Part shown: one piece after another, positions 1 to 64,000 of the stretch
How positions within the stretch are numbered: position 1 is the first letter of the stretch
Layout of the letters: the number at the start of each line of letters is the position of its first letter
Source: Aquipuribacter sp. SD81
Lineage (GTDB): Bacteria; Actinomycetota; Actinomycetes; Actinomycetales; JBBAYJ01
Assembly: GCF_037153975.1 (NCBI RefSeq)
Contig: NZ_JBBAYJ010000001.1
Span: forward strand, 124,001-188,000
DNA length: 64,000 nt
Direction of reading: 5' to 3'
Position numbers and translations under genes: made by a program
Notes under the pieces: model-generated
Told to the model about the DNA's origin: nothing
Databases searched by the model: none
What the model saw: the letters and a program-made list of their open reading frames with translations, nothing else

Positions 1-563
1 TCAAGATGCAGGGCTGCGCGCCCGGGTTCGTCGCCGGCCGCGACGGGATCATCGCGGCGTCGGAGGCGCTCGGCGGCGAGGACACGTGCCTCATCTGGAA
101 CGCCTTCGCCCGCCGTGGGCTCGGGTACAGCGCCGAGCAGGGCACGACCAACCGCGACGACAACACCGAGGCCTTCGACGTGCCGCCGACCTGCGCGGCG
201 CCCGGGGCCGGGGTCCTCAGCCCGCGGGCCGGGGCCGACGGGTTCGTCACGCGCGACGCGGGCGCGGCCGTCCCGGTCGAGTTCTCCCTCGGCGGGGCGC
301 GCGGCCTCGACGTGCTGAAGCCGTCGCACTCGCCGGCCTCTCGCGAGGTGTCGTGCGACACCGGCGAGGTCGTGCAGTACGCCGTCACCACCCCAGCGGA
401 CGGACCCGGCGAGACGGTGCTGCGGTACAACCGCGCCCGCGACCGGTACACGTACCTGTGGGAGACCGAGGAGGCGTGGGCGGGCACCTGCCGCGAGCTC
501 GTGATCGTGCTGGAGGACGGCACGCAGCACACCCTGCAGGTGCGCCTCACCGAGGCGGGCTGA
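1..563 (+). CDS. M36 (fungalysin-like) metallopeptidase with PxKF domain, C-terminal end only
   Basis: The reading frame is open from the window edge (first full codon at base 3), so the true start lies upstream. The first 50 or so residues (KMQGCAPGFVAGRDGI..., CLIWNAFARRGLGYSA, TEAFDVP) match the last helices of the catalytic domain of secreted M36 zinc proteases of actinobacteria. After a short Pro/Ala/Gly linker, roughly the last 105 residues form a PxKF-type domain (AVPVEFSLGG at its start, YTYLWETEEAWAGTCRELV near the end), a beta-rich module often attached to secreted actinobacterial enzymes. It has PVEF where PVKF is usual. The zinc-binding HExxH is not in the window. The role is presumably extracellular proteolysis. 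A strong hairpin follows the stop. Confidence 0.8.
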   Translation, partial: KMQGCAPGFVAGRDGIIAASEALGGEDTCLIWNAFARRGLGYSAEQGTTNRDDNTEAFDVPPTCAAPGAGVLSPRAGADGFVTRDAGAAVPVEFSLGGARGLDVLKPSHSPASREVSCDTGEVVQYAVTTPADGPGETVLRYNRARDRYTYLWETEEAWAGTCRELVIVLEDGTQHTLQVRLTEAG

Positions 564-576
564 ACCGGTCGCACGA

Positions 577-611
577 CGAGGGGCGCCCGGGCAGAGCCCG
601 GGCGCCCCTCG
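577..611. terminator. Strong bidirectional hairpin between convergent genes
   Basis: A perfect inverted repeat has arms CGAGGGGCGCCCGGGC (577-592) and its complement (596-611) around a 3-nt AGA loop. It sits between the protease stop and the end of the convergent small secreted protein, so it can serve both strands. There is no U-tract, as is usual for terminators in very GC-rich actinobacteria. Confidence 0.8.
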
Positions 612-622
612 CGTGGGTGCGC

Positions 623-877
623 TCAGCCGCGGCCGGGCGCGCGGTCCGACGGGCTGCCGGTCGTCTCGAGGCAGTTCGACGCCCCGGACGTGCCGGCGTG
701 CGGGCCGGGGTTGCCGCCCTCGGCGTGGTCGACGGTGCGGGCGTGCACCCCGAACCACGAGAAGCCGGGCGAGGTGCCGTCCGCGTCGATGCAGTGCGCG
801 GCGGAGGCGGGCCCGGCCAGGGCGATGCCGCCGGCGGCGACGAGGGCGGTGGCGAAGGTGAGGACTGCTGTCTTCAT
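623..877 (-). CDS. Small secreted protein of unknown function
   Basis: The protein has 84 residues. A classic Sec signal peptide runs from MKTAVLTFATALVAAGG to an AxA cleavage site (GPASAA) around residue 25, leaving a mature chain of about 58 residues. The mature part starts with HCIDADG and has one further Cys (SNCLETT), so a single disulfide is possible. It is rich in Gly, His, Pro and Ser and has no membrane segment after the signal. I chose the ATG at 877 because GGAGAG lies just upstream and because longer frames add an Arg-rich stretch before the signal peptide. I do not recognise a named family. It converges on the protease gene across a strong hairpin. Confidence 0.65.
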   Translation of the reverse strand: MKTAVLTFATALVAAGGIALAGPASAAHCIDADGTSPGFSWFGVHARTVDHAEGGNPGPHAGTSGASNCLETTGSPSDRAPGRG

Positions 878-1068
878 CGATCTCTCCATCGGGGTCGGTG
901 AGCGTGTCGCACGCGCGGTCCGGTCGACCAGGCGCACCCTGGGTACGTCACCGTGCGGCACGCGGATGGCGGCTGGCACTCAAGGGATCTTGTGTGCCAG
1001 CCGATGTCCACCGCACCCTGACGCTCCACCCGGGCCGTCAGGGCCCGGCCACGCAGGAGGTGGTTGCG

Positions 1069-1629
1069 GTGCGGACCCGCGGAGGAGACCAGGCGGACGA
1101 CGGCGCGCGCCCGCGCAGCGTGGGGATCGCGCCACTGCACCGGGCGGAGGACGGCCTCGCGGGCTTCCTCGTCTCCGGGCGCTGGCCCGACAGCACCCGC
1201 GAGTGGGTGCACCTGCTCACCCTGGCCGTCCGCGTCGCCACCACGCCCGGGCTGCTGCCCACCACCAGCCTCTTCAGCGCCGACGAGACCCGGCCGGACG
1301 ACGACCGCGTCCCCGACGCGGTCGGCCTCGTCCGTCTCGTGGGGCGCGCGCTCGACCCCGGCGTCGCGCAGCGCCGGCCCGCGGGACCGCCCGTCGCGCT
1401 CCTGCTGCTGCACCCGCCGGCGGAGACCCCCACCACCACGCCGGACGTCGACGTCGTCGCGAGCGGCTGCGTGCTCCTGCCCGGCGCGCCGCACCTCGGC
1501 CTGGACCACCGGGCCGCGTGGGTCGAGGCCGAGCCGGACGGCACCGTCACCAGGCTCGTGAGCCGCCGCGGCATCGACCCCGCCGCCGACGTGGACACGG
1601 CCGTGCTCGCCATGCTCATGGCGGCCTGA
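1069..1629 (+). CDS. Hypothetical protein upstream of the SURF1 gene
   Basis: From the GTG at 1069 the protein has 186 residues. That start is preceded by AGGAGG at 1055-1060 with 8 nt spacing; the frame stays open upstream to 898, but that extension is Arg-rich and has no comparable ribosome site. It looks like a soluble globular protein with alternating Val/Leu strands (PVALLLLHPP, DVVASGCVLLPG) and a helical C-terminus (TAVLAMLMAA). I see no signal peptide, membrane helix or recognisable motif. It lies 54 bp before the SURF1 gene in the same orientation. I cannot assign a function. Confidence 0.5.
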   Translation: MRTRGGDQADDGARPRSVGIAPLHRAEDGLAGFLVSGRWPDSTREWVHLLTLAVRVATTPGLLPTTSLFSADETRPDDDRVPDAVGLVRLVGRALDPGVAQRRPAGPPVALLLLHPPAETPTTTPDVDVVASGCVLLPGAPHLGLDHRAAWVEAEPDGTVTRLVSRRGIDPAADVDTAVLAMLMAA

Positions 1630-1671
1630 GCCCCCGGCCGACCGGACGACGGGGCCCGGCCGCGCGCTCCG

Positions 1672-1677
1672 TACCCT
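1672..1677 (+). promoter_or_regulatory. -10 box TACCCT, likely leaderless start for SURF1 gene
   Basis: TACCCT fits the actinobacterial TANNNT -10 pattern and ends 6 nt before the GTG at 1684. That spacing puts transcription start at the start codon. The GGAGGGG between could also be read as a ribosome site but is too close to the start to act as one. Confidence 0.45.
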
Positions 1678-1683
1678 GGAGGG

Positions 1684-2589
1684 GTGCTCCGGACCCTGCT
1701 CACGTGGCGCTGGGTCGCGCTGACCGCGGTGCTCGTCGCCGCCGTCGCCGGCATGGTGTGGCTCGGGCAGTGGCAGTGGGGCCGCAGCGCCCCAGAGAGC
1801 ACGCGCCCGGTCGCCGACCCCACCACGCTGGGCCCCGCCGACGTCGCCGCCCTGCCGCGCGTGCAGGACCTGGTCGGCGTCGGTGCGCTGCCGCTGCAGC
1901 GCGACCCGGGCCGTCTCGTCGTCGCCGAGGGACGGTGGGTGCCCGAACGCACGCTGCTGCTCGCCGACCGCGACGGCGAGGGCGGGCGGGCCGGTGAGCC
2001 CGGTCGCTGGGTCGTGACCGCCGTGCGGCTGGACGGGACCGTGGACGGCCACGCCGGGGTGCTCGTGCCGGTCGTGCGCGGCTGGGTGCCCGCCGACCCG
2101 GGATCTCCCGCCGCGCCGGTCCCCGCCCCACCCACCGGTCCCGTCAGGGTCGTCGGCTGGCTGCAGGCGCCGGAGCCGCTCGACCTGCCCGTCGACATCG
2201 TGCAGCCGGAGGGCGTCGTCCCGCTGCTCGCGACCGCGGACCTCGTCAACCGCTGGCCCGAGGAGCTGGTCGGCGGCTTCGTCGTCCAGGCGGCCGGGGC
2301 GCCGGGCGCGGAGGGCCCGCCGACGGGTCCCGCCGCCGACCAGCCCGTGCCGCTGGCCGGCCCGCCGGACGCGGCCCGGGTGTCGCGGGACTGGCGCAAC
2401 CTCGCGTACTCCCTGCAGTGGTTCGTCTTCGCCGGCTTCGCCGTCGTCCTGTGGGCGCGCATGCTCCGCGACGACGTCGCCCGGCAGGAGGCCGCCGCCG
2501 AGGCGGCCGCGCTCGAGCGGCGCCGCGCCGCCGGGACCCAGCCCGAGGCGGGCCGTGCGCCCGTCCCCACCGAGAGGAGCGCCCCGTGA
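1684..2589 (+). CDS. SURF1 family cytochrome c oxidase biogenesis protein
   Basis: SURF1 proteins are inner-membrane factors that help assemble the haem a-containing cytochrome oxidase. This 301-residue protein has the family layout: an N-terminal membrane helix (about residues 8-28) running into LGQWQWGR, a large extracytoplasmic domain, and a second membrane helix near the C-terminus (YSLQWFVFAGFAVVLWARML, about 240-262) preceded by the conserved RDWRN..YSLQW region. A charged, Ala-rich cytoplasmic tail follows. The start is GTG. Its stop overlaps the next start (GTGA), so it is translationally coupled to the DUF3817 gene, which often accompanies it in actinobacteria. Confidence 0.9.
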   Translation: MLRTLLTWRWVALTAVLVAAVAGMVWLGQWQWGRSAPESTRPVADPTTLGPADVAALPRVQDLVGVGALPLQRDPGRLVVAEGRWVPERTLLLADRDGEGGRAGEPGRWVVTAVRLDGTVDGHAGVLVPVVRGWVPADPGSPAAPVPAPPTGPVRVVGWLQAPEPLDLPVDIVQPEGVVPLLATADLVNRWPEELVGGFVVQAAGAPGAEGPPTGPAADQPVPLAGPPDAARVSRDWRNLAYSLQWFVFAGFAVVLWARMLRDDVARQEAAAEAAALERRRAAGTQPEAGRAPVPTERSAP

Positions 2590-2942
2590 GCGCCGCACTG
2601 ACGAGGTTCCGCGTGGTCGCGTGGGTGGTGGGGTCGTTCCTGCTGCTGCTGACGGTCGGCATCCTGCTGCGCTACACCGACCTGTTCGGCTTCCGCACCG
2701 ACGTGCTGTCGCGGACCGTCAGCCCGATCCACGGCTTCGGCTACATGGTGTACCTGGCGACCGGCATCGACCTCGCGAGCCGCCGGCGCTGGCGCCCCCT
2801 CACGACGCTCGGGGTGCTGCTGGCCGGGACGGTCCCGTTCCTGTCGTTCTGGGCCGAGCGGCGTGTCACGGCCGACGTGCGCGCGGAGCTCACCCGGCGC
2901 GACGCCGCCGCGGCGGGCACCTCGACCGGCACCGCGGCGTGA
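2586..2942 (+). CDS. DUF3817 integral membrane protein
   Basis: The protein has 118 residues. It starts at the GTG overlapping the SURF1 stop, with GAGAGGAG upstream. It carries three or so membrane helices (residues 7-30, 45-62 and 72-92) and the family pattern of a cytoplasmic N-terminus, a short DLFGFRT loop, and SPIHGFGYMVYLATGIDL followed by a basic turn and a third helix. Length and pattern fit DUF3817, whose function is unknown. The tight coupling to SURF1 suggests a link to the respiratory chain, which is inference only. Its stop overlaps the NUDIX gene start. Confidence 0.8.
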   Translation: MSAALTRFRVVAWVVGSFLLLLTVGILLRYTDLFGFRTDVLSRTVSPIHGFGYMVYLATGIDLASRRRWRPLTTLGVLLAGTVPFLSFWAERRVTADVRAELTRRDAAAAGTSTGTAA

Positions 2943-3937
2943 GCGGGCTGCGGCCGGTCCAGCGGCTCGCCTCCTATGCGGTCGTGCACCCGGGGCCGGA
3001 CCCGGACCACGTGCTGCTCGTGCGGGCGCCGCGGACCTCCGACCTCGCCGGACGGTGGTTCCTGCCCGGCGGGGGCGTCGACCACGGGGAGCACCCGGCC
3101 GACGCGGTCGTCCGCGAGGTGCACGAGGAGACCGGGCTGCGGGTGCGACCGACCGGCGTGCGCGCGGTGCTCGACGACGTGGTCGACCTGCCTCACCGCG
3201 GCCTGCAGGTGCACACCGTCCGGGTCGTGCACGACGTGGAGGTCCTCGGCGGGACGCTCCGGCCGGAGGCCGGGTCGGCGCCGGAGGACCTGCTGAGCGT
3301 CACCCCGGCCGAGGCGGACGCGCTGCCCCTCACCCCCTACGTCGGTCTCGCCCTCGGCCTCGCCGGGCGGGAGCTCGGCGACCTCCACGTGCGGGAGGAC
3401 CTCCTGCAGCCGCTGTCCGGGGCGCCGGCGGCCGAGCCCCGGCACCCGGGCGCGCCGGGGGAGCAGCCGGCGCTGCGTCGGCTGCGGGTCGGCGTCTACG
3501 GCGTGGCGCTGCGGGGCCGAGGCGTCGACCAGGAGCTGCTCCTCACCTCCATCGCCGACCGCGCGGCCGGTGCCGGGCTGTGGACGCTGCCCGGCGGCGG
3601 TCTCGACCACGGCGAGGCGGTGCCGGAGGCGCTCGTGCGCGAGGTGCACGAGGAGACCGGGCTGCCGGTGTCGTCGCCCCGGCTGCTCGGGGTGTCCAGC
3701 ACCCACTTCACGGGCCGCGCCCCCAGCGGCGTGCTCGAGGACTTCCACGGCGTGCGCGTCGTGTACGCCGTCGACGTCCCGGCCGACGTCGAGCCCGAGG
3801 TCGTCGAGGTCGACGGCTCGACCGAGGCCGTGCGCTGGGTCGGCGTCCACGACCTCGCGGCACTGCCGCGCACGCGGCTCGTGGACGACGCCCTCGACCT
3901 GCTCGGCCACCCGGCCGCTCGTACGCTCGGTCGGTGA
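2939..3937 (+). CDS. Tandem NUDIX hydrolase (two NUDIX domains)
   Basis: The protein has 332 residues and starts at a GTG overlapping the previous stop. It has two complete NUDIX boxes (GX5EX7REUXEEXGU), one at about residues 40-62 and one at about 218-240. Both keep the REVHEETG core and the upstream LPGGG, so both halves look catalytically competent for metal-dependent hydrolysis of a nucleoside-diphosphate-X substrate. The halves are about 150 residues each and are joined by an Ala/Pro/Gly-rich stretch near residues 150-185. Their strong similarity suggests internal duplication. The substrate cannot be told from sequence. The stop overlaps the next start by 4 nt. Confidence 0.85.
   Translation: MSGLRPVQRLASYAVVHPGPDPDHVLLVRAPRTSDLAGRWFLPGGGVDHGEHPADAVVREVHEETGLRVRPTGVRAVLDDVVDLPHRGLQVHTVRVVHDVEVLGGTLRPEAGSAPEDLLSVTPAEADALPLTPYVGLALGLAGRELGDLHVREDLLQPLSGAPAAEPRHPGAPGEQPALRRLRVGVYGVALRGRGVDQELLLTSIADRAAGAGLWTLPGGGLDHGEAVPEALVREVHEETGLPVSSPRLLGVSSTHFTGRAPSGVLEDFHGVRVVYAVDVPADVEPEVVEVDGSTEAVRWVGVHDLAALPRTRLVDDALDLLGHPAARTLGR
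3922..3927 (+). promoter_or_regulatory. -10 box TACGCT within the end of the NUDIX gene
   Basis: TACGCT ends 6 nt before the GTG at 3934. It could give the reductase gene its own leaderless transcript in addition to read-through from upstream. Confidence 0.35.
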
Positions 3938-4926
3938 GCACGACGGCCCCCGCGCAGTTCGCGTCCGAGACCTCCTCCCGCGGGGAGTGGGTGCGCCAGG
4001 GCAACCGCTTCACCGACCGCGTCACCCGTGACAGCACGTCCGCGCCCGGCGAGGGCCCCGACGACCAGGGGCGCTGGCCCGTCGAGGCGGGCCGGTACCG
4101 GCTCGTCGTGTCGCTCGCGTGCCCGTGGGCCCACCGCTCCGTCATCGTGCGCCGGCTGCTCGGGCTGGAGGACGTGATCTCGCTCGCCGTCGTCGACCCG
4201 GTGCGCGACGAGAAGGGCTGGCGGTTCACGCTCGACCCCGACGGTCGTGACCCCGTGCTCGGCACCCGCTACCTGTCGGAGACGTACCTCGCGAGCGACC
4301 CCGACTACGCCGGCCGCGTGACGGTGCCGTGCCTCGTCGACACCGTCACGGGCCGCGTGGTGACCAACGACTACCCGCAGCTCACCCTCGACCTGTCGAC
4401 GGAGTGGGTCGAGCACCACCGGCCCGGTCCGGACGGGACGGTCCCCGACCTGTGGCCGGCCGACGAGCGGGCCGACATGCAGCCGCTCATCGACGACGTC
4501 TACGCGGACGTCAACAACGGCGTGTACCGGTGCGGCTTCGCCACCACGCAGGAGGCGTACGAGGAGGCCTTCGACCGGCTGTTCGCCCGGCTGGACGCGC
4601 TCGAGGAGCGGCTCGCCGACCGCCGCTTCCTCATGGGCGAGGAGCCCCGGGAGGTCGACGTACGGCTCTTCACCACCCTCGTCCGCTTCGACGCCGTCTA
4701 CCACGGCCACTTCAAGTGCAACCGGCAGAAGCTCACCGAGCTGCCGAACCTGTGGCGCTACGCCCGCGAGCTGTGGGCCCGGCCCGGCTGGGGCGACACC
4801 GTCGACCTCGACCACATCCAGCGTCACTACTACGTCACGCACGAGCAGCTGAACCCCACCCGGATCGTGCCGAAGGGTCCGGACCGCTCGGTGTGGACGC
4901 TCCCGGCGGGGTCGTCCTCCCGCTGA
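3934..4926 (+). CDS. Glutathione S-transferase family / glutathionyl-hydroquinone reductase-like protein
   Basis: The protein has 330 residues, matching the Xi-class GST (EcfG/YqjG) family length. It has a thioredoxin-fold half containing CPWAHR with the catalytic Cys near residue 63, then a helical half with the family signatures YADVNNGVYRCGFA, EVDVRLFTTLVRFD and FKCNRQKLTELPNLW. Family members reduce thiol-conjugated hydroquinones. Actinobacteria normally use mycothiol rather than glutathione, so the natural thiol partner is uncertain; that is inference. It overlaps the NUDIX gene by 4 nt and may also have its own promoter. Confidence 0.85.
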   Translation: MSTTAPAQFASETSSRGEWVRQGNRFTDRVTRDSTSAPGEGPDDQGRWPVEAGRYRLVVSLACPWAHRSVIVRRLLGLEDVISLAVVDPVRDEKGWRFTLDPDGRDPVLGTRYLSETYLASDPDYAGRVTVPCLVDTVTGRVVTNDYPQLTLDLSTEWVEHHRPGPDGTVPDLWPADERADMQPLIDDVYADVNNGVYRCGFATTQEAYEEAFDRLFARLDALEERLADRRFLMGEEPREVDVRLFTTLVRFDAVYHGHFKCNRQKLTELPNLWRYARELWARPGWGDTVDLDHIQRHYYVTHEQLNPTRIVPKGPDRSVWTLPAGSSSR

Positions 4927-4943
4927 GGCGCGGGGCCGTTCTC

Positions 4944-4949
4944 TAGGCT
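4944..4949 (+). promoter_or_regulatory. -10 box TAGGCT, likely leaderless start
   Basis: TAGGCT ends 7 nt before the ATG at 4957, and no ribosome site lies between. This is the leaderless spacing seen repeatedly in the window. Confidence 0.5.
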
Positions 4950-4956
4950 GGCGGGC

Positions 4957-5316
4957 ATGGCCATCCTGTACGGCGTCCTCGTGGTCCTCCACCTCGTCGG
5001 CATGGCCGGGGTGGTCGGCGGCTGGCTCGCCACGGTCCGCCACCCGCGGATCGCGCCGATCATGTGGCACGGCGCCCTGACGGCGCTCGTCACGGGGATC
5101 CTGCTCGTCGGCCTCAGCTACCCCGCGTTCGACGGGGAGAACATCGACAACGCGAAGATCAGCGTCAAGCTCGTCGTCGCGCTCGTCGTCGCCGTGCTCG
5201 CCGTCGTCAACCGCCGGCGCGAGACGGTGCCGGCGGGGGTGTTCCACCTCGTCGGCGGGCTCGCCCTGCTCAACGTCGTGGTCGCGGTGCTGTGGAGCGA
5301 CCGCTTCCTCGGCTGA
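4957..5316 (+). CDS. Four-helix integral membrane protein of unknown function
   Basis: The protein has 119 residues and four predicted membrane segments (about 3-24, 36-54, 70-87 and 95-113) with short loops. The second loop (SYPAFDGENIDNAKISVK) is the only clearly hydrophilic part. It resembles conserved small actinobacterial membrane proteins, but I cannot name a family with confidence. It converges on the PIG-L gene with a 25-bp gap. Confidence 0.7.
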   Translation: MAILYGVLVVLHLVGMAGVVGGWLATVRHPRIAPIMWHGALTALVTGILLVGLSYPAFDGENIDNAKISVKLVVALVVAVLAVVNRRRETVPAGVFHLVGGLALLNVVVAVLWSDRFLG

Positions 5317-5341
5317 GACCCCGCCGGGCCCGTCGACGGTC

Positions 5342-6067
5342 CTACGCGAGCTCGGTGACGAGGTACAGCTCGGCGAGCCGGCCCTGCGGCAGCCCCGCGA
5401 CGCCGGCGTTGCGGGTCAGCCACTCCCGGACCATCGTCTGCAGCCCCTCACCCATGTGCGTGGTCTGGCTGCGGTGCTCCTGCAGCGCCGCGATCTTGCG
5501 GTCGAAGGTGTCGGTGACGTCGACGGCGTGGTCGGCGCCGGGGTGCGCCATGATGAAGACCTCGTTCACCACCCACGGCTCCAGGCCCTCGTCGGCGAGC
5601 AGCTCCGGCCACGCGAACGGGTTGCGGGCCGTCGGGTAGATCGCGCGGATCGCCGCCTCGCCGGTCGCCAGGTGGTCGGAGTGCGAGGCCGGCAGGCGCT
5701 CGTAGTTGCGCTCCGGCGACTGCACGATCATCCGCTGGGGCCTCACCTGGCGGATCACCCGGGCGATGTCCCGCTCGAGCTCGCGGGTCGGCTCGACCCA
5801 GCCGTCGGCGTACCCGTCGAGGAAGCGCACGTCGGACACGCCGACGACCTTCGCCGCCGCGCGCTGCTCGCGCTCGCGCAGCGGGGCCATCTCCTCCCGC
5901 GGGGTGTCGTCGAAGCCGCCCTGGTCGCCACGCGTCACGAGCAGGTACGTCACCTCGACGCCCGCGTCGACCCAGGTGGCGACGGTCCCCGCGCAGCCGA
6001 AGTCGATGTCGTCGGGGTGCGCGCCCACGACGAGGGCGCGCTCGATCTCGGAGTCCGGTCTCGGCAC
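5342..6067 (-). CDS. PIG-L/LmbE family zinc deacetylase
   Basis: The protein has 241 residues. It carries the family zinc motif AHPDD near the N-terminus (VVGAHPDDIDFGCAGT) and the downstream HSDH (SHSDHLATGEA) that completes the site. The family removes acetyl groups from GlcNAc-containing substrates and includes the mycothiol enzymes MshB and Mca. This one looks like a general LmbE member, and its substrate is unknown. I chose the GTG at 6067 because the TACCCT -10 box ends exactly 6 nt upstream and because the frame further up runs into pcrA. Confidence 0.85.
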   Translation of the reverse strand: MPRPDSEIERALVVGAHPDDIDFGCAGTVATWVDAGVEVTYLLVTRGDQGGFDDTPREEMAPLREREQRAAAKVVGVSDVRFLDGYADGWVEPTRELERDIARVIRQVRPQRMIVQSPERNYERLPASHSDHLATGEAAIRAIYPTARNPFAWPELLADEGLEPWVVNEVFIMAHPGADHAVDVTDTFDRKIAALQEHRSQTTHMGEGLQTMVREWLTRNAGVAGLPQGRLAELYLVTELA

Positions 6068-6073
6068 CGGACG

Positions 6074-6079
6074 AGGGTA
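6074..6079 (-). promoter_or_regulatory. -10 box TACCCT for the PIG-L gene
   Basis: Read on the minus strand, TACCCT ends 6 nt before the GTG at 6067, which predicts a leaderless mRNA. Confidence 0.5.
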
Positions 6080-6145
6080 AGCCGCATGCGACCGTCCGGC
6101 TCGGGCACCGCCTGTGGACGGCGCCGGACCGTCCGCAGCGCGACG

Positions 6146-6151
6146 TAGGCT
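6146..6151 (+). promoter_or_regulatory. -10 box TAGGCT for pcrA
   Basis: TAGGCT ends 10 nt before the pcrA ATG. The leader would be only a few bases long. Confidence 0.4.
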
Positions 6152-6161
6152 GAGCACCTCC

Positions 6162-8627
6162 ATGAGCACGCTCTTCGACCCCGTCGCCGACCTGCCGCAG
6201 GTCCCCGTCCTCGGCACGGTCCGGCAGCGCCACCCGAGCGGCGCCGCCCCGCGGCCCGACGTCGACGACCTGCTCGCGCAGCTCAACCCCGCCCAGCGCG
6301 AGGCCGTCACGCACACCGGCTCGCCGCTGCTCGTGGTCGCCGGCGCCGGCTCCGGCAAGACCCGCGTGCTCACGTACCGCATCGCCCACCTGCTCGCGGC
6401 GCGCGGGGTGCGGCCCGGCGAGGTGCTCGCCATCACGTTCACCAACAAGGCGGCCGCGGAGATGCGCGAGCGCGTCGAGGCGCTCGTCGGTCCGCGCGCG
6501 GAGCGGATGTGGGTCTCGACCTTCCACTCCGCCTCGGTGCGGATCCTCCGCTTCGAGGCGAAGCGCCTCGGTCTGCGGTCGAGCTTCTCGATCTACGACG
6601 CCGCCGACACCCAGCGCCTGGTCGGCATCACCGTCCGCGACCTCGACCTCGACCCCAAGCGGTACCCGGCCCGCGCGCTCGCGGCGCGGATGAGCAACCT
6701 CAAGAACGAGCTCGTCGACCCCGACGCGTACGCGGCGAAGGTCGCCGACGGCACCGCGGACGAGCTCGTGCTGCTCGACGTCTACCGCGGGTACACGCGG
6801 CGGCTGCAGCAGGCGAACGCGCTCGACTTCGACGACCTCATCATGCGGACCGTCGAGCTGTTCCAGACGTTCCCCGAGGTCGCCGAGCACTACCGGCGCC
6901 GGTTCCGCCACGTGCTCGTCGACGAGTACCAGGACACGAACCACGCGCAGTACACGCTGGTCCGCGAGCTGGTCGGCGGCTACGACAAGGAGCTGCCCGG
7001 GACCGACCGCGAGGCCGAGCACCACCCGACGCCGCCGACCGGGTCCGCCCCGCCCGTCGGCCCGAGCGAGCTGACGGTCGTCGGCGACGCCGACCAGTCG
7101 ATCTACGCGTTCCGCGGCGCGACGATCCGCAACATCGAGGAGTTCGAGGCGGACTACCCGGACGCCCACGTCGTCCTGCTCGAGCAGAACTACCGCTCGA
7201 CGCAGACCGTCCTCGACGCGGCCAACGCCGTCATCGCCCGCAACCCCAACCGCAAGGACAAGCGGTTGTTCACCGACGCGGGCGCGGGGGAGAAGATCGT
7301 CGGCTACGTCGCGGACTCCGAGCACGACGAGGCGGCCTTCGTCGTGGAGGAGATCGACCGGCTCCGCGACGAGCACGGCCTGTCCTACGGGGACGTCGCC
7401 GTGTTCTACCGGACCAACAACCAGTCCCGCGCGGTGGAGGAGGTGCTCGTCCGCACCGGCGTGCCGTACGTCGTCGTGGGCGGCACGCGGTTCTACGAGC
7501 GCCGCGAGGTCAAGGACGCGCTCGCGTACCTGCGGGCACTGAGCAACCCGGACGACTCCGTCAACCTGCGACGCGTGCTCAACGTGCCCAAGCGCGGCAT
7601 CGGCGACCGGGCCGAGGCGCTCGTCGCGGGCTTCGCCGAGTCGCAGGGGCTGTCCTTCGGTGCGGCTCTCGACCGTCTCGACGACGTGCCGGGCCTGGCC
7701 GCGCGCTCGTACAACGCCGTCGCGGGCTTCGTCGCGCTCATGGCCGAGCTGCGCGCGCTCGTCGCCGAGGGCGCGGCCGTCGCCACCGTGCTGCAGGCGG
7801 CGCTGGACCGGACCGGCTACCTCACCGAGCTGAGGACCAGCCGCGACCCGCAGGACGAGGGCCGGCTCGACAACCTGTCGGAGCTCGTCGGCGTCGCGGA
7901 GGAGTACGACGCCGGCAACCCCGACGGCACGCTCGCGGAGTTCCTCGAGCGCACCTCGCTCGTCGCCGACAGCGACGACATCCCCGACGCGCCCGAGGCG
8001 GCCGACGAGCGCGACCGCGGCAGCGTCACCCTCATGACGCTGCACACGGCGAAGGGCCTGGAGTTCCCGGTCGTCTTCCTCACCGGCATGGAGGACGGCA
8101 CGTTCCCCCACATGCGCAGCCTCGACGATCCGCTCGGGATCGCCGAGGAGCGGCGCCTCGCCTACGTCGGCATCACGCGCGCGCGGCAGCGGCTGTACCT
8201 CTCCCGCGCCGGCGTCCGCAGCGCGTGGGGCCAGCCGCAGTACCTGCCGGCCAGCCGCTTCCTCGAGGAGGTGCCGAAGGCGCTCGTCGAGTGGCGGCGC
8301 ACCCAGTCCGCGGTCGACACGGCGGGCACCGGGTGGGGCGGGCGCGGCTCCGGCTTCGGCTCCGGCGGGTCCGACGACGGCTTCGGCCGCGGTCGCGCGA
8401 TGACGCCCGCGATGGCGCGGGTCGCGATGCGGCCCGGGGTGCGGACGGCCGGCACGCGCGAGGTCGTCCACCTCGAGCCGGGCGACCGGGTCAGCCACGA
8501 CTCCTTCGGCCTCGGCTCCGTCGTCCGCGTGGACGGGGCGGGCGACAAGGCCGTCGCGACGATCGACTTCCGCGACCTCGGCGAGAAGAAGCTGCTGCTG
8601 CGCTACGCGCCGGTCGAGAAGCTCTAG
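6162..8627 (+). CDS. pcrA: ATP-dependent DNA helicase PcrA/UvrD
   Basis: This superfamily 1A 3'-5' helicase acts in nucleotide excision repair and in clearing blocked forks and transcription complexes. The 821-residue protein has the Q-motif region LNPAQREAV (about 41-49), Walker A AGAGSGKT (60-67), motif Ia TFTNKAAAEM, Walker B VDEYQDTN (253-260), motif III VVGDADQSIYAFRGA, motif IV QNYRSTQ, motif V VTLMTLHTAKGLEFPVVF and motif VI EERRLAYVGITRAR. A Gly/Arg-rich linker precedes a C-terminal Tudor-like domain (GDRVSHDSFGLGSVV) that in PcrA binds RNA polymerase. A longer frame begins at 6114, but the ATG at 6162 fits the TAGGCT box and removes an Arg-rich stretch. Confidence 0.96.
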   Translation: MSTLFDPVADLPQVPVLGTVRQRHPSGAAPRPDVDDLLAQLNPAQREAVTHTGSPLLVVAGAGSGKTRVLTYRIAHLLAARGVRPGEVLAITFTNKAAAEMRERVEALVGPRAERMWVSTFHSASVRILRFEAKRLGLRSSFSIYDAADTQRLVGITVRDLDLDPKRYPARALAARMSNLKNELVDPDAYAAKVADGTADELVLLDVYRGYTRRLQQANALDFDDLIMRTVELFQTFPEVAEHYRRRFRHVLVDEYQDTNHAQYTLVRELVGGYDKELPGTDREAEHHPTPPTGSAPPVGPSELTVVGDADQSIYAFRGATIRNIEEFEADYPDAHVVLLEQNYRSTQTVLDAANAVIARNPNRKDKRLFTDAGAGEKIVGYVADSEHDEAAFVVEEIDRLRDEHGLSYGDVAVFYRTNNQSRAVEEVLVRTGVPYVVVGGTRFYERREVKDALAYLRALSNPDDSVNLRRVLNVPKRGIGDRAEALVAGFAESQGLSFGAALDRLDDVPGLAARSYNAVAGFVALMAELRALVAEGAAVATVLQAALDRTGYLTELRTSRDPQDEGRLDNLSELVGVAEEYDAGNPDGTLAEFLERTSLVADSDDIPDAPEAADERDRGSVTLMTLHTAKGLEFPVVFLTGMEDGTFPHMRSLDDPLGIAEERRLAYVGITRARQRLYLSRAGVRSAWGQPQYLPASRFLEEVPKALVEWRRTQSAVDTAGTGWGGRGSGFGSGGSDDGFGRGRAMTPAMARVAMRPGVRTAGTREVVHLEPGDRVSHDSFGLGSVVRVDGAGDKAVATIDFRDLGEKKLLLRYAPVEKL

Positions 8628-8641
8628 CCGCGACTCGCGGC
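8627..8641. terminator. Short hairpin at the pcrA stop
   Basis: GCCGCG-ACT-CGCGGC begins in the last base of the pcrA stop codon. It separates pcrA from the convergent lipase-like gene, whose stop is only 10 bp further on. Confidence 0.4.
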
Positions 8642-8650
8642 ACGTGCGCG

Positions 8651-9451
8651 TCAGGCGCCGTCGGCGACGGCGTCCGCGAGCAGGCCCACCGAGGCGGGGT
8701 GGATCGCGAGGCTCATGTGCCCGATGTCCGGCAGCACGGTGTGCTCGGCCGGCAGGTCGGGGTGGGCGAGCAGCGACGACGTCCTCGGCAGGATGACGTG
8801 GTCGATGCCCGACGCGAGGCAGACGAACCGGGTCCGGACCCCGGGTGCCGGCTCGTCGAGCTCGGCGTAGAGGTCGCTGCGCGGCCGCAGCTGTCGGCCG
8901 AGCCGCGTCGGCAGCAGGTGCGCCGTCCGCGTGCCGTGGTGCGGGGTGCCGGCGGTCGCGAGCGTGCGCACGTGCTCGTGCCCGCCGAGACGCTGCACGT
9001 AGTAGCGGGCGATGAGCCCACCGAGGGAGTGCGCGACCACGTCGACGCCCCGGGAGCCCGCGAGCGCCTCGACGTGGCGGCCGAGGTCCGCCGCGACCGC
9101 TCGCACGTCGTCGCGCTCGGGGGAGTAGTCCACCGCCACCACGTGGTCGTGCCCGCGGCGGGCGAGCTCGGCGCGCACCGCCGGGAACAGCGACGGGTTG
9201 TCGCCGATGCCGTGGACGAGGACGACCGGCCGGTCCGGCTCGGTGTCGCCCGCGCCCTGCCGCGGGACGACGAGGGGGTGCTCGCCGTCCGGCGCCGGGT
9301 CGGCGAGGCTCAGCGCGGAGCCGCTGCTGCCGAGCAGGCGCAGCGGCACCTGCACGGGCCACGTGAGGGCGTGGGCGCCGTTCCACACGACCTCCAGCGC
9401 GGCACCGAGGCCGCGGTGGGTCCGCCGGGGCAGGTGGCCGCCCGCCCACAC
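8651..9451 (-). CDS. Alpha/beta hydrolase, lipase-like
   Basis: The protein has 266 residues. It has the oxyanion region PVVLVHGIGDNPS, the nucleophile elbow VVAHSLGGLIARYYVQ (AHSLGG, a GxSxG variant), the downstream TAGTPHHGT typical of bacterial triacylglycerol lipases, and a late catalytic His in LPDIGHMSLAIHP. There is no cleavable signal peptide, so a cytoplasmic esterase/lipase is likely. It starts at a GTG 28 bp after the stop of the cobalamin-binding gene on the same strand, so the two are probably co-transcribed. The natural ester substrate is unknown. Confidence 0.8.
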   Translation of the reverse strand: MWAGGHLPRRTHRGLGAALEVVWNGAHALTWPVQVPLRLLGSSGSALSLADPAPDGEHPLVVPRQGAGDTEPDRPVVLVHGIGDNPSLFPAVRAELARRGHDHVVAVDYSPERDDVRAVAADLGRHVEALAGSRGVDVVAHSLGGLIARYYVQRLGGHEHVRTLATAGTPHHGTRTAHLLPTRLGRQLRPRSDLYAELDEPAPGVRTRFVCLASGIDHVILPRTSSLLAHPDLPAEHTVLPDIGHMSLAIHPASVGLLADAVADGA

Positions 9452-9479
9452 GCCGGGGCGCGGGGCGTCGTCCGGGCGC

Positions 9480-9920
9480 TCAGACGTTCTCCCTCACCCA
9501 CTCCACGATCGTCGCCATCGGCGTCCCGGGCGTGAACACCATCGCGACGCCCTTCTCCTGCAGCAGCGGGATGTCCTCGTCGGGGATGATCCCGCCCCCG
9601 AACACGACGACGTCGTCGGCGCCCTGCTCGCGCAGCAGCTCGACGACGCGCGGGAACAGCGTCATGTGCGCCCCGGACAGGATCGAGAGGCCGACCGCGT
9701 CCGCGTCCTCCTGCACGACGGCCGCGACGACCTGCTCGGGCGTCTGGTGCAGGCCCGTGTAGACGACCTCGACGCCCGCGTCCCGCAGCGCGCGGGCGAC
9801 GACCTTGGCCCCGCGGTCGTGCCCGTCGAGCCCCGGTTTGGCGATGACCACGCGCGGGGGCGCCTCGCGCTCGCCGTCCTCGGTCCCGCTGCCCCGTGCC
9901 GTCGTCGCCACGTCGTCCAC
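9480..9920 (-). CDS. Stand-alone cobalamin-binding subunit of methylmalonyl-CoA mutase type
   Basis: The protein has 146 residues and corresponds to the C-terminal B12 domain of acyl-CoA mutases. It has the DxHxxG signature as D32-G33-H34-D35-R36-G37 ([12 protein letters not shown]), where the His is the lower axial cobalt ligand. It also has the SILSGAH motif and [11 protein letters not shown] typical of the fold. In archaeal-type split mutases this subunit pairs with a separate large subunit. The only candidate here is the truncated gene at 63596, about 54 kb away. The preceding 20 residues are polar and poorly conserved. A TAGTCT -10 box ends 6 nt before the GTG. Confidence 0.9.
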
Positions 9921-9926
9921 GTCCTG

Positions 9927-9932
9927 AGACTA
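9927..9932 (-). promoter_or_regulatory. -10 box TAGTCT for the B12-subunit gene
   Basis: On the minus strand TAGTCT ends 6 nt before the GTG at 9920, giving a predicted leaderless transcript that would also cover the lipase-like gene. Confidence 0.5.
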
Positions 9933-9995
9933 ACCGTCCTCGGCTGCCCCGGGAACGGCGCGGACGACGGCGCCGCAGGCCATCGACCGGCATCA

Positions 9996-10024
9996 CCTAG
10001 TACTTGTCATAGCCAAGTACTAGG
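9996..10024. promoter_or_regulatory. PadR-type operator, perfect 11-bp inverted repeat
   Basis: CCTAGTACTTG (9996-10006) and CAAGTACTAGG (10014-10024) form a perfect inverted repeat around a 7-nt spacer. It is AT-richer than its surroundings and lies 15 bp before the padR-like gene. A TTGTCA (10004-10009) inside the dyad could be a -35 element, so a bound dimer would block the promoter. Autoregulation is the usual arrangement for PadR proteins; here it is inferred. Confidence 0.75.
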
Positions 10025-10039
10025 CATAACCTCCTCGAC

Positions 10040-10414
10040 ATGGAGCCGCCGGAGCCGCAGATGCTGAAGGGCGCGCTGACCCTCCTGCTGCTCTCGCTGC
10101 TGGCCGAGGAGGAGGACTACGGCTACGCGGTCGTCCAGCGCCTCCGGGCCGCCGGCCTGGACGGTGCAGGAGAGGGCTCCGTCTACCCGGCGCTCGCCCG
10201 TCTCGAGAGTCGGCAGCTCCTCGAGGCCCGTCTGGTGCCGCAGGGTCGCGGGCCGGCTCGGCGCTACTACCGCGTCTCCCCGGCCGGGCTCGCCGAGCTC
10301 GACCGGCTCCGGCGCTCGTGGCGGGCGGTGACGGCCGTCGTCGCGACGGTCGACGCGCCCGCCCTGGCGCCGCGCCCCCACGCCACCACCGCCCCGACCG
10401 GGAGGACCGCATGA
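10040..10414 (+). CDS. PadR family transcriptional regulator
   Basis: The protein has 124 residues. The winged helix-turn-helix follows the family pattern: MLKGALTLLLLSLLAEEEDYGYAVVQRL, then GSVYPALARLESRQLLEARLV with the recognition helix, then the wing ARRYYRVSPAGLAEL. The C-terminal tail is Ala/Pro/Thr-rich and short, as in the small PadR-s2 type. The gene overlaps the next one (ATGA). PadR genes are often paired with a membrane protein carrying an HAAS-like segment, as here. The strong dyad upstream is its likely operator. The inducing signal is unknown. Confidence 0.88.
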   Translation: MEPPEPQMLKGALTLLLLSLLAEEEDYGYAVVQRLRAAGLDGAGEGSVYPALARLESRQLLEARLVPQGRGPARRYYRVSPAGLAELDRLRRSWRAVTAVVATVDAPALAPRPHATTAPTGRTA

Positions 10415-11004
10415 GCAGACCGGATCGCACCGCACCACCCCTGCGGGGTGGCGCCGCAGCCGGCAGGCCGGCCCACGACCGGACGGGCGGAGCCGCCTGG
10501 GGACCGCGCGAGCGCCTGCTCGTGGGCGTGGCCGTCCTCCGCCTCGAGTGGTGGCTGGAGTGGTACGGCGTCCGCTCCGCGACGAGCCGGGCCATGCGCC
10601 ACGAGCTGCGGGCCAACCTCCGTGCCGCCCACGACGCCGGGACGGACGTCCGGGAGGCGCTGCGGGACACCGGCAGCCTGCAGGACCTCGCCCGCGCGGC
10701 GGTCGAGGAGGGCCGCCGCTTCCACTGGGAGCGGGGCCTCGTCGTCGGCACGGTGGTCGCGGCGGCGGCCCTCGTCGGCCACCTCGTGCTCGCCGTCACC
10801 TTCGCCGGCGGTCTCCTCGCGGCCGGCGGCGGGAGCGGGACGCTGCTCAGCTCGCGGGTCGAGACCACGAGCACGGGCGACGCCCTCAGCGTCGGCCTCG
10901 TCGTGCCGTGGTATCCGCTGGCGCTCGGCGTCCTCGCCTTCCTGCTCGCCTCCCGGCCGTGGCGGCTGCTCCGCCGCCGACCCGGACCGTCCGTCGACGT
11001 GTGA
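10411..11004 (+). CDS. PadR-partner membrane protein with HAAS-like segment
   Basis: The protein has 197 residues and starts at the ATG overlapping the padR stop, with GGAGG 5 nt upstream. An amphipathic helical stretch (HELRANLRAAHDAGTDVREALRDTGSLQDLARAAVEEG, about residues 59-96) resembles the HAAS domain, which in other bacteria sits in membrane proteins encoded beside PadR repressors. Two membrane helices follow (about 109-135 and 162-184). It is probably co-expressed with and functionally tied to the PadR protein. The specific role is unknown. Confidence 0.7.
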   Translation: MSRPDRTAPPLRGGAAAGRPAHDRTGGAAWGPRERLLVGVAVLRLEWWLEWYGVRSATSRAMRHELRANLRAAHDAGTDVREALRDTGSLQDLARAAVEEGRRFHWERGLVVGTVVAAAALVGHLVLAVTFAGGLLAAGGGSGTLLSSRVETTSTGDALSVGLVVPWYPLALGVLAFLLASRPWRLLRRRPGPSVDV

Positions 11005-11136
11005 CGACCGTCTCCCGCAGCAGCGGGGCGCGGGAGCGGGGCGACCGGAGCCCGGCGATAGGGTGCTCCCGGCCGCAGCGGCCCCGCCGCGCCGGCCACC
11101 CCCGCAGGCTTGCCGACCCGAGGACGTGACGCTGAC

Positions 11137-12309
11137 GTGGACCTGTACGAGTACCAGGCACGCGACCTGTTCGAGCAGCACGGTGTGCCCGTGCTCGCCG
11201 GCGCGGTCGCCACGACGCCGGAGGAGGCCCGCGCCGCCGCCGAGCGCATGGGTGGGGTCACGGTCGTCAAGGCGCAGGTCAAGACGGGCGGGCGCGGCAA
11301 GGCCGGCGGCGTCAAGGTCGCCCGCAGCGCCGACGAGGCCGAGGAGCACGCGCGCGCGATCCTCGGCATGGACATCAAGGGCCACACCGTCCACCGGGTG
11401 ATGGTCGCCGCGGGTGCGGACATCGCCGAGGAGTACTACGTCTCCTTCCTCCTCGACCGCTCCAACCGCACCTTCCTCGCCATGGCGAGCAAGGAGGGCG
11501 GCGTCGAGATCGAGACCCTCGCCGTCGAGCGGCCCGAGGCGCTCGCGCGCGTCCCCGTCGACGCGATCGCGGGCGTCGACGCGGACAAGGCGGCCGAGAT
11601 CGCGGCGGCCGCCGGGTTCACCGGCGAGCGCGCCGAGCAGGTCGCCGACGTCCTGCAGCAGCTGTGGACGGTCTTCGTCGAGGAGGACGCGACGCTCGTC
11701 GAGGTCAACCCGCTCGTCGCCACCGGCGACGGCCGCGTCGTCGCCCTCGACGGCAAGGTGACGCTCGACGAGAACGCCGGCTTCCGCCACCCGGCCCACG
11801 CCGACCTCGTCGACTCCTCCGCCGTCGACCCGCTCGAGCAGGCGGCCAAGGAGAAGGACCTCAACTACGTCAAGCTCGACGGCTCCGTCGGCATCATCGG
11901 CAACGGCGCGGGCCTCGTCATGAGCACCCTCGACGTCGTCGCGCAGGCCGGCGAGCGCCACGGCGGCGCCAAGCCCGCGAACTTCCTCGACATCGGCGGC
12001 GGCGCGTCCGCGGAGGTCATGGCCAACGGCCTGGAGATCATCATCTCCGACCCGCAGGTGAGGAGCGTCTTCGTCAACGTCTTCGGCGGCATCACCGCCT
12101 GCGACGCGGTCGCCAACGGCATCGTGAGCGCCTTCGAGCTGCTCGGCTCGCGCGGCGAGGACGTCTCCGTGCCGCTCGTGGTCCGCCTCGACGGCAACAA
12201 CGCCGAGGAGGGCCGGCGCATCCTCACCGAGGCCGGTCTCGCCGGCGTCGAGCAGGTGGACACGATGGACGGCGCGGCCGACCGCGCCGCCCAGCTGGCA
12301 GCGAGCTGA
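11137..12309 (+). CDS. sucC: Succinyl-CoA synthetase, beta subunit
   Basis: SucC carries the ATP-grasp nucleotide-binding part and joins SucD to convert succinyl-CoA, ADP or GDP and phosphate to succinate, nucleoside triphosphate and CoA. The 390-residue protein starts [19 protein letters not shown]. It has the nucleotide-loop region [18 protein letters not shown], the metal-binding EVNPLV, the substrate loop [12 protein letters not shown] and the C-terminal [13 protein letters not shown]. The GTG at 11137 gives the canonical N-terminus. A TAGGGT box at 11059-11064 would give a leader of about 70 nt. It is followed 19 bp later by sucD. Confidence 0.97.
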
Positions 12310-12328
12310 GAGGGCACCCGAGCACACC

Positions 12329-13228
12329 ATGGCGATCTTCCTGACCGACCAGAGCAAGGTCATCGTCCAGGGCATGACCGGCAGCGAGGGGCGCAAGCAC
12401 ACCCAGCGCATGCTCACCTCCGGCACCGCCGTCGTCGGGGGCGTGACGCCCGGCAAGGGCGGGCAGTCCGTCGACTTCACCGGCCCCGACGGCGGGGCGG
12501 TGCAGGTGCCCGTCTTCGACTCCGTCGCCGACGCGATGGCCGCCACCGGCGCCGACACCACCGTCATCTTCGTCCCGGCGAAGTTCACGAAGGGCGCGGC
12601 GCTCGAGGCGATCGAGGCGGGCATCCCCCTCGCCGTCGTCATCACCGAGGGCGTGCCCGTCAAGGACACCGCGGAGTTCTTCACCCGCGCCCAGCAGACC
12701 GGCACCACCCGGATCATCGGGCCGAACTGCCCCGGCCTCATCAGCCCCGGGCAGTCCAACGCCGGCATCATCCCCGCCGACATCACGACCGCGGGGAGCA
12801 TCGGCCTCGTGTCGAAGTCCGGCACCCTGACCTACCAGATGATGTACGAGCTGCGGGACCTCGGCTTCACCACGTGCGTCGGCATCGGCGGCGACCCCGT
12901 CATCGGCACCACGCACATCGACTGCCTCGAGGCGTTCGAGAACGACCCCGCCACCAAGGCGATCGTCATGATCGGCGAGATCGGCGGCGACGCCGAGGAG
13001 CGGGCCGCGGCCTACATCAAGGACCACGTCACGAAGCCCGTCGTCGGCTACGTCGCGGGGTTCACCGCGCCCGAGGGCAAGACGATGGGCCACGCCGGCG
13101 CGATCGTGTCCGGCTCCGCCGGCACCGCGGCCGCCAAGGCCGAGGCGCTGGAGGCCGTCGGCGTCCGCGTCGGGCGCACCCCGAGCGAGACCGCGCGGCT
13201 CATGCGGGAGGTCGTCGAGGCCCTCTGA
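12329..13228 (+). CDS. sucD: Succinyl-CoA synthetase, alpha subunit
   Basis: The protein has 299 residues and is the partner of SucC; it binds CoA and carries the transient phosphohistidine. Visible family features are [19 protein letters not shown], the CoA-contacting [28 protein letters not shown], and the phosphohistidine loop [12 protein letters not shown] with its active-site His. The ribosome site GAGAGGG lies upstream. It forms an operon with sucC and probably with the downstream DUF6350 gene. Confidence 0.97.
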
Positions 13229-13316
13229 CGGCCTGCGCACCACGGGCCCCGGCCCGGTCGGTCGCCGACGCGTGTCGGTCGACCACCGGACCGGGGCCTC
13301 GCAGCACCATGGGCCG

Positions 13317-14678
13317 GTGAGCAGCACCCGTTCGCCCGCCCGGCCCGTCGGACGACCGGCCGGACGCCCCGGCGTGCGACCCGGCACGTCGCGAACCGCC
13401 GGCGCCCGTCCCGCGTCCCCCGCTGCGGCCGCAGGCGGCGGCGGCTCGGGCGCGACCCGTGTGCCGCAGCCGGGGCTGTTCGCCGACGTCCGGGCCGCGC
13501 TCTCGCAGTCACTCGGTGCCGTCGCGCTCGGCGTCGTCGTGTGCGTCGCGCTCGTCGCGCTGGGGTGGGCGGGGGAGCCGCAGGCAGGCACCGGCTGGGT
13601 CGACACCCTCCGGGTCGGTGCGCTCGCGTGGCTGCTCGCCCACGCGGGCCGGCTCGAGGTCCACGGCGAGGTCGCGGCGTCGACGTCGCCCGCGGACCCC
13701 CTCGTCCCGGTCGTCGGCGTCGTGTCGCTGCCGGTCCTCGGTCTCGTCCTGCTCGCGGGTCTGCTGGCGGCGCAGGTCGGACGACGGCTGGCCGAGCGCA
13801 CGTGGCCCCTGCCCTCGCTGCTGCTCGTCGGGCTCGTCGCCGCTGTGCACGGCGGTGCGGCGTGGCTGCTGGCCACGACCGCCGGGCTCGCCGACGCCGA
13901 CCCGGTGCCCGCCGCGTGCGCGCTCGGCGCGGCCGCCGTCAGCGGGGCCGGTGCCCTCGTCGGGGCGGCCGACGTCCACGGCCCGGCTGTCGTCGACTCG
14001 CTGCCCCGCGTCGTCCGCTCCCAGCTGCAGCGGGTCCTGCCGGGCGCGGCCGTCGCCCTCACGGTGTGGCTCACGGCGGGCGCGCTGCTCGTCACCACCG
14101 GGCTCGTCCTCGACGTCAGCCAGGCGGTGGACGTCACCGGCCGGCTCGCCCCGGGCCCGCTCGGCGGCGCCGTCCTCGTCGTGCTGCAGGTGCTCCTGCT
14201 GCCGCTGCTCGTGGTGTGGGGCGCCGCGCTGCTCGCGGGTCCCGGGGTGGTGCTGGGGGAGGGCCGGATCGACCTGCAGGGCTCGACGGTCACCGACGCG
14301 CCCGCGCTGCCGCTGCTGGCCGCGCTGCCCGACGCCGGTGCGGCGCCGCTGTGGGCGTGGGGCGGCCCGCTCGTGCTCGTCCTCGCCGGTGGCCTCGCCG
14401 CGTGGCACGCCCATCGGCACACGAGCAGCACCGGCGCGACCGTGGCGGACCGGGTCGCCGACGCCGTGGCGGTGGCCGCCCTGGCCGGCACCGGCGCGCT
14501 TCTGCTCGCGCTCGTGGCGCGGGGCTCGTTCGGGCCGTGGGGACCGCTCGGCGCCGACCCGCTCGCCGTCTCGGCCTGCGTGACCGGCGGGGTGCTGCTG
14601 GGTGGGCTCGCGGTCGGCGCCGCCCTGCACCTGCTGTCGGGGCGGCCGCTGCTCAGGCGCCGAGCCGGGCGACCGTGA
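13317..14678 (+). CDS. DUF6350 family polytopic membrane protein
   Basis: The protein has 453 residues from the GTG at 13317. The first 60 residues are Arg/Pro/Ala-rich and cytoplasmic-like. The rest is a series of about ten hydrophobic helices with short loops. The position between sucD and purN is the conserved location of DUF6350 membrane proteins in actinobacteria, and composition and length agree. Function is unknown. The frame stays open to 13272, but the start at 13317 avoids an unsupported extension. The last 26 bp overlap the end of a convergent gene. Confidence 0.75.
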   Translation: MSSTRSPARPVGRPAGRPGVRPGTSRTAGARPASPAAAAGGGGSGATRVPQPGLFADVRAALSQSLGAVALGVVVCVALVALGWAGEPQAGTGWVDTLRVGALAWLLAHAGRLEVHGEVAASTSPADPLVPVVGVVSLPVLGLVLLAGLLAAQVGRRLAERTWPLPSLLLVGLVAAVHGGAAWLLATTAGLADADPVPAACALGAAAVSGAGALVGAADVHGPAVVDSLPRVVRSQLQRVLPGAAVALTVWLTAGALLVTTGLVLDVSQAVDVTGRLAPGPLGGAVLVVLQVLLLPLLVVWGAALLAGPGVVLGEGRIDLQGSTVTDAPALPLLAALPDAGAAPLWAWGGPLVLVLAGGLAAWHAHRHTSSTGATVADRVADAVAVAALAGTGALLLALVARGSFGPWGPLGADPLAVSACVTGGVLLGGLAVGAALHLLSGRPLLRRRAGRP

Positions 14679-15084
14679 GCTCGCGCAGCCGTTCCTGCAG
14701 CCGGTCGTCGCACGCCTGCTGTGCGGTCCTCGTGAGCGCTCCGGCCACGCACTCCCGGTGCTCGCCGACCACCGGGTAGAACGCGAGCATCAGCGCCTGC
14801 ACGGCGAGCAGCCCGACCGCCAGCGCGACGCCGAGCGCCACCATCGCGGTGCCGAACGGCCCCGCGCCCTCGTCGCCCGCGAGGCGTGCGCGCTTCAGCG
14901 CGCGCAGCGCGCGGACGCCCTGCACGAGGGCCAGCGCCGCGAACACCAGCCCCGCCAGCGCCCACGGCAGCTCCAGGCGGCGCGTCAGCTCCGCGCCGAG
15001 CAGCAGCAGGCCCATCTCCAGCGGCAGCCGCACGTGCGGCTTGGAGAAGGTGCCCGCCACCGTCCGGCCGCTCGTCGTCGCCAC
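14653..15084 (-). CDS. Small membrane protein between DUF6350 and purN
   Basis: The protein has 143 residues and starts with GTG. It has three or four hydrophobic segments (about 22-36, 39-58, 78-105) and a C-terminal charged tail with two Cys-containing stretches (HRECVAGALTRTAQQACDDRLQERLRELTV). The gene runs against its neighbours and overlaps the 3' end of the DUF6350 gene by 26 bp, tail to tail. Comparable genes occur at this place in other actinobacteria. I cannot give a function. Confidence 0.65.
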   Translation of the reverse strand: MATTSGRTVAGTFSKPHVRLPLEMGLLLLGAELTRRLELPWALAGLVFAALALVQGVRALRALKRARLAGDEGAGPFGTAMVALGVALAVGLLAVQALMLAFYPVVGEHRECVAGALTRTAQQACDDRLQERLRELTVARLGA

Positions 15085-15122
15085 CGGTCGATCGTCGCAG
15101 ACGGGCGCGACCCGGGCGCCAC

Positions 15123-15128
15123 TAGCCT
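15123..15128 (+). promoter_or_regulatory. -10 box TAGCCT for purN
   Basis: TAGCCT ends 6 nt before the purN GTG at 15135, the leaderless spacing. Confidence 0.5.
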
Positions 15129-15134
15129 GACGAG

Positions 15135-15785
15135 GTGCCCGCGCCCCGCCTCGCCGTGCTCGCCTCGGGGACCGGCAGCCTCTTCTCCGCCCTCGTCGCC
15201 GCGGCCGGAGCTGGCCGCCTGCCCGCCGACGTCGTCGCCCTCGTCACCGACCGCGACTGCGCCGCCCTCGACCTCGCCGCCCGCTCCGGCGTCGCCGCCG
15301 CGGTCGTGCGGCCGCGCGACTTCGCGGACCGCACCGCGTGGGACGGGGCGCTCGCGGACCACCTGGCGGACCTCGACGTGGAGTGGGTGGTGAGCGCGGG
15401 CTTCATGCGGATCCTCGGTCCGGCGGTGCTCGCCGGGTTCCCCGACCGGGTCGTCAACACCCACCCGGCGCTGCTGCCGTCCTTCCCCGGCGCGCACGCC
15501 GTGCGCGACGCCCTCGCCCACGGCGTCCGGGTGTCGGGATGCACCGTCCACCTCGTGGACGAGGGGACGGACACGGGTCCGGTGCTCGCCCAGGCGGCCG
15601 TGCCGGTGCTCGACGACGACGACGAGGCGACGCTGCACGAGCGCATCAAGGTCGTCGAGCGCGACCTGCTCGTCGACGTCCTCGCCGGCCTCGTGACGGG
15701 CGGGGTGGTCGTCGAGGGGCGGCGCACCCGGTGGCGTCCCGCGCCGGGGCGGACCTCGGCGCCGGCGGCGACGCCCGCTCGCTAG
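15135..15785 (+). CDS. purN: Phosphoribosylglycinamide formyltransferase 1
   Basis: PurN transfers the formyl group of 10-formyl-THF to GAR in the third step of purine synthesis. The 216-residue protein has the N-terminal phosphate-binding [12 protein letters not shown] and the catalytic triad of the family, N108 and H110 in [18 protein letters not shown] and D146 in [13 protein letters not shown]. The GSNL loop of E. coli is GTGSLF here. The C-terminal tail is Arg/Pro/Ala-rich. purH follows 11 bp later. Confidence 0.96.
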
Positions 15786-15788
15786 CCT
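15783..15788 (+). promoter_or_regulatory. -10 box TAGCCT at the end of purN, for purH
   Basis: TAGCCT overlaps the purN stop (its TAG is the stop codon) and ends 8 nt before the purH GTG. purH may therefore be transcribed both with purN and alone. Confidence 0.4.
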
Positions 15789-15796
15789 CGCCCCCT

Positions 15797-17446
15797 GTGA
15801 GCGAGACGACCGCGCCCGACGCGTCCACCCCCGACCAGGCCGGCGCCTCGTCCCGGCGCCCCGTGCGGCGCGCGCTCGTGAGCGTCTACGACAAGACCGG
15901 TCTGGAGGACCTCGCCCGTGGGCTCGCGGACGCCGGCGTCGAGATCGTGTCGACCGGGTCGACCGCCGGGCGTATCGCGGCCGCCGGGGTGCCCGTCACC
16001 CCCGTCGAGGAGCTCACCGGCTTCCCCGAGTGCCTCGACGGCCGCGTCAAGACGCTGCACCCGCGCGTGCACGCCGGGCTGCTCGCCGACCTGCGGCTGG
16101 ACTCCCACCGCGCCCAGCTCGCCGAGCTCGGCGTCGAGCCGTTCGAGCTGGTCGTCGTCAACCTCTACCCGTTCACCGAGACCGTCGCCTCGGGGGCCGC
16201 GCCCGACGAGTGCGTCGAGCAGATCGACATCGGCGGCCCGTCGATGGTGCGCGCCGCGGCGAAGAACCACCCGAGCGTCGCGGTCGTGACCGACCCCGCG
16301 CGCTACGGCGACACGCTCGCCGCCGTCGCCGCGGGCGGCTTCACGCTCGCCCAGCGCGCGCGGCTCGCGGCCGAGGCCTTCGTCCACACCGCCTCCTACG
16401 ACGTCGCGGTCGCGTCGTGGATGGGCAACGTGCTCGCCCCCGACCCGGACGGCGACGGGTTCCCGACCTGGCTCGGCGCGACGTGGGAGCGCGCCGACGT
16501 GCTCCGCTACGGCGAGAACCCGCACCAGCGGGCGGCGCTGTACGTGTCGGGGCGCGACGGTGCGCCGGCCGGGCTCGCGACCGCCGAGCAGCTGCACGGC
16601 AAGGCGATGTCGTTCAACAACTACGTCGACGCGGACGCCGCGTGGCGCGCCGCCCACGACCACACCGAGCCGGCCGTCGCGATCATCAAGCACGCGAACC
16701 CGTGCGGCATCGCGGTCGGCGACGACGTCGCCGACGCGCACGCCAAGGCGCACGCGTGCGACCCGGTGTCGGCGTTCGGCGGCGTCGTCGCGGCGAACCG
16801 GCCGGTGACGCGCGCGATGGCGGAGCAGCTCGCCGACGTCTTCACCGAGGTCGTGCTCGCGCCCGGCTTCGACGACGACGCGCTCGAGGTGCTGACGCGC
16901 AAGAAGAACGTGCGGCTGCTCGTGGCGGCCCCGCCCGCCCGGGGCGCGATCGAGCTGCGGCCGGTGAGCGGCGGGGTGCTGCTGCAGCAGCGCGACGACG
17001 TCGACGCCGCGCTGCCCGCGGGCGACGACGGCCGGCCGACGGGCGGCGACGACCCCGCCGCGTGGACCCTCGCCGCCGGCGAGGCCGCCGACGAGGCGAC
17101 GCTGGCGGACCTCGCCTTCGCGTGGCGCGCCGTACGGGCCGTGAGGTCCAACGCGATCCTGCTCGCCCACGACGGCGCGTCCGTCGGCGTCGGCATGGGA
17201 CAGGTCAACCGCGTCGACTCCTGCCGCCTCGCCGTCGCGCGGGCGGGGGAGGAGCGGGCCCGCGGTGCGGTCGCCGCCTCCGACGCCTTCTTCCCCTTCG
17301 CCGACGGCCTGCAGGTGCTGCTGGACGCGGGTGTGCGCGCCGTCGTGCAGCCCGGCGGGTCGGTGCGCGACGAGGAGGTCGTCGCCGCCGCGCGCGAGGC
17401 CGGCGTCACGCTCTACCTGACGGGCGTGCGGCACTTCGCCCACTGA
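15797..17446 (+). CDS. purH: Bifunctional AICAR formyltransferase/IMP cyclohydrolase
   Basis: PurH performs the last two steps of IMP synthesis. In this 549-residue protein the MGS-like cyclohydrolase domain occupies about residues 22-165 ([56 protein letters not shown]). The AICAR transformylase domain follows ([62 protein letters not shown]). The Lys-His pair of the transformylase active site is visible in IIKHANPCG. The N-terminal 20 residues are a variable extension. It uses 10-formyl-THF, linking it to the folD/glyA/purU genes further along. Confidence 0.96.
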
Positions 17447-17483
17447 TCCGGCGCTCGCTCACTGACCCGGCGCTCGGTCGACC

Positions 17484-17640
17484 GGTCGTGCACGACCTCC
17501 TGCAGGGACGCCGGTCACAGGTCTGCTCACGCACGACCGTCTCGTGCACGACCCGGTCGTAGGCGAGACGGTCGTGCACGAGACGGTCGTGCGCGACCGA
17601 CCTCGGCGGACAGCCGCCTCCCGGGCGGTCGTGCACGACC
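17484..17640. repeat. Cluster of TCGTGCACGA palindromes
   Basis: Four exact copies of the 10-bp palindrome TCGTGCACGA lie at 17486-17495, 17542-17551, 17572-17581 and 17629-17638, and a variant TCGTGCGCGA lies at 17587-17596. The first and last copies are extended to GGTCGTGCACGACC. GAGACGGTCGTGC is directly repeated at 17565-17577 and 17580-17592. The stretch separates convergent purH and mdh and contains no convincing gene. It could be a protein-binding array, a structured 3' UTR or a decaying repeat. Confidence 0.7.
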
Positions 17641-17646
17641 TACCGG

Positions 17647-17668
17647 GCGGTCACCCGAGGGTGACCGC
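17647..17668. terminator. Hairpin terminator at the mdh end
   Basis: GCGGTCACC (17647-17655) pairs with GGTGACCGC (17660-17668) across a 4-nt loop, 16 bp beyond the mdh stop. Confidence 0.5.
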
Positions 17669-17683
17669 CGCGGCAGGAGCCGG

Positions 17684-20049
<2,366 letters not shown>

Positions 20050-20064
20050 GCGACACGGCGTCGT

Positions 20065-20098
20065 GACGGCCGGGGGCGGGTGACCGCTCCCGGCCGTC
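20065..20098 (+). terminator. Hairpin terminator downstream of icd
   Basis: GACGGCCGGG (20065-20074) pairs perfectly with CCCGGCCGTC (20089-20098), and an inner GCGG/CCGC extends the stem. It begins 15 bp after the icd stop. Confidence 0.7.
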
Positions 20099-20143
20099 GT
20101 GCGTCCGTGCCCGTTCGGCCCGAGTTGCCCCGGTCCGGGTGCA

Positions 20144-20165
20144 GGACCATGGTGACGGACCATGG
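20144..20165. promoter_or_regulatory. Direct repeat GGACCATGG at the gntP start
   Basis: GGACCATGG occurs at 20144-20152 and again at 20157-20165, where it contains the gntP start codon. CATGGT in the first copy could be a weak -10 box 8 nt before the ATG. The repeat could be an operator or may be chance. Confidence 0.3.
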
Positions 20166-21694
20166 AACCTGCCTGGTCGGCACCGGTGCTGCTGCTGATC
20201 GCCGCGGTCGCCGTCGCGGTGCTACTCGTGCTCGTCATCCGCCTCAAGCTGCACGCGTTCATCGCGCTCGTCCTCGTCAGCGTCCTCACGGCCATCGCCG
20301 CGGGCATCCCGGCGGGCGACATCCCCGACGTGCTGCTCGACGGGTTCGGCGGGACCCTCGCCGAGGTCGCCCTGCTCGTCGGCTTCGGCGTCATGCTCGG
20401 CCGGCTGCTCGAGGTGACCGGCGGGGCCCAGGTGCTCGCCGACGTGCTCGTGAGCAGGTTCGGCGAGAAGCGGGCGCCGCTGGCGCTCGGTGTCGCGTCG
20501 CTCGTCTTCGGCCTGCCGATCTTCTTCGACGCGGGCCTCGTGGTGTTCCTGCCGATCGTCCTGACGGTCGCGCGGCGCTTCGGCGGGTCGCTGCTGTTCT
20601 ACGCCCTGCCGTCGGCGGGCGCCTTCGCCGCCACGCACGCGTTCCTCCCGCCGCACCCCGGCCCGGTGGCCGCGGCGAACCTGCTCGAGGCCGACATCGG
20701 CATGGTGCTGCTCGTCGGGCTCCTCATCGCGCTCCCGTCGTGGTTCGTCGGCGTCTACCTCGTCTCGCGGGTGCTGGGCCGCCGGATCTTCGTCGACCTG
20801 CCCGACGTCCTGCTCGGCGAGCAGCGCGACTCCCAGGGGCAGCCGAAGCCGCCCCCCGGCGGAGAGGGCGGGGGCGAGCGGGTCGACCTGCCCCCCGCCG
20901 GGCCCGCGGGCACGTCGCCGGCGACCGGCACGACGACGTCCACCGCGACCGTCGAGGCCGAGACCGAGAGGGAGGCGGAGACCACGGGTCAGGAGCGTCC
21001 CGCCGGGGCGCCCGCCTTCGGGACGGTGTTCGGGCTGCTCCTGCTGCCGATCGTCCTCATCGGCCTGAACACGGTTACCGACACGCTGGGCTCGACCGAG
21101 GTCATCGACCCCGGCGGCATCGTCGCCCGCACCTTCCTGCTCGTCGGCCAGACGCCGATCGCCCTGCTCATCACCCTGCTGGTGGCGGTCGTGGTCCTCG
21201 GCCGGCGCCAGGACCGCTCGTGGCGCGACGTCGAGGACCTGCTCGATGGGGCGCTCGGTCCGATCGCCTCCGTCGTGCTCATCACCGGTGCGGGCGGCAT
21301 GTTCGGCGGCGTGCTGGAGGCCAGCGGCATCGGGGGCGCCCTGGAGGACTCCCTCGCCGACATCGGGCTGCCCGTCATCGTCGCCGCGTTCGTCATCGCG
21401 ACGGCCATGCGCGTGGCCATCGGGTCCGCGACGGTCGCGCTCACGACGGCCGCGGGCCTCATCGGCCCGACGGTGGCCGGCGGCGACTACTCCGCCGTGC
21501 AGTCCGCGCTGGTCGTCACCGCCATCGCGGCCGGCGCCACGGTGCTGTCCCACGTCAACGACTCCGGCTTCTGGCTCGTCAGCCGGTTCTTCGGCATGGA
21601 CGAGGCGACGACGCTGCGGACGTGGACGGTCATGGAGACCACGCTCGGCGGGACCGCCTTCCTGCTCGCCCTCGCCGCGTGGGTGGTGGTGTGA
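20162..21694 (+). CDS. gntP: Gluconate:H+ symporter, GntP family
   Basis: The protein has 510 residues and about 12 membrane helices. Family signatures are present: GFGGTLAEVALLVGFGVMLGRLLEVTGGAQVLAD, FGLPIFFDAGLVVFLPIV, ALPSAGAFAATHAFLPPHPGPVAAANLL, and near the C-terminus VLSHVNDSGFWLVSRFFGMDEATTLRTWTVMET. A hydrophilic Thr/Glu/Gly-rich loop of about 65 residues in the middle (roughly 218-283) is longer than usual. It imports gluconate for the kinase encoded next, with which it overlaps by 4 nt. No gntR-type repressor is adjacent. Confidence 0.93.
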   Translation: MEPAWSAPVLLLIAAVAVAVLLVLVIRLKLHAFIALVLVSVLTAIAAGIPAGDIPDVLLDGFGGTLAEVALLVGFGVMLGRLLEVTGGAQVLADVLVSRFGEKRAPLALGVASLVFGLPIFFDAGLVVFLPIVLTVARRFGGSLLFYALPSAGAFAATHAFLPPHPGPVAAANLLEADIGMVLLVGLLIALPSWFVGVYLVSRVLGRRIFVDLPDVLLGEQRDSQGQPKPPPGGEGGGERVDLPPAGPAGTSPATGTTTSTATVEAETEREAETTGQERPAGAPAFGTVFGLLLLPIVLIGLNTVTDTLGSTEVIDPGGIVARTFLLVGQTPIALLITLLVAVVVLGRRQDRSWRDVEDLLDGALGPIASVVLITGAGGMFGGVLEASGIGGALEDSLADIGLPVIVAAFVIATAMRVAIGSATVALTTAAGLIGPTVAGGDYSAVQSALVVTAIAAGATVLSHVNDSGFWLVSRFFGMDEATTLRTWTVMETTLGGTAFLLALAAWVVV

Positions 21695-22344
21695 CCGTGG
21701 CGGACCACGACGGCGACCTGCACCACCTCGTGGTGATGGGCGTCTCCGGCACCGGCAAGTCGACCATCGCCGCGGAGCTGGAGCGCTTGCTGGGCTGGAC
21801 GTTCCTCGAGGGCGACTCCCTGCACCCGCGTCGCAACGTCGAGAAGATGAGCGCGGGCACCCCGCTCACGGACCAGGACCGCGCGCCGTGGCTGCAGGCC
21901 ATCGCCGACTGGACGGCCGTGGAGCACGTCGAGGGCCGCTCGAGCGTCGTCACGTGCTCGGCGCTGCGGCGGGTGTACCGCAACGTGCTGCGCGAGGACG
22001 TGCCCGGCACGTGGTTCGTCCACCTCGTCGGCGACCCGGACCTGATCATGGAGCGGATGGAGACGCGGAAACACTTCATGCCGCCGTCGATGCTGCGGTC
22101 CCAGCTCGACACGCTCGAGCCCCTGGGCGACGGCGAGGACGGCGCCACCTTCGACATCTCCGACACCCCCGAGGCGATCGCCGCGCAGGTGCTCGACCGT
22201 CTCGGTCTCGAGCCGCGGCCCGAGGGCGAGCGGGACGCCGACGCGCAGGACGACGTCGAGGCCGCCGAGGAGGCGGAGGACGCGGAGCAGGAGGGCCGGC
22301 CGGCGCCCGACCGGTCGGCGGACGCGGACGGTCGCAGCGCCTGA
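21691..22344 (+). CDS. gntK: Gluconokinase
   Basis: Gluconokinase phosphorylates gluconate to 6-phosphogluconate for the pentose phosphate pathway. The 217-residue protein has the P-loop GVSGTGKSTIA near residue 16, FLEGDSLHPRRNVEKMSAGTPLTDQDRAPWL, and VTCSALRRVYRNVLRE, all diagnostic. The last 45 or so residues are an unusual acidic tail (DADAQDDVEAAEEAEDAEQE) beyond the normal end of the fold. The GTG start overlaps the gntP stop. Confidence 0.94.
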   Translation: MTVADHDGDLHHLVVMGVSGTGKSTIAAELERLLGWTFLEGDSLHPRRNVEKMSAGTPLTDQDRAPWLQAIADWTAVEHVEGRSSVVTCSALRRVYRNVLREDVPGTWFVHLVGDPDLIMERMETRKHFMPPSMLRSQLDTLEPLGDGEDGATFDISDTPEAIAAQVLDRLGLEPRPEGERDADAQDDVEAAEEAEDAEQEGRPAPDRSADADGRSA

Positions 22345-22360
22345 GGAGGCCGTGCGGCGC

Positions 22361-23224
22361 CTAGCGGAACACGACCGTCCGGTTCCGGTCGACGAGCACG
22401 CGGTGCTCGGCGTGCCAGCGGACCGCACGGGCGAGCGCACGGGACTCCAGGTCCTGCCCGAGGCCCACGAGGTCGTCGACGGCGTGGGAGTGGTCGACCC
22501 GCTCGACGTCCTGCTCGATGATCGGGCCCTCGTCGAGGTCGGCCGTCACGTAGTGCGCAGTCGCGCCGATGAGCTTGACGCCGCGGGTGTGCGCCTGGTG
22601 GTACGGCCGGGCGCCGGCGAAGCTCGGCAGGAACGAGTGGTGGATGTTGATCGCCCGCCCGGCGAGCACCTCGCAGACCCGCGGGCTCAGCACCTGCATG
22701 TAGCGGGCGAGCACGACGAGCTCGACGTCGAGGGTGTCGACGAGGCCGAGCAGCGTCTCCTCCGCGGCCGCCTTCGTGTCCGCGGTGACGGGCACGTGGT
22801 GGAACGGCACCTCGTAGAAGTCGGCGAGCGGCTCGAGGTCGCGGTGGTTGCCGACGACCGCGACCGGCGTGACGGGAAGGCGTCCGGAGCGCTGCCGGTA
22901 CAGCAGGTCGTTGAGGCAGTGCCCGGCGCGGCTCACCATGATGAGCGTGCGGGTGGGCTCGTCGACGCGGTGCAGCTGCCACACGAGGTCGAACTCCTCC
23001 GCCGCGCCGCGCAGCGCCGCGCGCAGCCGCTCCTCCGGGGCGTCGCACGTGAACTGCACGCGCAGGAAGAACAGCCGCGTGTCCGGGTCGCCGAACTGCT
23101 GGGACTCGGTGACGTTCGCGTGGTGGCGCAGCAGCGCGCCCGTGACGGCGTGGACGATGCCCGGCCGGTCGGGGCACGACAGCCGCAGGACGTAGTGCGG
23201 CTCCTGCCTCGCCTCTGGACTCAC
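22361..23224 (-). CDS. purU: Formyltetrahydrofolate deformylase
   Basis: PurU hydrolyses 10-formyl-THF to formate and THF, balancing the one-carbon pools. The 287-residue protein has an N-terminal ACT domain (YVLRLSCPDRPGIVHAVTGALLRHHANVTESQQFGD, about 11-90) and a formyltransferase-like C-terminal domain with VVGNHRDLEPLADFYEVPFHHVPV, VLARYMQVLSP and INIHHSFLPSFAGARPYHQA. The GTG at 23224 is supported by a TAGGCT -10 box 8 nt upstream. It is divergent from the riboswitch-controlled glyA-folD pair. Confidence 0.95.
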   Translation of the reverse strand: MSPEARQEPHYVLRLSCPDRPGIVHAVTGALLRHHANVTESQQFGDPDTRLFFLRVQFTCDAPEERLRAALRGAAEEFDLVWQLHRVDEPTRTLIMVSRAGHCLNDLLYRQRSGRLPVTPVAVVGNHRDLEPLADFYEVPFHHVPVTADTKAAAEETLLGLVDTLDVELVVLARYMQVLSPRVCEVLAGRAINIHHSFLPSFAGARPYHQAHTRGVKLIGATAHYVTADLDEGPIIEQDVERVDHSHAVDDLVGLGQDLESRALARAVRWHAEHRVLVDRNRTVVFR

Positions 23225-23232
23225 GAGCGCGC

Positions 23233-23238
23233 AGCCTA
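23233..23238 (-). promoter_or_regulatory. -10 box TAGGCT for purU
   Basis: On the minus strand TAGGCT ends 8 nt before the purU GTG, predicting a leaderless mRNA. It lies 19 bp from the oppositely oriented glyA -10 box. Confidence 0.5.
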
Positions 23239-23257
23239 CGCAGGCGCGTGCGGTTGC

Positions 23258-23263
23258 TACGCT
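23258..23263 (+). promoter_or_regulatory. -10 box TACGCT for the glyA-folD transcript
   Basis: TACGCT would start transcription near 23270, exactly at the 5' side of the riboswitch aptamer and about 100 nt before glyA. Confidence 0.5.
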
Positions 23264-23268
23264 CGCGT

Positions 23269-23352
23269 CCACCGCGACTGGCGTTGAGGGGGCCACCCCC
23301 GGGGAGCGGTAGGCACGCTGCTGGGTCGTTCGCCTGGGCCCGGGGCACGACC
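23269..23352 (+). promoter_or_regulatory. ZTP (pfl motif) riboswitch upstream of glyA
   Basis: The leader carries the conserved pfl-motif blocks in order: CGCGACTGGCG (23273-23283), CCACCCCCGGGGAGCGG (23293-23309) and CGCCTGGGC (23331-23339). P1 is ACCG/CGGT (23271-23274 with 23307-23310). P2 is GGGGG/CCCCC around CCA. The pseudoknot GGCG (23280-23283) with CGCC (23331-23334) is intact. GGTCGT (23324-23329) can pair with ACGACC (23347-23352), a hairpin enclosing the pseudoknot strand and a plausible expression platform just before the ribosome site. ZTP riboswitches switch on one-carbon genes when 10-formyl-THF is short. Confidence 0.88.
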
Positions 23353-23368
23353 TGACCTGGAGCACGCG

Positions 23369-24691
23369 ATGACCCAGACCCACACGCCGCCCGCTGCCGT
23401 CCGCACCCGCGACGACGACCCCACCGACCTGCCCCTGTGGCAGGTCGACCCCGAGATCGCGGCCGTCCTCGACGGCGAGGCCGACCGCCAGCGCGGCACG
23501 CTCGAGATGATCGCGAGCGAGAACTTCGCGCCGCGGGCCGTCCTGGAGGCGCAGGGCAGCGTGCTGACGAACAAGTACGCCGAGGGCTACCCGGGCAAGC
23601 GGTACTACGGCGGCTGCGAGCAGGTCGACGTCGCCGAGGAGCTCGCGCGCTCCCGCGCCAAGGAGCTGTTCGGCGCCGAGCACGCGAACGTGCAGCCGCA
23701 CTCGGGCGCGAGCGCCAACGCGTCCGTCATGCAGAAGCTCCTCGAGCCCGGCGACACCATCCTCGGCCTCGACCTCGCCCACGGCGGCCACCTCACGCAC
23801 GGCATGCGGCTCAACTTCTCCGGCCGCCTGTACGACGTCGCGACGTACGGCGTGAGCGAGCAGACCCACCGCATCGACATGGACGCCGTCCGCGCGACCG
23901 CGCTCGAGCGCCGTCCCAAGATGATCATCGCGGGCTGGTCCGCCTACCCCCGCCGGCTCGACTTCGCGGCGTTCCGCGCCATCGCCGACGAGGTCGGCGC
24001 GTACCTGCTCGTCGACATGGCGCACTTCGCGGGCCTCGTCGCCGCCGGGCTGCACCCCTCGCCGGTGCCGCACGCCCACGTCGTCACGACCACGACGCAC
24101 AAGACGCTGACCGGCCCGCGCGCCGGGCTCATCCTGTCGACGGCGGACCTCGCGAAGAAGATCGACTCCGGGGTCTTCCCCGGCCAGCAGGGCGGCCCGC
24201 TCATGCACGTCATCGCGGCCAAGGCCGTCGCCTTCAAGCTCGCCATGACCGAGGGGTTCCGGGAGAAGCAGGAGCGCACCCTGCGCGGCGCGTCGCTGCT
24301 CGCCGAGCGGCTGCTGCGCGAGGACGCTCGCGCGACCGGCGTCGACGTCGTGACGGGCGGCACCGACGTCCACCTCGTCCTCGCCGACCTCCGCGCGAGC
24401 GAGCTCGACGGCAAGCAGGCCGAGGACCGGCTCCACGAGGCCGGCATCACCGCCAACCGCAACGCCGTCCCGTTCGACCCGCGCCCGCCCATGGTGACCA
24501 GCGGCGTCCGGCTCGGGACGCCCGCGCTCGCCACCCGCGGCTTCGGCGACGTGGAGTTCACCGAGGTCGCCGACATCGTCGCGGGCGCGTTCGACCCCGC
24601 GAGCGACGTCCGCGCGCTGCGCGAGCGCGTCGACGTGCTGACGCGCGACTTCCCGCTGTACCCGTCCGTCCAGCCGTTCGCGCGCGCGTGA
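23369..24691 (+). CDS. glyA: Serine hydroxymethyltransferase
   Basis: GlyA converts serine and THF to glycine and 5,10-methylene-THF, using PLP. The 440-residue protein has [40 protein letters not shown], the PLP lysine in [16 protein letters not shown], and the C-terminal [34 protein letters not shown]. An N-terminal extension of about 25 polar residues precedes the core. Its stop overlaps the folD start by 4 nt. Control by the upstream ZTP riboswitch is strongly indicated. Confidence 0.97.
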
Positions 24692-25572
24692 GCGCGACGC
24701 TCCTCGACGGCAAGGCCACCGCGGCGGCGATCCGCTCCGAGCTCACCTCCCGCGTCGCCGCGCTCGCGGCGCAGGGGGTGGTGCCGGGCCTCGGAACCGT
24801 GCTCGTCGGCGACGACCCGGGCTCGGCGTCGTACGTCGCGGGCAAGCACCGCGACTGCGCGGAGGTCGGCATCACGTCGCTGCGGGAGGACCTGCCCGCC
24901 TCGGCGAGCACCGACGACGTGCTCGCGGCCGTCGCACGGCTCAACGACGACCCGGCGTGCACCGGGTTCATCGTGCAGCTGCCGCTGCCGGCGCAGGTCG
25001 ACCAGCAGGCGGTGCTCGAGGCCGTCGACCCCGACAAGGACGCCGACGGCCTGCACCCGACCAACCTCGGGCGGCTCGTGCTGCAGGTCTCCGGTGACAT
25101 CACGACGCCGCTACCGTGCACGCCGCGCGGCATCGTCGAGCTGCTCGCGCGCTACGACGTGCCGCTCGCCGGTGCGGACGTGTGCGTGGTCGGCCGGGGC
25201 GTGACGGTCGGGCGACCCATCGGGCTGCTGCTGACCCGCCGGGGCGTCGACGCAACCGTGACGCTCACGCACACCCGCACCCGCGACCTCGCCGCCGCGG
25301 TGCGCCGGGCCGACGTCGTCGTGGCCGCCGCCGGAGCGGCGGGCACGATCCGCGCGGACTGGGTGAAGCCGGGTGCGGCCGTGCTCGACGTCGGCGTCAC
25401 GCGTGTCGTCGACGAGGCGACCGGCAGGGCCCGGCTGGTCGGTGACGTCGACCCCGCGGTGCGCGACGTCGCGGGCTGGCTCGCGCCGATGCCCGGGGGA
25501 GTGGGCCCCATGACGCGGGCGATGCTGCTGGCCAACGTGGTCGACGCCGCGGAGCGGTCGCTCGCAGGCTGA
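24688..25572 (+). CDS. folD: Bifunctional methylene-THF dehydrogenase/methenyl-THF cyclohydrolase
   Basis: FolD makes 10-formyl-THF from methylene-THF. The 294-residue protein shows the substrate-binding [23 protein letters not shown] with the catalytic Lys in YVAGKH, the conserved [38 protein letters not shown], and the dinucleotide-binding [16 protein letters not shown], ending in [19 protein letters not shown]. Coupled to glyA, it completes the serine to 10-formyl-THF route that feeds PurN and PurH. Confidence 0.97.
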
Positions 25573-25591
25573 GGGTCGGGACGGGGGACGG

Positions 25592-25984
25592 TCAGAACGC
25601 GTCGCCGCGGCGCCACGCCATCTCCTGCAGCGTCCAGCCGTTGCCGTCGGGGTCGGCGAAGCCGGCGTAGCGGACCCCGCCCCCGACGTCGACGACCTCG
25701 CCGACCTCCACCCCGGCGGCGAGCAGCGCGTGGCGCGCGGCGGCGATGTCCTCCACGACGAGGTGGAGTCCGCGCACGGACCCCGGCGTGCCGCCGTACG
25801 CCTCGAGCCCGGTGCCGAGGCCGACCGAGCAGCCGGACCCCGGTGGCGTGAGCTGCACGACCCGCACCCCCTCGGCCGGGGTGACGTCGACGTCGGCGAG
25901 GAAGCCGAGGCGCTCGACGTAGAACGCCTTCGACCGGTCGACGTCCGACACGGGCAGCGGGACGAGCTCGAGCTTCATGTGCAT
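25592..25984 (-). CDS. VOC family (glyoxalase/bleomycin-resistance-like) protein
   Basis: The protein has 130 residues with the beta-alpha-beta-beta-beta pattern of VOC proteins: KLELVPLPVSDVDRSKAFYVERLGF at the N-terminus and YAGFADPDGNGWTLQEM at the C-terminus. Potential metal ligands include the Glu in LQEM. The ATG at 25984 has AGGAG 5 nt upstream and overlaps the end of the preceding nucleotidyltransferase gene by 10 bp. The substrate is unknown. It is the third gene of a minus-strand trio. Confidence 0.82.
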   Translation of the reverse strand: MHMKLELVPLPVSDVDRSKAFYVERLGFLADVDVTPAEGVRVVQLTPPGSGCSVGLGTGLEAYGGTPGSVRGLHLVVEDIAAARHALLAAGVEVGEVVDVGGGVRYAGFADPDGNGWTLQEMAWRRGDAF

Positions 25985-26451
25985 GCGGTCTCCTGCGGGT
26001 GGTGGGGCGGGGTGCCCGTCGCATCATCCGCCGTGGCACGCGCGAGCAGCCCGCGAGGGTCGTGCAGGACGCGTACCCCGTCGCGGAGGACGCCGGCTGT
26101 GCCGGGGTCCAGCGGTACGGCCGCCCAGGTGGGCGCGGTGACCCCGACGTCGACCTCCGAGCCGTCGGGACGCCGCAGGCGACGCTCGGTGAGCGGCCCC
26201 CACGCGCGGACCCGGACGGTGCTCACACCCGGTCCGAAAACGGCCGCCACCCAGGTGCCGTCGCCGAGAAGGGCGGCGGGGTCGTCGACGAGCAGGACGA
26301 GGTCGACGTCGGAGCCGGGCCCGGCCGTGCCCCGCGCCCGGGAGCCGACGAGCGCGACCGCCGCGACGTCCGGTCGGGTGCCGGCCCAGCGCGTGACGCC
26401 GGCGAGCAGGTCCTCCACCGCTCCGTCTGGGTCCGGCAGGCCTGGGCTCAC
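25975..26451 (-). CDS. Nucleotidyltransferase-domain protein
   Basis: The protein has 158 residues. The Pol-beta-like nucleotidyltransferase signature is clear: VALVGSRARGTAGPGSDVDLVLLVDD, with the GS and the DxD metal ligands. A third carboxylate is likely in the later SEVDVGV strand. The size suggests a minimal single-domain member, of the type seen in antibiotic-modifying enzymes and in MNT-type antitoxin partners. No HEPN partner is adjacent, so a toxin-antitoxin role is not supported. It overlaps both neighbouring VOC genes and starts at a GTG overlapping the upstream stop. Confidence 0.78.
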   Translation of the reverse strand: MSPGLPDPDGAVEDLLAGVTRWAGTRPDVAAVALVGSRARGTAGPGSDVDLVLLVDDPAALLGDGTWVAAVFGPGVSTVRVRAWGPLTERRLRRPDGSEVDVGVTAPTWAAVPLDPGTAGVLRDGVRVLHDPRGLLARATADDATGTPPHHPQETACT

Positions 26452-26807
26452 CCGACGAACAGGCAGAAGGGGTGACCGGCCGGGTCGAGCCAGACCCGGA
26501 CGTCCTCCTGCGGCTGGAAGTCCGCGAGCGTCGCACCCGCCTCGGCGGCGACCCGGCCCGCCGCCTCCAGGTCGTCGACCTCGATGTCGAGGTGCTGCTG
26601 CATCTGCTGGTCGCCCGGGCCCTGCGGCCACGTCGGCGCGACGTGGTCGGTCTCGAGCTGGAAGGACAGCCCGGCCGAGCCGTCCTCTGGGCGCAGCGTC
26701 GCCCACTCGGGGTCGTCGGTGACGATCGGCCAGCCGAGCAGCCGCTGGTAGAACCGCGCGAGCCCACGCGGGTCGGGCGTGCCGAGCACGGTCGAGCAGA
26801 GCCTCAT
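26448..26807 (-). CDS. VOC family protein
   Basis: The protein has 119 residues with a glyoxalase-like fold (RLCSTVLGTPDPRGLARFYQRLLGWPI, then MQQHLDIEVDDLEAAGRVAAEAGATL and VWLDPAGHPFCLFVG). It is the first gene of a three-gene unit with overlapping reading frames (VOC, nucleotidyltransferase, VOC). AGGA lies 8 nt upstream of the ATG. Members of this subgroup often have unknown substrates. Confidence 0.82.
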   Translation of the reverse strand: MRLCSTVLGTPDPRGLARFYQRLLGWPIVTDDPEWATLRPEDGSAGLSFQLETDHVAPTWPQGPGDQQMQQHLDIEVDDLEAAGRVAAEAGATLADFQPQEDVRVWLDPAGHPFCLFVG

Positions 26808-26845
26808 GGGCTCGTCCTACACGTACCCGCCGACAGCGGCGAGCG

Positions 26846-28108
26846 CTACCGCCCGGCGAGCTGCACGAGCCGTCGCTCCGCGAGCGTCGCGAGGAGGGCC
26901 GCGCCGTCGGTGAGCACCGAGTCGTCGAACCCGGCCAGCGGGGAGTGGTTGTCCGGTGCGGTCTCCCAGTCGCGGCCCTCCAGGCACGCACCGAGGAACA
27001 CCATGACCCCGGGCACGGCGTCGATCACGCGGCTGAAGTCCTCCGCGCCCGCGATCGGGTCGGGCATGTCGATCCACCGGTCGGCGCCGAACAGCCCGGT
27101 GGCGACCTCGCGCGCGAAGTCGAGCTCGCGGGCGTCGTTGACCGTCACGGGGTACTCGGGCTCGAGCACGACGTCCGCCTCGAGCCCGTGCGCGGCGGCG
27201 ACGCCCTCGCAGTAGCGGACGAGCGCGGTGTGCAGGCGCTCCCGGACCTCCGGGTCGGTGGTGCGGATCGTCGCCTCGGCGTACGCGGTCGACGGGATGA
27301 TGTTGCGCCGGGTGCCCGCCTCGACCTTGCCGAAGGTGACGAGCCCCGTCTCGAACGGCCCGACGGTCCGACCGGCGACGGCCTGCGCGCCCAGCACGAT
27401 CTCGCCGATCGCGGGGACCGGGTCCGCGGCGCGGTGCGGTGCGGAGCCGTGCCCGCCGCGCCCGCGCAGCGTGACGAACAGGCCGTCGGAGGCCGACAGC
27501 AGCGGCCCCGGCCGCGAGGCGACGGCGCCCCGCGGGGCGAGCGCGGACATGACGTGCAGCGCGTAGGCGGCGTCCGCGCGGCGTCCCGCTGCCTCGAGGA
27601 CACCCTCGCGGATCATGTGGCCGGCCCCGTCCCAGCCCTCCTCGCCGGGCTGGAACATGAGGACGACGTCGCCCGGCAGGTTGCCGCGCTGGGCGGCGAG
27701 CAGGTGCGCCGCCCCGACCAGCGAGGTCACGTGCAGGTCGTGCCCGCACGCGTGCATGACGCCGTCGACCTCGCTGCGGTAGGGGACGTCGAGCTCCTCG
27801 GTGAGCGGCAGCGCGTCCATGTCGGCGCGCAGCAGCACGACGGGCCGCTGCCCGGGCGCCGCACGGTGCCCGCGGCGCCCCGTGTCGCCCTCGCCGCGCA
27901 GCACCGCGGTGACGCTCGACAGCGAGTCACCGGTGCGGATCTCGAGGTCGAGGCCCTGCAGGGCCTCGAGCACGGTCTGCTGCGTGCGGGGCAGGTGCAG
28001 GCCCACCTCGGGGTGGCGGTGGATGCGGTGACGGAGCCGGACGAGGTCGTCGGTGAGGGCCAGGGCGTCGTCGGCGACGGTGCTCGAGGGCACGGACGGG
28101 CTCGTCAT
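26846..28108 (-). CDS. M20 family amidohydrolase (IAA-amino-acid hydrolase-like)
   Basis: The 420-residue protein belongs to the M20D branch that cleaves N-acyl amino acids. Features are LVRLRHRIHRHPEVGLHLP, LLRADMDALPLTEE, the metal-binding MHACGHDLHVTSLVGAAHLL, FQPGEEGWDGAGHMIREGVL, RGRGGHGSAPHRAADPV in the dimerisation lid, and IAGAEDFSRV near the C-terminus. There is no signal peptide. The first 24 residues are a variable extension. Its -10 box overlaps that of the divergent exonuclease gene. Confidence 0.9.
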   Translation of the reverse strand: MTSPSVPSSTVADDALALTDDLVRLRHRIHRHPEVGLHLPRTQQTVLEALQGLDLEIRTGDSLSSVTAVLRGEGDTGRRGHRAAPGQRPVVLLRADMDALPLTEELDVPYRSEVDGVMHACGHDLHVTSLVGAAHLLAAQRGNLPGDVVLMFQPGEEGWDGAGHMIREGVLEAAGRRADAAYALHVMSALAPRGAVASRPGPLLSASDGLFVTLRGRGGHGSAPHRAADPVPAIGEIVLGAQAVAGRTVGPFETGLVTFGKVEAGTRRNIIPSTAYAEATIRTTDPEVRERLHTALVRYCEGVAAAHGLEADVVLEPEYPVTVNDARELDFAREVATGLFGADRWIDMPDPIAGAEDFSRVIDAVPGVMVFLGACLEGRDWETAPDNHSPLAGFDDSVLTDGAALLATLAERRLVQLAGR

Positions 28109-28114
28109 ACCGCC

Positions 28115-28124
28115 ACCCTATGGT
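28115..28124. promoter_or_regulatory. Overlapping divergent -10 boxes (M20 gene and xth)
   Basis: The sequence ACCCTATGGT reads TAGGGT on the minus strand (28115-28120), ending 6 nt before the M20 ATG. On the plus strand it reads TATGGT (28119-28124), ending 8 nt before the exonuclease GTG. The two start codons are only 24 bp apart, so both genes would be leaderless and the two -10 boxes share two base pairs. Confidence 0.6.
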
Positions 28125-28132
28125 GGGGCGCC

Positions 28133-28927
28133 GTGCTGGTCGTCGCGAGCGTCAACGTCAACGGGATCAGGGCTGCGCACCGTCGCGGCATGCCGGAGTG
28201 GCTGCAGCAGCGCGACCCGGACGTGCTGCTCCTGCAGGAGGTCCGCGCCGACGCGGACACCGTCGCGGAGCAGCTCGGCGAGGGCTGGCACGTGGTCGAG
28301 GCGGTGTGCGCGCAGAAGGGCCGCTCCGGCGTCGCCGTCGCGTCGCGGCGTCCGCTGCGCGACGCGGTCCTCACCCTGCCCGGCTTCGAGACCGACGGAC
28401 GCTGGGTCGAGGCGACGGTCGGCGACGGTCCGGACGCCGTCCGCTGCGCGAGCGTCTACGTGCACTCCGGCGAGGCCGGCACCGACCGCCAGGTCGACAA
28501 GATGCGCTTCCTCGCGGCCATGAGCGTCCGCCTCGGGGAGCTCCGCGCCGCCGAGGCGGCGGGCGGTCCGCCCGTCGTGGTGGCCGGCGACCTCAACATC
28601 GGCCACACCGAGCGCGACATCCGGAACTGGAAGGGCAACCGCGGCAAGGCGGGCTTCCTGCCGGAGGAGCGGGCGTTCCTCGACGCCTGGTACGCCTCCG
28701 GCTGGGTCGACGTGTCGCGGCGGCTGCACGGCGACGTCGAGGGACCGTTCTCGTGGTGGTCGTGGCGCGGCAAGGCGTTCGACACCGACGCCGGGTGGCG
28801 CATCGACGTGCACGTCGCCACGGAGAAGCTGGCGGCGACGGCCCGGTTCAGCGACGTCGACCGCGCGGTGGCCTACGACCGTCGCTTCAGCGACCACGCG
28901 CCCGTGGTCGTCGGCTACGACGTCTGA
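28133..28927 (+). CDS. Exodeoxyribonuclease III / AP endonuclease
   Basis: The protein has 264 residues of the EEP superfamily, acting on abasic sites in DNA repair. Catalytic motifs are visible: SVNVNGIRAA, LLLQEVRAD (metal Glu), CASVYVHSGEAG, VVAGDLNIGHTERDIRNWKGNRGKAGF (catalytic Asp/Asn), FSWWSWRGKAFDTDAGWRIDVHVA and the final FSDHAPVVV with the catalytic Asp-His. It is the XthA-like branch common in actinobacteria. Its GTG start is predicted to be leaderless. Confidence 0.92.
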   Translation: MLVVASVNVNGIRAAHRRGMPEWLQQRDPDVLLLQEVRADADTVAEQLGEGWHVVEAVCAQKGRSGVAVASRRPLRDAVLTLPGFETDGRWVEATVGDGPDAVRCASVYVHSGEAGTDRQVDKMRFLAAMSVRLGELRAAEAAGGPPVVVAGDLNIGHTERDIRNWKGNRGKAGFLPEERAFLDAWYASGWVDVSRRLHGDVEGPFSWWSWRGKAFDTDAGWRIDVHVATEKLAATARFSDVDRAVAYDRRFSDHAPVVVGYDV

Positions 28928-28948
28928 GCGCCAGGACCTCAGGGACGC

Positions 28949-30247
28949 TCAGCCGACCTCGCGCAGCTCCCACTCGACGCCGTCGGGGGTGTCGCGCACC
29001 TCGACGCCGAGCCCGGTGAGACCGTCGCGGACCGCGTCGCTCGTCGCGAAGTCCTTCGCGCCGCGCGCGCGGGCCCGCAGCTCAAGCAGCAGCCCGACGT
29101 AGCCCCCGACGACCTCGCGCGGGTCCCTGGCCCCGGTGCGGGCGAGGTCGCCGAGGCGCACGACCATCGCGCGCAGCACGCGGCGGGCGTGGTCCCGGTC
29201 GTCGCTCTGCAGGCTGTCGGTGAGCCAGTCCTGCATCGCCTGCTCGACCGCGAGCAGCGCGGCGACGGCGCCGTCGACGTCCGGGGCGGCCATCGCGGCG
29301 TCGAAGCGCTCGCGCTCGGCGTCGACCGCGGCCCGCAGCGACGTGGCCGCGGCGGGTGCGGCCGCGTCGTCGGGCTGGGCGGCGAGGTCGGCGTCCGCCG
29401 GTGACGGCGCGGCGGGGGCCGGGGGCGCGGCGCCGGGCTCGGCGGCACCGCGGCCGGCCAGGGCGTCGGCGAGCCAGCCGGTCTCCACGACCTGCCCGTC
29501 GGTGAGCACGACCTGTCGGTCCCGGTACCGCAGGGTCACCGTGCCGTTGCCCCGCACCGTCGCCGTGCCCGCCGGGAGGTCGAGGAGCAGCGCGGTGTGC
29601 TCGTCGACCCCGAGGACGCCGACGTCCTCGGGGAGCATCTCCTCCATCGCCTGCAGCCGCCGGGCGCCGAGGTAGCAGTACCGGGTGTCGTACGTGCCGC
29701 CCTCCGCGTTGTCGAAGTGGGGGACGAGCGCCGCGCGCACGCCGGTCGCCTCGCCGAGCACGTCGAGCCCGTCCGCCCAGTGCAGGTCGGCGCCCGCCTT
29801 GTAGATCTCGTACACCGGCACCGCGTGCGACCCGACGGTGCACGCGGCGGCGGACCCGACCACGAGAGTCCCCTCCCGGCGCACGACGTCGAGCATGGCG
29901 GCGGCCACGGCCGTGCCGCGCCACTGCCGCAGGGCGTAGGTCGGGCTGCCGGGCCCGGCGAACAGCCACCGCGCCTGCTCCAGCAGCGCGAGCGTCCGCT
30001 CCGCCTCGGCGCCCGTGCCCGCACGGCGCCACGGTGCGACGTCGACCCGCCGCCCGACCGCCTGCTCGAAGTACTGCAGGGTCTTCTGCACGAGCTCGTC
30101 GGCGTTGTCCTGGAACCCGAACGTCGTGTCGAGGACGAGCGCCGTGCCGGCGCCGCCCTGCTCGAAGGTGTCGGCGAGGACCGCCCGGTGGGTGCGGACC
30201 ATGGTGGGGGCGGTCTCGCCCGACCCCATGACGACGATGCGGCTCAC
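28949..30247 (-). CDS. Peptidase S51/cyanophycinase-like domain fused to a CysRS-like C-terminal domain
   Basis: The protein has 432 residues and two unlike halves. Residues 1-260 resemble peptidase S51 and cyanophycinase: [14 protein letters not shown] at the start, [12 protein letters not shown] (about 98-109), the nucleophile elbow [12 protein letters not shown] with S132, [15 protein letters not shown] with H177, and [14 protein letters not shown] Pro/Ala/Asp linker (about 262-300) follows. Residues 303-432 look like the DALR helical bundle and tail of cysteinyl-tRNA synthetase: a helical stretch, then [41 protein letters not shown]. No synthetase catalytic motif (HIGH or KMSKS) is present. 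The GTG has AGGAGG 8 nt upstream and overlaps the upstream stop. Function is unknown. Confidence 0.8.
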
Positions 30248-31152
30248 GCGGGTCCCTCCTGGGACGTCGGGGTGGGCGAGTGTCCCGCGGCGGTCAGCAC
30301 GTCGACGAGGTCGGACGCGAGGCGGTCGGGGTGCTGCAGGTGCAGGTCGTGGTGCGCGTCCGGGTAGGGCCGCAGCAGCGGCCGCGCGAGGCCCCCGACG
30401 GCCTCCTCGACGAGGGCGGACGCGGGGCCGCCGGCCGGGGCCAGGAGCACGGGCACCCCGATGCGGGGGTAGAGCCGGCGCGGGTCCTGCGCGTGCATCG
30501 AGCGGAGGATCCGCTCGTGCGCCGCGAGGGGGAGGATGTTGCGGACGTGGCCGGCCGGGTCGCCCGGCGGGTCGGTCGTGAGGTTGCCGAGGACCGCGGG
30601 CAGCGCGTGGGGGCCCCACGCCTGCACGGACGGGCGGATGCGCTCGACGAGCTCATCCCAGGTCGTCGTGCCCCACGACGGCGGCGCGAGCCGCTGCCAC
30701 AGCCGCTCGAACGGCTCGTCCTCGGGGAAGCGGAGCCACCCGCCGTCGACGAGCGCGAGTGCCGCGGGGCGGGCGCCGTCGGCGGCGCACTGCAGCACGA
30801 CGTTGCCACCCCACGACTGGCCGGCGAGGACGACCGGCAGCCCGGCGAGGTCCGGCTCGTCGCCGAGGGCGCGGAGCAGGGCGGCGACGTCGGCGGCCGC
30901 CACGGCGGTGTCCACGCCGACGGCGTCGGGCAGCGCCGCGCTCGCACCGTGCTCGCGCTGGTCCACCGCGACCGAGGCGACCCCTCGGGCGGCGAGGGCC
31001 TCGGCGCACGCGTCCCACATCCGCGCGTTGGACGCGAGGCCGTGCACGAGCACCGCGAGCGCCCACGGCCGTCCCGCCGGGACCGTCCGGCGGACCGCGA
31101 GCCGCACCCCGCGCCCCGGCAGGGCGACGACGTCGGCCGTCGCGGCGCTCAC
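30244..31152 (-). CDS. Alpha/beta hydrolase
   Basis: The protein has 302 residues. It has the oxyanion region [22 protein letters not shown], the nucleophile elbow [15 protein letters not shown], and a late catalytic His in [26 protein letters not shown] matches the DxRGHG-type strand. There is no signal peptide. It overlaps both neighbours by 4 nt, so it belongs to the five-gene operon that runs from 35341 down to 28949. The substrate is not evident. Confidence 0.82.
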
Positions 31153-32189
31153 CGGGTCTCCGGCGCGTCGGCGCCGGCCCCGCCGTGCACGCGCGCGAGC
31201 AGCGCGTCGACCGTGGTGGCGACGTCGACGCTGTCGGCCGCGGTCGGCAGCCAGACGTCGTCCCCGCGCACGGCCTTGGCGACGGCCTCGACCATGAGCC
31301 GGTACGGGTCGACGGGGGCGAAGTCCTCCGTGACCCGCACGGTCCCGTCCGGTCCGCGCAGGCTCAGCCTGCACGCGTCGTCCTTCGCTGTGAAGGCGGG
31401 TCGGTCGAGCACGAGCGTGCCGTCGTCACCGGTGACGGTGACGAGCTGCTCGTCCCGCCCGACGATGCCGCAGCGGACGACGGCCTCGGGACCGTCGGGA
31501 CGCTCGGCCGGCCGCAGGGTGCCGCGGGCGCGCACGTCCACCCCGTGCTCGACGTCACCCGTCGCGTCGAGGACCTCCAGCGGCCCGGCGCCCGTGGCCC
31601 ACCGGACCGCGTCGACGGAATAGCACCCGACGTCCAGCAGCGCCCCGCCGCCGCGCGCCCGCTCCAGCCGGTAGTTGCCCGCGAGCCGGTCCCCGCCGTC
31701 GAAGCTGAAGTCGGCCTCGACCCGGCGCACCGGCCCGAGCACCCCGTCGGCGAGGAGCGCGACGGCACGGCGGGTACGCGGGTGCCAGCGGTACCACCAC
31801 GCCTCGACGAGCAGCCGCCCGGAGGAGGCCGCCGCCTCGTGCATGCGGCGGGCCTCACCGGCGTCGAGCCCGAGCGGCTTCTCGCACAGCACGTGCTTGC
31901 CGGCCTCCAGCGCGGCGAGGGTCCATGGGAGGTGGGCGTCGTTGTTGAGCCCCACGTAGACGAGGTCGACGTCGGGGTCGGCGAGCAGCGCGGCGTAGGC
32001 GGCCGCGCCCGAGCCGTGGCCGCCGTAGGCCCGGCCGACGGGCCCGAGCGCGGCGGCGCGGGACTCGTCACGGGCGGCGACCGCTTGCAGGTGGGCCCCC
32101 TCGGCGGCGTGCGTCGCCGGTGCGAGTGCGCTGCGGGAGATGGTCCCCGCCCCGAGCAGGCCGACGCCCACGGAGCCGTCCGCCCTCAT
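31149..32189 (-). CDS. Gfo/Idh/MocA family oxidoreductase
   Basis: The protein has 346 residues. It has the N-terminal NAD(P)-binding domain (VGVGLLGAGTISRSALAPATHAA), the family EKP motif in HVLCEKPLGLDAGEARRM, and the dehydrogenase-like C-terminal domain beginning EAWWYRWHPRTRRAVALLADG, with LLDVGCYSVDAVRWATG carrying the likely catalytic-side residues. Family members oxidise or reduce sugars, inositols and related polyols. It overlaps the larger Gfo/Idh/MocA gene upstream (ATGA) and the hydrolase downstream (GTGA). Confidence 0.88.
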   Translation of the reverse strand: MRADGSVGVGLLGAGTISRSALAPATHAAEGAHLQAVAARDESRAAALGPVGRAYGGHGSGAAAYAALLADPDVDLVYVGLNNDAHLPWTLAALEAGKHVLCEKPLGLDAGEARRMHEAAASSGRLLVEAWWYRWHPRTRRAVALLADGVLGPVRRVEADFSFDGGDRLAGNYRLERARGGGALLDVGCYSVDAVRWATGAGPLEVLDATGDVEHGVDVRARGTLRPAERPDGPEAVVRCGIVGRDEQLVTVTGDDGTLVLDRPAFTAKDDACRLSLRGPDGTVRVTEDFAPVDPYRLMVEAVAKAVRGDDVWLPTAADSVDVATTVDALLARVHGGAGADAPETR

Positions 32190-33871
32190 CGCGGCACCAC
32201 CGGTCGGCCACCGTCGGCGGCCGAGGCCGACGCGGCCTCCATGACCGCGAGCACGCGGCGGCTCGTCGCGCCGGTGACGCTCATCGGCAGCCCGAGCAGG
32301 AGGTGGTCGGCGAGCTCACGGTGGAAGGGGTGGGGCGGCGCCGACGGCGTCGCGAGCCGGGTCACCGACCCGTCCGCGTCGTGCAGGTCGAGCACGGGCG
32401 GGGAGTCCGCCGGGGCGAGCACGTCCTCCTCGAGCGTCCCGACGGCGTTGCGGGACACGACCCGCTCCACCCGCCAGCTGCCGACGAGCGCGCCCGCGGT
32501 GCCGAGCACGTACCAGCGCGGCTTGAGGGCGGCCGCGAGGTCGGAGTGCGTGAACTCCGCCTCGGCGCCGTCGGCGAAGTGCACGAGCACCCGGGAGTGG
32601 TCGGCGTTGGTGACGTCGAACCAGCGGCGCTTGTGCGTCGTCGCGCTCACGTGCGCGACGGGAGCCGGGAACAGGTCGAGCAGCTGGTCGATGACGTGGG
32701 CGCCCCAGTCGTAGAAGGCGCCGCCGGAGGCGTCGACGTCGGAGTGCCACAGGTTGCACGGGTGCCCGAAACCGCCGACGAACGCCTCGACGTGGAACAC
32801 CTCGCCGAGGCGACCCGAGCGCACCGCCCGCGCCACGGCCAGGTAGTCGGGGTCCCAGCGCCGGTTCTGGTAGACGACGGCGAGCACACCCGCCTCGTCG
32901 GCGGCCGCGAGCACGGCGTCGGCCTCCTCGGTGCGGATGGCGAACGGCTTCTCCACGACGACGTGCTTGCCCGCGCGCACCGCCCGCAGGGCCCACTCCG
33001 CGTGCGTGTCCGGTGGGGTCGACACGACGACGAGGTCGACGTCCGGGTCCTCGACGGCGGCCGCCGCGTCGGTGGTCGTGCGCAGTCCCGGCGACACCTC
33101 CCGGGCGGCGGCGAGGCGCTCGGGGTTGCGGTCGCACACGAGCTCCAGGCCGAGGCCCGTCACCTCGCGGAACGCGGCGGCGTGCTCGTGGCCGATGGCG
33201 CCGTAGCCGAGCAGCGCCGCGCGCACGGGGGTCCGCGGCGCGCTCGCCGGGCGCCCGGTCGCCGCGACGAGCTCGTGCAGCGCGAGCAGCAGCAGCCGCC
33301 GTGCCGTCGGCGAGGCGACCCCGGTGGGGGTGCCGCCGAGCAGCCACGCGAGCACGGGGCCGCGCCGCGAGGCGACCGGGTGCACCGCGAGCCCGACGGC
33401 GGCCGTGAGCAGCACCGCGACGTCGTCGTCGACCTGCTCGACCCGCAGCACCCGGTCGTGGACGTGCACGTGCTCGCCGAGGTGCGCGCCCGTGCCGTGC
33501 CGGTGGTCGACGAGCCGCGCGGCCATGCCGCCCGCGTCCCGGCCGGCGCGGACCCGCACGTCGTGGGCGGGGGTGACCGGCCCGGTGACGAGACCGGTGT
33601 GCCCGGTCCAGGCCCCGTCGGGGTCGGCGGCGAGCGTCGGGCCGGCGAGGACGACCGGGACGCCGAGCCTCGCGAGCCGGTCCACGAGGGCGGGCCCGGG
33701 TGGGGTGTCGCGCCACACGAGGACCGCGTGCGCGTCGCGCGCGCCGGGCGCCTCCTCCACGCCGGCCCCGCGCAGGCCGAGCCGCAGGTCCGCGACCGCG
33801 TCGGCCAGGTGCGCGTCGGACAGGTCGACGAGCCAGTGCAGGCAGAGCCTGACGCCGGGGCCTCTGCTCAC
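32186..33871 (-). CDS. Gfo/Idh/MocA oxidoreductase with ThuA-like N-terminal domain
   Basis: The protein has 561 residues, far longer than a normal member. Residues about 216-561 are a complete Gfo/Idh/MocA enzyme (VRAALLGYGAIGHEHAAAF, HVVVEKPFAIRTEEADAVL, GGAFYDWGAHVIDQLLDLFP). The first 210 residues form a separate alpha/beta domain (RLCLHWLVDLSD, AHAVLVWRDTPPG, GVPVVLAGPTL, VEQVDDDVAVLLTAAVGL, VLAWLLGGTPTG, TARRLLLLALHEL). Its layout suggests a glutamine-amidotransferase-like or ThuA-like fold. The ThuA assignment is inference; ThuA and the Gfo/Idh/MocA enzyme ThuB work together in trehalose oxidation in rhizobia. It is second in the operon, 9 bp after the FAD enzyme. Confidence 0.78.
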   Translation of the reverse strand: MSRGPGVRLCLHWLVDLSDAHLADAVADLRLGLRGAGVEEAPGARDAHAVLVWRDTPPGPALVDRLARLGVPVVLAGPTLAADPDGAWTGHTGLVTGPVTPAHDVRVRAGRDAGGMAARLVDHRHGTGAHLGEHVHVHDRVLRVEQVDDDVAVLLTAAVGLAVHPVASRRGPVLAWLLGGTPTGVASPTARRLLLLALHELVAATGRPASAPRTPVRAALLGYGAIGHEHAAAFREVTGLGLELVCDRNPERLAAAREVSPGLRTTTDAAAAVEDPDVDLVVVSTPPDTHAEWALRAVRAGKHVVVEKPFAIRTEEADAVLAAADEAGVLAVVYQNRRWDPDYLAVARAVRSGRLGEVFHVEAFVGGFGHPCNLWHSDVDASGGAFYDWGAHVIDQLLDLFPAPVAHVSATTHKRRWFDVTNADHSRVLVHFADGAEAEFTHSDLAAALKPRWYVLGTAGALVGSWRVERVVSRNAVGTLEEDVLAPADSPPVLDLHDADGSVTRLATPSAPPHPFHRELADHLLLGLPMSVTGATSRRVLAVMEAASASAADGGRPVVPR

Positions 33872-33880
33872 GCCCGAACG

Positions 33881-35341
33881 CTACGACGGGTCGTGGGCGA
33901 GCCGCTCGGCGAGCGTCGCCGTCGGGTCGTTGAGCGCCTCCGACCAGGTCGGGAAGGCCCGGATGTGCCGCGCGAGGAAGCGGACGTCGAGCCGGGCGGC
34001 CACCGCGAGCGCGAGCTCGGCGCCCCACGAGTCCGCCTGCGGGCCGACCGCCGCGGCGCCGAGGAGGCGGCCGTCGGCGCGGTCGACGACGAGCCGGACG
34101 TGCCCGGGGGTCGAGGGCCCGTCCTGCCCGTCCTGCCCGTCGTCGGCACCGAGGTCCTCCAGGTACCAGCGCGCGGTGTCGTCGAGGTCCTGCCCCGCGG
34201 CCTCCGTGCGGTGCCCGGCCTCGCGGGCCGCGGCCTCGCCGAGACCGACGGAGAACACCGGCGGGTCCGTGTAGACGACGCGGGGGGCGTCGTCGTCGTG
34301 GCGGCGGGCGTCCCCGCCGTGGAGGCGGTCGAGGACGACGCGCGCGTGGGCGTTGGCGGTGTGCGTGTAGGCGGGCCCGCCCGTCACGTCCCCGACGGCG
34401 AACACCCCGTCGACGGCCTCGTCCAAGGCGTCGACCGCACGGCAGGCGTCGTCGACCCGGACCGCCCCGTCGTCGACGGCCACGCCGAGCACGTCGAGCC
34501 CCAGGTCGTCGCCGTTGGGACGTCGGCCCGTCACGACGAGGACGCGGTCGACGTCGACGGTCTGCTCGGCGCCGTCGTCGCGGCCGTCGTCGTCGGCGGG
34601 AGCGAGGTGCGCCCGCGCGCCGCCGTCGGATGCTTCGACCCGCTCCAGGGTCGTGCCCGCGCGGACGTCGACGCCGGTGCGGGTCAGGTGCGCCGCCACG
34701 GCCTCGCCGACCCAGCCGTCCTCGCCGGGCAGCAGCGTCGGGGCCGTCTCCACGAGGGTCACCCGCACCCCGAAGGACGCGTACACCTGCGAGAGCTCGC
34801 AGCCGACCGCGCCGCCGCCGAGCACGAGCAGCCGCTCGGGCAGCTCCGCGCTCGACAGCGCGTCGTCCGAGGTCCACGTCGGGACGGAGTCGAGCCCGTC
34901 GACGGGCGGGACGACGGGGGAGGAGCCGGTGCCGACCACGAGCGCGCGGTCCCACGACACCCGCTGCGTCCCGTCCTCGCCGGTCACCTCGACCTCGCCG
35001 GGGGCGACGACGCGGCCGCGGCCGCGCAGCAGCACGACGCCGGCCTCGGCGAGGCCCTTGGCGTGCTCGGCGTCGTCGCGGTGCTCGGCGGCCTCGTCGC
35101 GCGCGGCGACCGCGTCGCGCCACGCGGCGCGCAGGCCGTCGCGGTCCAGGCCCGCCCGGCGCGCCCGCGAGGCCCGCAGCAGCAGCGCCTTGCTCGGCAC
35201 GCACGCGAGGAACGGGCACTCACCGCCCACCAGGCCGGCCTCGACGACCGCGACGGACAGGCCCGCACGGGCCGCCTCGCTCGCCAGCGTCTCCCCGCCG
35301 GACCCGGCCCCGATCACGACGAGGTCGTAGGTGTCGCTCAT
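33881..35341 (-). CDS. FAD-dependent pyridine nucleotide-disulfide oxidoreductase
   Basis: The protein has 486 residues and is related to dihydrolipoamide dehydrogenase, mycothione reductase and mercuric reductase. It has the FAD motif LVVIGAGSGGETLASEAARAG, the redox-active disulfide CX4C in GGECPFLACVPSKALL, the NAD(P) motif LLVLGGGAVGCELSQVYASFGVRVTLVE, the FAD-contacting VDGVFAVGDVTGG, and an interface domain with PPVFSVGLGEA. The usual C-terminal HAHPT is not obvious; the tail reads RAFPTWSEALNDP, which lacks the catalytic His-Glu pair of classic disulfide reductases. The substrate is therefore uncertain. It heads the operon. Confidence 0.85.
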   Translation of the reverse strand: MSDTYDLVVIGAGSGGETLASEAARAGLSVAVVEAGLVGGECPFLACVPSKALLLRASRARRAGLDRDGLRAAWRDAVAARDEAAEHRDDAEHAKGLAEAGVVLLRGRGRVVAPGEVEVTGEDGTQRVSWDRALVVGTGSSPVVPPVDGLDSVPTWTSDDALSSAELPERLLVLGGGAVGCELSQVYASFGVRVTLVETAPTLLPGEDGWVGEAVAAHLTRTGVDVRAGTTLERVEASDGGARAHLAPADDDGRDDGAEQTVDVDRVLVVTGRRPNGDDLGLDVLGVAVDDGAVRVDDACRAVDALDEAVDGVFAVGDVTGGPAYTHTANAHARVVLDRLHGGDARRHDDDAPRVVYTDPPVFSVGLGEAAAREAGHRTEAAGQDLDDTARWYLEDLGADDGQDGQDGPSTPGHVRLVVDRADGRLLGAAAVGPQADSWGAELALAVAARLDVRFLARHIRAFPTWSEALNDPTATLAERLAHDPS

Positions 35342-35688
35342 GCTCCGCAGCCTGCCTGCCGGGTGCTGGTCCGGCGACCCGGGCGGCGGGCGAGGCTGGT
35401 CCGCGGCGGTGGCTCGCGAGCCGTGACTCCCCGGGCGGCGCAGACCAGACGGAAAGCCATCGGGCTGCTCTTCGACGACCAGGAGCCGGAGCTGGCCCGT
35501 GCGACCGGCGTCGCCTTCGATCTCTTCATGCCATAGCGACGACCTGCCACCGCCCCACTCGCGCGCGGGCGTAACCGATCGACGATCCTCAGTGGACACA
35601 CCGACGAGGGCCCCGGCACGGCTCGGCCGCGCAGCCGGCTTGCGCCTCCCGAGAGTGAGTTCAGGCAGGGCGTTAACGTCAGTTCGCG
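35342..35688. other. Intergenic, no supported gene
   Basis: This 347-bp stretch separates divergent genes. A short plus-strand frame ending at 35536 (AIGLLFDDQEPELARATGV...) looks protein-like for about 30 residues but has no start, ribosome site or match I recognise, so it may be a gene remnant. The base composition is less GC-extreme than upstream. Confidence 0.4.
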
Positions 35689-36234
35689 ATGGCAACGCTA
35701 TGGCAGCCGCCGACTCTGGCGCTGGCGATCGTGCTCAGTGCGGCCACCGCGATCGGTGTCGTGGTCACGATCGTCTCGTTCAGCCTCGCCGACGACCTCA
35801 GGAACACGGGCACAACCGCCACGGCGACTGCCACCTCCGACACGCGCAGTGGTGGGAGGGCGAGCCTGTCTCGCGTTGACGTGCGCTTCACGACGCAGGA
35901 CGGTGAAGTCGTCGACACGACGCTGGAGGAGCCGAGCGAGAACCTGCAGCTGGGCGACGAGATCGAGGTCGTGTACGACCCTGAGGATCCATGGGAGGCA
36001 ACCGCTCTGGGTGACGAGGCCCGCACCGCCTGGATCGTCGCTCTCGTCACGGCAGTCTTCGCAATCGGCTCGGTCTGGGAGTGGGCACGCTGGGCCAACC
36101 GACGCTGGGCGGACACGAGCCTTCGAGGAGTAGGGCGGCAAGCCCCCCAGGCGATGTCGGCGGCCGAGATAGCCGCGAAGAAGAAGCGAGCGCTCCGGCG
36201 CAGGCGCAAGAAGCGCAACCGGCGCGGCCGTTGA
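35689..36234 (+). CDS. DUF3592-like two-helix membrane protein
   Basis: The protein has 181 residues. One membrane helix lies near the N-terminus (ALAIVLSAATAIGVVVTIVSFSLA, about 11-34) and a second at about 113-132 (AWIVALVTAVFAIGSVWEWA). Between them is an extracytoplasmic beta-rich domain (VDVRFTTQDGEVVDTTLEEPSENLQLGDEIEVVYDPEDPWEA) of the type found in DUF3592 proteins. The C-terminus is a strongly basic cytoplasmic tail (KKKRALRRRRKKRNRRGR). Function is unknown. Codon use is a little less GC-biased than the core genes. Confidence 0.65.
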   Translation: MATLWQPPTLALAIVLSAATAIGVVVTIVSFSLADDLRNTGTTATATATSDTRSGGRASLSRVDVRFTTQDGEVVDTTLEEPSENLQLGDEIEVVYDPEDPWEATALGDEARTAWIVALVTAVFAIGSVWEWARWANRRWADTSLRGVGRQAPQAMSAAEIAAKKKRALRRRRKKRNRRGR

Positions 36235-36472
36235 GTCGACCCGCGCGGCCTCCTTCGGTCGCCAGCAGCCGATCGGTCGCCGGGCAGGCTCCGCACTCCG
36301 GGTCTGCGCAGCACGCGCTGTGCGACCGCTACAGGCCGTCGGCGGGCGACACGTCGGCCGGGTCCCCCGAACGCCCGGGATCGACCGCCGCCGTCTTCCC
36401 GCGAGCACGCGGGTCGTCCGGCCGTCCATCACCGACGCGGTGCGGAGCGGGGCGAGGGGATAGCGTGCCGGC
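36235..36472. other. Intergenic, promoter only
   Basis: The 238-bp gap has no supported gene. TAGCGT at 36461-36466 ends 6 nt before the GTG at 36473 and is a likely leaderless -10 box for the hydrolase. Confidence 0.4.
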
Positions 36473-37255
36473 GTGACGTTGAATTATGTCAGGTTCGGAA
36501 GCGGCAGCCCGTTGCTGCTGGTGCACGGTCTGGGTGCGGGGTGGCGATCGTGGGCTCCCATCCTCGAGGACCTGGCAGAGCATCGAGAGGTGATCGCTGT
36601 CGACCTGCCGGGGTTCGGGGCGACGCCGCCGCTGACCGGCGAGGTCTCCATCGCCACCCTCGCCGACTCCGTCGCGGACTTCATCCGGGAGCAGGGTCTC
36701 GACGGGGTCGCGACCGTGGGCCAGTCGATGGGCGGTCGCCTGGTGCTCGAGCTCGCGCGGCGGGGCGTCGGCGGCGACACTGTGGCCCTGGACCCTGGGG
36801 GCTTCTGGAGCGACCGCGAGCGCCTCGTCTTCAGCGCCACGCTGCGGCCGTCCATCCGGCTCGTCCGGATGCTCCGCAGGGTCGTCCCCTCCCTGCTCGC
36901 CAGTCCCGTCGGGAGGACCGTGCTGCTGGCGCAGCTCTCGGCGCGGCCGTGGGCGCTGTCGCGCGAGACCGTGCTGCCGGACGTGCTCGGGCTGGCCGAT
37001 GCACCGGCGACCGGTGCCGCCATGGACGCCTTGACCAAGGGGCCCACGCAGGGCGGCGCACCGGCAGGCACCGTGCCCGGCCGGGTGACGATCGGGTGGG
37101 GGCGCCGTGACCTGGTGACCGTGCCGAGACAGGCGGCACGAGCGAAGGCGCTGTACCCCGACGCGGTCCTCTCCTGGTTCGAACGGTGCGGGCACTTCCC
37201 GCAGTGGGACGCACCGCACGAGGCGACCCGGCTGATCCTGGAGGGCACCCGGTGA
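36473..37255 (+). CDS. Alpha/beta hydrolase
   Basis: The protein has 260 residues. SPLLLVHGLGAGWRSW forms the oxyanion region, VIAVDLPGFGATPP the strand-4 motif, VATVGQSMGGRLVLELARRG the nucleophile elbow (GQSMGG), and RCGHFPQWDAPHEATRLI carries the catalytic His. It is of the general esterase/epoxide-hydrolase-like type, with a helical cap (about 130-195). No signal peptide is present. It stands alone and converges on the proline dehydrogenase gene. Confidence 0.82.
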   Translation: MTLNYVRFGSGSPLLLVHGLGAGWRSWAPILEDLAEHREVIAVDLPGFGATPPLTGEVSIATLADSVADFIREQGLDGVATVGQSMGGRLVLELARRGVGGDTVALDPGGFWSDRERLVFSATLRPSIRLVRMLRRVVPSLLASPVGRTVLLAQLSARPWALSRETVLPDVLGLADAPATGAAMDALTKGPTQGGAPAGTVPGRVTIGWGRRDLVTVPRQAARAKALYPDAVLSWFERCGHFPQWDAPHEATRLILEGTR

Positions 37256-37373
37256 CGTGACTCGTCGTCGGACGTCCGCTGCCTGCTGCCAGCGAGCAAG
37301 GCCGCCTTGCATCATGCGGCAGCGGCGGCTGATCCCCAGCTGGCGATCGCCGACCGGCCATCGGTGAACCGCA

Positions 37374-38336
37374 TCAGGTGGCGAGGTCTGCGAGCGCGGT
37401 GATGACGCGTGCAGGGTCCTCTGCGATGCGGTTGAGGACGTAGAGCCACCAGTGCGGGCCGAAGACGACGTACTCACGGGTGTGGTAGCCGATGGCGAGG
37501 AGCTGGTCGAGGAGGTCGGTGCCCAGGCCCATGAGCATCTCGACCTCGACGTTCCCGGAGCGAAGCCGCTCCCCGTGGGCGGCGTCGAGGGCGGTGAGCA
37601 GCTCCGGGTCGTGGGTGGCCACGGCCAGCGCGTGGTCCGCTTCCATGATGGACCCGGCGAGGCTCAGGTAGGCGTCGGTCAGGGCGGGGGTGCCGCGGCG
37701 GTGTGCGGTGCTGTCGTCCTCGAGGAAGGCTCCCTTGACGAGCCGGACGGGACCGGGGTGGGCCAGCACGCGGGGGAGGTCGTCCGGGGTGCGGTGTAGG
37801 CGGGCCTGCAGCGTGACACCGACCGGGAGGCCCGCGTCGGCCAGGGAGTCGTAAAGGTCCAGCACGGCGTCGGTGCGGTCGGAGCCCTCGGCCGAGATCA
37901 TCAGGACGGTCCCCGGGGCCGCGGCCGTGGCGATCTGCTGGACGTGGTCGGCGGCGAGGTCCGGGTCGACGAGCAGGCCGATGTGGGACAGGTCGAAGGA
38001 CACCGTGCTCGCGACACGGGCTGCCTTCAGGGCGGTCGCGAGGTCGACGAACACGGCGGCCTCGGCGCGGGCGACGGCGGCGTCGCGCACACTCTCACCG
38101 ACGTACTCGACGCTCACCCGGTGGCCGCGTGCCGCGACCGCCCGGGCGGCGTCGAGGGCTGATGCGACGTCATCCCCTGCCGTGTAGCGCCGGGCGACTC
38201 GACCGGCCATGGCGGCCCAGGTGGGCTCCGAGAGCACCCGGCTCTTCAGGTCCTCGTCAAGAGCCCACCCACGCAGCGTGTCGGCCGAGCGTTCGACGTC
38301 GTGCCGCAGGACCGCGTGGCTGTCGGCGGTGCTCAT
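37374..38336 (-). CDS. Proline dehydrogenase
   Basis: The protein has 320 residues, the size of a stand-alone FAD proline dehydrogenase that oxidises proline to P5C. Family features are VSVEYVGESVRD, VSFDLSHIGLLVDP, VLMISAEGSDRTDAVLDLYDSL, VRLVKGAFLEDDSTAHRRG, LAVATHDPELL, EVEMLMGLGTDLLDQLLAIGYHTREYVVFGPHWWLYVLNRIAEDPA. The tail differs slightly from the classic RVYVPYG...YLMRRLAE, so this is a divergent member. No P5C dehydrogenase is nearby. The ATG overlaps the stop of the small upstream gene; a GTG 15 bp further up is less likely. Confidence 0.82.
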   Translation of the reverse strand: MSTADSHAVLRHDVERSADTLRGWALDEDLKSRVLSEPTWAAMAGRVARRYTAGDDVASALDAARAVAARGHRVSVEYVGESVRDAAVARAEAAVFVDLATALKAARVASTVSFDLSHIGLLVDPDLAADHVQQIATAAAPGTVLMISAEGSDRTDAVLDLYDSLADAGLPVGVTLQARLHRTPDDLPRVLAHPGPVRLVKGAFLEDDSTAHRRGTPALTDAYLSLAGSIMEADHALAVATHDPELLTALDAAHGERLRSGNVEVEMLMGLGTDLLDQLLAIGYHTREYVVFGPHWWLYVLNRIAEDPARVITALADLAT

Positions 38337-38569
38337 GCGGCGCAGCCGCACGGTTCCGGCCGGCGGGCGGCCGAGGGCCGGAACGGGCCGGTCCCGGGAC
38401 GGCGCAGGCGGTGGTCCTGCCGCTCGTTGAGCGTCTGCAGGGTGCCGAGGCCCTGCCGGACCAGCACGGCCGCGGTGGTAGTCACGGGCGCCTCGGAGCC
38501 ACGCCGGGGCAGACCCAGGAGCGCGAGCACCAGGACGAACGACGTGATGAGGGCGACAGAGGCCAGCAT
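38333..38569 (-). CDS. Small single-helix membrane protein in the proline dehydrogenase operon
   Basis: The protein has 78 residues. A single membrane helix (MLASVALITSFVLVLALLGL) is followed by a short polar domain (TTTAAVLVRQGLGTLQTLNERQDHRLRR) and a Pro/Arg/Cys-containing tail. The ATG at 38569 has GGAGG 8 nt upstream and follows the previous stop directly. It overlaps the proline dehydrogenase start. I do not recognise a family. Its place suggests a membrane anchor or an accessory factor, which is inference. Confidence 0.6.
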   Translation of the reverse strand: MLASVALITSFVLVLALLGLPRRGSEAPVTTTAAVLVRQGLGTLQTLNERQDHRLRRPGTGPFRPSAARRPEPCGCAA

Positions 38570-38570
38570 C

Positions 38571-38888
38571 TCAGGCGCCTCCGCTCGTCCAGCCGGAGCG
38601 CCCCAGAGCGCGACTGAAGCGACGCTGCAGCAGGACCCGGGCATCGCCCACCGTCTCGCCCAGCGTTCCGCCCCCCAGCGCCTCGAGGCCACGGACCGCC
38701 TCGGCGATGACGTCGTCGGCCACCCCGTCGGGGCAGTCCAGAACTCGTCTGACGAGGACGTCCAGGCCGTCCGCGGTGGCGTCCAGAGCGTCTGCGGTGT
38801 CCGCCGCCGCCCGCTCGAACCCGTCGGCCTCGACTCGCGTCGCCGACTGCGACCGGCTCGATCTCCTCACCGTCGTCATCAGTGCCAT
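38571..38888 (-). CDS. Hypothetical helical protein, first gene of the proline dehydrogenase operon
   Basis: The protein has 105 residues with a strongly helical pattern (FERAAADTADALDATADGLDVLVRRVLD, then DDVIAEAVRGLEALGG and ARVLLQRRFSRALG). The N-terminal 20 residues are Ser/Arg-rich. GGAGG lies 8 nt before the ATG at 38888. There is no signal or membrane segment. It ends 1 bp before the next gene. No family recognised. Confidence 0.55.
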   Translation of the reverse strand: MALMTTVRRSSRSQSATRVEADGFERAAADTADALDATADGLDVLVRRVLDCPDGVADDVIAEAVRGLEALGGGTLGETVGDARVLLQRRFSRALGRSGWTSGGA

Positions 38889-38961
38889 GTGTCGTTCCTC
38901 CAGTCAGGGCACCCTCGTGGGTGCGTGACCACGGTCCGCTCGAGCAGCTGACCTGACCAGT

Positions 38962-38999
38962 GGCAGATCTGCCCGAGGTCGCTCGTTTTCTGCCATGCT
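38962..38999. promoter_or_regulatory. Operator-like dyad and -10 box in front of the GlxA-type regulator
   Basis: GGCAGATCTGCC (38962-38973) is a perfect 12-bp palindrome, and TGGCAGA/TCTGCCA halves recur at 38961-38967 and 38989-38995. CATGCT (38994-38999) ends 6 nt before the GTG at 39006. The dyad would cover the -35 region of the regulator gene and lies 73 bp upstream of the divergent operon, so it could control both. Confidence 0.45.
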
Positions 39000-39005
39000 G
39001 GACGC

Positions 39006-39977
39006 GTGCTGAAGGACGTGGTGGCTGTGGTCTACGACGGTGTCGGTGCCTTCGGGCTCGGCGTGGTGTCGGAGGTGTTCGGCTACGACCGCAGCGACGA
39101 CGGGCTCCCTTCCTACGACTTCGCGGTCGTGGCCGAGCGGCCCGGGGCGGTGCGGACCGACACCGGCCTGCAGATCCTGCCCGAGCACGGGCTGGATCGG
39201 ATGGCCACGGCGGACCTGGTGTGCGTCCTGGGTTGGGAGCACGGTGCCGCCATGCCGTCGGAGGCGCTGCTGCAGGGCCTGCGCGACACCGTCGCGCGGG
39301 GCGGGCGCGTGATGAGCCACTGCAGCGGGGCGTTCGTGGTCGCGGAGTCCGGGCTGTTGGACGGCCGGACGGTGGCGACCCACTGGCGCAACGCGGCCGA
39401 GCTGGCCCGTCGCTACCCCGCCGTCACGGTGGACCCCGACGTCCTCTACGTCGACGACGACCCGATCTTCTCCAGCGCCGGCACCGCCGCAGGGATCGAC
39501 ACCTGCCTGCACCTGCTGCGCCGTGAGCACGGCGCCGCGGTGGCCAACGCGGTCGCCCGCCGGATGGTCGTCCCGCCCCACCGCGACGGCGGGCAGACCC
39601 AGTTCATGACCGCCGCCGTGCCCGAGGTGGACGACACGTCGCGGCTGCGCGACACCCTCGTCTGGGCGCAGGAGAACCTCGATGTGGACCTCGGCGTCGA
39701 GGAGCTCGCGAGCCGGTCGCTCATGTCGAGCCGAAGCTTCGCCCGGCACTTCCGGGCCGCGACGGGCTCCTCACCGCACGCCTGGCTGCTGGCCCAGCGC
39801 GTAACCCGCGCGCAGCACCTGCTGGAGACCACAGACCTGTCGGTCGACGAGGTGGCCCGGCGCAGCGGCCTCGGGACCGCCACGACGCTGCGGCACCACT
39901 TCGCCCGCCGGGTCGGCACGTCGCCCCAGGCCTACCGGCGCACCTTTCGAGGCGGCCGCCTGGCTCCGGTTGGCTGA
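39006..39977 (+). CDS. GlxA family transcriptional regulator (DJ-1/PfpI domain plus AraC HTH)
   Basis: The protein has 323 residues. Residues 1-200 form a DJ-1/PfpI-like sensing domain (VVAVVYDGVGAFGLGVVSEVFG, VMSHCSGAFVVAESGLLDGRTVATHW with the elbow Cys retained, YVDDDPIFSSAGTAAGIDTCLHLLR). Residues about 215-315 are an AraC helix-turn-helix pair (LGVEELASRSLMSSRSFARHFRAATGSSPHAWLLAQRVTRAQHLLE, then LSVDEVARRSGLGTATTLRHHFARRVGTSPQAYRRTF). It is divergent from the proline dehydrogenase operon and is its probable regulator, by position. Confidence 0.9.
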   Translation: MLKDVVAVVYDGVGAFGLGVVSEVFGYDRSDDGLPSYDFAVVAERPGAVRTDTGLQILPEHGLDRMATADLVCVLGWEHGAAMPSEALLQGLRDTVARGGRVMSHCSGAFVVAESGLLDGRTVATHWRNAAELARRYPAVTVDPDVLYVDDDPIFSSAGTAAGIDTCLHLLRREHGAAVANAVARRMVVPPHRDGGQTQFMTAAVPEVDDTSRLRDTLVWAQENLDVDLGVEELASRSLMSSRSFARHFRAATGSSPHAWLLAQRVTRAQHLLETTDLSVDEVARRSGLGTATTLRHHFARRVGTSPQAYRRTFRGGRLAPVG

Positions 39978-40324
39978 GCCCGAGGCAGTCCGGGCCCCGC
40001 CTGACTGATCGTGCTCGGCCTGGTGGTGCCGGCGTCCGGATGCGGCGAGTGGCGGCGCTGCCCAGCCGAACGCTGACCGGGTAGCGGTCGGGACCGCTGC
40101 ACGGACAGGTGACATCTGACCTTCGGCGTCCCAGCAGCCAACCCCTGGCCGGGACCACCGCCCAGGGGCGCCTCAGTCTGGGCGTATCGGGGTGCCGTCC
40201 CGTTGCGCCCGTCCGGCTTGCTGTCCCGCTCAGGTACGCCATCTGACGACGCGTTCGGACGTGGCACGAGCGCCATCGCCGTCCGACACCTGACGGTGCT
40301 CCTGCCACCCCGCCCTCCGGCGGC
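39978..40324. other. Intergenic, no supported gene
   Basis: This 347-bp stretch lies between convergent genes and has several long open frames on both strands, but none with a credible start, ribosome site or family signature. Composition is less GC-rich than the galK side. Confidence 0.4.
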
Positions 40325-41572
40325 CTACCCGAGCCGCCCGGCCGGCGCCGACGGCTGCACCCTCAGCAGCTGGGGCTGCGTAAGCCCGGCGCGTGCCGCC
40401 GCTCGTGTGACGGCTTCGGCGACGAGCTCGATACCGCCGGGCGGCACGACCGCGACGGCCGAGCCGCCGAAGCCGCCACCGGTCATCCGTGCGCCGTGGG
40501 CCCCGGCGGCGACGGCCGTCTCGACGACGAGGTCGAGCTCGGGGGTGGAGATGCGGAAGTCGTCGCGCATGGAGGCGTGCGAGGCGACGAGCTGCCGCCC
40601 GGTGCCGGCGAGAGTGCCCTCGCGCAGCAGCGCCGCGACCGCGCGCACCCGCCCGACCTCGGTGAGCACGTGCCGCACCGCGGCGCGCAGCTCCTCGTCG
40701 GGCAGCCGGGCGAGCACGTCGTCCAGGGCAGTGGGGTCGGTGGCGGGGTGCGTGGCGGGGCTGCCGGGGGAGTCCGGCGCGAGGTCGGCGAGCCGGTCGA
40801 CGCCGAGCAGCGCGGCCGCGCGCTCGCACGTGGCGCGACGCCCGCCGTAGCGGCCGTCGACGAGCGCGTGGTGGCTGCGGGTGTCGACCACGAGCAGCTC
40901 GGCGTCGGCCGGCACGGGCACGTGCTCGGCGTCGAACGTCGTGCAGTCCAGGAGCAGCGCGTGCCCGGCGCGTCCGCGCAGCACGACCGCCTGGTCCATG
41001 CCACCGGTCGGCGCGCCGGCGAAGTCGTTCTCGGCGCGGACGCACGCGTCGGCGAGCGCGCGCCGTCCCGCCCCGTCCGCCGCGTCGGCCCCCGGCAGCC
41101 CGAGCAGGTCCGCCACAGCCACCGCGACCGCGCACGTGAGCGAGGCCGACGACGACAGGCCCGCACCGAGCGGCACCCGGCCGTCGACGGCCACGTCGAG
41201 GCCCGGCACGTCGTGACCGGCCTCGCGGAGCGCCCACACGACGCCCGCGGCGTACCCGGCCCAGCCGGGCACCTCGCCGGGGGCGAGCGACGCCACCGGA
41301 CCCGACCACGTCGCGCGCTCCTGCCGGGAGGCGAGGTGGACCTCGCCGTCGTCGCGCACCCGGACCGCGACGAGACCGCGGTGCGGCACCGCGAACGGCA
41401 GGACGGGGCCGCCGTTGTAGTCGACGTGCTCCCCGACGAGGTTGACGCGACCGGGTGCCTGCCACACGCCGTCGGGCCGGCCGCCGTGGGCGTCGTCGAA
41501 GGCGGCGAGGACCGCGGCGAGGTGATCGTCGGGGTCCGGGACGGGCGCCCACCGCGGGACGTCGGCGCTCAC
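40325..41572 (-). CDS. galK: Galactokinase
   Basis: GalK phosphorylates galactose to galactose-1-phosphate (Leloir pathway). The 415-residue GHMP kinase has the galactokinase signature APGRVNLVGEHVDYNGG near residue 43, the ATP loop VPLGAGLSSSASLTCAVAVAVADLLG, FAGAPTGGMDQAVVL, and the C-terminal GARMTGGGFGGSAVAVV. The GTG start overlaps the galT stop. It is last of four coupled genes. Confidence 0.96.
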   Translation of the reverse strand: MSADVPRWAPVPDPDDHLAAVLAAFDDAHGGRPDGVWQAPGRVNLVGEHVDYNGGPVLPFAVPHRGLVAVRVRDDGEVHLASRQERATWSGPVASLAPGEVPGWAGYAAGVVWALREAGHDVPGLDVAVDGRVPLGAGLSSSASLTCAVAVAVADLLGLPGADAADGAGRRALADACVRAENDFAGAPTGGMDQAVVLRGRAGHALLLDCTTFDAEHVPVPADAELLVVDTRSHHALVDGRYGGRRATCERAAALLGVDRLADLAPDSPGSPATHPATDPTALDDVLARLPDEELRAAVRHVLTEVGRVRAVAALLREGTLAGTGRQLVASHASMRDDFRISTPELDLVVETAVAAGAHGARMTGGGFGGSAVAVVPPGGIELVAEAVTRAAARAGLTQPQLLRVQPSAPAGRLG

Positions 41573-42765
41573 GCGTACCCGTCCTGCCCGGCGACCTCGG
41601 CGAGGCGGTCGGCGATGCGCTCCGGCGTGGTGTCGGAGACCCACGCGCCCTGCCCGGACTCCGAGCCCGCGAGGTACTTCAGCTTGCCCGCGGCCCGCAG
41701 GACCGAGAACACCTGCAGGTGCAGCCGGGGCAGCGTCGCCGGGTCTCCCTCGCGCTCGGGCCCGAACGGCGCCGCGAACCACCCGGCGATGTACGGCAGC
41801 GTGATGGGCCCGCCGTCGTCGTCGACGAAGAACCCGTCGAGCAGGCGGAGCAGCCGCCGGTACAGCACCGCGAGCTCGTCGCGCTCGGCGCCGCCGAGGC
41901 CCGAGAGGTCGAGCACGTGGCGGTGCGGCACGAGGTGCACCTCGACCGGCCAGCGCGCGGCCGCGGGCACGAACGCCGTCCAGTGCTCCCCGGAGAGCAC
42001 GACCCGGCGCGCGCTGCGCCGCTCGGCGGCCAGCACGTCGCCGAGCAGGTCGCGCCCGGTCGCCGCGTGGTGCTCGGCGGCCCGGGCGACGTGCTGCGCC
42101 GAGCGCGGCGGCACGTACGGGTAGGCGTACACCTGACCGTGGGGGTGGGTGAGCGTGACGCCGATCTCGCGGCCGCGGTTCTCGAAGCAGAACACGCTGC
42201 GCACGTGCGGCAGCCGCGACAGCTCGGCCGTCCGGTCCGCCCACGCCTCGACCACGGTCCGCACGCGCGCCACCGGGAGCTCGGCGAAGGTGGACTCGTG
42301 GTCGCTGGTGAAGCACACGACCTCGCAGCGCCCCGCCGCCGCGCGCTCGGGCCACAGCCCCTCCCCGTCGACGAGGGAGTCCGGGCCGGGATCGCGCGGG
42401 TTGAGGGACGGGAAGCGGTTCTCGAACACGACGACGTCGTAGTCCGCCGCCGGCACCTCGCTCGGGTGACCGCCCGGCTGCGTCGGGCACAGCGGGCACG
42501 CCTCGCGCGGGGGCAGGTGGGTCCGGTTCATGCGGTGCGAGGCGAGCGGCACCCACTCACCGGTCAGCGGGTCGCGTCGCATGCGCGCCGACGGGCCGAG
42601 CGGCGGCAGGTCGCGCGTGTCCTCGCCGTCGCGGACGGCGCCGGAGACCCACGGCTCGGTGTCGTCGAAGTAGAAGAGGTCCCGGCCGTCGGCGAGCCGG
42701 ACCCGGCTGCGGTGGACGCGGTGGCCCGTCAGGGACGTGGCCGGGTCGAGGTGGTGCGTGCTCAT
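41569..42765 (-). CDS. galT: Galactose-1-phosphate uridylyltransferase
   Basis: GalT swaps UMP between UDP-glucose and galactose-1-phosphate. The 398-residue protein has MRRDPLTGEWVPLASHRMNRT, the zinc-type CPLCPTQ, FENRFPSLN, and the active-site HPHGQ in GVTLTHPHGQVYAYPYVPP with the nucleophilic His. A second zinc-site His is likely in VHLVPHRHVLDLSGL. It overlaps the deoR-type gene upstream and galK downstream by 4 nt each. Confidence 0.95.
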   Translation of the reverse strand: MSTHHLDPATSLTGHRVHRSRVRLADGRDLFYFDDTEPWVSGAVRDGEDTRDLPPLGPSARMRRDPLTGEWVPLASHRMNRTHLPPREACPLCPTQPGGHPSEVPAADYDVVVFENRFPSLNPRDPGPDSLVDGEGLWPERAAAGRCEVVCFTSDHESTFAELPVARVRTVVEAWADRTAELSRLPHVRSVFCFENRGREIGVTLTHPHGQVYAYPYVPPRSAQHVARAAEHHAATGRDLLGDVLAAERRSARRVVLSGEHWTAFVPAAARWPVEVHLVPHRHVLDLSGLGGAERDELAVLYRRLLRLLDGFFVDDDGGPITLPYIAGWFAAPFGPEREGDPATLPRLHLQVFSVLRAAGKLKYLAGSESGQGAWVSDTTPERIADRLAEVAGQDGYA

Positions 42766-43571
42766 GCGTGCTCCTGCGCGTCAGCCCCGTTGGCCTCGGC
42801 GACCAGCAGGCGGCCGACGTGACCGGCGAGCATCGCCCGATCCTGCGCGGCGACGCCGGAGTCGGTGACGAGTACGTCGACGTCGTCGAGCCCGACGATG
42901 GTCGACAGCCCGACGAGGCGCAGCTTCGTGTGGTCGGCGACCACGACGGTGCGCCCGGCGGCCGCGATCATCGCCTTGTTGGTCTGCGCCTCCACCATGT
43001 TCGGGCTCGTGCACCCCGTCCTCTCGCTGAAGCCGTGGACGCCGAGGAAGAGGGTGTCCACGTGCAGGTCGCGCAGTGCGGCCACCGCGACCGGACCGAC
43101 CAGCGCGTCCGACGGTGTCCGGGTGCCGCCGGTGAGCACGACGGTCCGGTCGCGCCGGTCGGGGTCGTGCAGGGCGTCGGCGACGGGTACGGAGTTCGTC
43201 ACGACGGTGAGGTCGGGGACGTCCCGCAGCTCCTCCGCGAGCGCGAGGGTCGTCGTGCCGGCCGACAGCGCGACGGTCGAGCCGGGCCCGACGAGGGTGG
43301 CGGCGAGCCGTGCGACGGCGAGCTTCTCCTCGCGCTGCTCGCCGAGCTTGGTCCGGAACGACGGCTCGAAGCCGGTGTGGGGCGCGTCGGCGAGGGTCGC
43401 CCCGCCGTGCACCCGCACGAGCAGCCCCCGGTCGGCGAGCTGGGCGATGTCGCGGCGCACCGTCATGTCGGACACACCGAGGGACTCCACGAGCTCGCCG
43501 ACCCGCACGGCGCCGTCGCGGCGCACCTGCTCGAGGATCGCCTGCTGGCGCTGGCGGGCGAGGGCGGTCAC
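42762..43571 (-). CDS. DeoR family transcriptional regulator
   Basis: The protein has 269 residues. The N-terminal winged helix matches the DeoR pattern (RQQAILEQVRRDGAVRVGELVESLGVSDMTVRRDIAQLADRGLLVRVHGGA), and the C-terminal sugar-phosphate sensor domain is complete (VALSAGTTTLALAEELRDVPDLTVVTNSVPVADAL, VLTGGTRTPSDALVGPVAVAALRDLHVDTLFLGVHGF). It lies inside the gal operon and probably senses a galactose-derived phosphate and controls this locus. That effector is inferred from context. Confidence 0.9.
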   Translation of the reverse strand: MTALARQRQQAILEQVRRDGAVRVGELVESLGVSDMTVRRDIAQLADRGLLVRVHGGATLADAPHTGFEPSFRTKLGEQREEKLAVARLAATLVGPGSTVALSAGTTTLALAEELRDVPDLTVVTNSVPVADALHDPDRRDRTVVLTGGTRTPSDALVGPVAVAALRDLHVDTLFLGVHGFSERTGCTSPNMVEAQTNKAMIAAAGRTVVVADHTKLRLVGLSTIVGLDDVDVLVTDSGVAAQDRAMLAGHVGRLLVAEANGADAQEHA

Positions 43572-45628
43572 GAGCCGGCCTCCCGCACGACGGCGACCCC
43601 GCCGGGCGCCACCTCCAGCGGCTCGCCGGGGGAGCAGTTCCGACCCGTCACGAGGTCGGTGCCCGTGAGCGGGACGCTCGCGCCCGCCCCGGTGTGGTCG
43701 AGGACGAACACCCACGAGGCGCCGTCGTCCCCGCGGCGCCGGACGGCGTCGACGCCGGCCGGCAGGCCCGGCACCACCGGTCGGGCGCCCGCGGCCTCGG
43801 CGAGGGCGCCGACGACCGCGTCGGTCCCGGCCGGCGCGAGGCGGGTGGCGCAGTACCAGGCCGCGCCGTCGCCCACCCGGCGCCGGGTCAGGGCCGGGTC
43901 GCCGGCCGTCGGCCCGTCGGCGAAGTCCGCGACCACGTCGGTTCCGGGGGCCGCCCGCAGCCACTCCGACCACACGCTGCCGCGCGCGCGGTCCAGCTGC
44001 GGGACCGCCGACCCGGCGGGGGTGCGCAGCCCGACCTCGGCGCCCGGCAGCAGCGGCGCGAACTCCTCCACGCGCACCCCGAGCAGGTCCCGGAAGGCGC
44101 CGGGGTAGCCGCCGAGGCGGATGTGGTCGCCGGGGTCGACGGTGCCGGAGAAGTACGTGACGAGGACCTGCGCGCCGGCCGCCGCCGCGTCGGCGATGCT
44201 CGCCGCGCCCGCGTCGGAGACCAGGTGCAGGCTCGGCACGAGCACGACCCGGTAGCCGGTGAGGTCGGCCTCGGGGTGCTCGCCCTGCACGCCGAGACCG
44301 GCCCGCCACGCGGCGCCGTACCAGGCCCGCAGTTCGTCGCGGTAGCGGTGCAGCTGCGACGGGGTGGACGCGGCGTCGGTCGTCCACATCGCCTCGTAGT
44401 CGTGGACGAGGGCGACGTCGGCGACGGTCCGGCTGCCCGCGACCTCGCGGCACGCCGCGAGGACGCGGCCCAGCTCGACGACCTCGCGCCAGCGGCGCGT
44501 GTCCGTGCCGGCGTGGGGCAGCAGGGCCGAGTGGTACTTCTCCGCGCCGGCCCGCGAGGCCCGCCACTGGAAGAAGCCCACGGCGTCGGCGCCGCGGGCG
44601 ACGTGGGCGAGGCTGTCGCGCAGCATCTGACCCGGGGGCTTGGCGGTGTTGACCGGCTGCCAGTTGACCGCCGACGTCGAGTGCTCCATGAGGACCCACG
44701 GCTGCCCACCGGCGTGCCCGCGCGTGACGTCGGCGCTCATGGCGAGCTCGACGTGCGCGTCCGGGAGGTGCGCGGCGAGGTAGTGGTCGTTGCTCACGAC
44801 GTCCTGGTGCGGGGCCCAGCGGTGGTAGTCCAGGCCCTCGAAGGAGAAGCCGACCATGAAGTTGGTCGTCACCGGCACGCCGGGGGACAGCTCGTGCAGC
44901 AGGTCCCGCTCGGCGAGGTGCTGCTCGAGCGAGGCGTCGGAGCAGAAGCGGCGCCAGTCGAGCTCGGCCGTCGGGTTGGGGATCGCCGTGGTGAGCCGGG
45001 GCGGGACGACGTCGTCCCAGCTCGTGTAGCGCTGCGACCAGAAGGTCGTGCCCCATGCCTCGTTGAGCCGGTCCAGCCCGGCGGCGAGGTCGCCGGGGGT
45101 GCCGTAGCGGCCCTGCAGCCAGCCGCGGAAGTGCGCGGCCGACGTGTCGCAGAAGCACATGAGGTTGTGGCAGCCGAACTCGTTGCCCACGTGCCACATG
45201 CCGAGCGCCGGGTGACCGGCGTAGCGGCGGGCCAGCACGTCGACGAGCGCGAGGCTGCGCTCGCGGAAGGCGGGGCTCGACGGGCACCACGTCTGCCGGC
45301 TGCCGTGGGACAGCCGCAGCCCCTCCCGGCTCACGGGCATCGCCTCGGGGTGCAGGCGCGCGAACCACGGCGGCGGCGACGCGGTGGCCGTCGCGAGGTC
45401 GACCACGACGTCGGCGGCGTGCAGCCGGTCCAGGACGCGGTCCAGCCACGCCGTCTCGTACCGGCCCGGGTCCGGCTCCAGCAGCGCCCACGCGAACACG
45501 CCGACGGTCGCGAAGCCGACGCCCGCCTCCCGCATCCGCTCGACGTCGTCGTCGAGGGTCTCCTCCGGCCACTGCTCGGGGTTGTAGTCGCCGCCGAGCA
45601 GCAGGCGGTCGCCCGGCCACGCTCTCAT
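43568..45628 (-). CDS. Beta-galactosidase, GH42
   Basis: The protein has 686 residues with the GH42 architecture: an N-terminal TIM barrel starting LLLGGDYNPEQWPEETLDDDVERM, a beta/alpha trimerisation domain, and a C-terminal beta domain. The acid/base Glu is E150 in MWHVGNEFGCHN and the nucleophile is E315 in VLMEHSTSAVNWQ. There is no signal peptide, so it cleaves imported galactosides in the cytoplasm. The ATG at 45628 gives the canonical start. It heads the GH42-deoR-galT-galK operon. Confidence 0.95.
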   Translation of the reverse strand: MRAWPGDRLLLGGDYNPEQWPEETLDDDVERMREAGVGFATVGVFAWALLEPDPGRYETAWLDRVLDRLHAADVVVDLATATASPPPWFARLHPEAMPVSREGLRLSHGSRQTWCPSSPAFRERSLALVDVLARRYAGHPALGMWHVGNEFGCHNLMCFCDTSAAHFRGWLQGRYGTPGDLAAGLDRLNEAWGTTFWSQRYTSWDDVVPPRLTTAIPNPTAELDWRRFCSDASLEQHLAERDLLHELSPGVPVTTNFMVGFSFEGLDYHRWAPHQDVVSNDHYLAAHLPDAHVELAMSADVTRGHAGGQPWVLMEHSTSAVNWQPVNTAKPPGQMLRDSLAHVARGADAVGFFQWRASRAGAEKYHSALLPHAGTDTRRWREVVELGRVLAACREVAGSRTVADVALVHDYEAMWTTDAASTPSQLHRYRDELRAWYGAAWRAGLGVQGEHPEADLTGYRVVLVPSLHLVSDAGAASIADAAAAGAQVLVTYFSGTVDPGDHIRLGGYPGAFRDLLGVRVEEFAPLLPGAEVGLRTPAGSAVPQLDRARGSVWSEWLRAAPGTDVVADFADGPTAGDPALTRRRVGDGAAWYCATRLAPAGTDAVVGALAEAAGARPVVPGLPAGVDAVRRRGDDGASWVFVLDHTGAGASVPLTGTDLVTGRNCSPGEPLEVAPGGVAVVREAGS

Positions 45629-45861
45629 GAGCGCACACTCTCGTCGGTGATCGTCGCGCGAGTCAACAGAACCGGACACCGACGCGCCGAGCATCACGGA
45701 GCCGTAACGGTGCAGTTGAGTGAGCGGTCACACGAATTCGGACCCCTTGACACCGCCTCGGGGCGCTGTTTGAGTCACGCCGATCGACGTCGATCTGTGT
45801 TCGAACCTGACCGAACCTGCGAGGTCGACGACTCACCGTCGAGTGAACCCAGGAGGGCCCA
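45629..45861. promoter_or_regulatory. Divergent control region of the galactoside locus
   Basis: The 233-bp gap serves both the GH42 operon and the ABC importer. TTGACA at 45747-45752 with TTGAGT at 45770-45775 (17-bp spacing) is a good plus-strand promoter. Downstream of it lie the perfect palindrome GATCGACGTCGATC (45782-45795), GTTCGAAC (45799-45806), and the direct repeat CGAACCTG (45802-45809 and 45812-45819). These are candidate operators for the DeoR protein. AGGAGG at 45851-45856 is the ribosome site of the importer gene. Confidence 0.6.
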
Positions 45862-47211
45862 GTGGCTCAGCGTCTCCCGTCCCCGCACCTGCCCGGCCTC
45901 GTGCGCCGTAGCTCGGGCCTCGTCGTGCCCCGTCGGGCCGTCCTCGGCGGCGCCGGTGCCGTGGGCGCCGCGGGCCTGCTGGCCGCGTGCGGCGACGGCG
46001 GCAGCACCGACAGCGCCTCCGCCGGTGGCGGCGGCGAGGCCGCCGGCTCCACGAGCCTCGGGTCCAACCGCGGCGACGAGGTCCCCCGCGCCGCCGAGGA
46101 CGCCATGATCGCGGCGTTCACCGAGGCGACGGGCATCGACGTCGAGGTCAACGTCCAGGACAACGAGTCCTTCCAGGAGTCGATCAACTCCTACCTGCAG
46201 GGCAGCCCGCAGGACACCTTCACGTGGTTCGCCGGCTACCGGGCCCGCTTCTTCGACGACCAGGGCTTCATCGGCGACATCAGCGACGTGTGGGACGACA
46301 TCGGCGACGGCTTCACCGAGGCCTTCCGCGAGGCCTCGAGCAACGGCGACCGGCAGATCTTCGTCCCGCTCTACAACTACCCGTGGGCCGTCTTCTACCG
46401 GAAGAGCGTCTTCGAGGAGAACGGCTGGGCGATCCCGGAGACCCTCGACGACTTCACCGCGCTGTGCGAGGAGATCCAGGGCGCCGGCCTCACGCCCGTC
46501 GCGCTCGGCGACCAGGACGGCTGGCCCGCCATGGGCACCTTCGACATCCTCAACATGCGGATCAACGGGTACGACTACCACATCGACCTCATGGCCGGGA
46601 ACCAGGACTGGGACTCCGGCGAGGTGCGAGCCGTCTTCGAGCAGTGGGCCGAGCTGCTGCCCTTCCACCAGGCCGACCCCAACGGCCGCACGTGGCAGGA
46701 CGCCGCCGCGTCGCTGGTCAACGGCGAGTCCGCGATGTACGTCCTCGGCATGTTCGTCGGCGAGCAGTTCCCGGAGGAGGAGCGCGACGACCTCGACTTC
46801 TTCACCTTCCCCGAGATCGACCCCGAGATCGGCTCCGGCGCCCTCGACGCGCCCATCGACGGCTACATGATGACGGCGAGCCCCGAGAACGAGGAGGCCG
46901 CAAAGGAGTTCCTCCGCTTCATCGGTTCCGCCGAGGCGGGCAACATCTACATCGCGACCAACCCGAACAACATCGCCGCCCACAGCGACGCCGACACCTC
47001 CGGCTACACGCCGCTGCAGCAGAAGGCCGTCGAGCTCATCAGCAACGCCGACGGGATCGCGCAGTTCCTCGACCGCGACACGCGGCCGGACTTCGCCTCC
47101 ACCGTCGTCATCCCGACGCTGCAGACCTTCCTCAACAACCCCTCCGACATCGACACGGTCCTGTCGGACCTGCAGGCCGGCAAGGAGCGCCTGTTCACCG
47201 GCGAGGGGTGA
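45862..47211 (+). CDS. Sugar ABC transporter substrate-binding lipoprotein
   Basis: The protein has 449 residues of the extracellular solute-binding family 1. The signal region VVPRRAVLGGAGAVGAAGLLAACGDGG ends in a lipobox (LLAAC), so it is anchored as a lipoprotein; the twin Arg before the hydrophobic stretch could allow Tat export. A Gly/Ser linker precedes the binding domain, which contains FTWFAGYRARFFDDQGFIGDIS, PLYNYPWAVFYRKSVFEENGW and SLVNGESAMYVLGMFVGEQ, as in alpha-galactoside and oligosaccharide binders. GTG start with AGGAGG 5 nt upstream. Confidence 0.93.
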   Translation: MAQRLPSPHLPGLVRRSSGLVVPRRAVLGGAGAVGAAGLLAACGDGGSTDSASAGGGGEAAGSTSLGSNRGDEVPRAAEDAMIAAFTEATGIDVEVNVQDNESFQESINSYLQGSPQDTFTWFAGYRARFFDDQGFIGDISDVWDDIGDGFTEAFREASSNGDRQIFVPLYNYPWAVFYRKSVFEENGWAIPETLDDFTALCEEIQGAGLTPVALGDQDGWPAMGTFDILNMRINGYDYHIDLMAGNQDWDSGEVRAVFEQWAELLPFHQADPNGRTWQDAAASLVNGESAMYVLGMFVGEQFPEEERDDLDFFTFPEIDPEIGSGALDAPIDGYMMTASPENEEAAKEFLRFIGSAEAGNIYIATNPNNIAAHSDADTSGYTPLQQKAVELISNADGIAQFLDRDTRPDFASTVVIPTLQTFLNNPSDIDTVLSDLQAGKERLFTGEG

Positions 47212-47218
47212 GCCGCTC

Positions 47219-48187
47219 ATGACCGTCTCCACCCCGCAGGCGCCCCCGCCGGCCCCGGCCGGCGGGGGCCGCCCCGCCGCCGCGCCGGGTCGGCGCCGTC
47301 CGGTGCGGCTGCTCACCGGGCGCGACCGGGTCGTGCTCGGCCTCATGGTCGGTGTCCCGGCCGTCATCGTGCTCTCGATCGTGTGGCTGCCGACGCTGGC
47401 GACGATCGCCCTGTCGTTCACCGACTGGAACGGCATCGGCAGCCTCGACCGGGCCAACCCCGTCGGGCTGCAGAACTACGACGACGTGGTGACGAACTAC
47501 CCGCAGTTCGACGTCGCGGTCCGCAACAACCTGCTGTGGCTCGGGGTCTTCTTCCTCGTGGCGACGCCGCTCGGCATGTTCATGGCCGTGCTGCTGGACC
47601 GGGAGCTGCGCGGCTCGTGGTTCTACCGCAGCGCCCTGTACCTGCCGGTCGTGCTGTCGCTCGCGCTCGCGGGCTTCATCTGGCAGCTGCAGTACAGCCG
47701 CGACCAGGGGCTCATCAACGCGCTGCTCGGCCTGGAGGGCGCCGAGCGGATCGACTGGTACGGCGACCCGAGCATCAACATCTGGGCGGTGCTCGTCGCC
47801 GCGTCGTGGCGCCACGTCGGCTACGTCATGCTCCTGTACCTGGCCGGGCTCAAGGCCGTCGACCCGGCGCTGCGCGAGGCGGCTCAGATGGACGGCGCCT
47901 CGGAGGCCAGGACCTTCTTCAGCGTCGTGTTCCCGACGCTCGCGCCCATCAACATCGTCGTGCTCGTCATCACCGTCATCGAGTCGCTGCGCGCCTTCGA
48001 CCTCGTGTGGGTGATCAACCGTGGACGCAACGGCCTGGAGCTGCTGAGCGCGCTCGTGACGGCGAACCTCATCGGCGAGGCGACGCTCGTCGGCTTCGGG
48101 TCGGCGATCGCGACGATCCTCATCCTCATCAGCGTCGTGTTCATCGTCGTGTACCTCGGGACCATCCTGCGGGAGGAGAAGCGATGA
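47219..48187 (+). CDS. Sugar ABC transporter permease (MalF/UgpA type)
   Basis: The protein has 322 residues and six membrane helices. The cytoplasmic EAA loop that docks the ATPase is visible as DPALREAAQMDGASEARTFFSVVFPTLAPI. The 35-residue N-terminus is Pro/Arg-rich. The SFTDWNGIG and YYDDV regions are typical of sugar importers. It follows the binding-protein gene by 7 bp and overlaps the next permease by 4 nt. Confidence 0.93.
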   Translation: MTVSTPQAPPPAPAGGGRPAAAPGRRRPVRLLTGRDRVVLGLMVGVPAVIVLSIVWLPTLATIALSFTDWNGIGSLDRANPVGLQNYDDVVTNYPQFDVAVRNNLLWLGVFFLVATPLGMFMAVLLDRELRGSWFYRSALYLPVVLSLALAGFIWQLQYSRDQGLINALLGLEGAERIDWYGDPSINIWAVLVAASWRHVGYVMLLYLAGLKAVDPALREAAQMDGASEARTFFSVVFPTLAPINIVVLVITVIESLRAFDLVWVINRGRNGLELLSALVTANLIGEATLVGFGSAIATILILISVVFIVVYLGTILREEKR

Positions 48188-49113
48188 GCACCGCGAGCTC
48201 GCCCGCGACCACGGGCGCGACCGGCACGACGCCGGACACGCGCGTCCCGGGGCAGACGGGGCGTCCGCCGCGCGCGCCCGCGCGACGCCGTCGCGTCACA
48301 CCCGCGCGGGTCGTGCTGTACGTGTTCCTGCTCGCGACGTCGCTGCTGTGGCTGTTCCCCGTCGCGTGGGCGTTCTACAACAGCTTCCGGGACTACGAGT
48401 ACACGACCGTCAACGGCTACCTCTCCTTCGGCGGGTTCACCCTCGACAACTACGCCGACGCGTGGGGCCGGGGCGACTTCACCCAGTACTTCTGGAACTC
48501 CGTCGTGATCACGGTGCCCTCGGTGCTCGTCACGCTGGCCCTGTCGAGCATGGCGGCGTTCGTGCTCGCGCGGTTCTCGTGGGCGCTCAACATCCCCATG
48601 CTCATCTTCTTCACCGCCGCCAACCTGCTGCCGCAGCAGGGCCTGCTCATCCCGCTGTTCCGCTGGTACAACTGGGTCGGCCTGTACGACACGTACTGGG
48701 CGGTCATCCTCACCCACATCGCGTTCCAGATGGGCTTCTGCACCTTCGTGCTGAGCAACTACATGAAGACGCTGCCGAAGGAGCTCACCGAGGCCGCCTT
48801 CGTCGACGGGGCGGGCGTGTGGCGGCAGTACTGGCAGATCGTCCTGCCGCTGTGCCGCCCGCCGCTCGCGGCGCTCGCGACGCTGCAGGTGACGTGGGTG
48901 TACAACGACTTCTTCTGGGCGGTCGCCTTCATGTCGACCGGGGACAAGCGGCCCGTCACCAGCGCCCTGCAGAACCTCCAGGGCGAGTTCTTCGTCGACT
49001 ACAACCTGCTGTCCGCGGGCTCCGCCATCGTCGCGGTGCCGACGATCGTCGTGTTCCTCGCGCTGCAGCGGCACTTCGTGTCCGGGCTCACGCTCGGCGC
49101 CAACAAGGGGTGA
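48184..49113 (+). CDS. Sugar ABC transporter permease (MalG/UgpE type)
   Basis: The protein has 309 residues and six membrane helices. The EAA loop is PKELTEAAFVDGAGVWRQYWQIVLPLCRPPLA. It starts at an ATG overlapping the previous stop. Together with the partner permease and the lipoprotein it forms a CUT1-type importer lacking its ATPase gene; such systems usually share a housekeeping MsiK/MalK-type ATPase encoded elsewhere. Confidence 0.93.
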   Translation: MSTASSPATTGATGTTPDTRVPGQTGRPPRAPARRRRVTPARVVLYVFLLATSLLWLFPVAWAFYNSFRDYEYTTVNGYLSFGGFTLDNYADAWGRGDFTQYFWNSVVITVPSVLVTLALSSMAAFVLARFSWALNIPMLIFFTAANLLPQQGLLIPLFRWYNWVGLYDTYWAVILTHIAFQMGFCTFVLSNYMKTLPKELTEAAFVDGAGVWRQYWQIVLPLCRPPLAALATLQVTWVYNDFFWAVAFMSTGDKRPVTSALQNLQGEFFVDYNLLSAGSAIVAVPTIVVFLALQRHFVSGLTLGANKG

Positions 49114-49114
49114 C

Positions 49115-51328
49115 ATGAGCGTTGCCGACACCGCCGCCGTGCACGTGCTCCGGGGCGGCGGCAGCTGCCTCGTGCTCGCCGAGCGCGACGGGCTGCCCGA
49201 GCTCGTCCACTGGGGCGCGGACCTGTGGGGCGACGGGGAGCCCCCGGGGGCCGACCTCGCCGCGCTGCTGCGCGCCGGGTCGAGGCCCGTGCCGCACAGC
49301 GCGCTCGACGCGCCCTGGCCGCTCACGCTGCTGCCGAGCGAGGCCGACGGCTGGTCCGGGCGCCCGGCGGTGGCCGGGCACCGCGGTGGGAGGGCCGTGA
49401 CCGGACGCTGGTCGAGGGCGTCGGTCGTGCGCGAGGGCACCCGGCTCGTCGTCGACGCGGAGGAGGAGGGCGCGCGGCTCCGGCTGCGCAGCGAGCTCGA
49501 CCTCGACGCGCACGGTGTGCTGCGCGTCGTCCACGCCGTCACGTCGACCGCGTCGGCCGACGACGACCCGCTCGACCTCGACGCGCTCCTCGCCGTGGTG
49601 CCGCTGCCGGTCGAGGCCGACGAGCTGCTCGACCTCACCGGTCGCTGGTGCCGCGAGCGGCACCCGCAGCGGCTGCCCCTGCGGCACGGCGGGCGGGTCC
49701 GCGAGTCCCGGCGCGGGCGCACCGGCCACGACGCGACGCTGCTGCTCGTCGCCGGCGGGGCCGGCTTCGGCTGGCGCGACGGCGAGGTCGCCGCCGTGCA
49801 CGTCGCGTGGAGCGGCGACCACGTCCACCTCGCCGACCGGCTGCCCGAGGGCGCCGGGCGCCACGCCGGCGTGCTCGCGGGCGGCGAGCTGCTCCGGCCG
49901 GGGGAGGTGCGGCTCGGCGCGGGGGAGACGTACACGTCGCCGCCGGTCCTGTTCGTCCGCGCCGACGACGGCCTCGACGGGCTCTCGGCCCGCCTGCACG
50001 CGCACGTGCGGGCCCGCGCGGCCCACCCGCGCACGCCGCGGCCGGTGACGCTCAACTCGTGGGAGGCGGTCTACTTCGACCACGACCACGACCGGGTCGC
50101 GCGGCTCGTCGACGCCGCGGCGCGGATCGGGGTCGAGCGGGTCGTGCTCGACGACGGGTGGTTCCTCGGCCGCCGCGACGACACCCGTGGCCTCGGCGAC
50201 TGGGTGGTGGACCCGGACGTGTGGCCCGCGGACCTCGGCCCGTTCGCCGACCGCGTCCGCGCCCACGGCATGCAGGTCGGGCTGTGGGTGGAGCCGGAGA
50301 TGGTGAACCCCGACTCCGGGCTCGCCCGGGCGCACCCCGAGTGGGTCCTGGGCCCGCTCACGCGCGGGACCGGGTCCGCGGAGGCCGTGCGCGGCACCCG
50401 GTCGTGGCGGCACCAGCAGGTGCTCGACCTCACCGAGCCGGCCGCGTACGCCCACGTGCTCGACGCACTCGACCGCGTGCTCGCCGACGTGCGCCCCGAC
50501 TACCTCAAGTGGGACCACAACCGCGACCTGCACGAGGCGGTGGACGCCCGCGGTCGTGCCGCCGTCCACCGGCAGACCGAGGCCGCCTACCGGCTCATGG
50601 CCGAGCTGCAGGAGCGGCACCCAGGCCTGGAGGTCGAGTCGTGCTCCTCCGGCGGCGCCCGCGTCGACCTCGGCGTGCTCGAGCACACCCAGCGGGTCTG
50701 GACCAGCGACTGCAACGACGCCCTGGAGCGGCAGGCCATCCAGCGCTGGACGTCGCTGCTGGTGCCGCCGGAGCTCATGGGCACCCACGTGGGGCCCGAG
50801 CACTCGCACACGACCGGGCGGGTGCTCGACCTCGACCTGCGCTGCATCACCGCGCTGTTCGGCCACGCGGGGCTGGAGTTCGACGTGAGCGCGTGCGACG
50901 AGGCGGAGCTCGACCGGCTCGCGGGCTGGGTCGCCCTGCACAAGCGGCTGCGACCGCTGCTGCACGGCGGGCGGACGGTCCGCGGCGACGAGCGCGACGG
51001 GGCGTGGCTGCACGGCGTCGTGTCCGCCGCGCGCGACCACGCGGTCTACGCGTACGTGCGGCTGACGACGGGCGCCGACGTCCTGCCGGGTCTGCTGCGC
51101 CTGCCCGGTCTCGACCCGTCGCGCCGGTACCGCGTGCGGCTCGTCGACGCGACGGGCCGCGCCGACCCGGCCCCCGCAGGGGCCGTGAACGCGCCCCCGG
51201 CCTGGACCGCGGACGCCCTGGAGGTGGGCGGGCGGGCGCTCTCGGCGCACGGCGTCGCCCTGCCCGTGCTGCACCCGGCGGCGGGCCTGCTGCTCGAGGT
51301 GACGGCCGTCGACCCGGACGGAGGGTGA
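49115..51328 (+). CDS. Alpha-galactosidase, GH36
   Basis: The protein has 737 residues: an N-terminal beta-sandwich, a central TIM barrel and a C-terminal beta domain. The nucleophile is D467 in DYLKWDHNRDLHEA and the acid/base is D532 in VWTSDCNDALERQ. Other family blocks are TLNSWEAVYFDHDHDRV, VLDDGWFLGRRDDTRGLGDWVVDPDVWP, GLWVEPEMVNPDS and ESCSSGGARVDLG. It has no signal peptide, so it acts on imported melibiose- or raffinose-type sugars. It starts 1 bp after the permease stop. Confidence 0.96.
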   Translation: MSVADTAAVHVLRGGGSCLVLAERDGLPELVHWGADLWGDGEPPGADLAALLRAGSRPVPHSALDAPWPLTLLPSEADGWSGRPAVAGHRGGRAVTGRWSRASVVREGTRLVVDAEEEGARLRLRSELDLDAHGVLRVVHAVTSTASADDDPLDLDALLAVVPLPVEADELLDLTGRWCRERHPQRLPLRHGGRVRESRRGRTGHDATLLLVAGGAGFGWRDGEVAAVHVAWSGDHVHLADRLPEGAGRHAGVLAGGELLRPGEVRLGAGETYTSPPVLFVRADDGLDGLSARLHAHVRARAAHPRTPRPVTLNSWEAVYFDHDHDRVARLVDAAARIGVERVVLDDGWFLGRRDDTRGLGDWVVDPDVWPADLGPFADRVRAHGMQVGLWVEPEMVNPDSGLARAHPEWVLGPLTRGTGSAEAVRGTRSWRHQQVLDLTEPAAYAHVLDALDRVLADVRPDYLKWDHNRDLHEAVDARGRAAVHRQTEAAYRLMAELQERHPGLEVESCSSGGARVDLGVLEHTQRVWTSDCNDALERQAIQRWTSLLVPPELMGTHVGPEHSHTTGRVLDLDLRCITALFGHAGLEFDVSACDEAELDRLAGWVALHKRLRPLLHGGRTVRGDERDGAWLHGVVSAARDHAVYAYVRLTTGADVLPGLLRLPGLDPSRRYRVRLVDATGRADPAPAGAVNAPPAWTADALEVGGRALSAHGVALPVLHPAAGLLLEVTAVDPDGG

Positions 51329-51399
51329 GCGTCCGCCTACGCCCCACGGGGGCACGGGTGAGCCCCGGACGGACGGACGGGACGGCCCGCGGCGGCTGA

Positions 51400-52506
<1,107 letters not shown>

Positions 52507-52524
52507 GGCGCACGGCACCCCAGC

Positions 52525-53127
52525 GTGACGACCTCCTGGGACGACGCCGTCCTCGACCCCGACACCCCCGCCGGCGCGGACGGGGTCACCCTCGGCCTCG
52601 CGGTCGCCGTCCCGGAGCCGTGGGCCGGTGAGCTCGTCGAGCGGCGGGCGGCCACGGGCGACCCCGTCGCGCGGTCCGTGCCGCCGCACGTCACCCTCGT
52701 GCCGCCGCTCGTCGTCGCGCCCGGTCAGGTCGAGGCTGTCGCCGCGCACGTGCGCGAGCGCGCCGCCGGCTGCGAGCCGTTCGTCCTCCACCTCGCCGGT
52801 GCCGGCACCTTCCGGCCCGTCAGCCAGGTGTCCTTCGTGCGCGTGGCCGCCGGCGCGACCGAGTGCGACGCGCTGCAGTCGCGCCTGCGCTGCGGCCCGC
52901 TCGCGCGGGAGCTGCGCTTCCCGTACCACCCGCACGTGACGGTCGGGCACGACGTGCCGGACGCCGCCCTCGACCGGGCCGAGCGCGACCTGGCCGGGTT
53001 CGAGGCCCGTTTCACGGTCGAGCACGTGTCGCTGTTCCGGTGCGACGCCGACGGCGTGTGGCGGGTCGTGTCGCTGGCGCCCCTGGCCGCGGACGGCGGT
53101 GCCGGCGCGGCCTGTCGAGGTGCCTGA
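52525..53127 (+). CDS. 2'-5' RNA ligase family (2H phosphoesterase) protein
   Basis: The protein has 200 residues with two HxT motifs spaced as in the 2H superfamily, PPHVTLVPPL near residue 54 and YHPHVTVGHD near residue 136. Such enzymes act on 2',3'-cyclic phosphates or related ends. It starts with GTG and is probably co-transcribed with trpS. The in vivo substrate is unknown. Confidence 0.88.
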   Translation: MTTSWDDAVLDPDTPAGADGVTLGLAVAVPEPWAGELVERRAATGDPVARSVPPHVTLVPPLVVAPGQVEAVAAHVRERAAGCEPFVLHLAGAGTFRPVSQVSFVRVAAGATECDALQSRLRCGPLARELRFPYHPHVTVGHDVPDAALDRAERDLAGFEARFTVEHVSLFRCDADGVWRVVSLAPLAADGGAGAACRGA

Positions 53128-53155
53128 CCTGCGGGGTCGTGGTGGAGTGGATCAC

Positions 53156-54307
53156 GTGAGCGTCGTCGACACCGCCAAGGGGGCCGTGGGCGCCGCCATG
53201 CGCTCGCGCCCGTGGCGCACGAACGAGCGCTTCGGCCAGTCCCGCGGGGCGCTGCTGTCGGCGGGAATCGCCTTCTTCGGCGTCTTCGCCATCTTCCCGC
53301 TGCTCGTGCTCGGGGTGGCGGTCCTCGGACTCGTCGCCGGCGGCAACGAGGCGGTGCAGGACCGGACGATCGACATCGTCTCCGACGCGGTGCCCGGTCT
53401 CATCGCCCCGGACGAGGCCGGGGCGTCGGACGCCGGTACCGACGACGGTGGCGTCACGGAGGACCTGGGGCCGCAGGGCGGCATCGTGTCCGAGAGCGAC
53501 CTGCGCGAGGCGGCCAGCAACCGCTTCGCGCTCGGTCTGTCCGCCGTCATCGGTGCCGTCACCCTGCTGTTCACCGGCCTGGGGTGGATCGCCGCGCTGC
53601 GCGAAGGCATCCGGGGCATGTTCCGTCTGCCGGTCATGGCGCTGGACCCGGTGCGCGTCAAGCTGTTCGACCTCGCCGTGCTCGTGAGCCTCGGCCTGCT
53701 GCTCGTGGTCTCGGCCGTCGCCGACCTCGTCTCCACCTCGGTGGGGCGGCAGCTGCTGCGCCTCGTCGGCCTCGAGGGCAGCACCGCGGGGACCGTCGCG
53801 CTCGCGGTGGTCGTCGCGCTGCTGACCCTCGCGCTGAACACCGTGCTGTACGCCGTCCTGTTCAAGGTGCTCGCCAACAGCGGCGAGCCGCTCCGGCGGG
53901 TGCTCGGCGGGGCGCTCATCGCGGCGGTGGGCACCGTGCTGCTGCGCCAGCTCGTCGGGCAGGTCCTCGGCAACGTCGGGGGCGGGTTCGGCTTCCTCAC
54001 GCCGTTCGTCGGCATCCTCGCGCTGTTCGTGTGGCTCAACCTGACCGCCCGCGTCATGCTCCTCGGCGCCTCGTGGGTCGCGGTCGGGCCGACCTCGGAG
54101 CTCCGTCCGGTCGTCGAGCCGGGTGAGCCGGTCGTGGACGACGCGGGGCCCACGCCCTTGCCCCCCGCGCTGCCCGTGCGCTGGACCGACCGAGCCGTGC
54201 TCGGCGCGGGCGTCGTGCTCGGTGCAAGCGCGGTCGCACTCGTCCAGGCGACGGGCGCCGCCGTGCGGGCCGTCGTCGGCGGCGTGGCGCGGGCCCGCGA
54301 CGACTGA
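53156..54307 (+). CDS. YihY/BrkB family membrane protein
   Basis: The protein has 383 residues and about six membrane helices. Family blocks are FGQSRGALLSAGIAFFGVFAIFPLLVLGVAVLG at the N-terminus, TGLGWIAALREGIRGMFRLP, and GFGFLTPFVGILALFVWLNLTARVMLLGASWVAV. An acidic loop (about residues 80-120) is longer than in E. coli YihY. The C-terminus carries a further helix (VLGAGVVLGASAVALVQA). The former RNase BN assignment of this family is not supported, and the function is unknown. GTG start with GGAG upstream. Confidence 0.88.
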   Translation: MSVVDTAKGAVGAAMRSRPWRTNERFGQSRGALLSAGIAFFGVFAIFPLLVLGVAVLGLVAGGNEAVQDRTIDIVSDAVPGLIAPDEAGASDAGTDDGGVTEDLGPQGGIVSESDLREAASNRFALGLSAVIGAVTLLFTGLGWIAALREGIRGMFRLPVMALDPVRVKLFDLAVLVSLGLLLVVSAVADLVSTSVGRQLLRLVGLEGSTAGTVALAVVVALLTLALNTVLYAVLFKVLANSGEPLRRVLGGALIAAVGTVLLRQLVGQVLGNVGGGFGFLTPFVGILALFVWLNLTARVMLLGASWVAVGPTSELRPVVEPGEPVVDDAGPTPLPPALPVRWTDRAVLGAGVVLGASAVALVQATGAAVRAVVGGVARARDD

Positions 54308-54370
54308 CTGCCGTCGACCGGAGGCCGCGCCCACGGGGCCGCCCGTCACCCGGCCGACGGTCCCGGCCCG

Positions 54371-55816
54371 TCAGCCGGTGTCGCCGCGGCGGTGCGGGTG
54401 CCGTCGGCGCTGGCCGGTGCGGCGGGCCACGCCCACCGACGGGCCGACGAACCGGCCCGGCAGGCTCCGGCCGTACGGCCGCGGCCGCACGGTGCGGTCC
54501 CGCAGCGCGACCAGCGTGTGCGCCGAGCGGTCCCACAGCCGTCGCAGCCGGCGCAGGCGGGTCGCGGCGAGGTCGCCGAGCACGATGCCGGACGCGAGGG
54601 CGAACACCGTCCCCACGGCGGCGGTGAGCGTGACGATGCCGAGCGTGGTCTCGCCCTGCGACACCCGGAACATGCCGCGGTACAGCGCGAGCCCGGGCAG
54701 CAGCGGCACGAACCCGGCGACGGCGAGCACGAGGCTCGGCACGTTGAGCCGGCCCGCGACCACGACGGCGACCGTCCCGACGACCACCGCGGTCAGGGCG
54801 GTGTCGAACACCGCGGGTGTGCCGGTGAGCGCCAGCAGCCACGCGGTCGCGGTCGACAGGCCGCCGATGACGGCGGCCGGGGCGAGCAGCGGGCGCGGCG
54901 CGTAGACGCTCACGAGGAACAGGGCGCTGGCGAGGGCACCGCCGAGCAGCTGCTGGAGCACCGGGGCGGCGGGGAGCTCGTCGTCGACGCCGGTCAGCGG
55001 GAGCCCGAAGGCGCTCGACACCGCGAGCGCCGCCCCCACGCCCGAGGCGATGCCGGCGAGCACGACGAACACCTCGACGAAGCGGCCGGCGGCCGTCACC
55101 ACGTAGCCGGCGAGCGCGTCCTGCACCGCGGACAGCAGCGCGACCGACGGCAGCAGCGCGACGATCCCGCCGGACACGACGAGCCCTGGGCGCAGCGGCA
55201 GCCCGAGCGCCGCGGCGACCAGCGCGACGGCGGTGACGCCGGCCGCGGCCGCCGCCGTGGCGAAGAAGGGCGGCAGCCCGCGACCGCGGGCCGCGCGGTC
55301 GACGACGAGCACGCCGTACGTCGACACCGTCGCGAGCAGCACGCCGAGCCAGCCGCCGCCCAGCAGCACGACGACCGCCCCCGCGAGCCCGGCGAGCCCG
55401 GCCTCCGCCGTACGGCGGCCGTACGGGTAGTCGAGGGACCGGACCACGTCGAGGCGACCGGCCGCGGCCGCGGGGGAGACGGTGCCGAGGGCGAGGTCGC
55501 CGAGCACCCGGTGCACCCGCACGAGCCGCGTGTAGTCCAGGGAGCGCTGCACGACCGTGCGCGAGCGGATGGTCGGGTCGGCGTCGGGGCCCGGCACCCA
55601 CGAGATCGTGAGCGAGGTGAAGGTGACGTCGATCTCGACGTGGTGCAGACCCGAGGCGAGCGCCGTCGCCTCCATGGTGGCAGCGGCGTCCGCCGAGCCC
55701 GCGCCGGCGGCGAGCACCTCCTCGCCGGCGGTGAGCGCCGTGGCGAGGACGCGGTTGACGAACGCCTTGTCCGGCCACGGCCCGGACCAGCCGGCGTCGG
55801 GTGTCTGCTCGATCAC
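54371..55816 (-). CDS. ThrE-like threonine/serine exporter
   Basis: The protein has 481 residues. The N-terminal DUF1212 domain (about 20-190) contains LATALTAGEEVLAAGAGSADAAATMEATALASGLHHVEIDVTFTSLTISW, and the C-terminal DUF3815-like half has the remaining helices, about ten in all (for example VVSGGIVALLPSVALLSAVQDALAGYVVTAAGRFVEVF and SLVLAVAGFVPLLPGLALYRGMF). A basic tail follows. This is the single-polypeptide layout of C. glutamicum ThrE. Its GTG start overlaps the stop of the carboxypeptidase gene. Confidence 0.88.
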   Translation of the reverse strand: MIEQTPDAGWSGPWPDKAFVNRVLATALTAGEEVLAAGAGSADAAATMEATALASGLHHVEIDVTFTSLTISWVPGPDADPTIRSRTVVQRSLDYTRLVRVHRVLGDLALGTVSPAAAAGRLDVVRSLDYPYGRRTAEAGLAGLAGAVVVLLGGGWLGVLLATVSTYGVLVVDRAARGRGLPPFFATAAAAAGVTAVALVAAALGLPLRPGLVVSGGIVALLPSVALLSAVQDALAGYVVTAAGRFVEVFVVLAGIASGVGAALAVSSAFGLPLTGVDDELPAAPVLQQLLGGALASALFLVSVYAPRPLLAPAAVIGGLSTATAWLLALTGTPAVFDTALTAVVVGTVAVVVAGRLNVPSLVLAVAGFVPLLPGLALYRGMFRVSQGETTLGIVTLTAAVGTVFALASGIVLGDLAATRLRRLRRLWDRSAHTLVALRDRTVRPRPYGRSLPGRFVGPSVGVARRTGQRRRHPHRRGDTG

Positions 55817-57231
55817 GGGCGCCCCGTCCTCCGCCGCCGGTGCCGCGCGAGCAGCCCCGCCGCCGCAGCGGCGAGCGCGAGCAGGCCCGCTCCCACGAGC
55901 CACGGGCCGGCGTCGCTCCCGGTCGCGGCGGCGTCCGTGCCGAGCGTCTCCGGCGCCGCGGCGGCGTCGTGGGTCGGTTCCGCCGCGGGCCCGCCGTCGT
56001 CGCGCTGCGCGCGCGAGGCCGCCGACTGCTCCGGGCGCGGCGGCGGGGCGGACGGACCGGCCGAGCCGACGGGGGACGGGGCGGGGGACGTGGCGGGGGA
56101 CGTGGCGGGGGACGTGGCGGGGGACGTGGCAGGCGTCGCCGTCGACCCGGCCGGTGAGGGTGTCGCCGGGGCCGGCTCGGGCGCCGGCGGTGCGTCCGCG
56201 AGCACGCCGACGGGCGCGGCGGCGGCGCCGGGACCGTACGCCCAGGTGAGGAGGTCCCGCGCGTGGTGCCACGGCCGGCCCTGGGAGCGCAGCACGGTCG
56301 CGACGAGCCGCCGTCCGTCCCGCTCGGCCGTGCCGACGTACGCGCCGCCGGCCGCGCGGGTGAAGCCCGACTTGAGCCCTGTCGCCCCGTCGAAGTTGCG
56401 GACGAGCCGCCCGCTGGTGGCTATCTCGTAGCGGGGACGGTCGGGGTCGTCCGTCGTGCCGCGGCCGGGGAACGAGTACCGCGTCGTGGCGGCGAGCCGC
56501 GCCGAGCGCGGCTCCGCCAGCGCGGCCCGGCCGAGGACGGCGAGGTCGTGGACCGTGCTCACCTGGCCGGGTGCGTCGAGACCGTGCGGGGTGCGCGGCC
56601 GGGTGCTCACCGCGCCGAGGGCGACCGCGGTCTCGCGCATGCGGGTGACGGCGACCTCCTCGCCGCCCGCGATCTCCGCGAAGGCGATCGCGGCGTCGTT
56701 GCCGCTGTCGAGCCACAGGCCGTGCAGGAGGTCCTCGACCGTGTAGTAGTAGCCGGGCACGAGGCCGACGCGGCTGCCCTCGACCTGCGCGGTGGCGTGG
56801 CTGGCCTGGTAGCGCATGTCGCCGGGCAGGTCGGGGGTGAGCGCGACCGCGGTCAGCACCTTGAGCGTGCTCGCGGGGGCGAGCGGCACGTGCGCGTTGC
56901 ACGCGGCGAGCACCTCGCCGGTGTCGAGGTCGGCGACGAGCCACGCCGTGGCGGGCAGGCGCGGGGGAGGCGGGACCGCTGGGTCGACGAGCAGCCCCGG
57001 GCGGTCGAGCCCGTCACCGGCGACGGCCGGGTCGACCGGCGGCAGCGGTCCGGCGGAGACGTACGCGGGGTCGTCGACGGGCGTGCTGAGGTCGACGAGC
57101 CCGGCCTCGCACGCCGGCACCTCGCGCGGCGGTGGGGACGCGGTCGCCGCCGCCGGGCCCGCCCCCGCCACGGCGAGCAGCACGGCGACGGCAGGCAGGA
57201 CGAGCCGGGCCCGCCGGCGGTGCGACCTCAC
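55813..57231 (-). CDS. D-alanyl-D-alanine carboxypeptidase (S11 family)
   Basis: The protein has 472 residues and trims peptidoglycan stem peptides. It has a signal peptide (VLPAVAVLLAVAGAGPAAATA), the three penicillin-binding motifs SxxK (APASTLKVLTAV), SxN (WLDSGNDAAIA) and KTG-equivalent (TGLKSGFTRAAGG), a long Pro/Ala/Ser/Thr linker with four perfect repeats of a 12-bp unit, and a C-terminal membrane helix (WLVGAGLLALAAAAAGLLA) with an RHRRRR anchor. It starts 4 nt after the sdhB stop and overlaps thrE, so it belongs to the sdh transcript. Confidence 0.92.
   Translation of the reverse strand: MRSHRRRARLVLPAVAVLLAVAGAGPAAATASPPPREVPACEAGLVDLSTPVDDPAYVSAGPLPPVDPAVAGDGLDRPGLLVDPAVPPPPRLPATAWLVADLDTGEVLAACNAHVPLAPASTLKVLTAVALTPDLPGDMRYQASHATAQVEGSRVGLVPGYYYTVEDLLHGLWLDSGNDAAIAFAEIAGGEEVAVTRMRETAVALGAVSTRPRTPHGLDAPGQVSTVHDLAVLGRAALAEPRSARLAATTRYSFPGRGTTDDPDRPRYEIATSGRLVRNFDGATGLKSGFTRAAGGAYVGTAERDGRRLVATVLRSQGRPWHHARDLLTWAYGPGAAAAPVGVLADAPPAPEPAPATPSPAGSTATPATSPATSPATSPATSPAPSPVGSAGPSAPPPRPEQSAASRAQRDDGGPAAEPTHDAAAAPETLGTDAAATGSDAGPWLVGAGLLALAAAAAGLLARHRRRRTGRP
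56071..56130. repeat. 12-bp tandem repeat in the carboxypeptidase linker
   Basis: GGGGGACGTGGC is repeated exactly four times at 56083-56130, preceded by a degenerate copy (GGGGGACGGGGC, 56071-56082). On the coding strand it encodes the four-residue unit SPAT/ATSP. Because the unit is 12 bp, slippage would change linker length without a frameshift. Confidence 0.9.
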
Positions 57232-57235
57232 GACC

Positions 57236-58041
57236 TCAGACGCTGCGGGAGATGAGCGCCCGCTTGACCTCCTGGATCGCCTTGGTCACCTCGATGCCCC
57301 GAGGGCAGGCCTCGGTGCAGTTGAAGGTCGTGCGGCAGCGCCACACGCCCTCCTTCGTGTTGAGGATCTCCAGGCGCAGGTCCGAGCCCGCGTCGCGGCT
57401 GTCGAAGATGAAGCGGTGGGCGTTGACGATCGACGCCGGGCCGAAGTACTGCCCGTCGGTCCAGAACACCGGGCAGCTCGTCGTGCACGCCGCGCACAGG
57501 ATGCACTTGGTCGTGTCGTCGTAGCGCTCCCGGTCGGCCTGCGACTGCACGCGCTCCCGGGTCGGCTCGGCGCCCTTGGTGATGAGGAACGGCATGACCT
57601 CGCGGTACGCGGCGAAGAACGGCTCCATGTCGACGACGAGGTCCTTCTCCACCGGCAGGCCCTTGATGGGCTCGACGAGGATCGGCTTGTCGGGGTTGAG
57701 GTCCTTGAGCAGCGTCTTGCACGCGAGCCGGTTGCGGCCGTTGATGCGCATCGCGTCGGAGCCGCAGATGCCGTGGGCGCACGAGCGGCGGAACGTCAGG
57801 GAGCCGTCGGTGTCCCACTTGACCCGGTGGAGCGCGTCGAGGACGCGGTCGGTGCCGTAGGCGGTGACCGTGTACTCCTCCCAGTGCGGCTCGCTGTCGC
57901 GCTCGGGGTCGTAGCGCCGGATCCGGAGCGTGACGTCGAAGCTGGGGACGGCCTCCGAGCCGGCCTCCTCCTCGCGCACGTCGGTCTCGCTGCCCGACAT
58001 CTCCCCCCAGGTGTCGCGGGAGGTGGTCTCGGTCGTCGTCA

Positions 58042-58042
<1 letters not shown>
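57236..58042 (-). CDS. sdhB: Succinate dehydrogenase, iron-sulfur subunit
   Basis: The protein has 268 residues. The [2Fe-2S] cluster ligands are in RRSCAHGICGSDAMRINGRNRLAC, the [4Fe-4S] ligands in CILCAACTTSCPV, and the [3Fe-4S] ligands in FNCTEACPRGIEVTK. An N-terminal polar extension of about 30 residues precedes the ferredoxin fold. The ATG overlaps the sdhA stop by one base. It transfers electrons from SdhA FAD to the quinone site. Confidence 0.97.
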
Positions 58043-59817
<1,775 letters not shown>

Positions 59818-59879
59818 GGCGGGTCCTCCTCGCGGGGGTCGGTCAGGGTCGGTCGTGGCCCGTCAGGGCCGGACGCCGG

Positions 59880-60326
59880 TCACTGGCAGACCGACAGGGT
59901 CGACGCGGGGTCGATGCAGGGGTCGAAGGTGGTGATGGTGAGCGTGCCGACGAGCAGGGTGACGGCGACGCCGACGTACAGGGCACCGAGCAGCCACAGC
60001 CGGGTGCGCTGGCGCTCGGAGTAGTCGTTGATGATCGTCCGGATGCCGTTGCCGCCGTGCAGCAGCGCGAGCCACAGCATGAGCATGTCCCAGACCTGCC
60101 AGAAGGGGCTCGCCCACTTGCCGGCGACGAAGGCGAAGTCGATCTGGCTGATGCCGTCGCCCGTCATGAGGTTGACGAACAGGTGCCCGAACACGAGCAC
60201 GACGAGGACGACACCGGACAGGCGCATGAACAGCCAGCCCCACAGCTCGCCGTTGCCCGTGCGGGTGCGGCGGCTGCGAGGGGCCTCGAGGGCGGGCGCG
60301 GAGCCCTGGGCGAGAGCCACGGTCAC
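59880..60326 (-). CDS. sdhD: Succinate dehydrogenase, hydrophobic anchor subunit D
   Basis: The protein has 148 residues and three membrane helices (about 29-53, 70-93, 110-133). Candidate haem/quinone ligands are the His residues in VVLVVLVFGHLFVNLMTGDG and LALLHGGNGIRTIINDY. The GTG start overlaps the sdhC stop by 4 nt. sdhA follows 62 bp later, the only sizeable gap in the operon. Confidence 0.92.
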   Translation of the reverse strand: MTVALAQGSAPALEAPRSRRTRTGNGELWGWLFMRLSGVVLVVLVFGHLFVNLMTGDGISQIDFAFVAGKWASPFWQVWDMLMLWLALLHGGNGIRTIINDYSERQRTRLWLLGALYVGVAVTLLVGTLTITTFDPCIDPASTLSVCQ

Positions 60327-60766
60327 TCCCCTCCGAAGACGAAGCCGAGGTGCCGCACCGTGAAGGGCAGCATGAGCAGGACCCACACGCCGAGCACGCC
60401 GTACAGCAAGTGGCGGTGGTAACGCGTGCCCTGCGACCAGAAGTCGACGAGGACGACGCGCAGGCCGTTGAGGGCGTGGAAGAGGAACGCGGCGACGAGG
60501 CCCACCTCGGCGAGGCCGACGATCGGGTTCTTGTACGTCTCGATCACACGGTCGTACGCCTCCGGCGACACGCGCACCAGCGAGGTGTCGAGGACGTGCA
60601 CGAGCAGGAAGAAGAAGAGGACGACGCCGCTGATGCGGTGCGCGACCCACGACCACATGCCCTCACGGCCGCGGTACAGGGTGCCGGCCGGTCGACGACG
60701 GGCGGTGCCCGGCGTCCCCGGCGCGCTGCCGGTCCCGGTCGCCGGGTCGATGGCGGTGGACGCCAC
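60323..60766 (-). CDS. sdhC: Succinate dehydrogenase, cytochrome b556 subunit
   Basis: The protein has 147 residues. It has GTLYRGREGMWSWVAHRISGVVLFFFLLVHVLDTSLVRVS, typical of SdhC, and FLFHALNGLRVVLVDFW with the likely haem b His. Three membrane helices lie at about 39-58, 80-102 and 116-134. The GTG at 60766 has AAAGGA 7 nt upstream. It is the first gene of the operon. Confidence 0.92.
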   Translation of the reverse strand: MASTAIDPATGTGSAPGTPGTARRRPAGTLYRGREGMWSWVAHRISGVVLFFFLLVHVLDTSLVRVSPEAYDRVIETYKNPIVGLAEVGLVAAFLFHALNGLRVVLVDFWSQGTRYHRHLLYGVLGVWVLLMLPFTVRHLGFVFGGE

Positions 60767-60847
60767 GGTGGGTCCTTTCTCGCGGGGGCTGCTGCCCTCC
60801 GGGGCGCGCACCTGCGCAGGTCGGGCGCGTGCCGGGGAGGTCGTCCC

Positions 60848-60853
60848 AGCATA
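60848..60853 (-). promoter_or_regulatory. -10 box TATGCT for the sdh operon
   Basis: On the minus strand TATGCT lies 81 nt before the sdhC GTG and would give a leader of about 75 nt. It lies about 100 bp from the first hairpin repeat. Confidence 0.4.
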
Positions 60854-60958
60854 CGGTCAGGTGCGCGGAGTGACCGCCCGGCCCCGCGTCGCCTGCGTCA
60901 CAGCGGCACGGTCGTGCCACTCGCCGCCACCCGCCGCCACCCGCCACCGCACGCACCG

Positions 60959-61088
60959 GTTGTGGGACGGCGCGGCGGCCGGTGCGGCGCCTGGGCGTGC
61001 CGGAGGTCCCACAACGGGGAGGGGCCGCCGCGTCGTGGGACGTCGCGGCGGCCGGTCCGGCGGTGAGGCGTGCGGGAGGTCCCACGAC
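60959..61088. repeat. Two tandem 57-bp hairpin elements
   Basis: Element 1 spans 60959-61015 with arms GTTGTGGGAC and GTCCCACAAC. Element 2 spans 61032-61088 with arms GTCGTGGGAC and GTCCCACGAC. Both have 10-bp perfect arms and a 37-nt interior that is itself similar (GCGGCGGCCGG, then GGCGTGC and GGAG before the right arm). The only difference in the arms is a T-A pair replaced by C-G on both sides, that is, a compensatory change. A third lone GTGGGAC lies at 61116-61122. The whole 60767-61155 stretch has no supported gene. Confidence 0.8.
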
Positions 61089-61155
61089 CGGGAGCGGGAG
61101 GGCGGGGGACGGCGGGTGGGACGCGGCGTCGCCGGCGTCGCAGCGGCGCGGACGC

Positions 61156-62337
61156 TCAGCGCTGGAAGAGCTCGGCGCCCGCGACGGCGGACAGGTCGAC
61201 GACCTGGCGGCGCGGGGTCGTCGGGTGCGCGGCGCGCGCCTCGTCGTAGTAGCCGAGCAGCTGGTCGCACACCGCCTCCCACGAGCGGGTGCGGACGGCA
61301 CGGCGCCCGGCCTCGCCCATCCGCTCGCGCAGGGCGGCGTCGCCCGCGAGCACGGCCACCTGACGGCGCAGGCCGCGGTCGTCCTCGCCGGCGTAGCGGT
61401 AGCCGGTGACCCCGTGCTGGACGATGTCGCGCGGGCCGCCGACGTCGGGGGCCACCACCGGCAGCCGTGAGGCCATCGCCTCCTGCAGCGTCTGGCCGAA
61501 GGTCTCCTCCGTGCCGGTGTGGACGAACACGTCCAGCGCGGCGTACGCGTCGGCGAGGTCGTCCCCGTCGAGGTGGCCGAGGAAGGCCGCGGGCAGGCCG
61601 CGCTCCTCGAACAGCCGCTCCAGCGCCGCGCGGCTCGGACCGTCGCCGCCGAGCACGACCCGCACCCCCGGCAGCCCGGCGAGGACCGCGAGGCGCTCGA
61701 CGCGCTTCTCGGGGAACAGCCGGCCGACGTAGCCGACGAGCACCTCGCCGTCCGGGGCCAGGCGCGCGCGCAGCGCCCTGGCCGCCTCGCCCTCACGGCG
61801 CGACGGGCGGAACCGCTCCGTGTCGACGCCCCGGCCCCACAGCCGCACCCGCGGCACGCGGTGCGCGCGCAGGTCGGCCATGGCCGAGCGCGACGGCGCG
61901 AGGGTCATGTCGGCCATCTCGTGCACGCGGCGCAGCCAGCGCCACACCCCGCGGGAGGCGAGGGTGAAGCCGTGCCGGGCGGCGAAGCCCGCCATGTCGG
62001 TCTGGTAGACCGCGACGGTCGGCAGGTCCAGCCGCTCGCACGCCGTCAGCCCGTAGGCGCCGAGCACGAACGGCGCCGCGACGTGGACGACGTCGGGGGC
62101 GAAGTCCTCGAGCACCTGCTGCACGTGCGCGGTGGGCAGCCCGACGGGGAACTGCCGGTAGCTGAACGCCGTGACCTCGCGCACCGGGGCGCCCGCGTAG
62201 GACTCGGGCGCCGGGCCGGGGGCGATGACGAGGGCCTCGTCGCCGCGTCGCTCCAGGTGCTCCAGCACGCGGCAGATGCTGTTGGTCACGCCGTTGACGG
62301 TGGGGAGGAAGCTCTCCGCCACGACCGCGACCCGCAT
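61156..62337 (-). CDS. mgtA: GDP-mannose-dependent alpha-mannosyltransferase, GT4 (MgtA-like)
   Basis: The protein has 393 residues with two Rossmann-like halves. The N-terminus MRVAVVAESFLPTVNGVTNSICRVLEHLERRG and the donor-binding C-terminal half (VGYVGRLFPEKRVERLAVLAGLPGVRVVLGGDGP, FVHTGTEETFGQTLQEAMASRLPVVAPDVGGPRDIV) match actinobacterial MgtA and PimB-type enzymes that mannosylate glycolipid anchors. I chose the ATG at 62337 over a GTG at 62346 because the TACAGT box ends 7 nt upstream of it. The divergent neighbour manC makes its likely donor precursor. Confidence 0.88.
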   Translation of the reverse strand: MRVAVVAESFLPTVNGVTNSICRVLEHLERRGDEALVIAPGPAPESYAGAPVREVTAFSYRQFPVGLPTAHVQQVLEDFAPDVVHVAAPFVLGAYGLTACERLDLPTVAVYQTDMAGFAARHGFTLASRGVWRWLRRVHEMADMTLAPSRSAMADLRAHRVPRVRLWGRGVDTERFRPSRREGEAARALRARLAPDGEVLVGYVGRLFPEKRVERLAVLAGLPGVRVVLGGDGPSRAALERLFEERGLPAAFLGHLDGDDLADAYAALDVFVHTGTEETFGQTLQEAMASRLPVVAPDVGGPRDIVQHGVTGYRYAGEDDRGLRRQVAVLAGDAALRERMGEAGRRAVRTRSWEAVCDQLLGYYDEARAAHPTTPRRQVVDLSAVAGAELFQR

Positions 62338-62344
62338 GCTCGGC

Positions 62345-62350
62345 ACTGTA
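62345..62350 (-). promoter_or_regulatory. -10 box TACAGT for mgtA
   Basis: On the minus strand TACAGT ends 7 nt before the ATG at 62337, predicting a leaderless mRNA and deciding the start. Confidence 0.5.
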
Positions 62351-62395
62351 GTGCGTGGTCGGCCGCGGGCCCGGGACCCTGGTCGGGGCGTTCGC

Positions 62396-62401
62396 TACGT
62401 T
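62396..62401 (+). promoter_or_regulatory. -10 box TACGTT for manC
   Basis: TACGTT ends 7 nt before the ATG at 62409. It is divergent from the mgtA box 45 bp away. Confidence 0.5.
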
Positions 62402-62408
62402 CCCCTGC

Positions 62409-63551
62409 ATGGCCGCGACCCCGACCCTGCCCGGATTCCACGCCGTCGTCCCCGCCGGCGGCGCCGGGACCCGCCTGTGGCCGCTGTCGCGCGCGGCGCG
62501 GCCGAAGTTCCTCCACGACCTCACCGGCAGCGGCCGCACGCTCGTGCAGTCGACGTGGGACCGGCTCGTGCCGCTCGCGGGCGAGTCCGGTGTCGTCGTG
62601 GTGACGGGGCCGCAGCACGCGGTCGCGGTGGGTCGCCAGCTGCCGGCCCTGTCGGACGAGGACCTCGTCGTGGAGCCCGCGCCGCGCAACAGCGCCGCCG
62701 CGATCGGGCTCGTGGCGGCGGTCCTCGCCGAGCGGGACCCCGACGCGGTCATCGGCTCCTTCGCCGCCGACCACGTCATCGGTGACGTCGCCGCCTTCCA
62801 CGAGGCCGTCACGGAGGCCGTCGCCGCGGCCCGCGAGGGCTGGCTCGTCACGATCGGGATGGAGCCGACCGGGCCCGCGACGGGGTTCGGCTACATCGAC
62901 GTCGCCGAGCCGCTCGCCGTCGCCGGCGCCCCCTCGCTGCGGCGCGCGCGGCGGTTCGTGGAGAAGCCCGACGTCGCGACCGCCGAGCGCTACGTCGCCG
63001 ACGGCTGGCGCTGGAACGCCGGCATGTTCGTCGTACGGGCGTCGGTGCTCGTCGCCCTGCTCACCGAGAACGCCCCGGCGCTCGCCGAGGGCCTGCGCCG
63101 CATCGCCCGGGCCTGGGACACCGAGCAGCGCGAGGAGGTGCTCGCCGCCACGTGGCCGTCGCTGCCGTCGCTGCCCATCGACACCGCCGTCGCCGAGCCC
63201 GCCGCGGACGCCGGCCGTGTGGCCGTGGTGCCGGGGTCGTTCCGCTGGGACGACGTGGGGGACTGGACGTCGCTCGGGGAGCTGCTCGACCCGGCCGTCG
63301 ACCAGGAGCAGCCCGTCGGCGGCCCCGCGGAGGGCCTGCGCGTGCTCGGCGACCCCGGCCGCGTCGTCTGCGTCGACGCGACGGGGGTCGTGGTGCCGAG
63401 CGGCGGGCGGCTCGTCGTGGTCTCGGGCGTGCAGGACGTCGTCGTCGTCGACACGCTCGACGCGGTCCTCGTCACCACGCGCGAGCGGGCGCAGGAGGTC
63501 AAGGACGTCGTCGACCTGCTCAAGCGGGAGGGCCGCAGCGACCTCGTGTGA
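62409..63551 (+). CDS. manC: Mannose-1-phosphate guanylyltransferase
   Basis: The protein makes GDP-mannose from mannose-1-phosphate and GTP. The 380-residue enzyme has the nucleotide-binding motif [74 protein letters not shown] and [13 protein letters not shown]. It lacks the phosphomannose isomerase domain of long ManC/AlgA types. It probably supplies the neighbouring MgtA and other mannosyltransferases. Confidence 0.94.
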
Positions 63552-63582
63552 AGGCCGGGCCGCCGTGCGCCGCCCGCGCACC

Positions 63583-63588
63583 TAGGCT
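63583..63588 (+). promoter_or_regulatory. -10 box TAGGCT for the mutase gene
   Basis: TAGGCT ends 7 nt before the ATG at 63596, the leaderless arrangement. Confidence 0.5.
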
Positions 63589-63595
63589 GCCGCGC

Positions 63596-64000
63596 ATGCA
63601 GAACCCGACGACGGAGTCCGGTCTGCCGCTGCGTGCCGTCAGCGACCCCGCCGACGTCGCCGACGGGCTCGCCGACCGCCTCGGTGGGCCGGGGGAGTAC
63701 CCGTACACGCGCGGGGTCCACCCCGGCATGTACACGACGCGGCCGTGGACGATGCGGCAGTACGCGGGCTTCGGCAGCGCGAAGGAGTCCAACGCGCGCT
63801 ACCACCAGCTCGTCGCGGCAGGGACGGGCGGGCTGAGCGTCGCCTTCGACCTGCCGACGCAGATGGGCCTGGACTCCGACGACCCGCTAGCGGTGGGCGA
63901 GGTCGGCAAGGTCGGCGTCGCGGTCGACTCGCTGCAGGACATGCGCGTGCTGTTCGACGGGCTGCCGCTGGACGAGGTGAGCACGTCGATGACCATCAAC
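63596..64000 (+). CDS. Methylmalonyl-CoA mutase-type large subunit, N-terminal part (runs off the window)
   Basis: The first 135 residues of an acyl-CoA mutase catalytic subunit are present. [98 protein letters not shown] is the highly conserved substrate-barrel entry. The short N-terminus is the archaeal-type layout, in which the B12 domain is a separate protein, as encoded at 9480-9920. Whether it acts on methylmalonyl-CoA or on a related acyl-CoA such as isobutyryl-CoA cannot be told from this part. The gene continues past 64000. Confidence 0.92.

Follow-up and report, generated by a model that had tools for sequence, protein, structure and literature searches.

A ZMP/ZTP riboswitch before glyA-folD and its divergent purU neighbour in Aquipuribacter sp. 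SD81

In the 64,000-nucleotide stretch of Aquipuribacter sp. SD81 analysed here (the window), a riboswitch aptamer stands upstream of the one-carbon genes glyA and folD, and purU lies divergently on its other side. The identities proposed for the three genes from the letters alone held when their products were compared with protein profiles: serine hydroxymethyltransferase (SHMT; glyA, 23369-24691, plus strand, ATG at 23369; NF000586, 582.6 bits, cut-off 335), FolD (24688-25572, plus strand; NF010789, 462.6 bits, cut-off 401) and the formyltetrahydrofolate deformylase PurU (22361-23224, minus strand, GTG start, predicted leaderless; TIGR00655, 332.6 bits, cut-off 285.95). The stop codon of glyA and the GTG start of folD overlap as GTGA (24688-24691), and SHMT and PurU are each matched just once over the cut-offs in the genome. 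Together with purN and purH, the three genes lie within about 10.4 kb. The purN-purH pair (15144-17443; purN, TIGR00639, 211.4 bits) is about 5 kb from purU, and its purN has a GTG 6 nt downstream of a TAGCCT hexamer. No ZTP aptamer was found at this pair, though purH follows the aptamer in 23 of the 25 non-glyA ZTP loci that were fetched, and 18 of the 25 have a purN-like gene upstream. Nor was there a sign of a degenerate ZTP aptamer in 13000-17700, where the best match reached 11.1 bits.

The entire 64-kb window was scanned with cmscan against the 4227 families of Rfam 15. RF01750, the ZMP/ZTP riboswitch, was the sole family above its gathering cut-off (39 bits), with a match at 23264-23346 on the plus strand that covered positions 1-86 of the 86 of the model at 51.8 bits (E 1.6e-5). 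The ZTP riboswitch that the sequence-only reading had placed on glyA-folD was thus borne out, save that the match starts at 23264 and not at 23269. A single copy of RF01750 was found in the 3.86-Mb draft genome. In the Rfam alignment, all on the plus strand, the stretch 23271-23310 holds the inner helix of P1 (23271-23275 with 23306-23310), two further pairs (23278-23279 with 23302-23303) and a hairpin (23288-23291 with 23296-23299). The GGCG/CGCC pseudoknot, earlier described as intact, was found at 23280-23283 and 23331-23334 and its letters were checked; P3 pairs 23323-23327 with 23337-23341. A Shine-Dalgarno-like GGAG of glyA follows at 23359-23362. The folding energy of the leader as a whole was ordinary (z -0.50).

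Of 396 genomes from the order, 270 had an RF01750 match, as did 34 of 296 drawn from the phylum, whose loci were counted only. Covariation was analysed in an alignment of 32 order members (30 distinct rows), in which 14 pairs had changed on both sides (shuffled alignments averaged 8.8, and none of 500 was as high) and in which 90.7% of cells were paired in the named structure, compared with 37-48% in slid versions of it. P1, P3 (two-sided changes in three of its five pairs) and the pseudoknot were conserved with covariation, apart from the pseudoknot pairs, which were 100% paired in the 30 rows yet invariant in three cases out of four, and the four outer pairs of P1, which as aligned were unpaired in 13-16 of the 30 rows each. 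A covariance model built from the 32 members gave the window aptamer 67.9 bits, a score that is not independent since this aptamer is one of the members, and gave the next-best site in 13000-26000 15.6 bits. The score against the Rfam cut-off, taken with the covariation, ruled out a chance match.

The sample of loci comprised 80 purU loci, 33 riboswitch loci and 60 further stretches around known aptamer hits. Scanned with the model from the 32 members, 32 of the 45 actinobacterial purU loci contained an aptamer, partial or weak in three cases (L035, L068, L071), and the 35 proteobacterial loci gave a single weak match (E 0.086); the model also matched all 60 further stretches, which had been picked for their hits. 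In 100 of the 125 loci with an aptamer (95 distinct) the aptamer precedes glyA. glyA and folD are among the five commonest target genes of the pfl motif, for which induction by ligand was predicted, according to the consulted part of Weinberg et al. (2010, PMC2864571). A passage of a 2020 review (PMC7266159) gives ZMP/ZTP as the ligand, assigned by Kim et al. 2015 as cited there, and 10-formyl-THF deficiency as the signal, and a ZTP-glyA unit is reported from Herbaspirillum in a section of PMC7011215. The aptamer of the window is a further member of this class, with targets already on its list, and the riboswitch itself is ordinary.

A simple pattern scan of 23150-23450 gave no sigma-70 promoter, and both -10 boxes of the window therefore rest on comparison with relatives. 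The putative glyA promoter (23255-23263, plus strand) consists of TGC followed by the -10-like hexamer TACGCT. A TANNNT hexamer lies 12-15 nt upstream of the aptamer core ACTGGCG in all 95 distinct ZTP-glyA loci (12 nt in 56, 13 in 30, 14 in three and 15 in six, never two per locus), against a background mean of 0.06 loci per position at positions 18-49 upstream of the core; TGN precedes the hexamer in 45 of the 95. The glyA transcript is therefore predicted to start at about 23270, that is, at P1, and the earlier claim that it begins at the aptamer gains comparative backing. Among the non-glyA ZTP loci, with one that has no core set aside, the distance was 11-15 nt in 18 of 24 and 17-24 nt in the remaining six. 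This adjacency was rejected as a peculiarity of ZTP riboswitches, as the TPP (thiamine) riboswitches of the same order show it as well: of the best-scoring 30 loci from 59 genomes (L174-L203), 24 had TANNNT 0-5 nt upstream of the aptamer match, and 29 had it no more than 15 nt away. Aptamers that abut a predicted promoter are usual for both riboswitch classes examined in the order.

On the other strand, the -10-like TAGGCT of purU (23233-23238, minus strand) lies 8 nt before the GTG at 23224. The leaderless start claimed for this gene found support among its relatives, where an in-frame start codon stood 6-8 nt after TANNNT in 60 of 60 purU loci beside ZTP-glyA (three pairs of these loci being one genome sampled twice), the search for starts reaching 20 codons upstream and 15 codons downstream of the expected position; each of two shifted frames gave 0 of 60. 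Within the 80 purU loci, the pattern was seen in 32 of 32 with ZTP, in four of 13 Actinobacteria without ZTP in the sampled stretch and in two of 35 Proteobacteria, a contrast that follows taxonomy and is no proof of a link to ZTP. A rougher test of the other genes of at least 200 aa, in the 32 loci and the window, had 42 of 197 looking leaderless, with four and one in the shifted frames. purU looks leaderless throughout the ZTP-glyA neighbours of the order, as judged from these sequences.

The two -10 hexamers of the window are separated by 19 bp, exactly as first reported (TAGGCT 23233-23238, TACGCT 23258-23263). Among the 100 ZTP-glyA loci, a divergent purU lies less than 200 bp from the aptamer in 20 (the close loci), is separated from it by a GNAT gene on the glyA strand in 22 and is found at longer distance in 18; two have the GNAT gene but no divergent purU, and in 38 neither was seen in the sampled stretch. 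In L125, L136 and L138, purU is upstream and in the same direction as glyA. In all, a GNAT acetyltransferase gene that shares the strand of glyA immediately precedes the ZTP-glyA unit in 24 of the 100 loci (that of L041, 4425-4934, minus strand, matched PF00583 with 45.5 bits, cut-off 20.7); no tRNA genes were found in the 16 loci with a gene-sized gap. In the sample drawn by riboswitch, divergent purU was present in at least 27 of 66 genomes (five close, 16 with GNAT, six far), a lower bound as the upstream sequence covered 1.1-3.4 kb, mostly 1.5-2 kb.

The close loci belong to the genus of the window (three genomes), to G018, to G257 (L147) and to the Arthrobacter branch. In all but one of these 20 loci a distance of 12-43 bp separates the two -10 boxes, L147 being the exception with 148 bp, and this range led us to reject a fixed spacing; the 22 bp of L046 were measured from its second candidate start, the first having given 1 bp. 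On a quick GlyA tree of 97 of the 100 rows (L039, L043 and L071 were too short), the close label, which includes L147, needs four changes, three of them forced by well-supported branches, and the overlapping-promoter label, with L147 left out, needs three changes, two of them forced; for both labels the changes may be gains or losses. With two forced changes for the overlap label, a claim that overlapping promoters recur in three or more places would go too far. By these sequence comparisons, the back-to-back layout of purU and a predicted ZTP-glyA unit recurs in related bacteria. The record of L046 is named Sporosarcina, its GlyA groups beside Arthrobacter in the tree, and it is possibly mislabelled.

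Fourteen of 19 close loci, every one from the Arthrobacter branch (L046, L048, L054-L058, L062, L066, L070, L081, L094, L099 and L105), carry a second -10-like box 38-43 nt upstream of glyA. It reads TAGCCT in 12 of the 14, and TANNNT occurs in the equivalent stretch between aptamer and glyA in three of 78 other loci. Transcription from this box, if it is a promoter, could circumvent the riboswitch.

The divergent layout may be no more than inherited synteny of a one-carbon/purine neighbourhood, with close packing as compaction and the two promoters independently regulated, and we incline towards this account. It is favoured by the grouping of the five genes in the window, by the frequency of divergent purU in the riboswitch-drawn sample and by the wide variation of the gap between purU and aptamer. 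Against it, tightly packed loci retain two recognisable promoters, and the close layout occurs on separate branches of the tree.

For the locus itself we consider it quite probable that a ZTP riboswitch at the 5' end of the glyA-folD RNA exerts translational ON control, and that purU is made separately from a leaderless mRNA. A riboswitch of the known ZMP/ZTP class would form the 5' end of the glyA-folD transcript. Shortage of 10-formyl-THF would raise ZMP/ZTP and the aptamer would become bound; the ligand would hold P3 and the pseudoknot together and so leave the glyA start region open, and GlyA and FolD could then rebuild 10-formyl-THF. Without ligand, the 5' strand of P3 would be captured by downstream sequence and initiation would be hindered. 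purU would be expressed from its own leaderless mRNA, with a promoter that overlaps that of glyA, and the two promoters probably exclude each other. The aptamer, the genes and the adjacency of promoter and aptamer are established parts of this explanation, all by computation; the identity of the ligand and the ON direction at the window locus would follow from the riboswitch class.

Candidates for the ligand-free pairing were sought in the window leader. Folded as far as 23368, the leader contains the hairpin that had been described as enclosing the pseudoknot strand and lying before the ribosome site (GGGTCGT 23323-23329 with ACGACCT 23347-23353, plus strand; seven pairs, one of them G-U), which is incompatible with P3. 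Its presence stood, but its conservation was not found, and once codons 2-3 of glyA were included, the predicted fold shifted to a longer helix in which the P3 5' strand covers the start codon (a possible anti-start helix within 23320-23377, plus strand, the P3 5' strand region pairing with 23367-23377 over the ATG). Both structures exclude P3, the bound-state element of the class. Four of 200 shuffles gave an anti-start helix as good as that of the window, the start codon and the greater part of the ribosome site are base-paired in the free ensemble, and a fold forced to keep P3 was 10.6 kcal/mol less favourable than the free fold. Keeping the aptamer out of the fold eases opening of the start region by 6.9 kcal/mol in the window and by 1.2 in swapped controls, and the Shine-Dalgarno of the window is not freed (-0.76 kcal/mol). 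Within the genus, P3 was predicted to be lost in L001 and L003 and kept (0.94) in L002.

A conserved anti-P3, anti-start or Shine-Dalgarno-masking structure was sought in two ways among the relatives and was not found. Downstream pairing of the P3 5' strand was not enriched over shuffles in 78 loci (mean z +0.22); these were what was left of 97 loci for which a start had been called, once duplicates and leaders of great or very small length were dropped. The anti-start helix of the window is strong in itself, but a rank of 10 or better of 200 was reached in four of the 78, about four being expected by chance. Over 75 loci, opening of the Shine-Dalgarno equalled that in swapped controls (p 0.48), with p 0.08 for the start region. 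The OFF pairing in the glyA leader of the window is a candidate drawn from its predicted folds, and no general feature of the loci compared.

Control of glyA-folD by transcription termination, intrinsic or Rho-dependent, in place of translation, would fit the failure to find conserved sequestration of the ribosome site over the 75 loci, and terminators overlap many pfl RNAs according to the part of PMC2864571 seen. However, the pattern scan of 23150-23450 gave no terminator-like site, and the window has just 27 nt from P3 to the ATG; we regard termination as unlikely, if a serious contender. Since no terminator-like site was found, and by the habit of the class, translational ON control of glyA-folD is the most likely mode.

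The sequence-only reading had gone further and inferred opposing control of glyA-folD and purU by ZTP. In its two-armed form, ZTP would raise glyA-folD while purU fell through competition at the overlapping divergent promoters. The footprint of RNA polymerase is larger than a -10 spacing of 12-43 bp permits for two polymerases. Two polymerases therefore should not fit at once on the close loci with that spacing, and the divergent layout as read from sequence permits promoter competition. The opposite biochemical effects of glyA-folD and purU, the spacing in 19 of the 20 close loci and the changes needed by the overlap label on the GlyA tree speak for such a scheme. However, the aptamer is confined to the glyA-folD transcript, and promoter overlap alone would not couple purU to ZTP if the aptamer acts after initiation, when promoter use need not change with ZTP. 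Nor is overlap required, since in 40 of the 60 loci with divergent purU a GNAT gene or a wider gap separates it from the aptamer, and three loci have purU co-directional with glyA. We therefore consider ZTP-driven opposition improbable, and purU itself is most likely not ZTP-regulated.

Very unlikely is that both strands sense a shortage of 10-formyl-THF, glyA-folD through ZTP and leaderless purU through strong dependence on formylated initiator tRNA and IF2, so that less PurU would be made as its formyl substrate became scarce, with the overlapping promoters adding competition. In favour, initiation complexes on leaderless mRNAs gain stability from IF2 (PMC2268962, in the part consulted), and purU looks leaderless in 60 of 60 loci beside ZTP-glyA against four of 13 and two of 35 elsewhere, but that contrast follows taxonomy, and the portions of the literature on leaderless initiation that were covered describe no effect of formylation on leaderless mRNAs.

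Were the coupling real, a single divergent promoter pair would join the making of 10-formyl-THF to its breakdown, a compact safeguard against a futile cycle, and the close-layout relatives, with the names Arthrobacter, Paenarthrobacter and Pseudarthrobacter, would lend themselves to its study. What is documented so far is a recurrent purU/ZTP-glyA layout. The open-access literature searched yielded neither a pairing of purU with a ZTP riboswitch nor a formyltetrahydrofolate deformylase with any riboswitch; Kim et al. 2015 was outside this scope and may mention purU.

Compared with known systems, the window shares with the ZMP/ZTP (pfl, RF01750) class a full-length model match, the pseudoknot, the conserved cores and the glyA-folD context. 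It differs in having no terminator-like site, in a transcript predicted to start at P1 and in its divergent purU neighbour, the pairing not met in print. In the pfl riboswitch of Clostridium beijerinckii, as described in the part of PMC10085676 seen, an invading downstream strand removes P3 and the pseudoknot when ligand is missing, and the same is proposed for the window; there, however, the invader forms a terminator hairpin, and none was seen in the window. purU, for its part, resembles the leaderless genes of Actinobacteria (PMC3160421, PMC3898074), in which a few bases separate a -10-like box from the start codon, and it differs from them only in showing this pattern in all 60 loci examined beside ZTP-glyA.

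Follow-up and report, generated by a model that had tools for sequence, protein, structure and literature searches.

A gene in the window (the whole stretch of 64,000 nucleotides that was analysed) encodes a genuine single protein that joins a hydrolase domain, modelled with the peptidase-S51 fold, to the helical bundle and anticodon-binding domain of cysteinyl-tRNA synthetase (CysRS). The fusion is a widespread family and not a one-off. We tentatively propose that it is a serine hydrolase guided to a tRNA with G34, most likely tRNA-Cys, from which it would remove an acyl or acyl-like group in trans. The gene and its parts are listed below, with residue conservation counted in 106 relatives.

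28949..30247, minus strand: S51-CysS_C fusion gene, 432 aa, GTG start at 30247
30254..30260, minus strand: strong Shine-Dalgarno sequence AGGAGGG, 6 bases 5' of the fusion GTG
29462..30247, minus strand: peptidase-S51-like catalytic domain, residues 1-262 (6nqc profile match and VIA-align)
29852..29854, minus strand: S132, predicted nucleophile (SAAA motif), invariant 106/106, aligned with the SAGA serine of 6nqc
29717..29719, minus strand: H177, predicted catalytic histidine (PH[FYW][DN]N), invariant 106/106, aligned with the PHF histidine of 6nqc
29600..29605, minus strand: D215-E216, candidate acidic triad residue (GVDEHT), D215 106/106 and E216 105/106, 'GIDE.TA' in 6nqc
29342..29461, minus strand: variable flexible linker, residues 263-302, poorly conserved
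29132..29341, minus strand: helical bundle, counterpart of the CysRS bundle, residues 303-372 (8qhp profile match, 1u0b alignment)
28964..29101, minus strand: CysRS anticodon-binding domain (CysS_C), residues 383-428 (Pfam PF23493, 3sp1 structural alignment)
29036..29077, minus strand: R391, R395, F400 and D404, counterparts by alignment of the G34-contacting R423, R427, W432 and D436 of E. coli CysRS (PMC12684709)

In the window sequence the frame runs from a GTG at 30247-30245 to a stop at 28951-28949 and holds no internal stops. Its start overlaps the stop of the upstream gene by four bases (GTGA, 30244-30247). About 20 bases separate the stop of the fusion from the end of a plus-strand exonuclease III gene. 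A two-gene or frameshift artefact was ruled out, as about 100 complete relatives encoded in other genomes show the same architecture in a single frame. An AlphaFold2 model built on the 106 relatives had a mean pLDDT of 90.6 (73 in a shallow version). The linker, disordered as had been anticipated, scored about 50–64 over residues 271-300, and because it is flexible the model gives no prediction for the relative placement of the two halves.

The N-terminal part of a profile made from eight relatives matched 6nqc, a 'cyanophycinase-like exopeptidase', at E 1.8e-6. Structural alignment of the N-terminal model with VIA-align gave Z 25.2 for 6nqc (rmsd 2.8, 233 residues), followed by pseudo-CphB (Z 24.5) and cyanophycinase 3en0 (Z 23.5), both over about 233 residues, and by aspartyl dipeptidase 1fy2 (Z 19.5). 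According to the model, residues 1-262 are a peptidase-S51 fold. Pfam PF03575 was matched at E ≤0.01 by 30 of the 106 members and not by the window protein, for which CysS_C was the sole Pfam family found. The top structural matches were S51 enzymes, a list without any of the editing-domain folds (INS, DTD, AlaRS-type, CP1) that leaves room for one.

S51 enzymes are known to use a Ser-His-Glu or a Ser-His-Asp triad (PMC9239234, PMC11078827), and such a triad is present in the fusion as judged by conservation and alignment. The S51-like half with S132 and H177 foreseen in the original prediction was thereby confirmed at the level of fold and of invariant residues, and an active hydrolase is supported by the same residues. 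The S51 motif GXSAG is absent from the family, in which (V/F)-x-S-A-A-A takes its place, with SAAA invariant in all 106 sequences. About 30 residues of the domain are invariant in this set, among them the family-specific E11, H20, Q46, N48, Y146, E147, Y149, K150, N180, C191 and R197. These residues, together with SAAA in place of GXSAG, suggest that the fusion acts on one specific substrate class and does not carry out the generic peptidase E reaction. On the same grounds, cleavage of Asp dipeptides or cyanophycin, named in the original prediction as what S51 enzymes do, should not be assumed.

The same observations bear on another explanation, in which the S51 domain hydrolyses small peptides in the ordinary way and the anticodon domain is a sensor or tether: tRNA binding would switch the enzyme or bring it to the translation machinery, and the tRNA would not be its substrate. 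The characterised S51 members are indeed peptidases acting on Asp-containing peptides (PMC11078827, PMC9239234), the linker between the halves is variable and flexible, and a second hydrolase gene stands in the operon. The conservation of the S51 domain is, however, stricter than expected for a generic peptidase and GXSAG has been lost; we consider this explanation unlikely.

Within the same fold, the peptidase MccG cuts a toxic isoaspartyl-nucleotide; its homologues are mostly standalone (PMC9239234). It provides a precedent for S51 chemistry on aminoacyl-nucleotide substrates. It also raises the idea that the fusion detoxifies aminoacyl-nucleotide-like synthetase inhibitors, as MccG does for processed microcin C, with the tail placing it near CysRS or its tRNA. 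A patchy distribution would suit such a function, but the domain that was retained reads an anticodon and not an adenylate, the neighbourhoods examined showed no recognisable antibiotic gene cluster, and no known CysRS-directed compound of the MccG-substrate type was found. Detoxification is thus held to be decidedly improbable.

The C-terminal half was recognised by several comparisons. Pfam CysS_C (PF23493) scored 25.7 bits on the window protein against a cut-off of 23 and matched 91 of the 106 members at E ≤0.01. CysRS chains were also matched by a profile of the C-terminal domain (E 5.6e-10 to 1.5e-6); one of them, 8qhp (E 1.5e-6), is matched over the tail and back through the helical bundle. 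With Foldseek, the CysRS-tRNA complex 1u0b came next after the S51 matches (E 2.8e-3). Structural alignment with 1u0b covers residues 305-429, and VIA-align superimposed residues 375-429 on the CysRS C-terminal domain 3sp1 with a modest Z of 8.1 (rmsd 2.0, 51 residues). Although this Z is modest, profiles, Pfam and residue identity agree that the tail is the bundle and anticodon domain of CysRS. The fusion has no class I synthetase core: its C-terminal part alone matches CysRS, the NCBIfam CysRS models scoring 18–24 bits against cut-offs of 340 and 780, and a separate CysRS is encoded in the source genome. A CysRS-like bundle and tail lacking the core had been predicted from the start. The frame is one gene and not two, and Foldseek and VIA-align place its halves with S51 enzymes and with CysRS, the points on which the original prediction had staked itself.

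In the complex of E. coli CysRS with tRNA-Cys, as described in PMC12684709 citing Hauenstein et al. 2004, G34 is hydrogen-bonded by Arg427 and Asp436, Trp432 stacks, and Arg423 contacts G34 with Asp436 through water. At the aligned positions of the fusion, R391, R395 and D404 are kept in 106/106 relatives, each of which has an aromatic residue (F, Y or W) at position 400; R407, D419 and W426 are kept as well. Counted this way, these seven (391, 395, 400, 404, 407, 419, 426) are the invariant columns out of the 46 between 383 and 428, and all four G34 positions are included. Four columns chosen at random would all fall within the seven with a probability of 35/163185, about 2e-4, a figure that tests the concentration of constraint and not function, the seven columns having been picked after viewing the alignment. 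A set of 23 CysRS from the same order shares these positions with two exceptions, a K in place of R395 and a Y in place of W426, each seen once. Four divergent copies from Streptomycetaceae and Nonomuraea, read by eye, also retain the G34-contact residues. In four divergent members (L049-L052) the bundle is missing or shortened and the anticodon domain is still intact.

Since the G34-contact positions are invariant while most of the domain varies, the alignment supports a retained anticodon reader in the fusion tail rather than a decayed one, and the predicted binding of tRNA is well supported. A tail without RNA binding might instead serve as a protein-interaction or dimerisation module, a kind of reuse that is possible for small domains. 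In a tail that no longer bound RNA, one would expect the G34-contact residues to have drifted. Their invariance across 106 diverse sequences, in which most other columns of the domain vary, makes such a module distinctly improbable.

Two positions set the family apart from CysRS. E416 and R418 (window 28994-29002; positions 448 and 450 in E. coli CysRS) are near-fixed in the fusions and point to a possible retuning of anticodon reading: position 416 is E in 91/106 fusions and mostly a small or hydrophobic residue in CysRS, and position 418 is R in 88/106 fusions versus E in 18 of the 23 CysRS. As both adjoin the conserved D419, recognition of bases 35–36 may have shifted, and the reading of C35 and A36 may differ from that of CysRS. 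The domain could accordingly have been retuned to another G34 tRNA (e.g. Asp, Asn, Tyr, His or Phe), with G34 readers kept, C35/A36 readers changed and the enzyme editing that tRNA. The invariant G34 readers and the replacement of CysRS residues by E416 and R418 in most members would fit, as would the preference of known S51 enzymes for aspartyl substrates (PMC11078827). All other hallmark CysS_C residues are kept, however, and a change of tRNA is regarded as quite unlikely.

The distribution of the fusion was determined in two ways. A set of 296 Actinomycetota genomes was searched with the N-terminal domain alone, so that tails were not selected for. Of 22 complete strong matches, 22 carried the CysRS-like tail; one further match was cut by a contig end. 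The search for this architecture across Actinomycetota, suggested along with the prediction, was thus answered in its favour. A scan of named genomes yielded at least 588 confirmed relatives. Both domains lay in one frame in 80/80 of the loci kept (the best 80 of the at least 588, one of which is truncated at a contig end), which were chosen by match quality and are therefore not an unbiased sample. Among the matches listed, carriers include Kineosporia, Micromonospora, Phytohabitans, Pseudonocardia, Dactylosporangium, Acidimicrobiia and Nanopelagicales. Some records with the fusion are titled Dormiibacterota or Chloroflexi, the 296-genome survey having covered Actinomycetota only. Where members in these sets carry an annotation, it reads hypothetical protein.

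No close relative of this S51 type lacking the tail was found in the genomes and records searched. Records of Streptomycetaceae and Nonomuraea, including plasmids, at first suggested an unfused S51 domain; this was ruled out, as they encode a tail that is divergent but keeps the key residues. On the Streptomycetaceae plasmids (L148, L149, L151), genes for a NicO-like nickel transporter, a TPR protein, DUF4331 and a class F sortase were seen near the fusion. The phages searched contained no match, and a phage origin was set aside; a role in anti-phage defence was set aside likewise, there being no PADLOC match. An essential role in proofreading is made less likely by the patchy distribution.

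Upstream of the fusion on the same strand, the window contains three further genes of the operon.

30244..31152, minus strand: alpha/beta hydrolase, conserved partner in the operon with its own nucleophile S114 and histidine H269, GTG start probably at 31152, Pfam Abhydrolase_6 1.4e-15
31149..32189, minus strand: Gfo/Idh/MocA oxidoreductase (short), extended operon, in a minority of loci
32186..33871, minus strand: Gfo/Idh/MocA oxidoreductase with an N-terminal extension of about 210 aa, extended operon

The alpha/beta hydrolase was found directly upstream of the fusion in 50 of the 71 loci with enough upstream DNA, usually overlapping it or within a few bases. Members of this hydrolase subfamily scoring better than E 1e-80 occurred in 13 of the 296 genomes, and 13/13 of these carry the fusion, with the two genes non-adjacent in five. 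These counts depend on a cut-off set after viewing the scores (the next matches, E 4e-73 and weaker, lie in genomes without the fusion), on a query built from operon members and on related genomes that are not independent. Two Gfo/Idh/MocA genes 5' of the hydrolase were present in the window and in seven of the 50 loci with enough upstream DNA. The extension of about 210 aa gave no Pfam match and is conserved in eight loci (L077, L087, L091, L101, L108, L109, L120, L121). Further upstream, at 33881-35695 (minus strand), the window encodes a pyridine nucleotide-disulphide oxidoreductase resembling lipoamide dehydrogenase, MerA and mycothione reductase; it was not seen upstream of the relatives' loci.

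No tRNA-Cys gene was found near any scanned fusion locus, and an association with such genes was rejected. The recurrent neighbour is tRNA-Glu (UUC), located directly 3' of the fusion on the same strand, about 15–210 bases away, in 11 loci (L039, L050, L088, L101, L116, L117, L119, L122, L124, L130, L132). This linkage includes deep branches of the family tree and may be ancestral. In L033 a tRNA-Lys takes its place. In about 12 loci, mostly from Acidimicrobiia, an operon for a ZnuABC-type metal ABC transporter, named by eye, lies convergent and just downstream of the fusion (L081, L095, L097, L100, L104, L105, L106, L108, L111, L115, L127, L128). CysRS is zinc-dependent; the arrangement may be chance synteny.

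Three roles had originally been suggested for the tail: recruitment to tRNA-Cys, to cysteine-ligating partners such as MshC in the mycothiol pathway, or to a shared ligand. Recruitment to tRNA-Cys is the best supported by the invariant G34 positions. The link with MshC and mycothiol was rejected. The source genome has an ordinary MshC (G000:C3:111508), and a CysS_C search of that genome found only the fusion and CysRS above the cut-off, not MshC; the NCBIfam MshC model gave no match to the fusion protein. Fusion-bearing genomes often hold a second CysRS/MshC-like match, but many MshC-bearing genomes have no fusion, and the co-occurrence is therefore read as shared ancestry. A short MshC-like CysRS paralogue, which could represent a divergent clade of MshC or a different ligase, occurs in about 45 genomes from classes other than that of the window (e.g. 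G189, G289, G335, G283); it scores about 340–446 bits, under the NCBIfam cut-off of 485.

In the mechanism we favour, the CysRS-derived bundle and anticodon-binding domain would hold a tRNA with G34, most likely tRNA-Cys (GCA), and the S51-fold domain on its flexible linker would hydrolyse an ester or amide on the tRNA or its cargo through S132, H177 and D215 or E216. The enzyme would most probably serve in trans-editing or repair, clearing tRNA-Cys of an incorrect or damaged aminoacyl or acyl-like group, with the co-encoded alpha/beta hydrolase presumably in the same pathway. The tRNA-guided reading is supported by the invariant G34 positions, by the retention of R407, D419 and W426, by the fusion of both halves in 22/22 and 80/80 cases, by the members that keep the anticodon domain with a short or missing bundle, by the S51 fold with its invariant Ser and His and near-invariant acidic residue, and by the precedents of ThrRS-ed and MccG. 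The differences at E416 and R418, the lack of a nearby tRNA-Cys gene and the patchy distribution count against this mechanism. Trans-editing, or action at the tRNA 3' end, is suggested by analogy only. Nothing known connects the catalytic fold with translation, and we know of no S51 enzyme acting on tRNA. The general view is that CysRS can do without an editing domain because zinc selects cysteine. Taken as a whole, a new bacterial system for tRNA-Cys quality control or repair, in which an S51-fold serine hydrolase with a captured CysRS domain reads GCA and removes wrong or damaged groups alongside a dedicated alpha/beta hydrolase, is a somewhat doubtful reading. If true, many Actinomycetota police, repair or use tRNA-Cys despite the zinc-based selectivity of CysRS, and S51 enzymes extend from peptides and nucleotides to tRNA. 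A family of hypothetical proteins is thereby open to direct biochemical test.

No description of the fusion was found in the open-licence literature searched, an absence that is not proof. A review of synthetase paralogues names as CysRS derivatives CysRS*, without the anticodon domain, and MshC, and no anticodon domain on a hydrolase. The combination, called unexpected in the original prediction, is so with respect to this literature, and is no oddity given the at least 588 relatives. A hydrolase with a captured synthetase tRNA-binding domain is a known type, and in the literature searched the S51 catalytic fold is undescribed in that role.

Compared with known systems, the fusion shares the fold of peptidase family S51 (peptidase E, cyanophycinase CphB and MccG; Z 16–25), the Ser-His pair with an acidic residue, and the GSGE-like start and GxDExTA end motifs, the nearest solved structure being 6nqc from an acI-B1 actinobacterium. 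It differs in having SAAA for SAG, the family-specific invariant segments YEIYK, DNxEGG and CYLG, and the fused anticodon domain. Its tail resembles the C-terminal region of CysRS (E. coli CysRS 332-461) in the bundle, the anticodon-binding domain and the G34-contact residues, but the fusion is without the catalytic core, has E416 and R418 unlike most CysRS, and has a bundle that is short or lost in some members. MshC is likewise a CysRS relative of Actinomycetota, yet it keeps the synthetase core, the opposite half of CysRS. A parallel in design is archaeal ThrRS-ed, which pairs an editing domain with an anticodon-binding domain, a type of domain on which several editing domains depend (PMC11295145). 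Both proteins combine a hydrolase domain with the anticodon-binding domain of a synthetase and lack the aminoacylation core, and the fusion thus has, in architecture alone, the make-up of a trans-editing factor, a hydrolase with a tRNA-recognition domain. The fusion differs from ThrRS-ed in its hydrolase fold, in its synthetase parent and in being bacterial, and its editing activity is a prediction.
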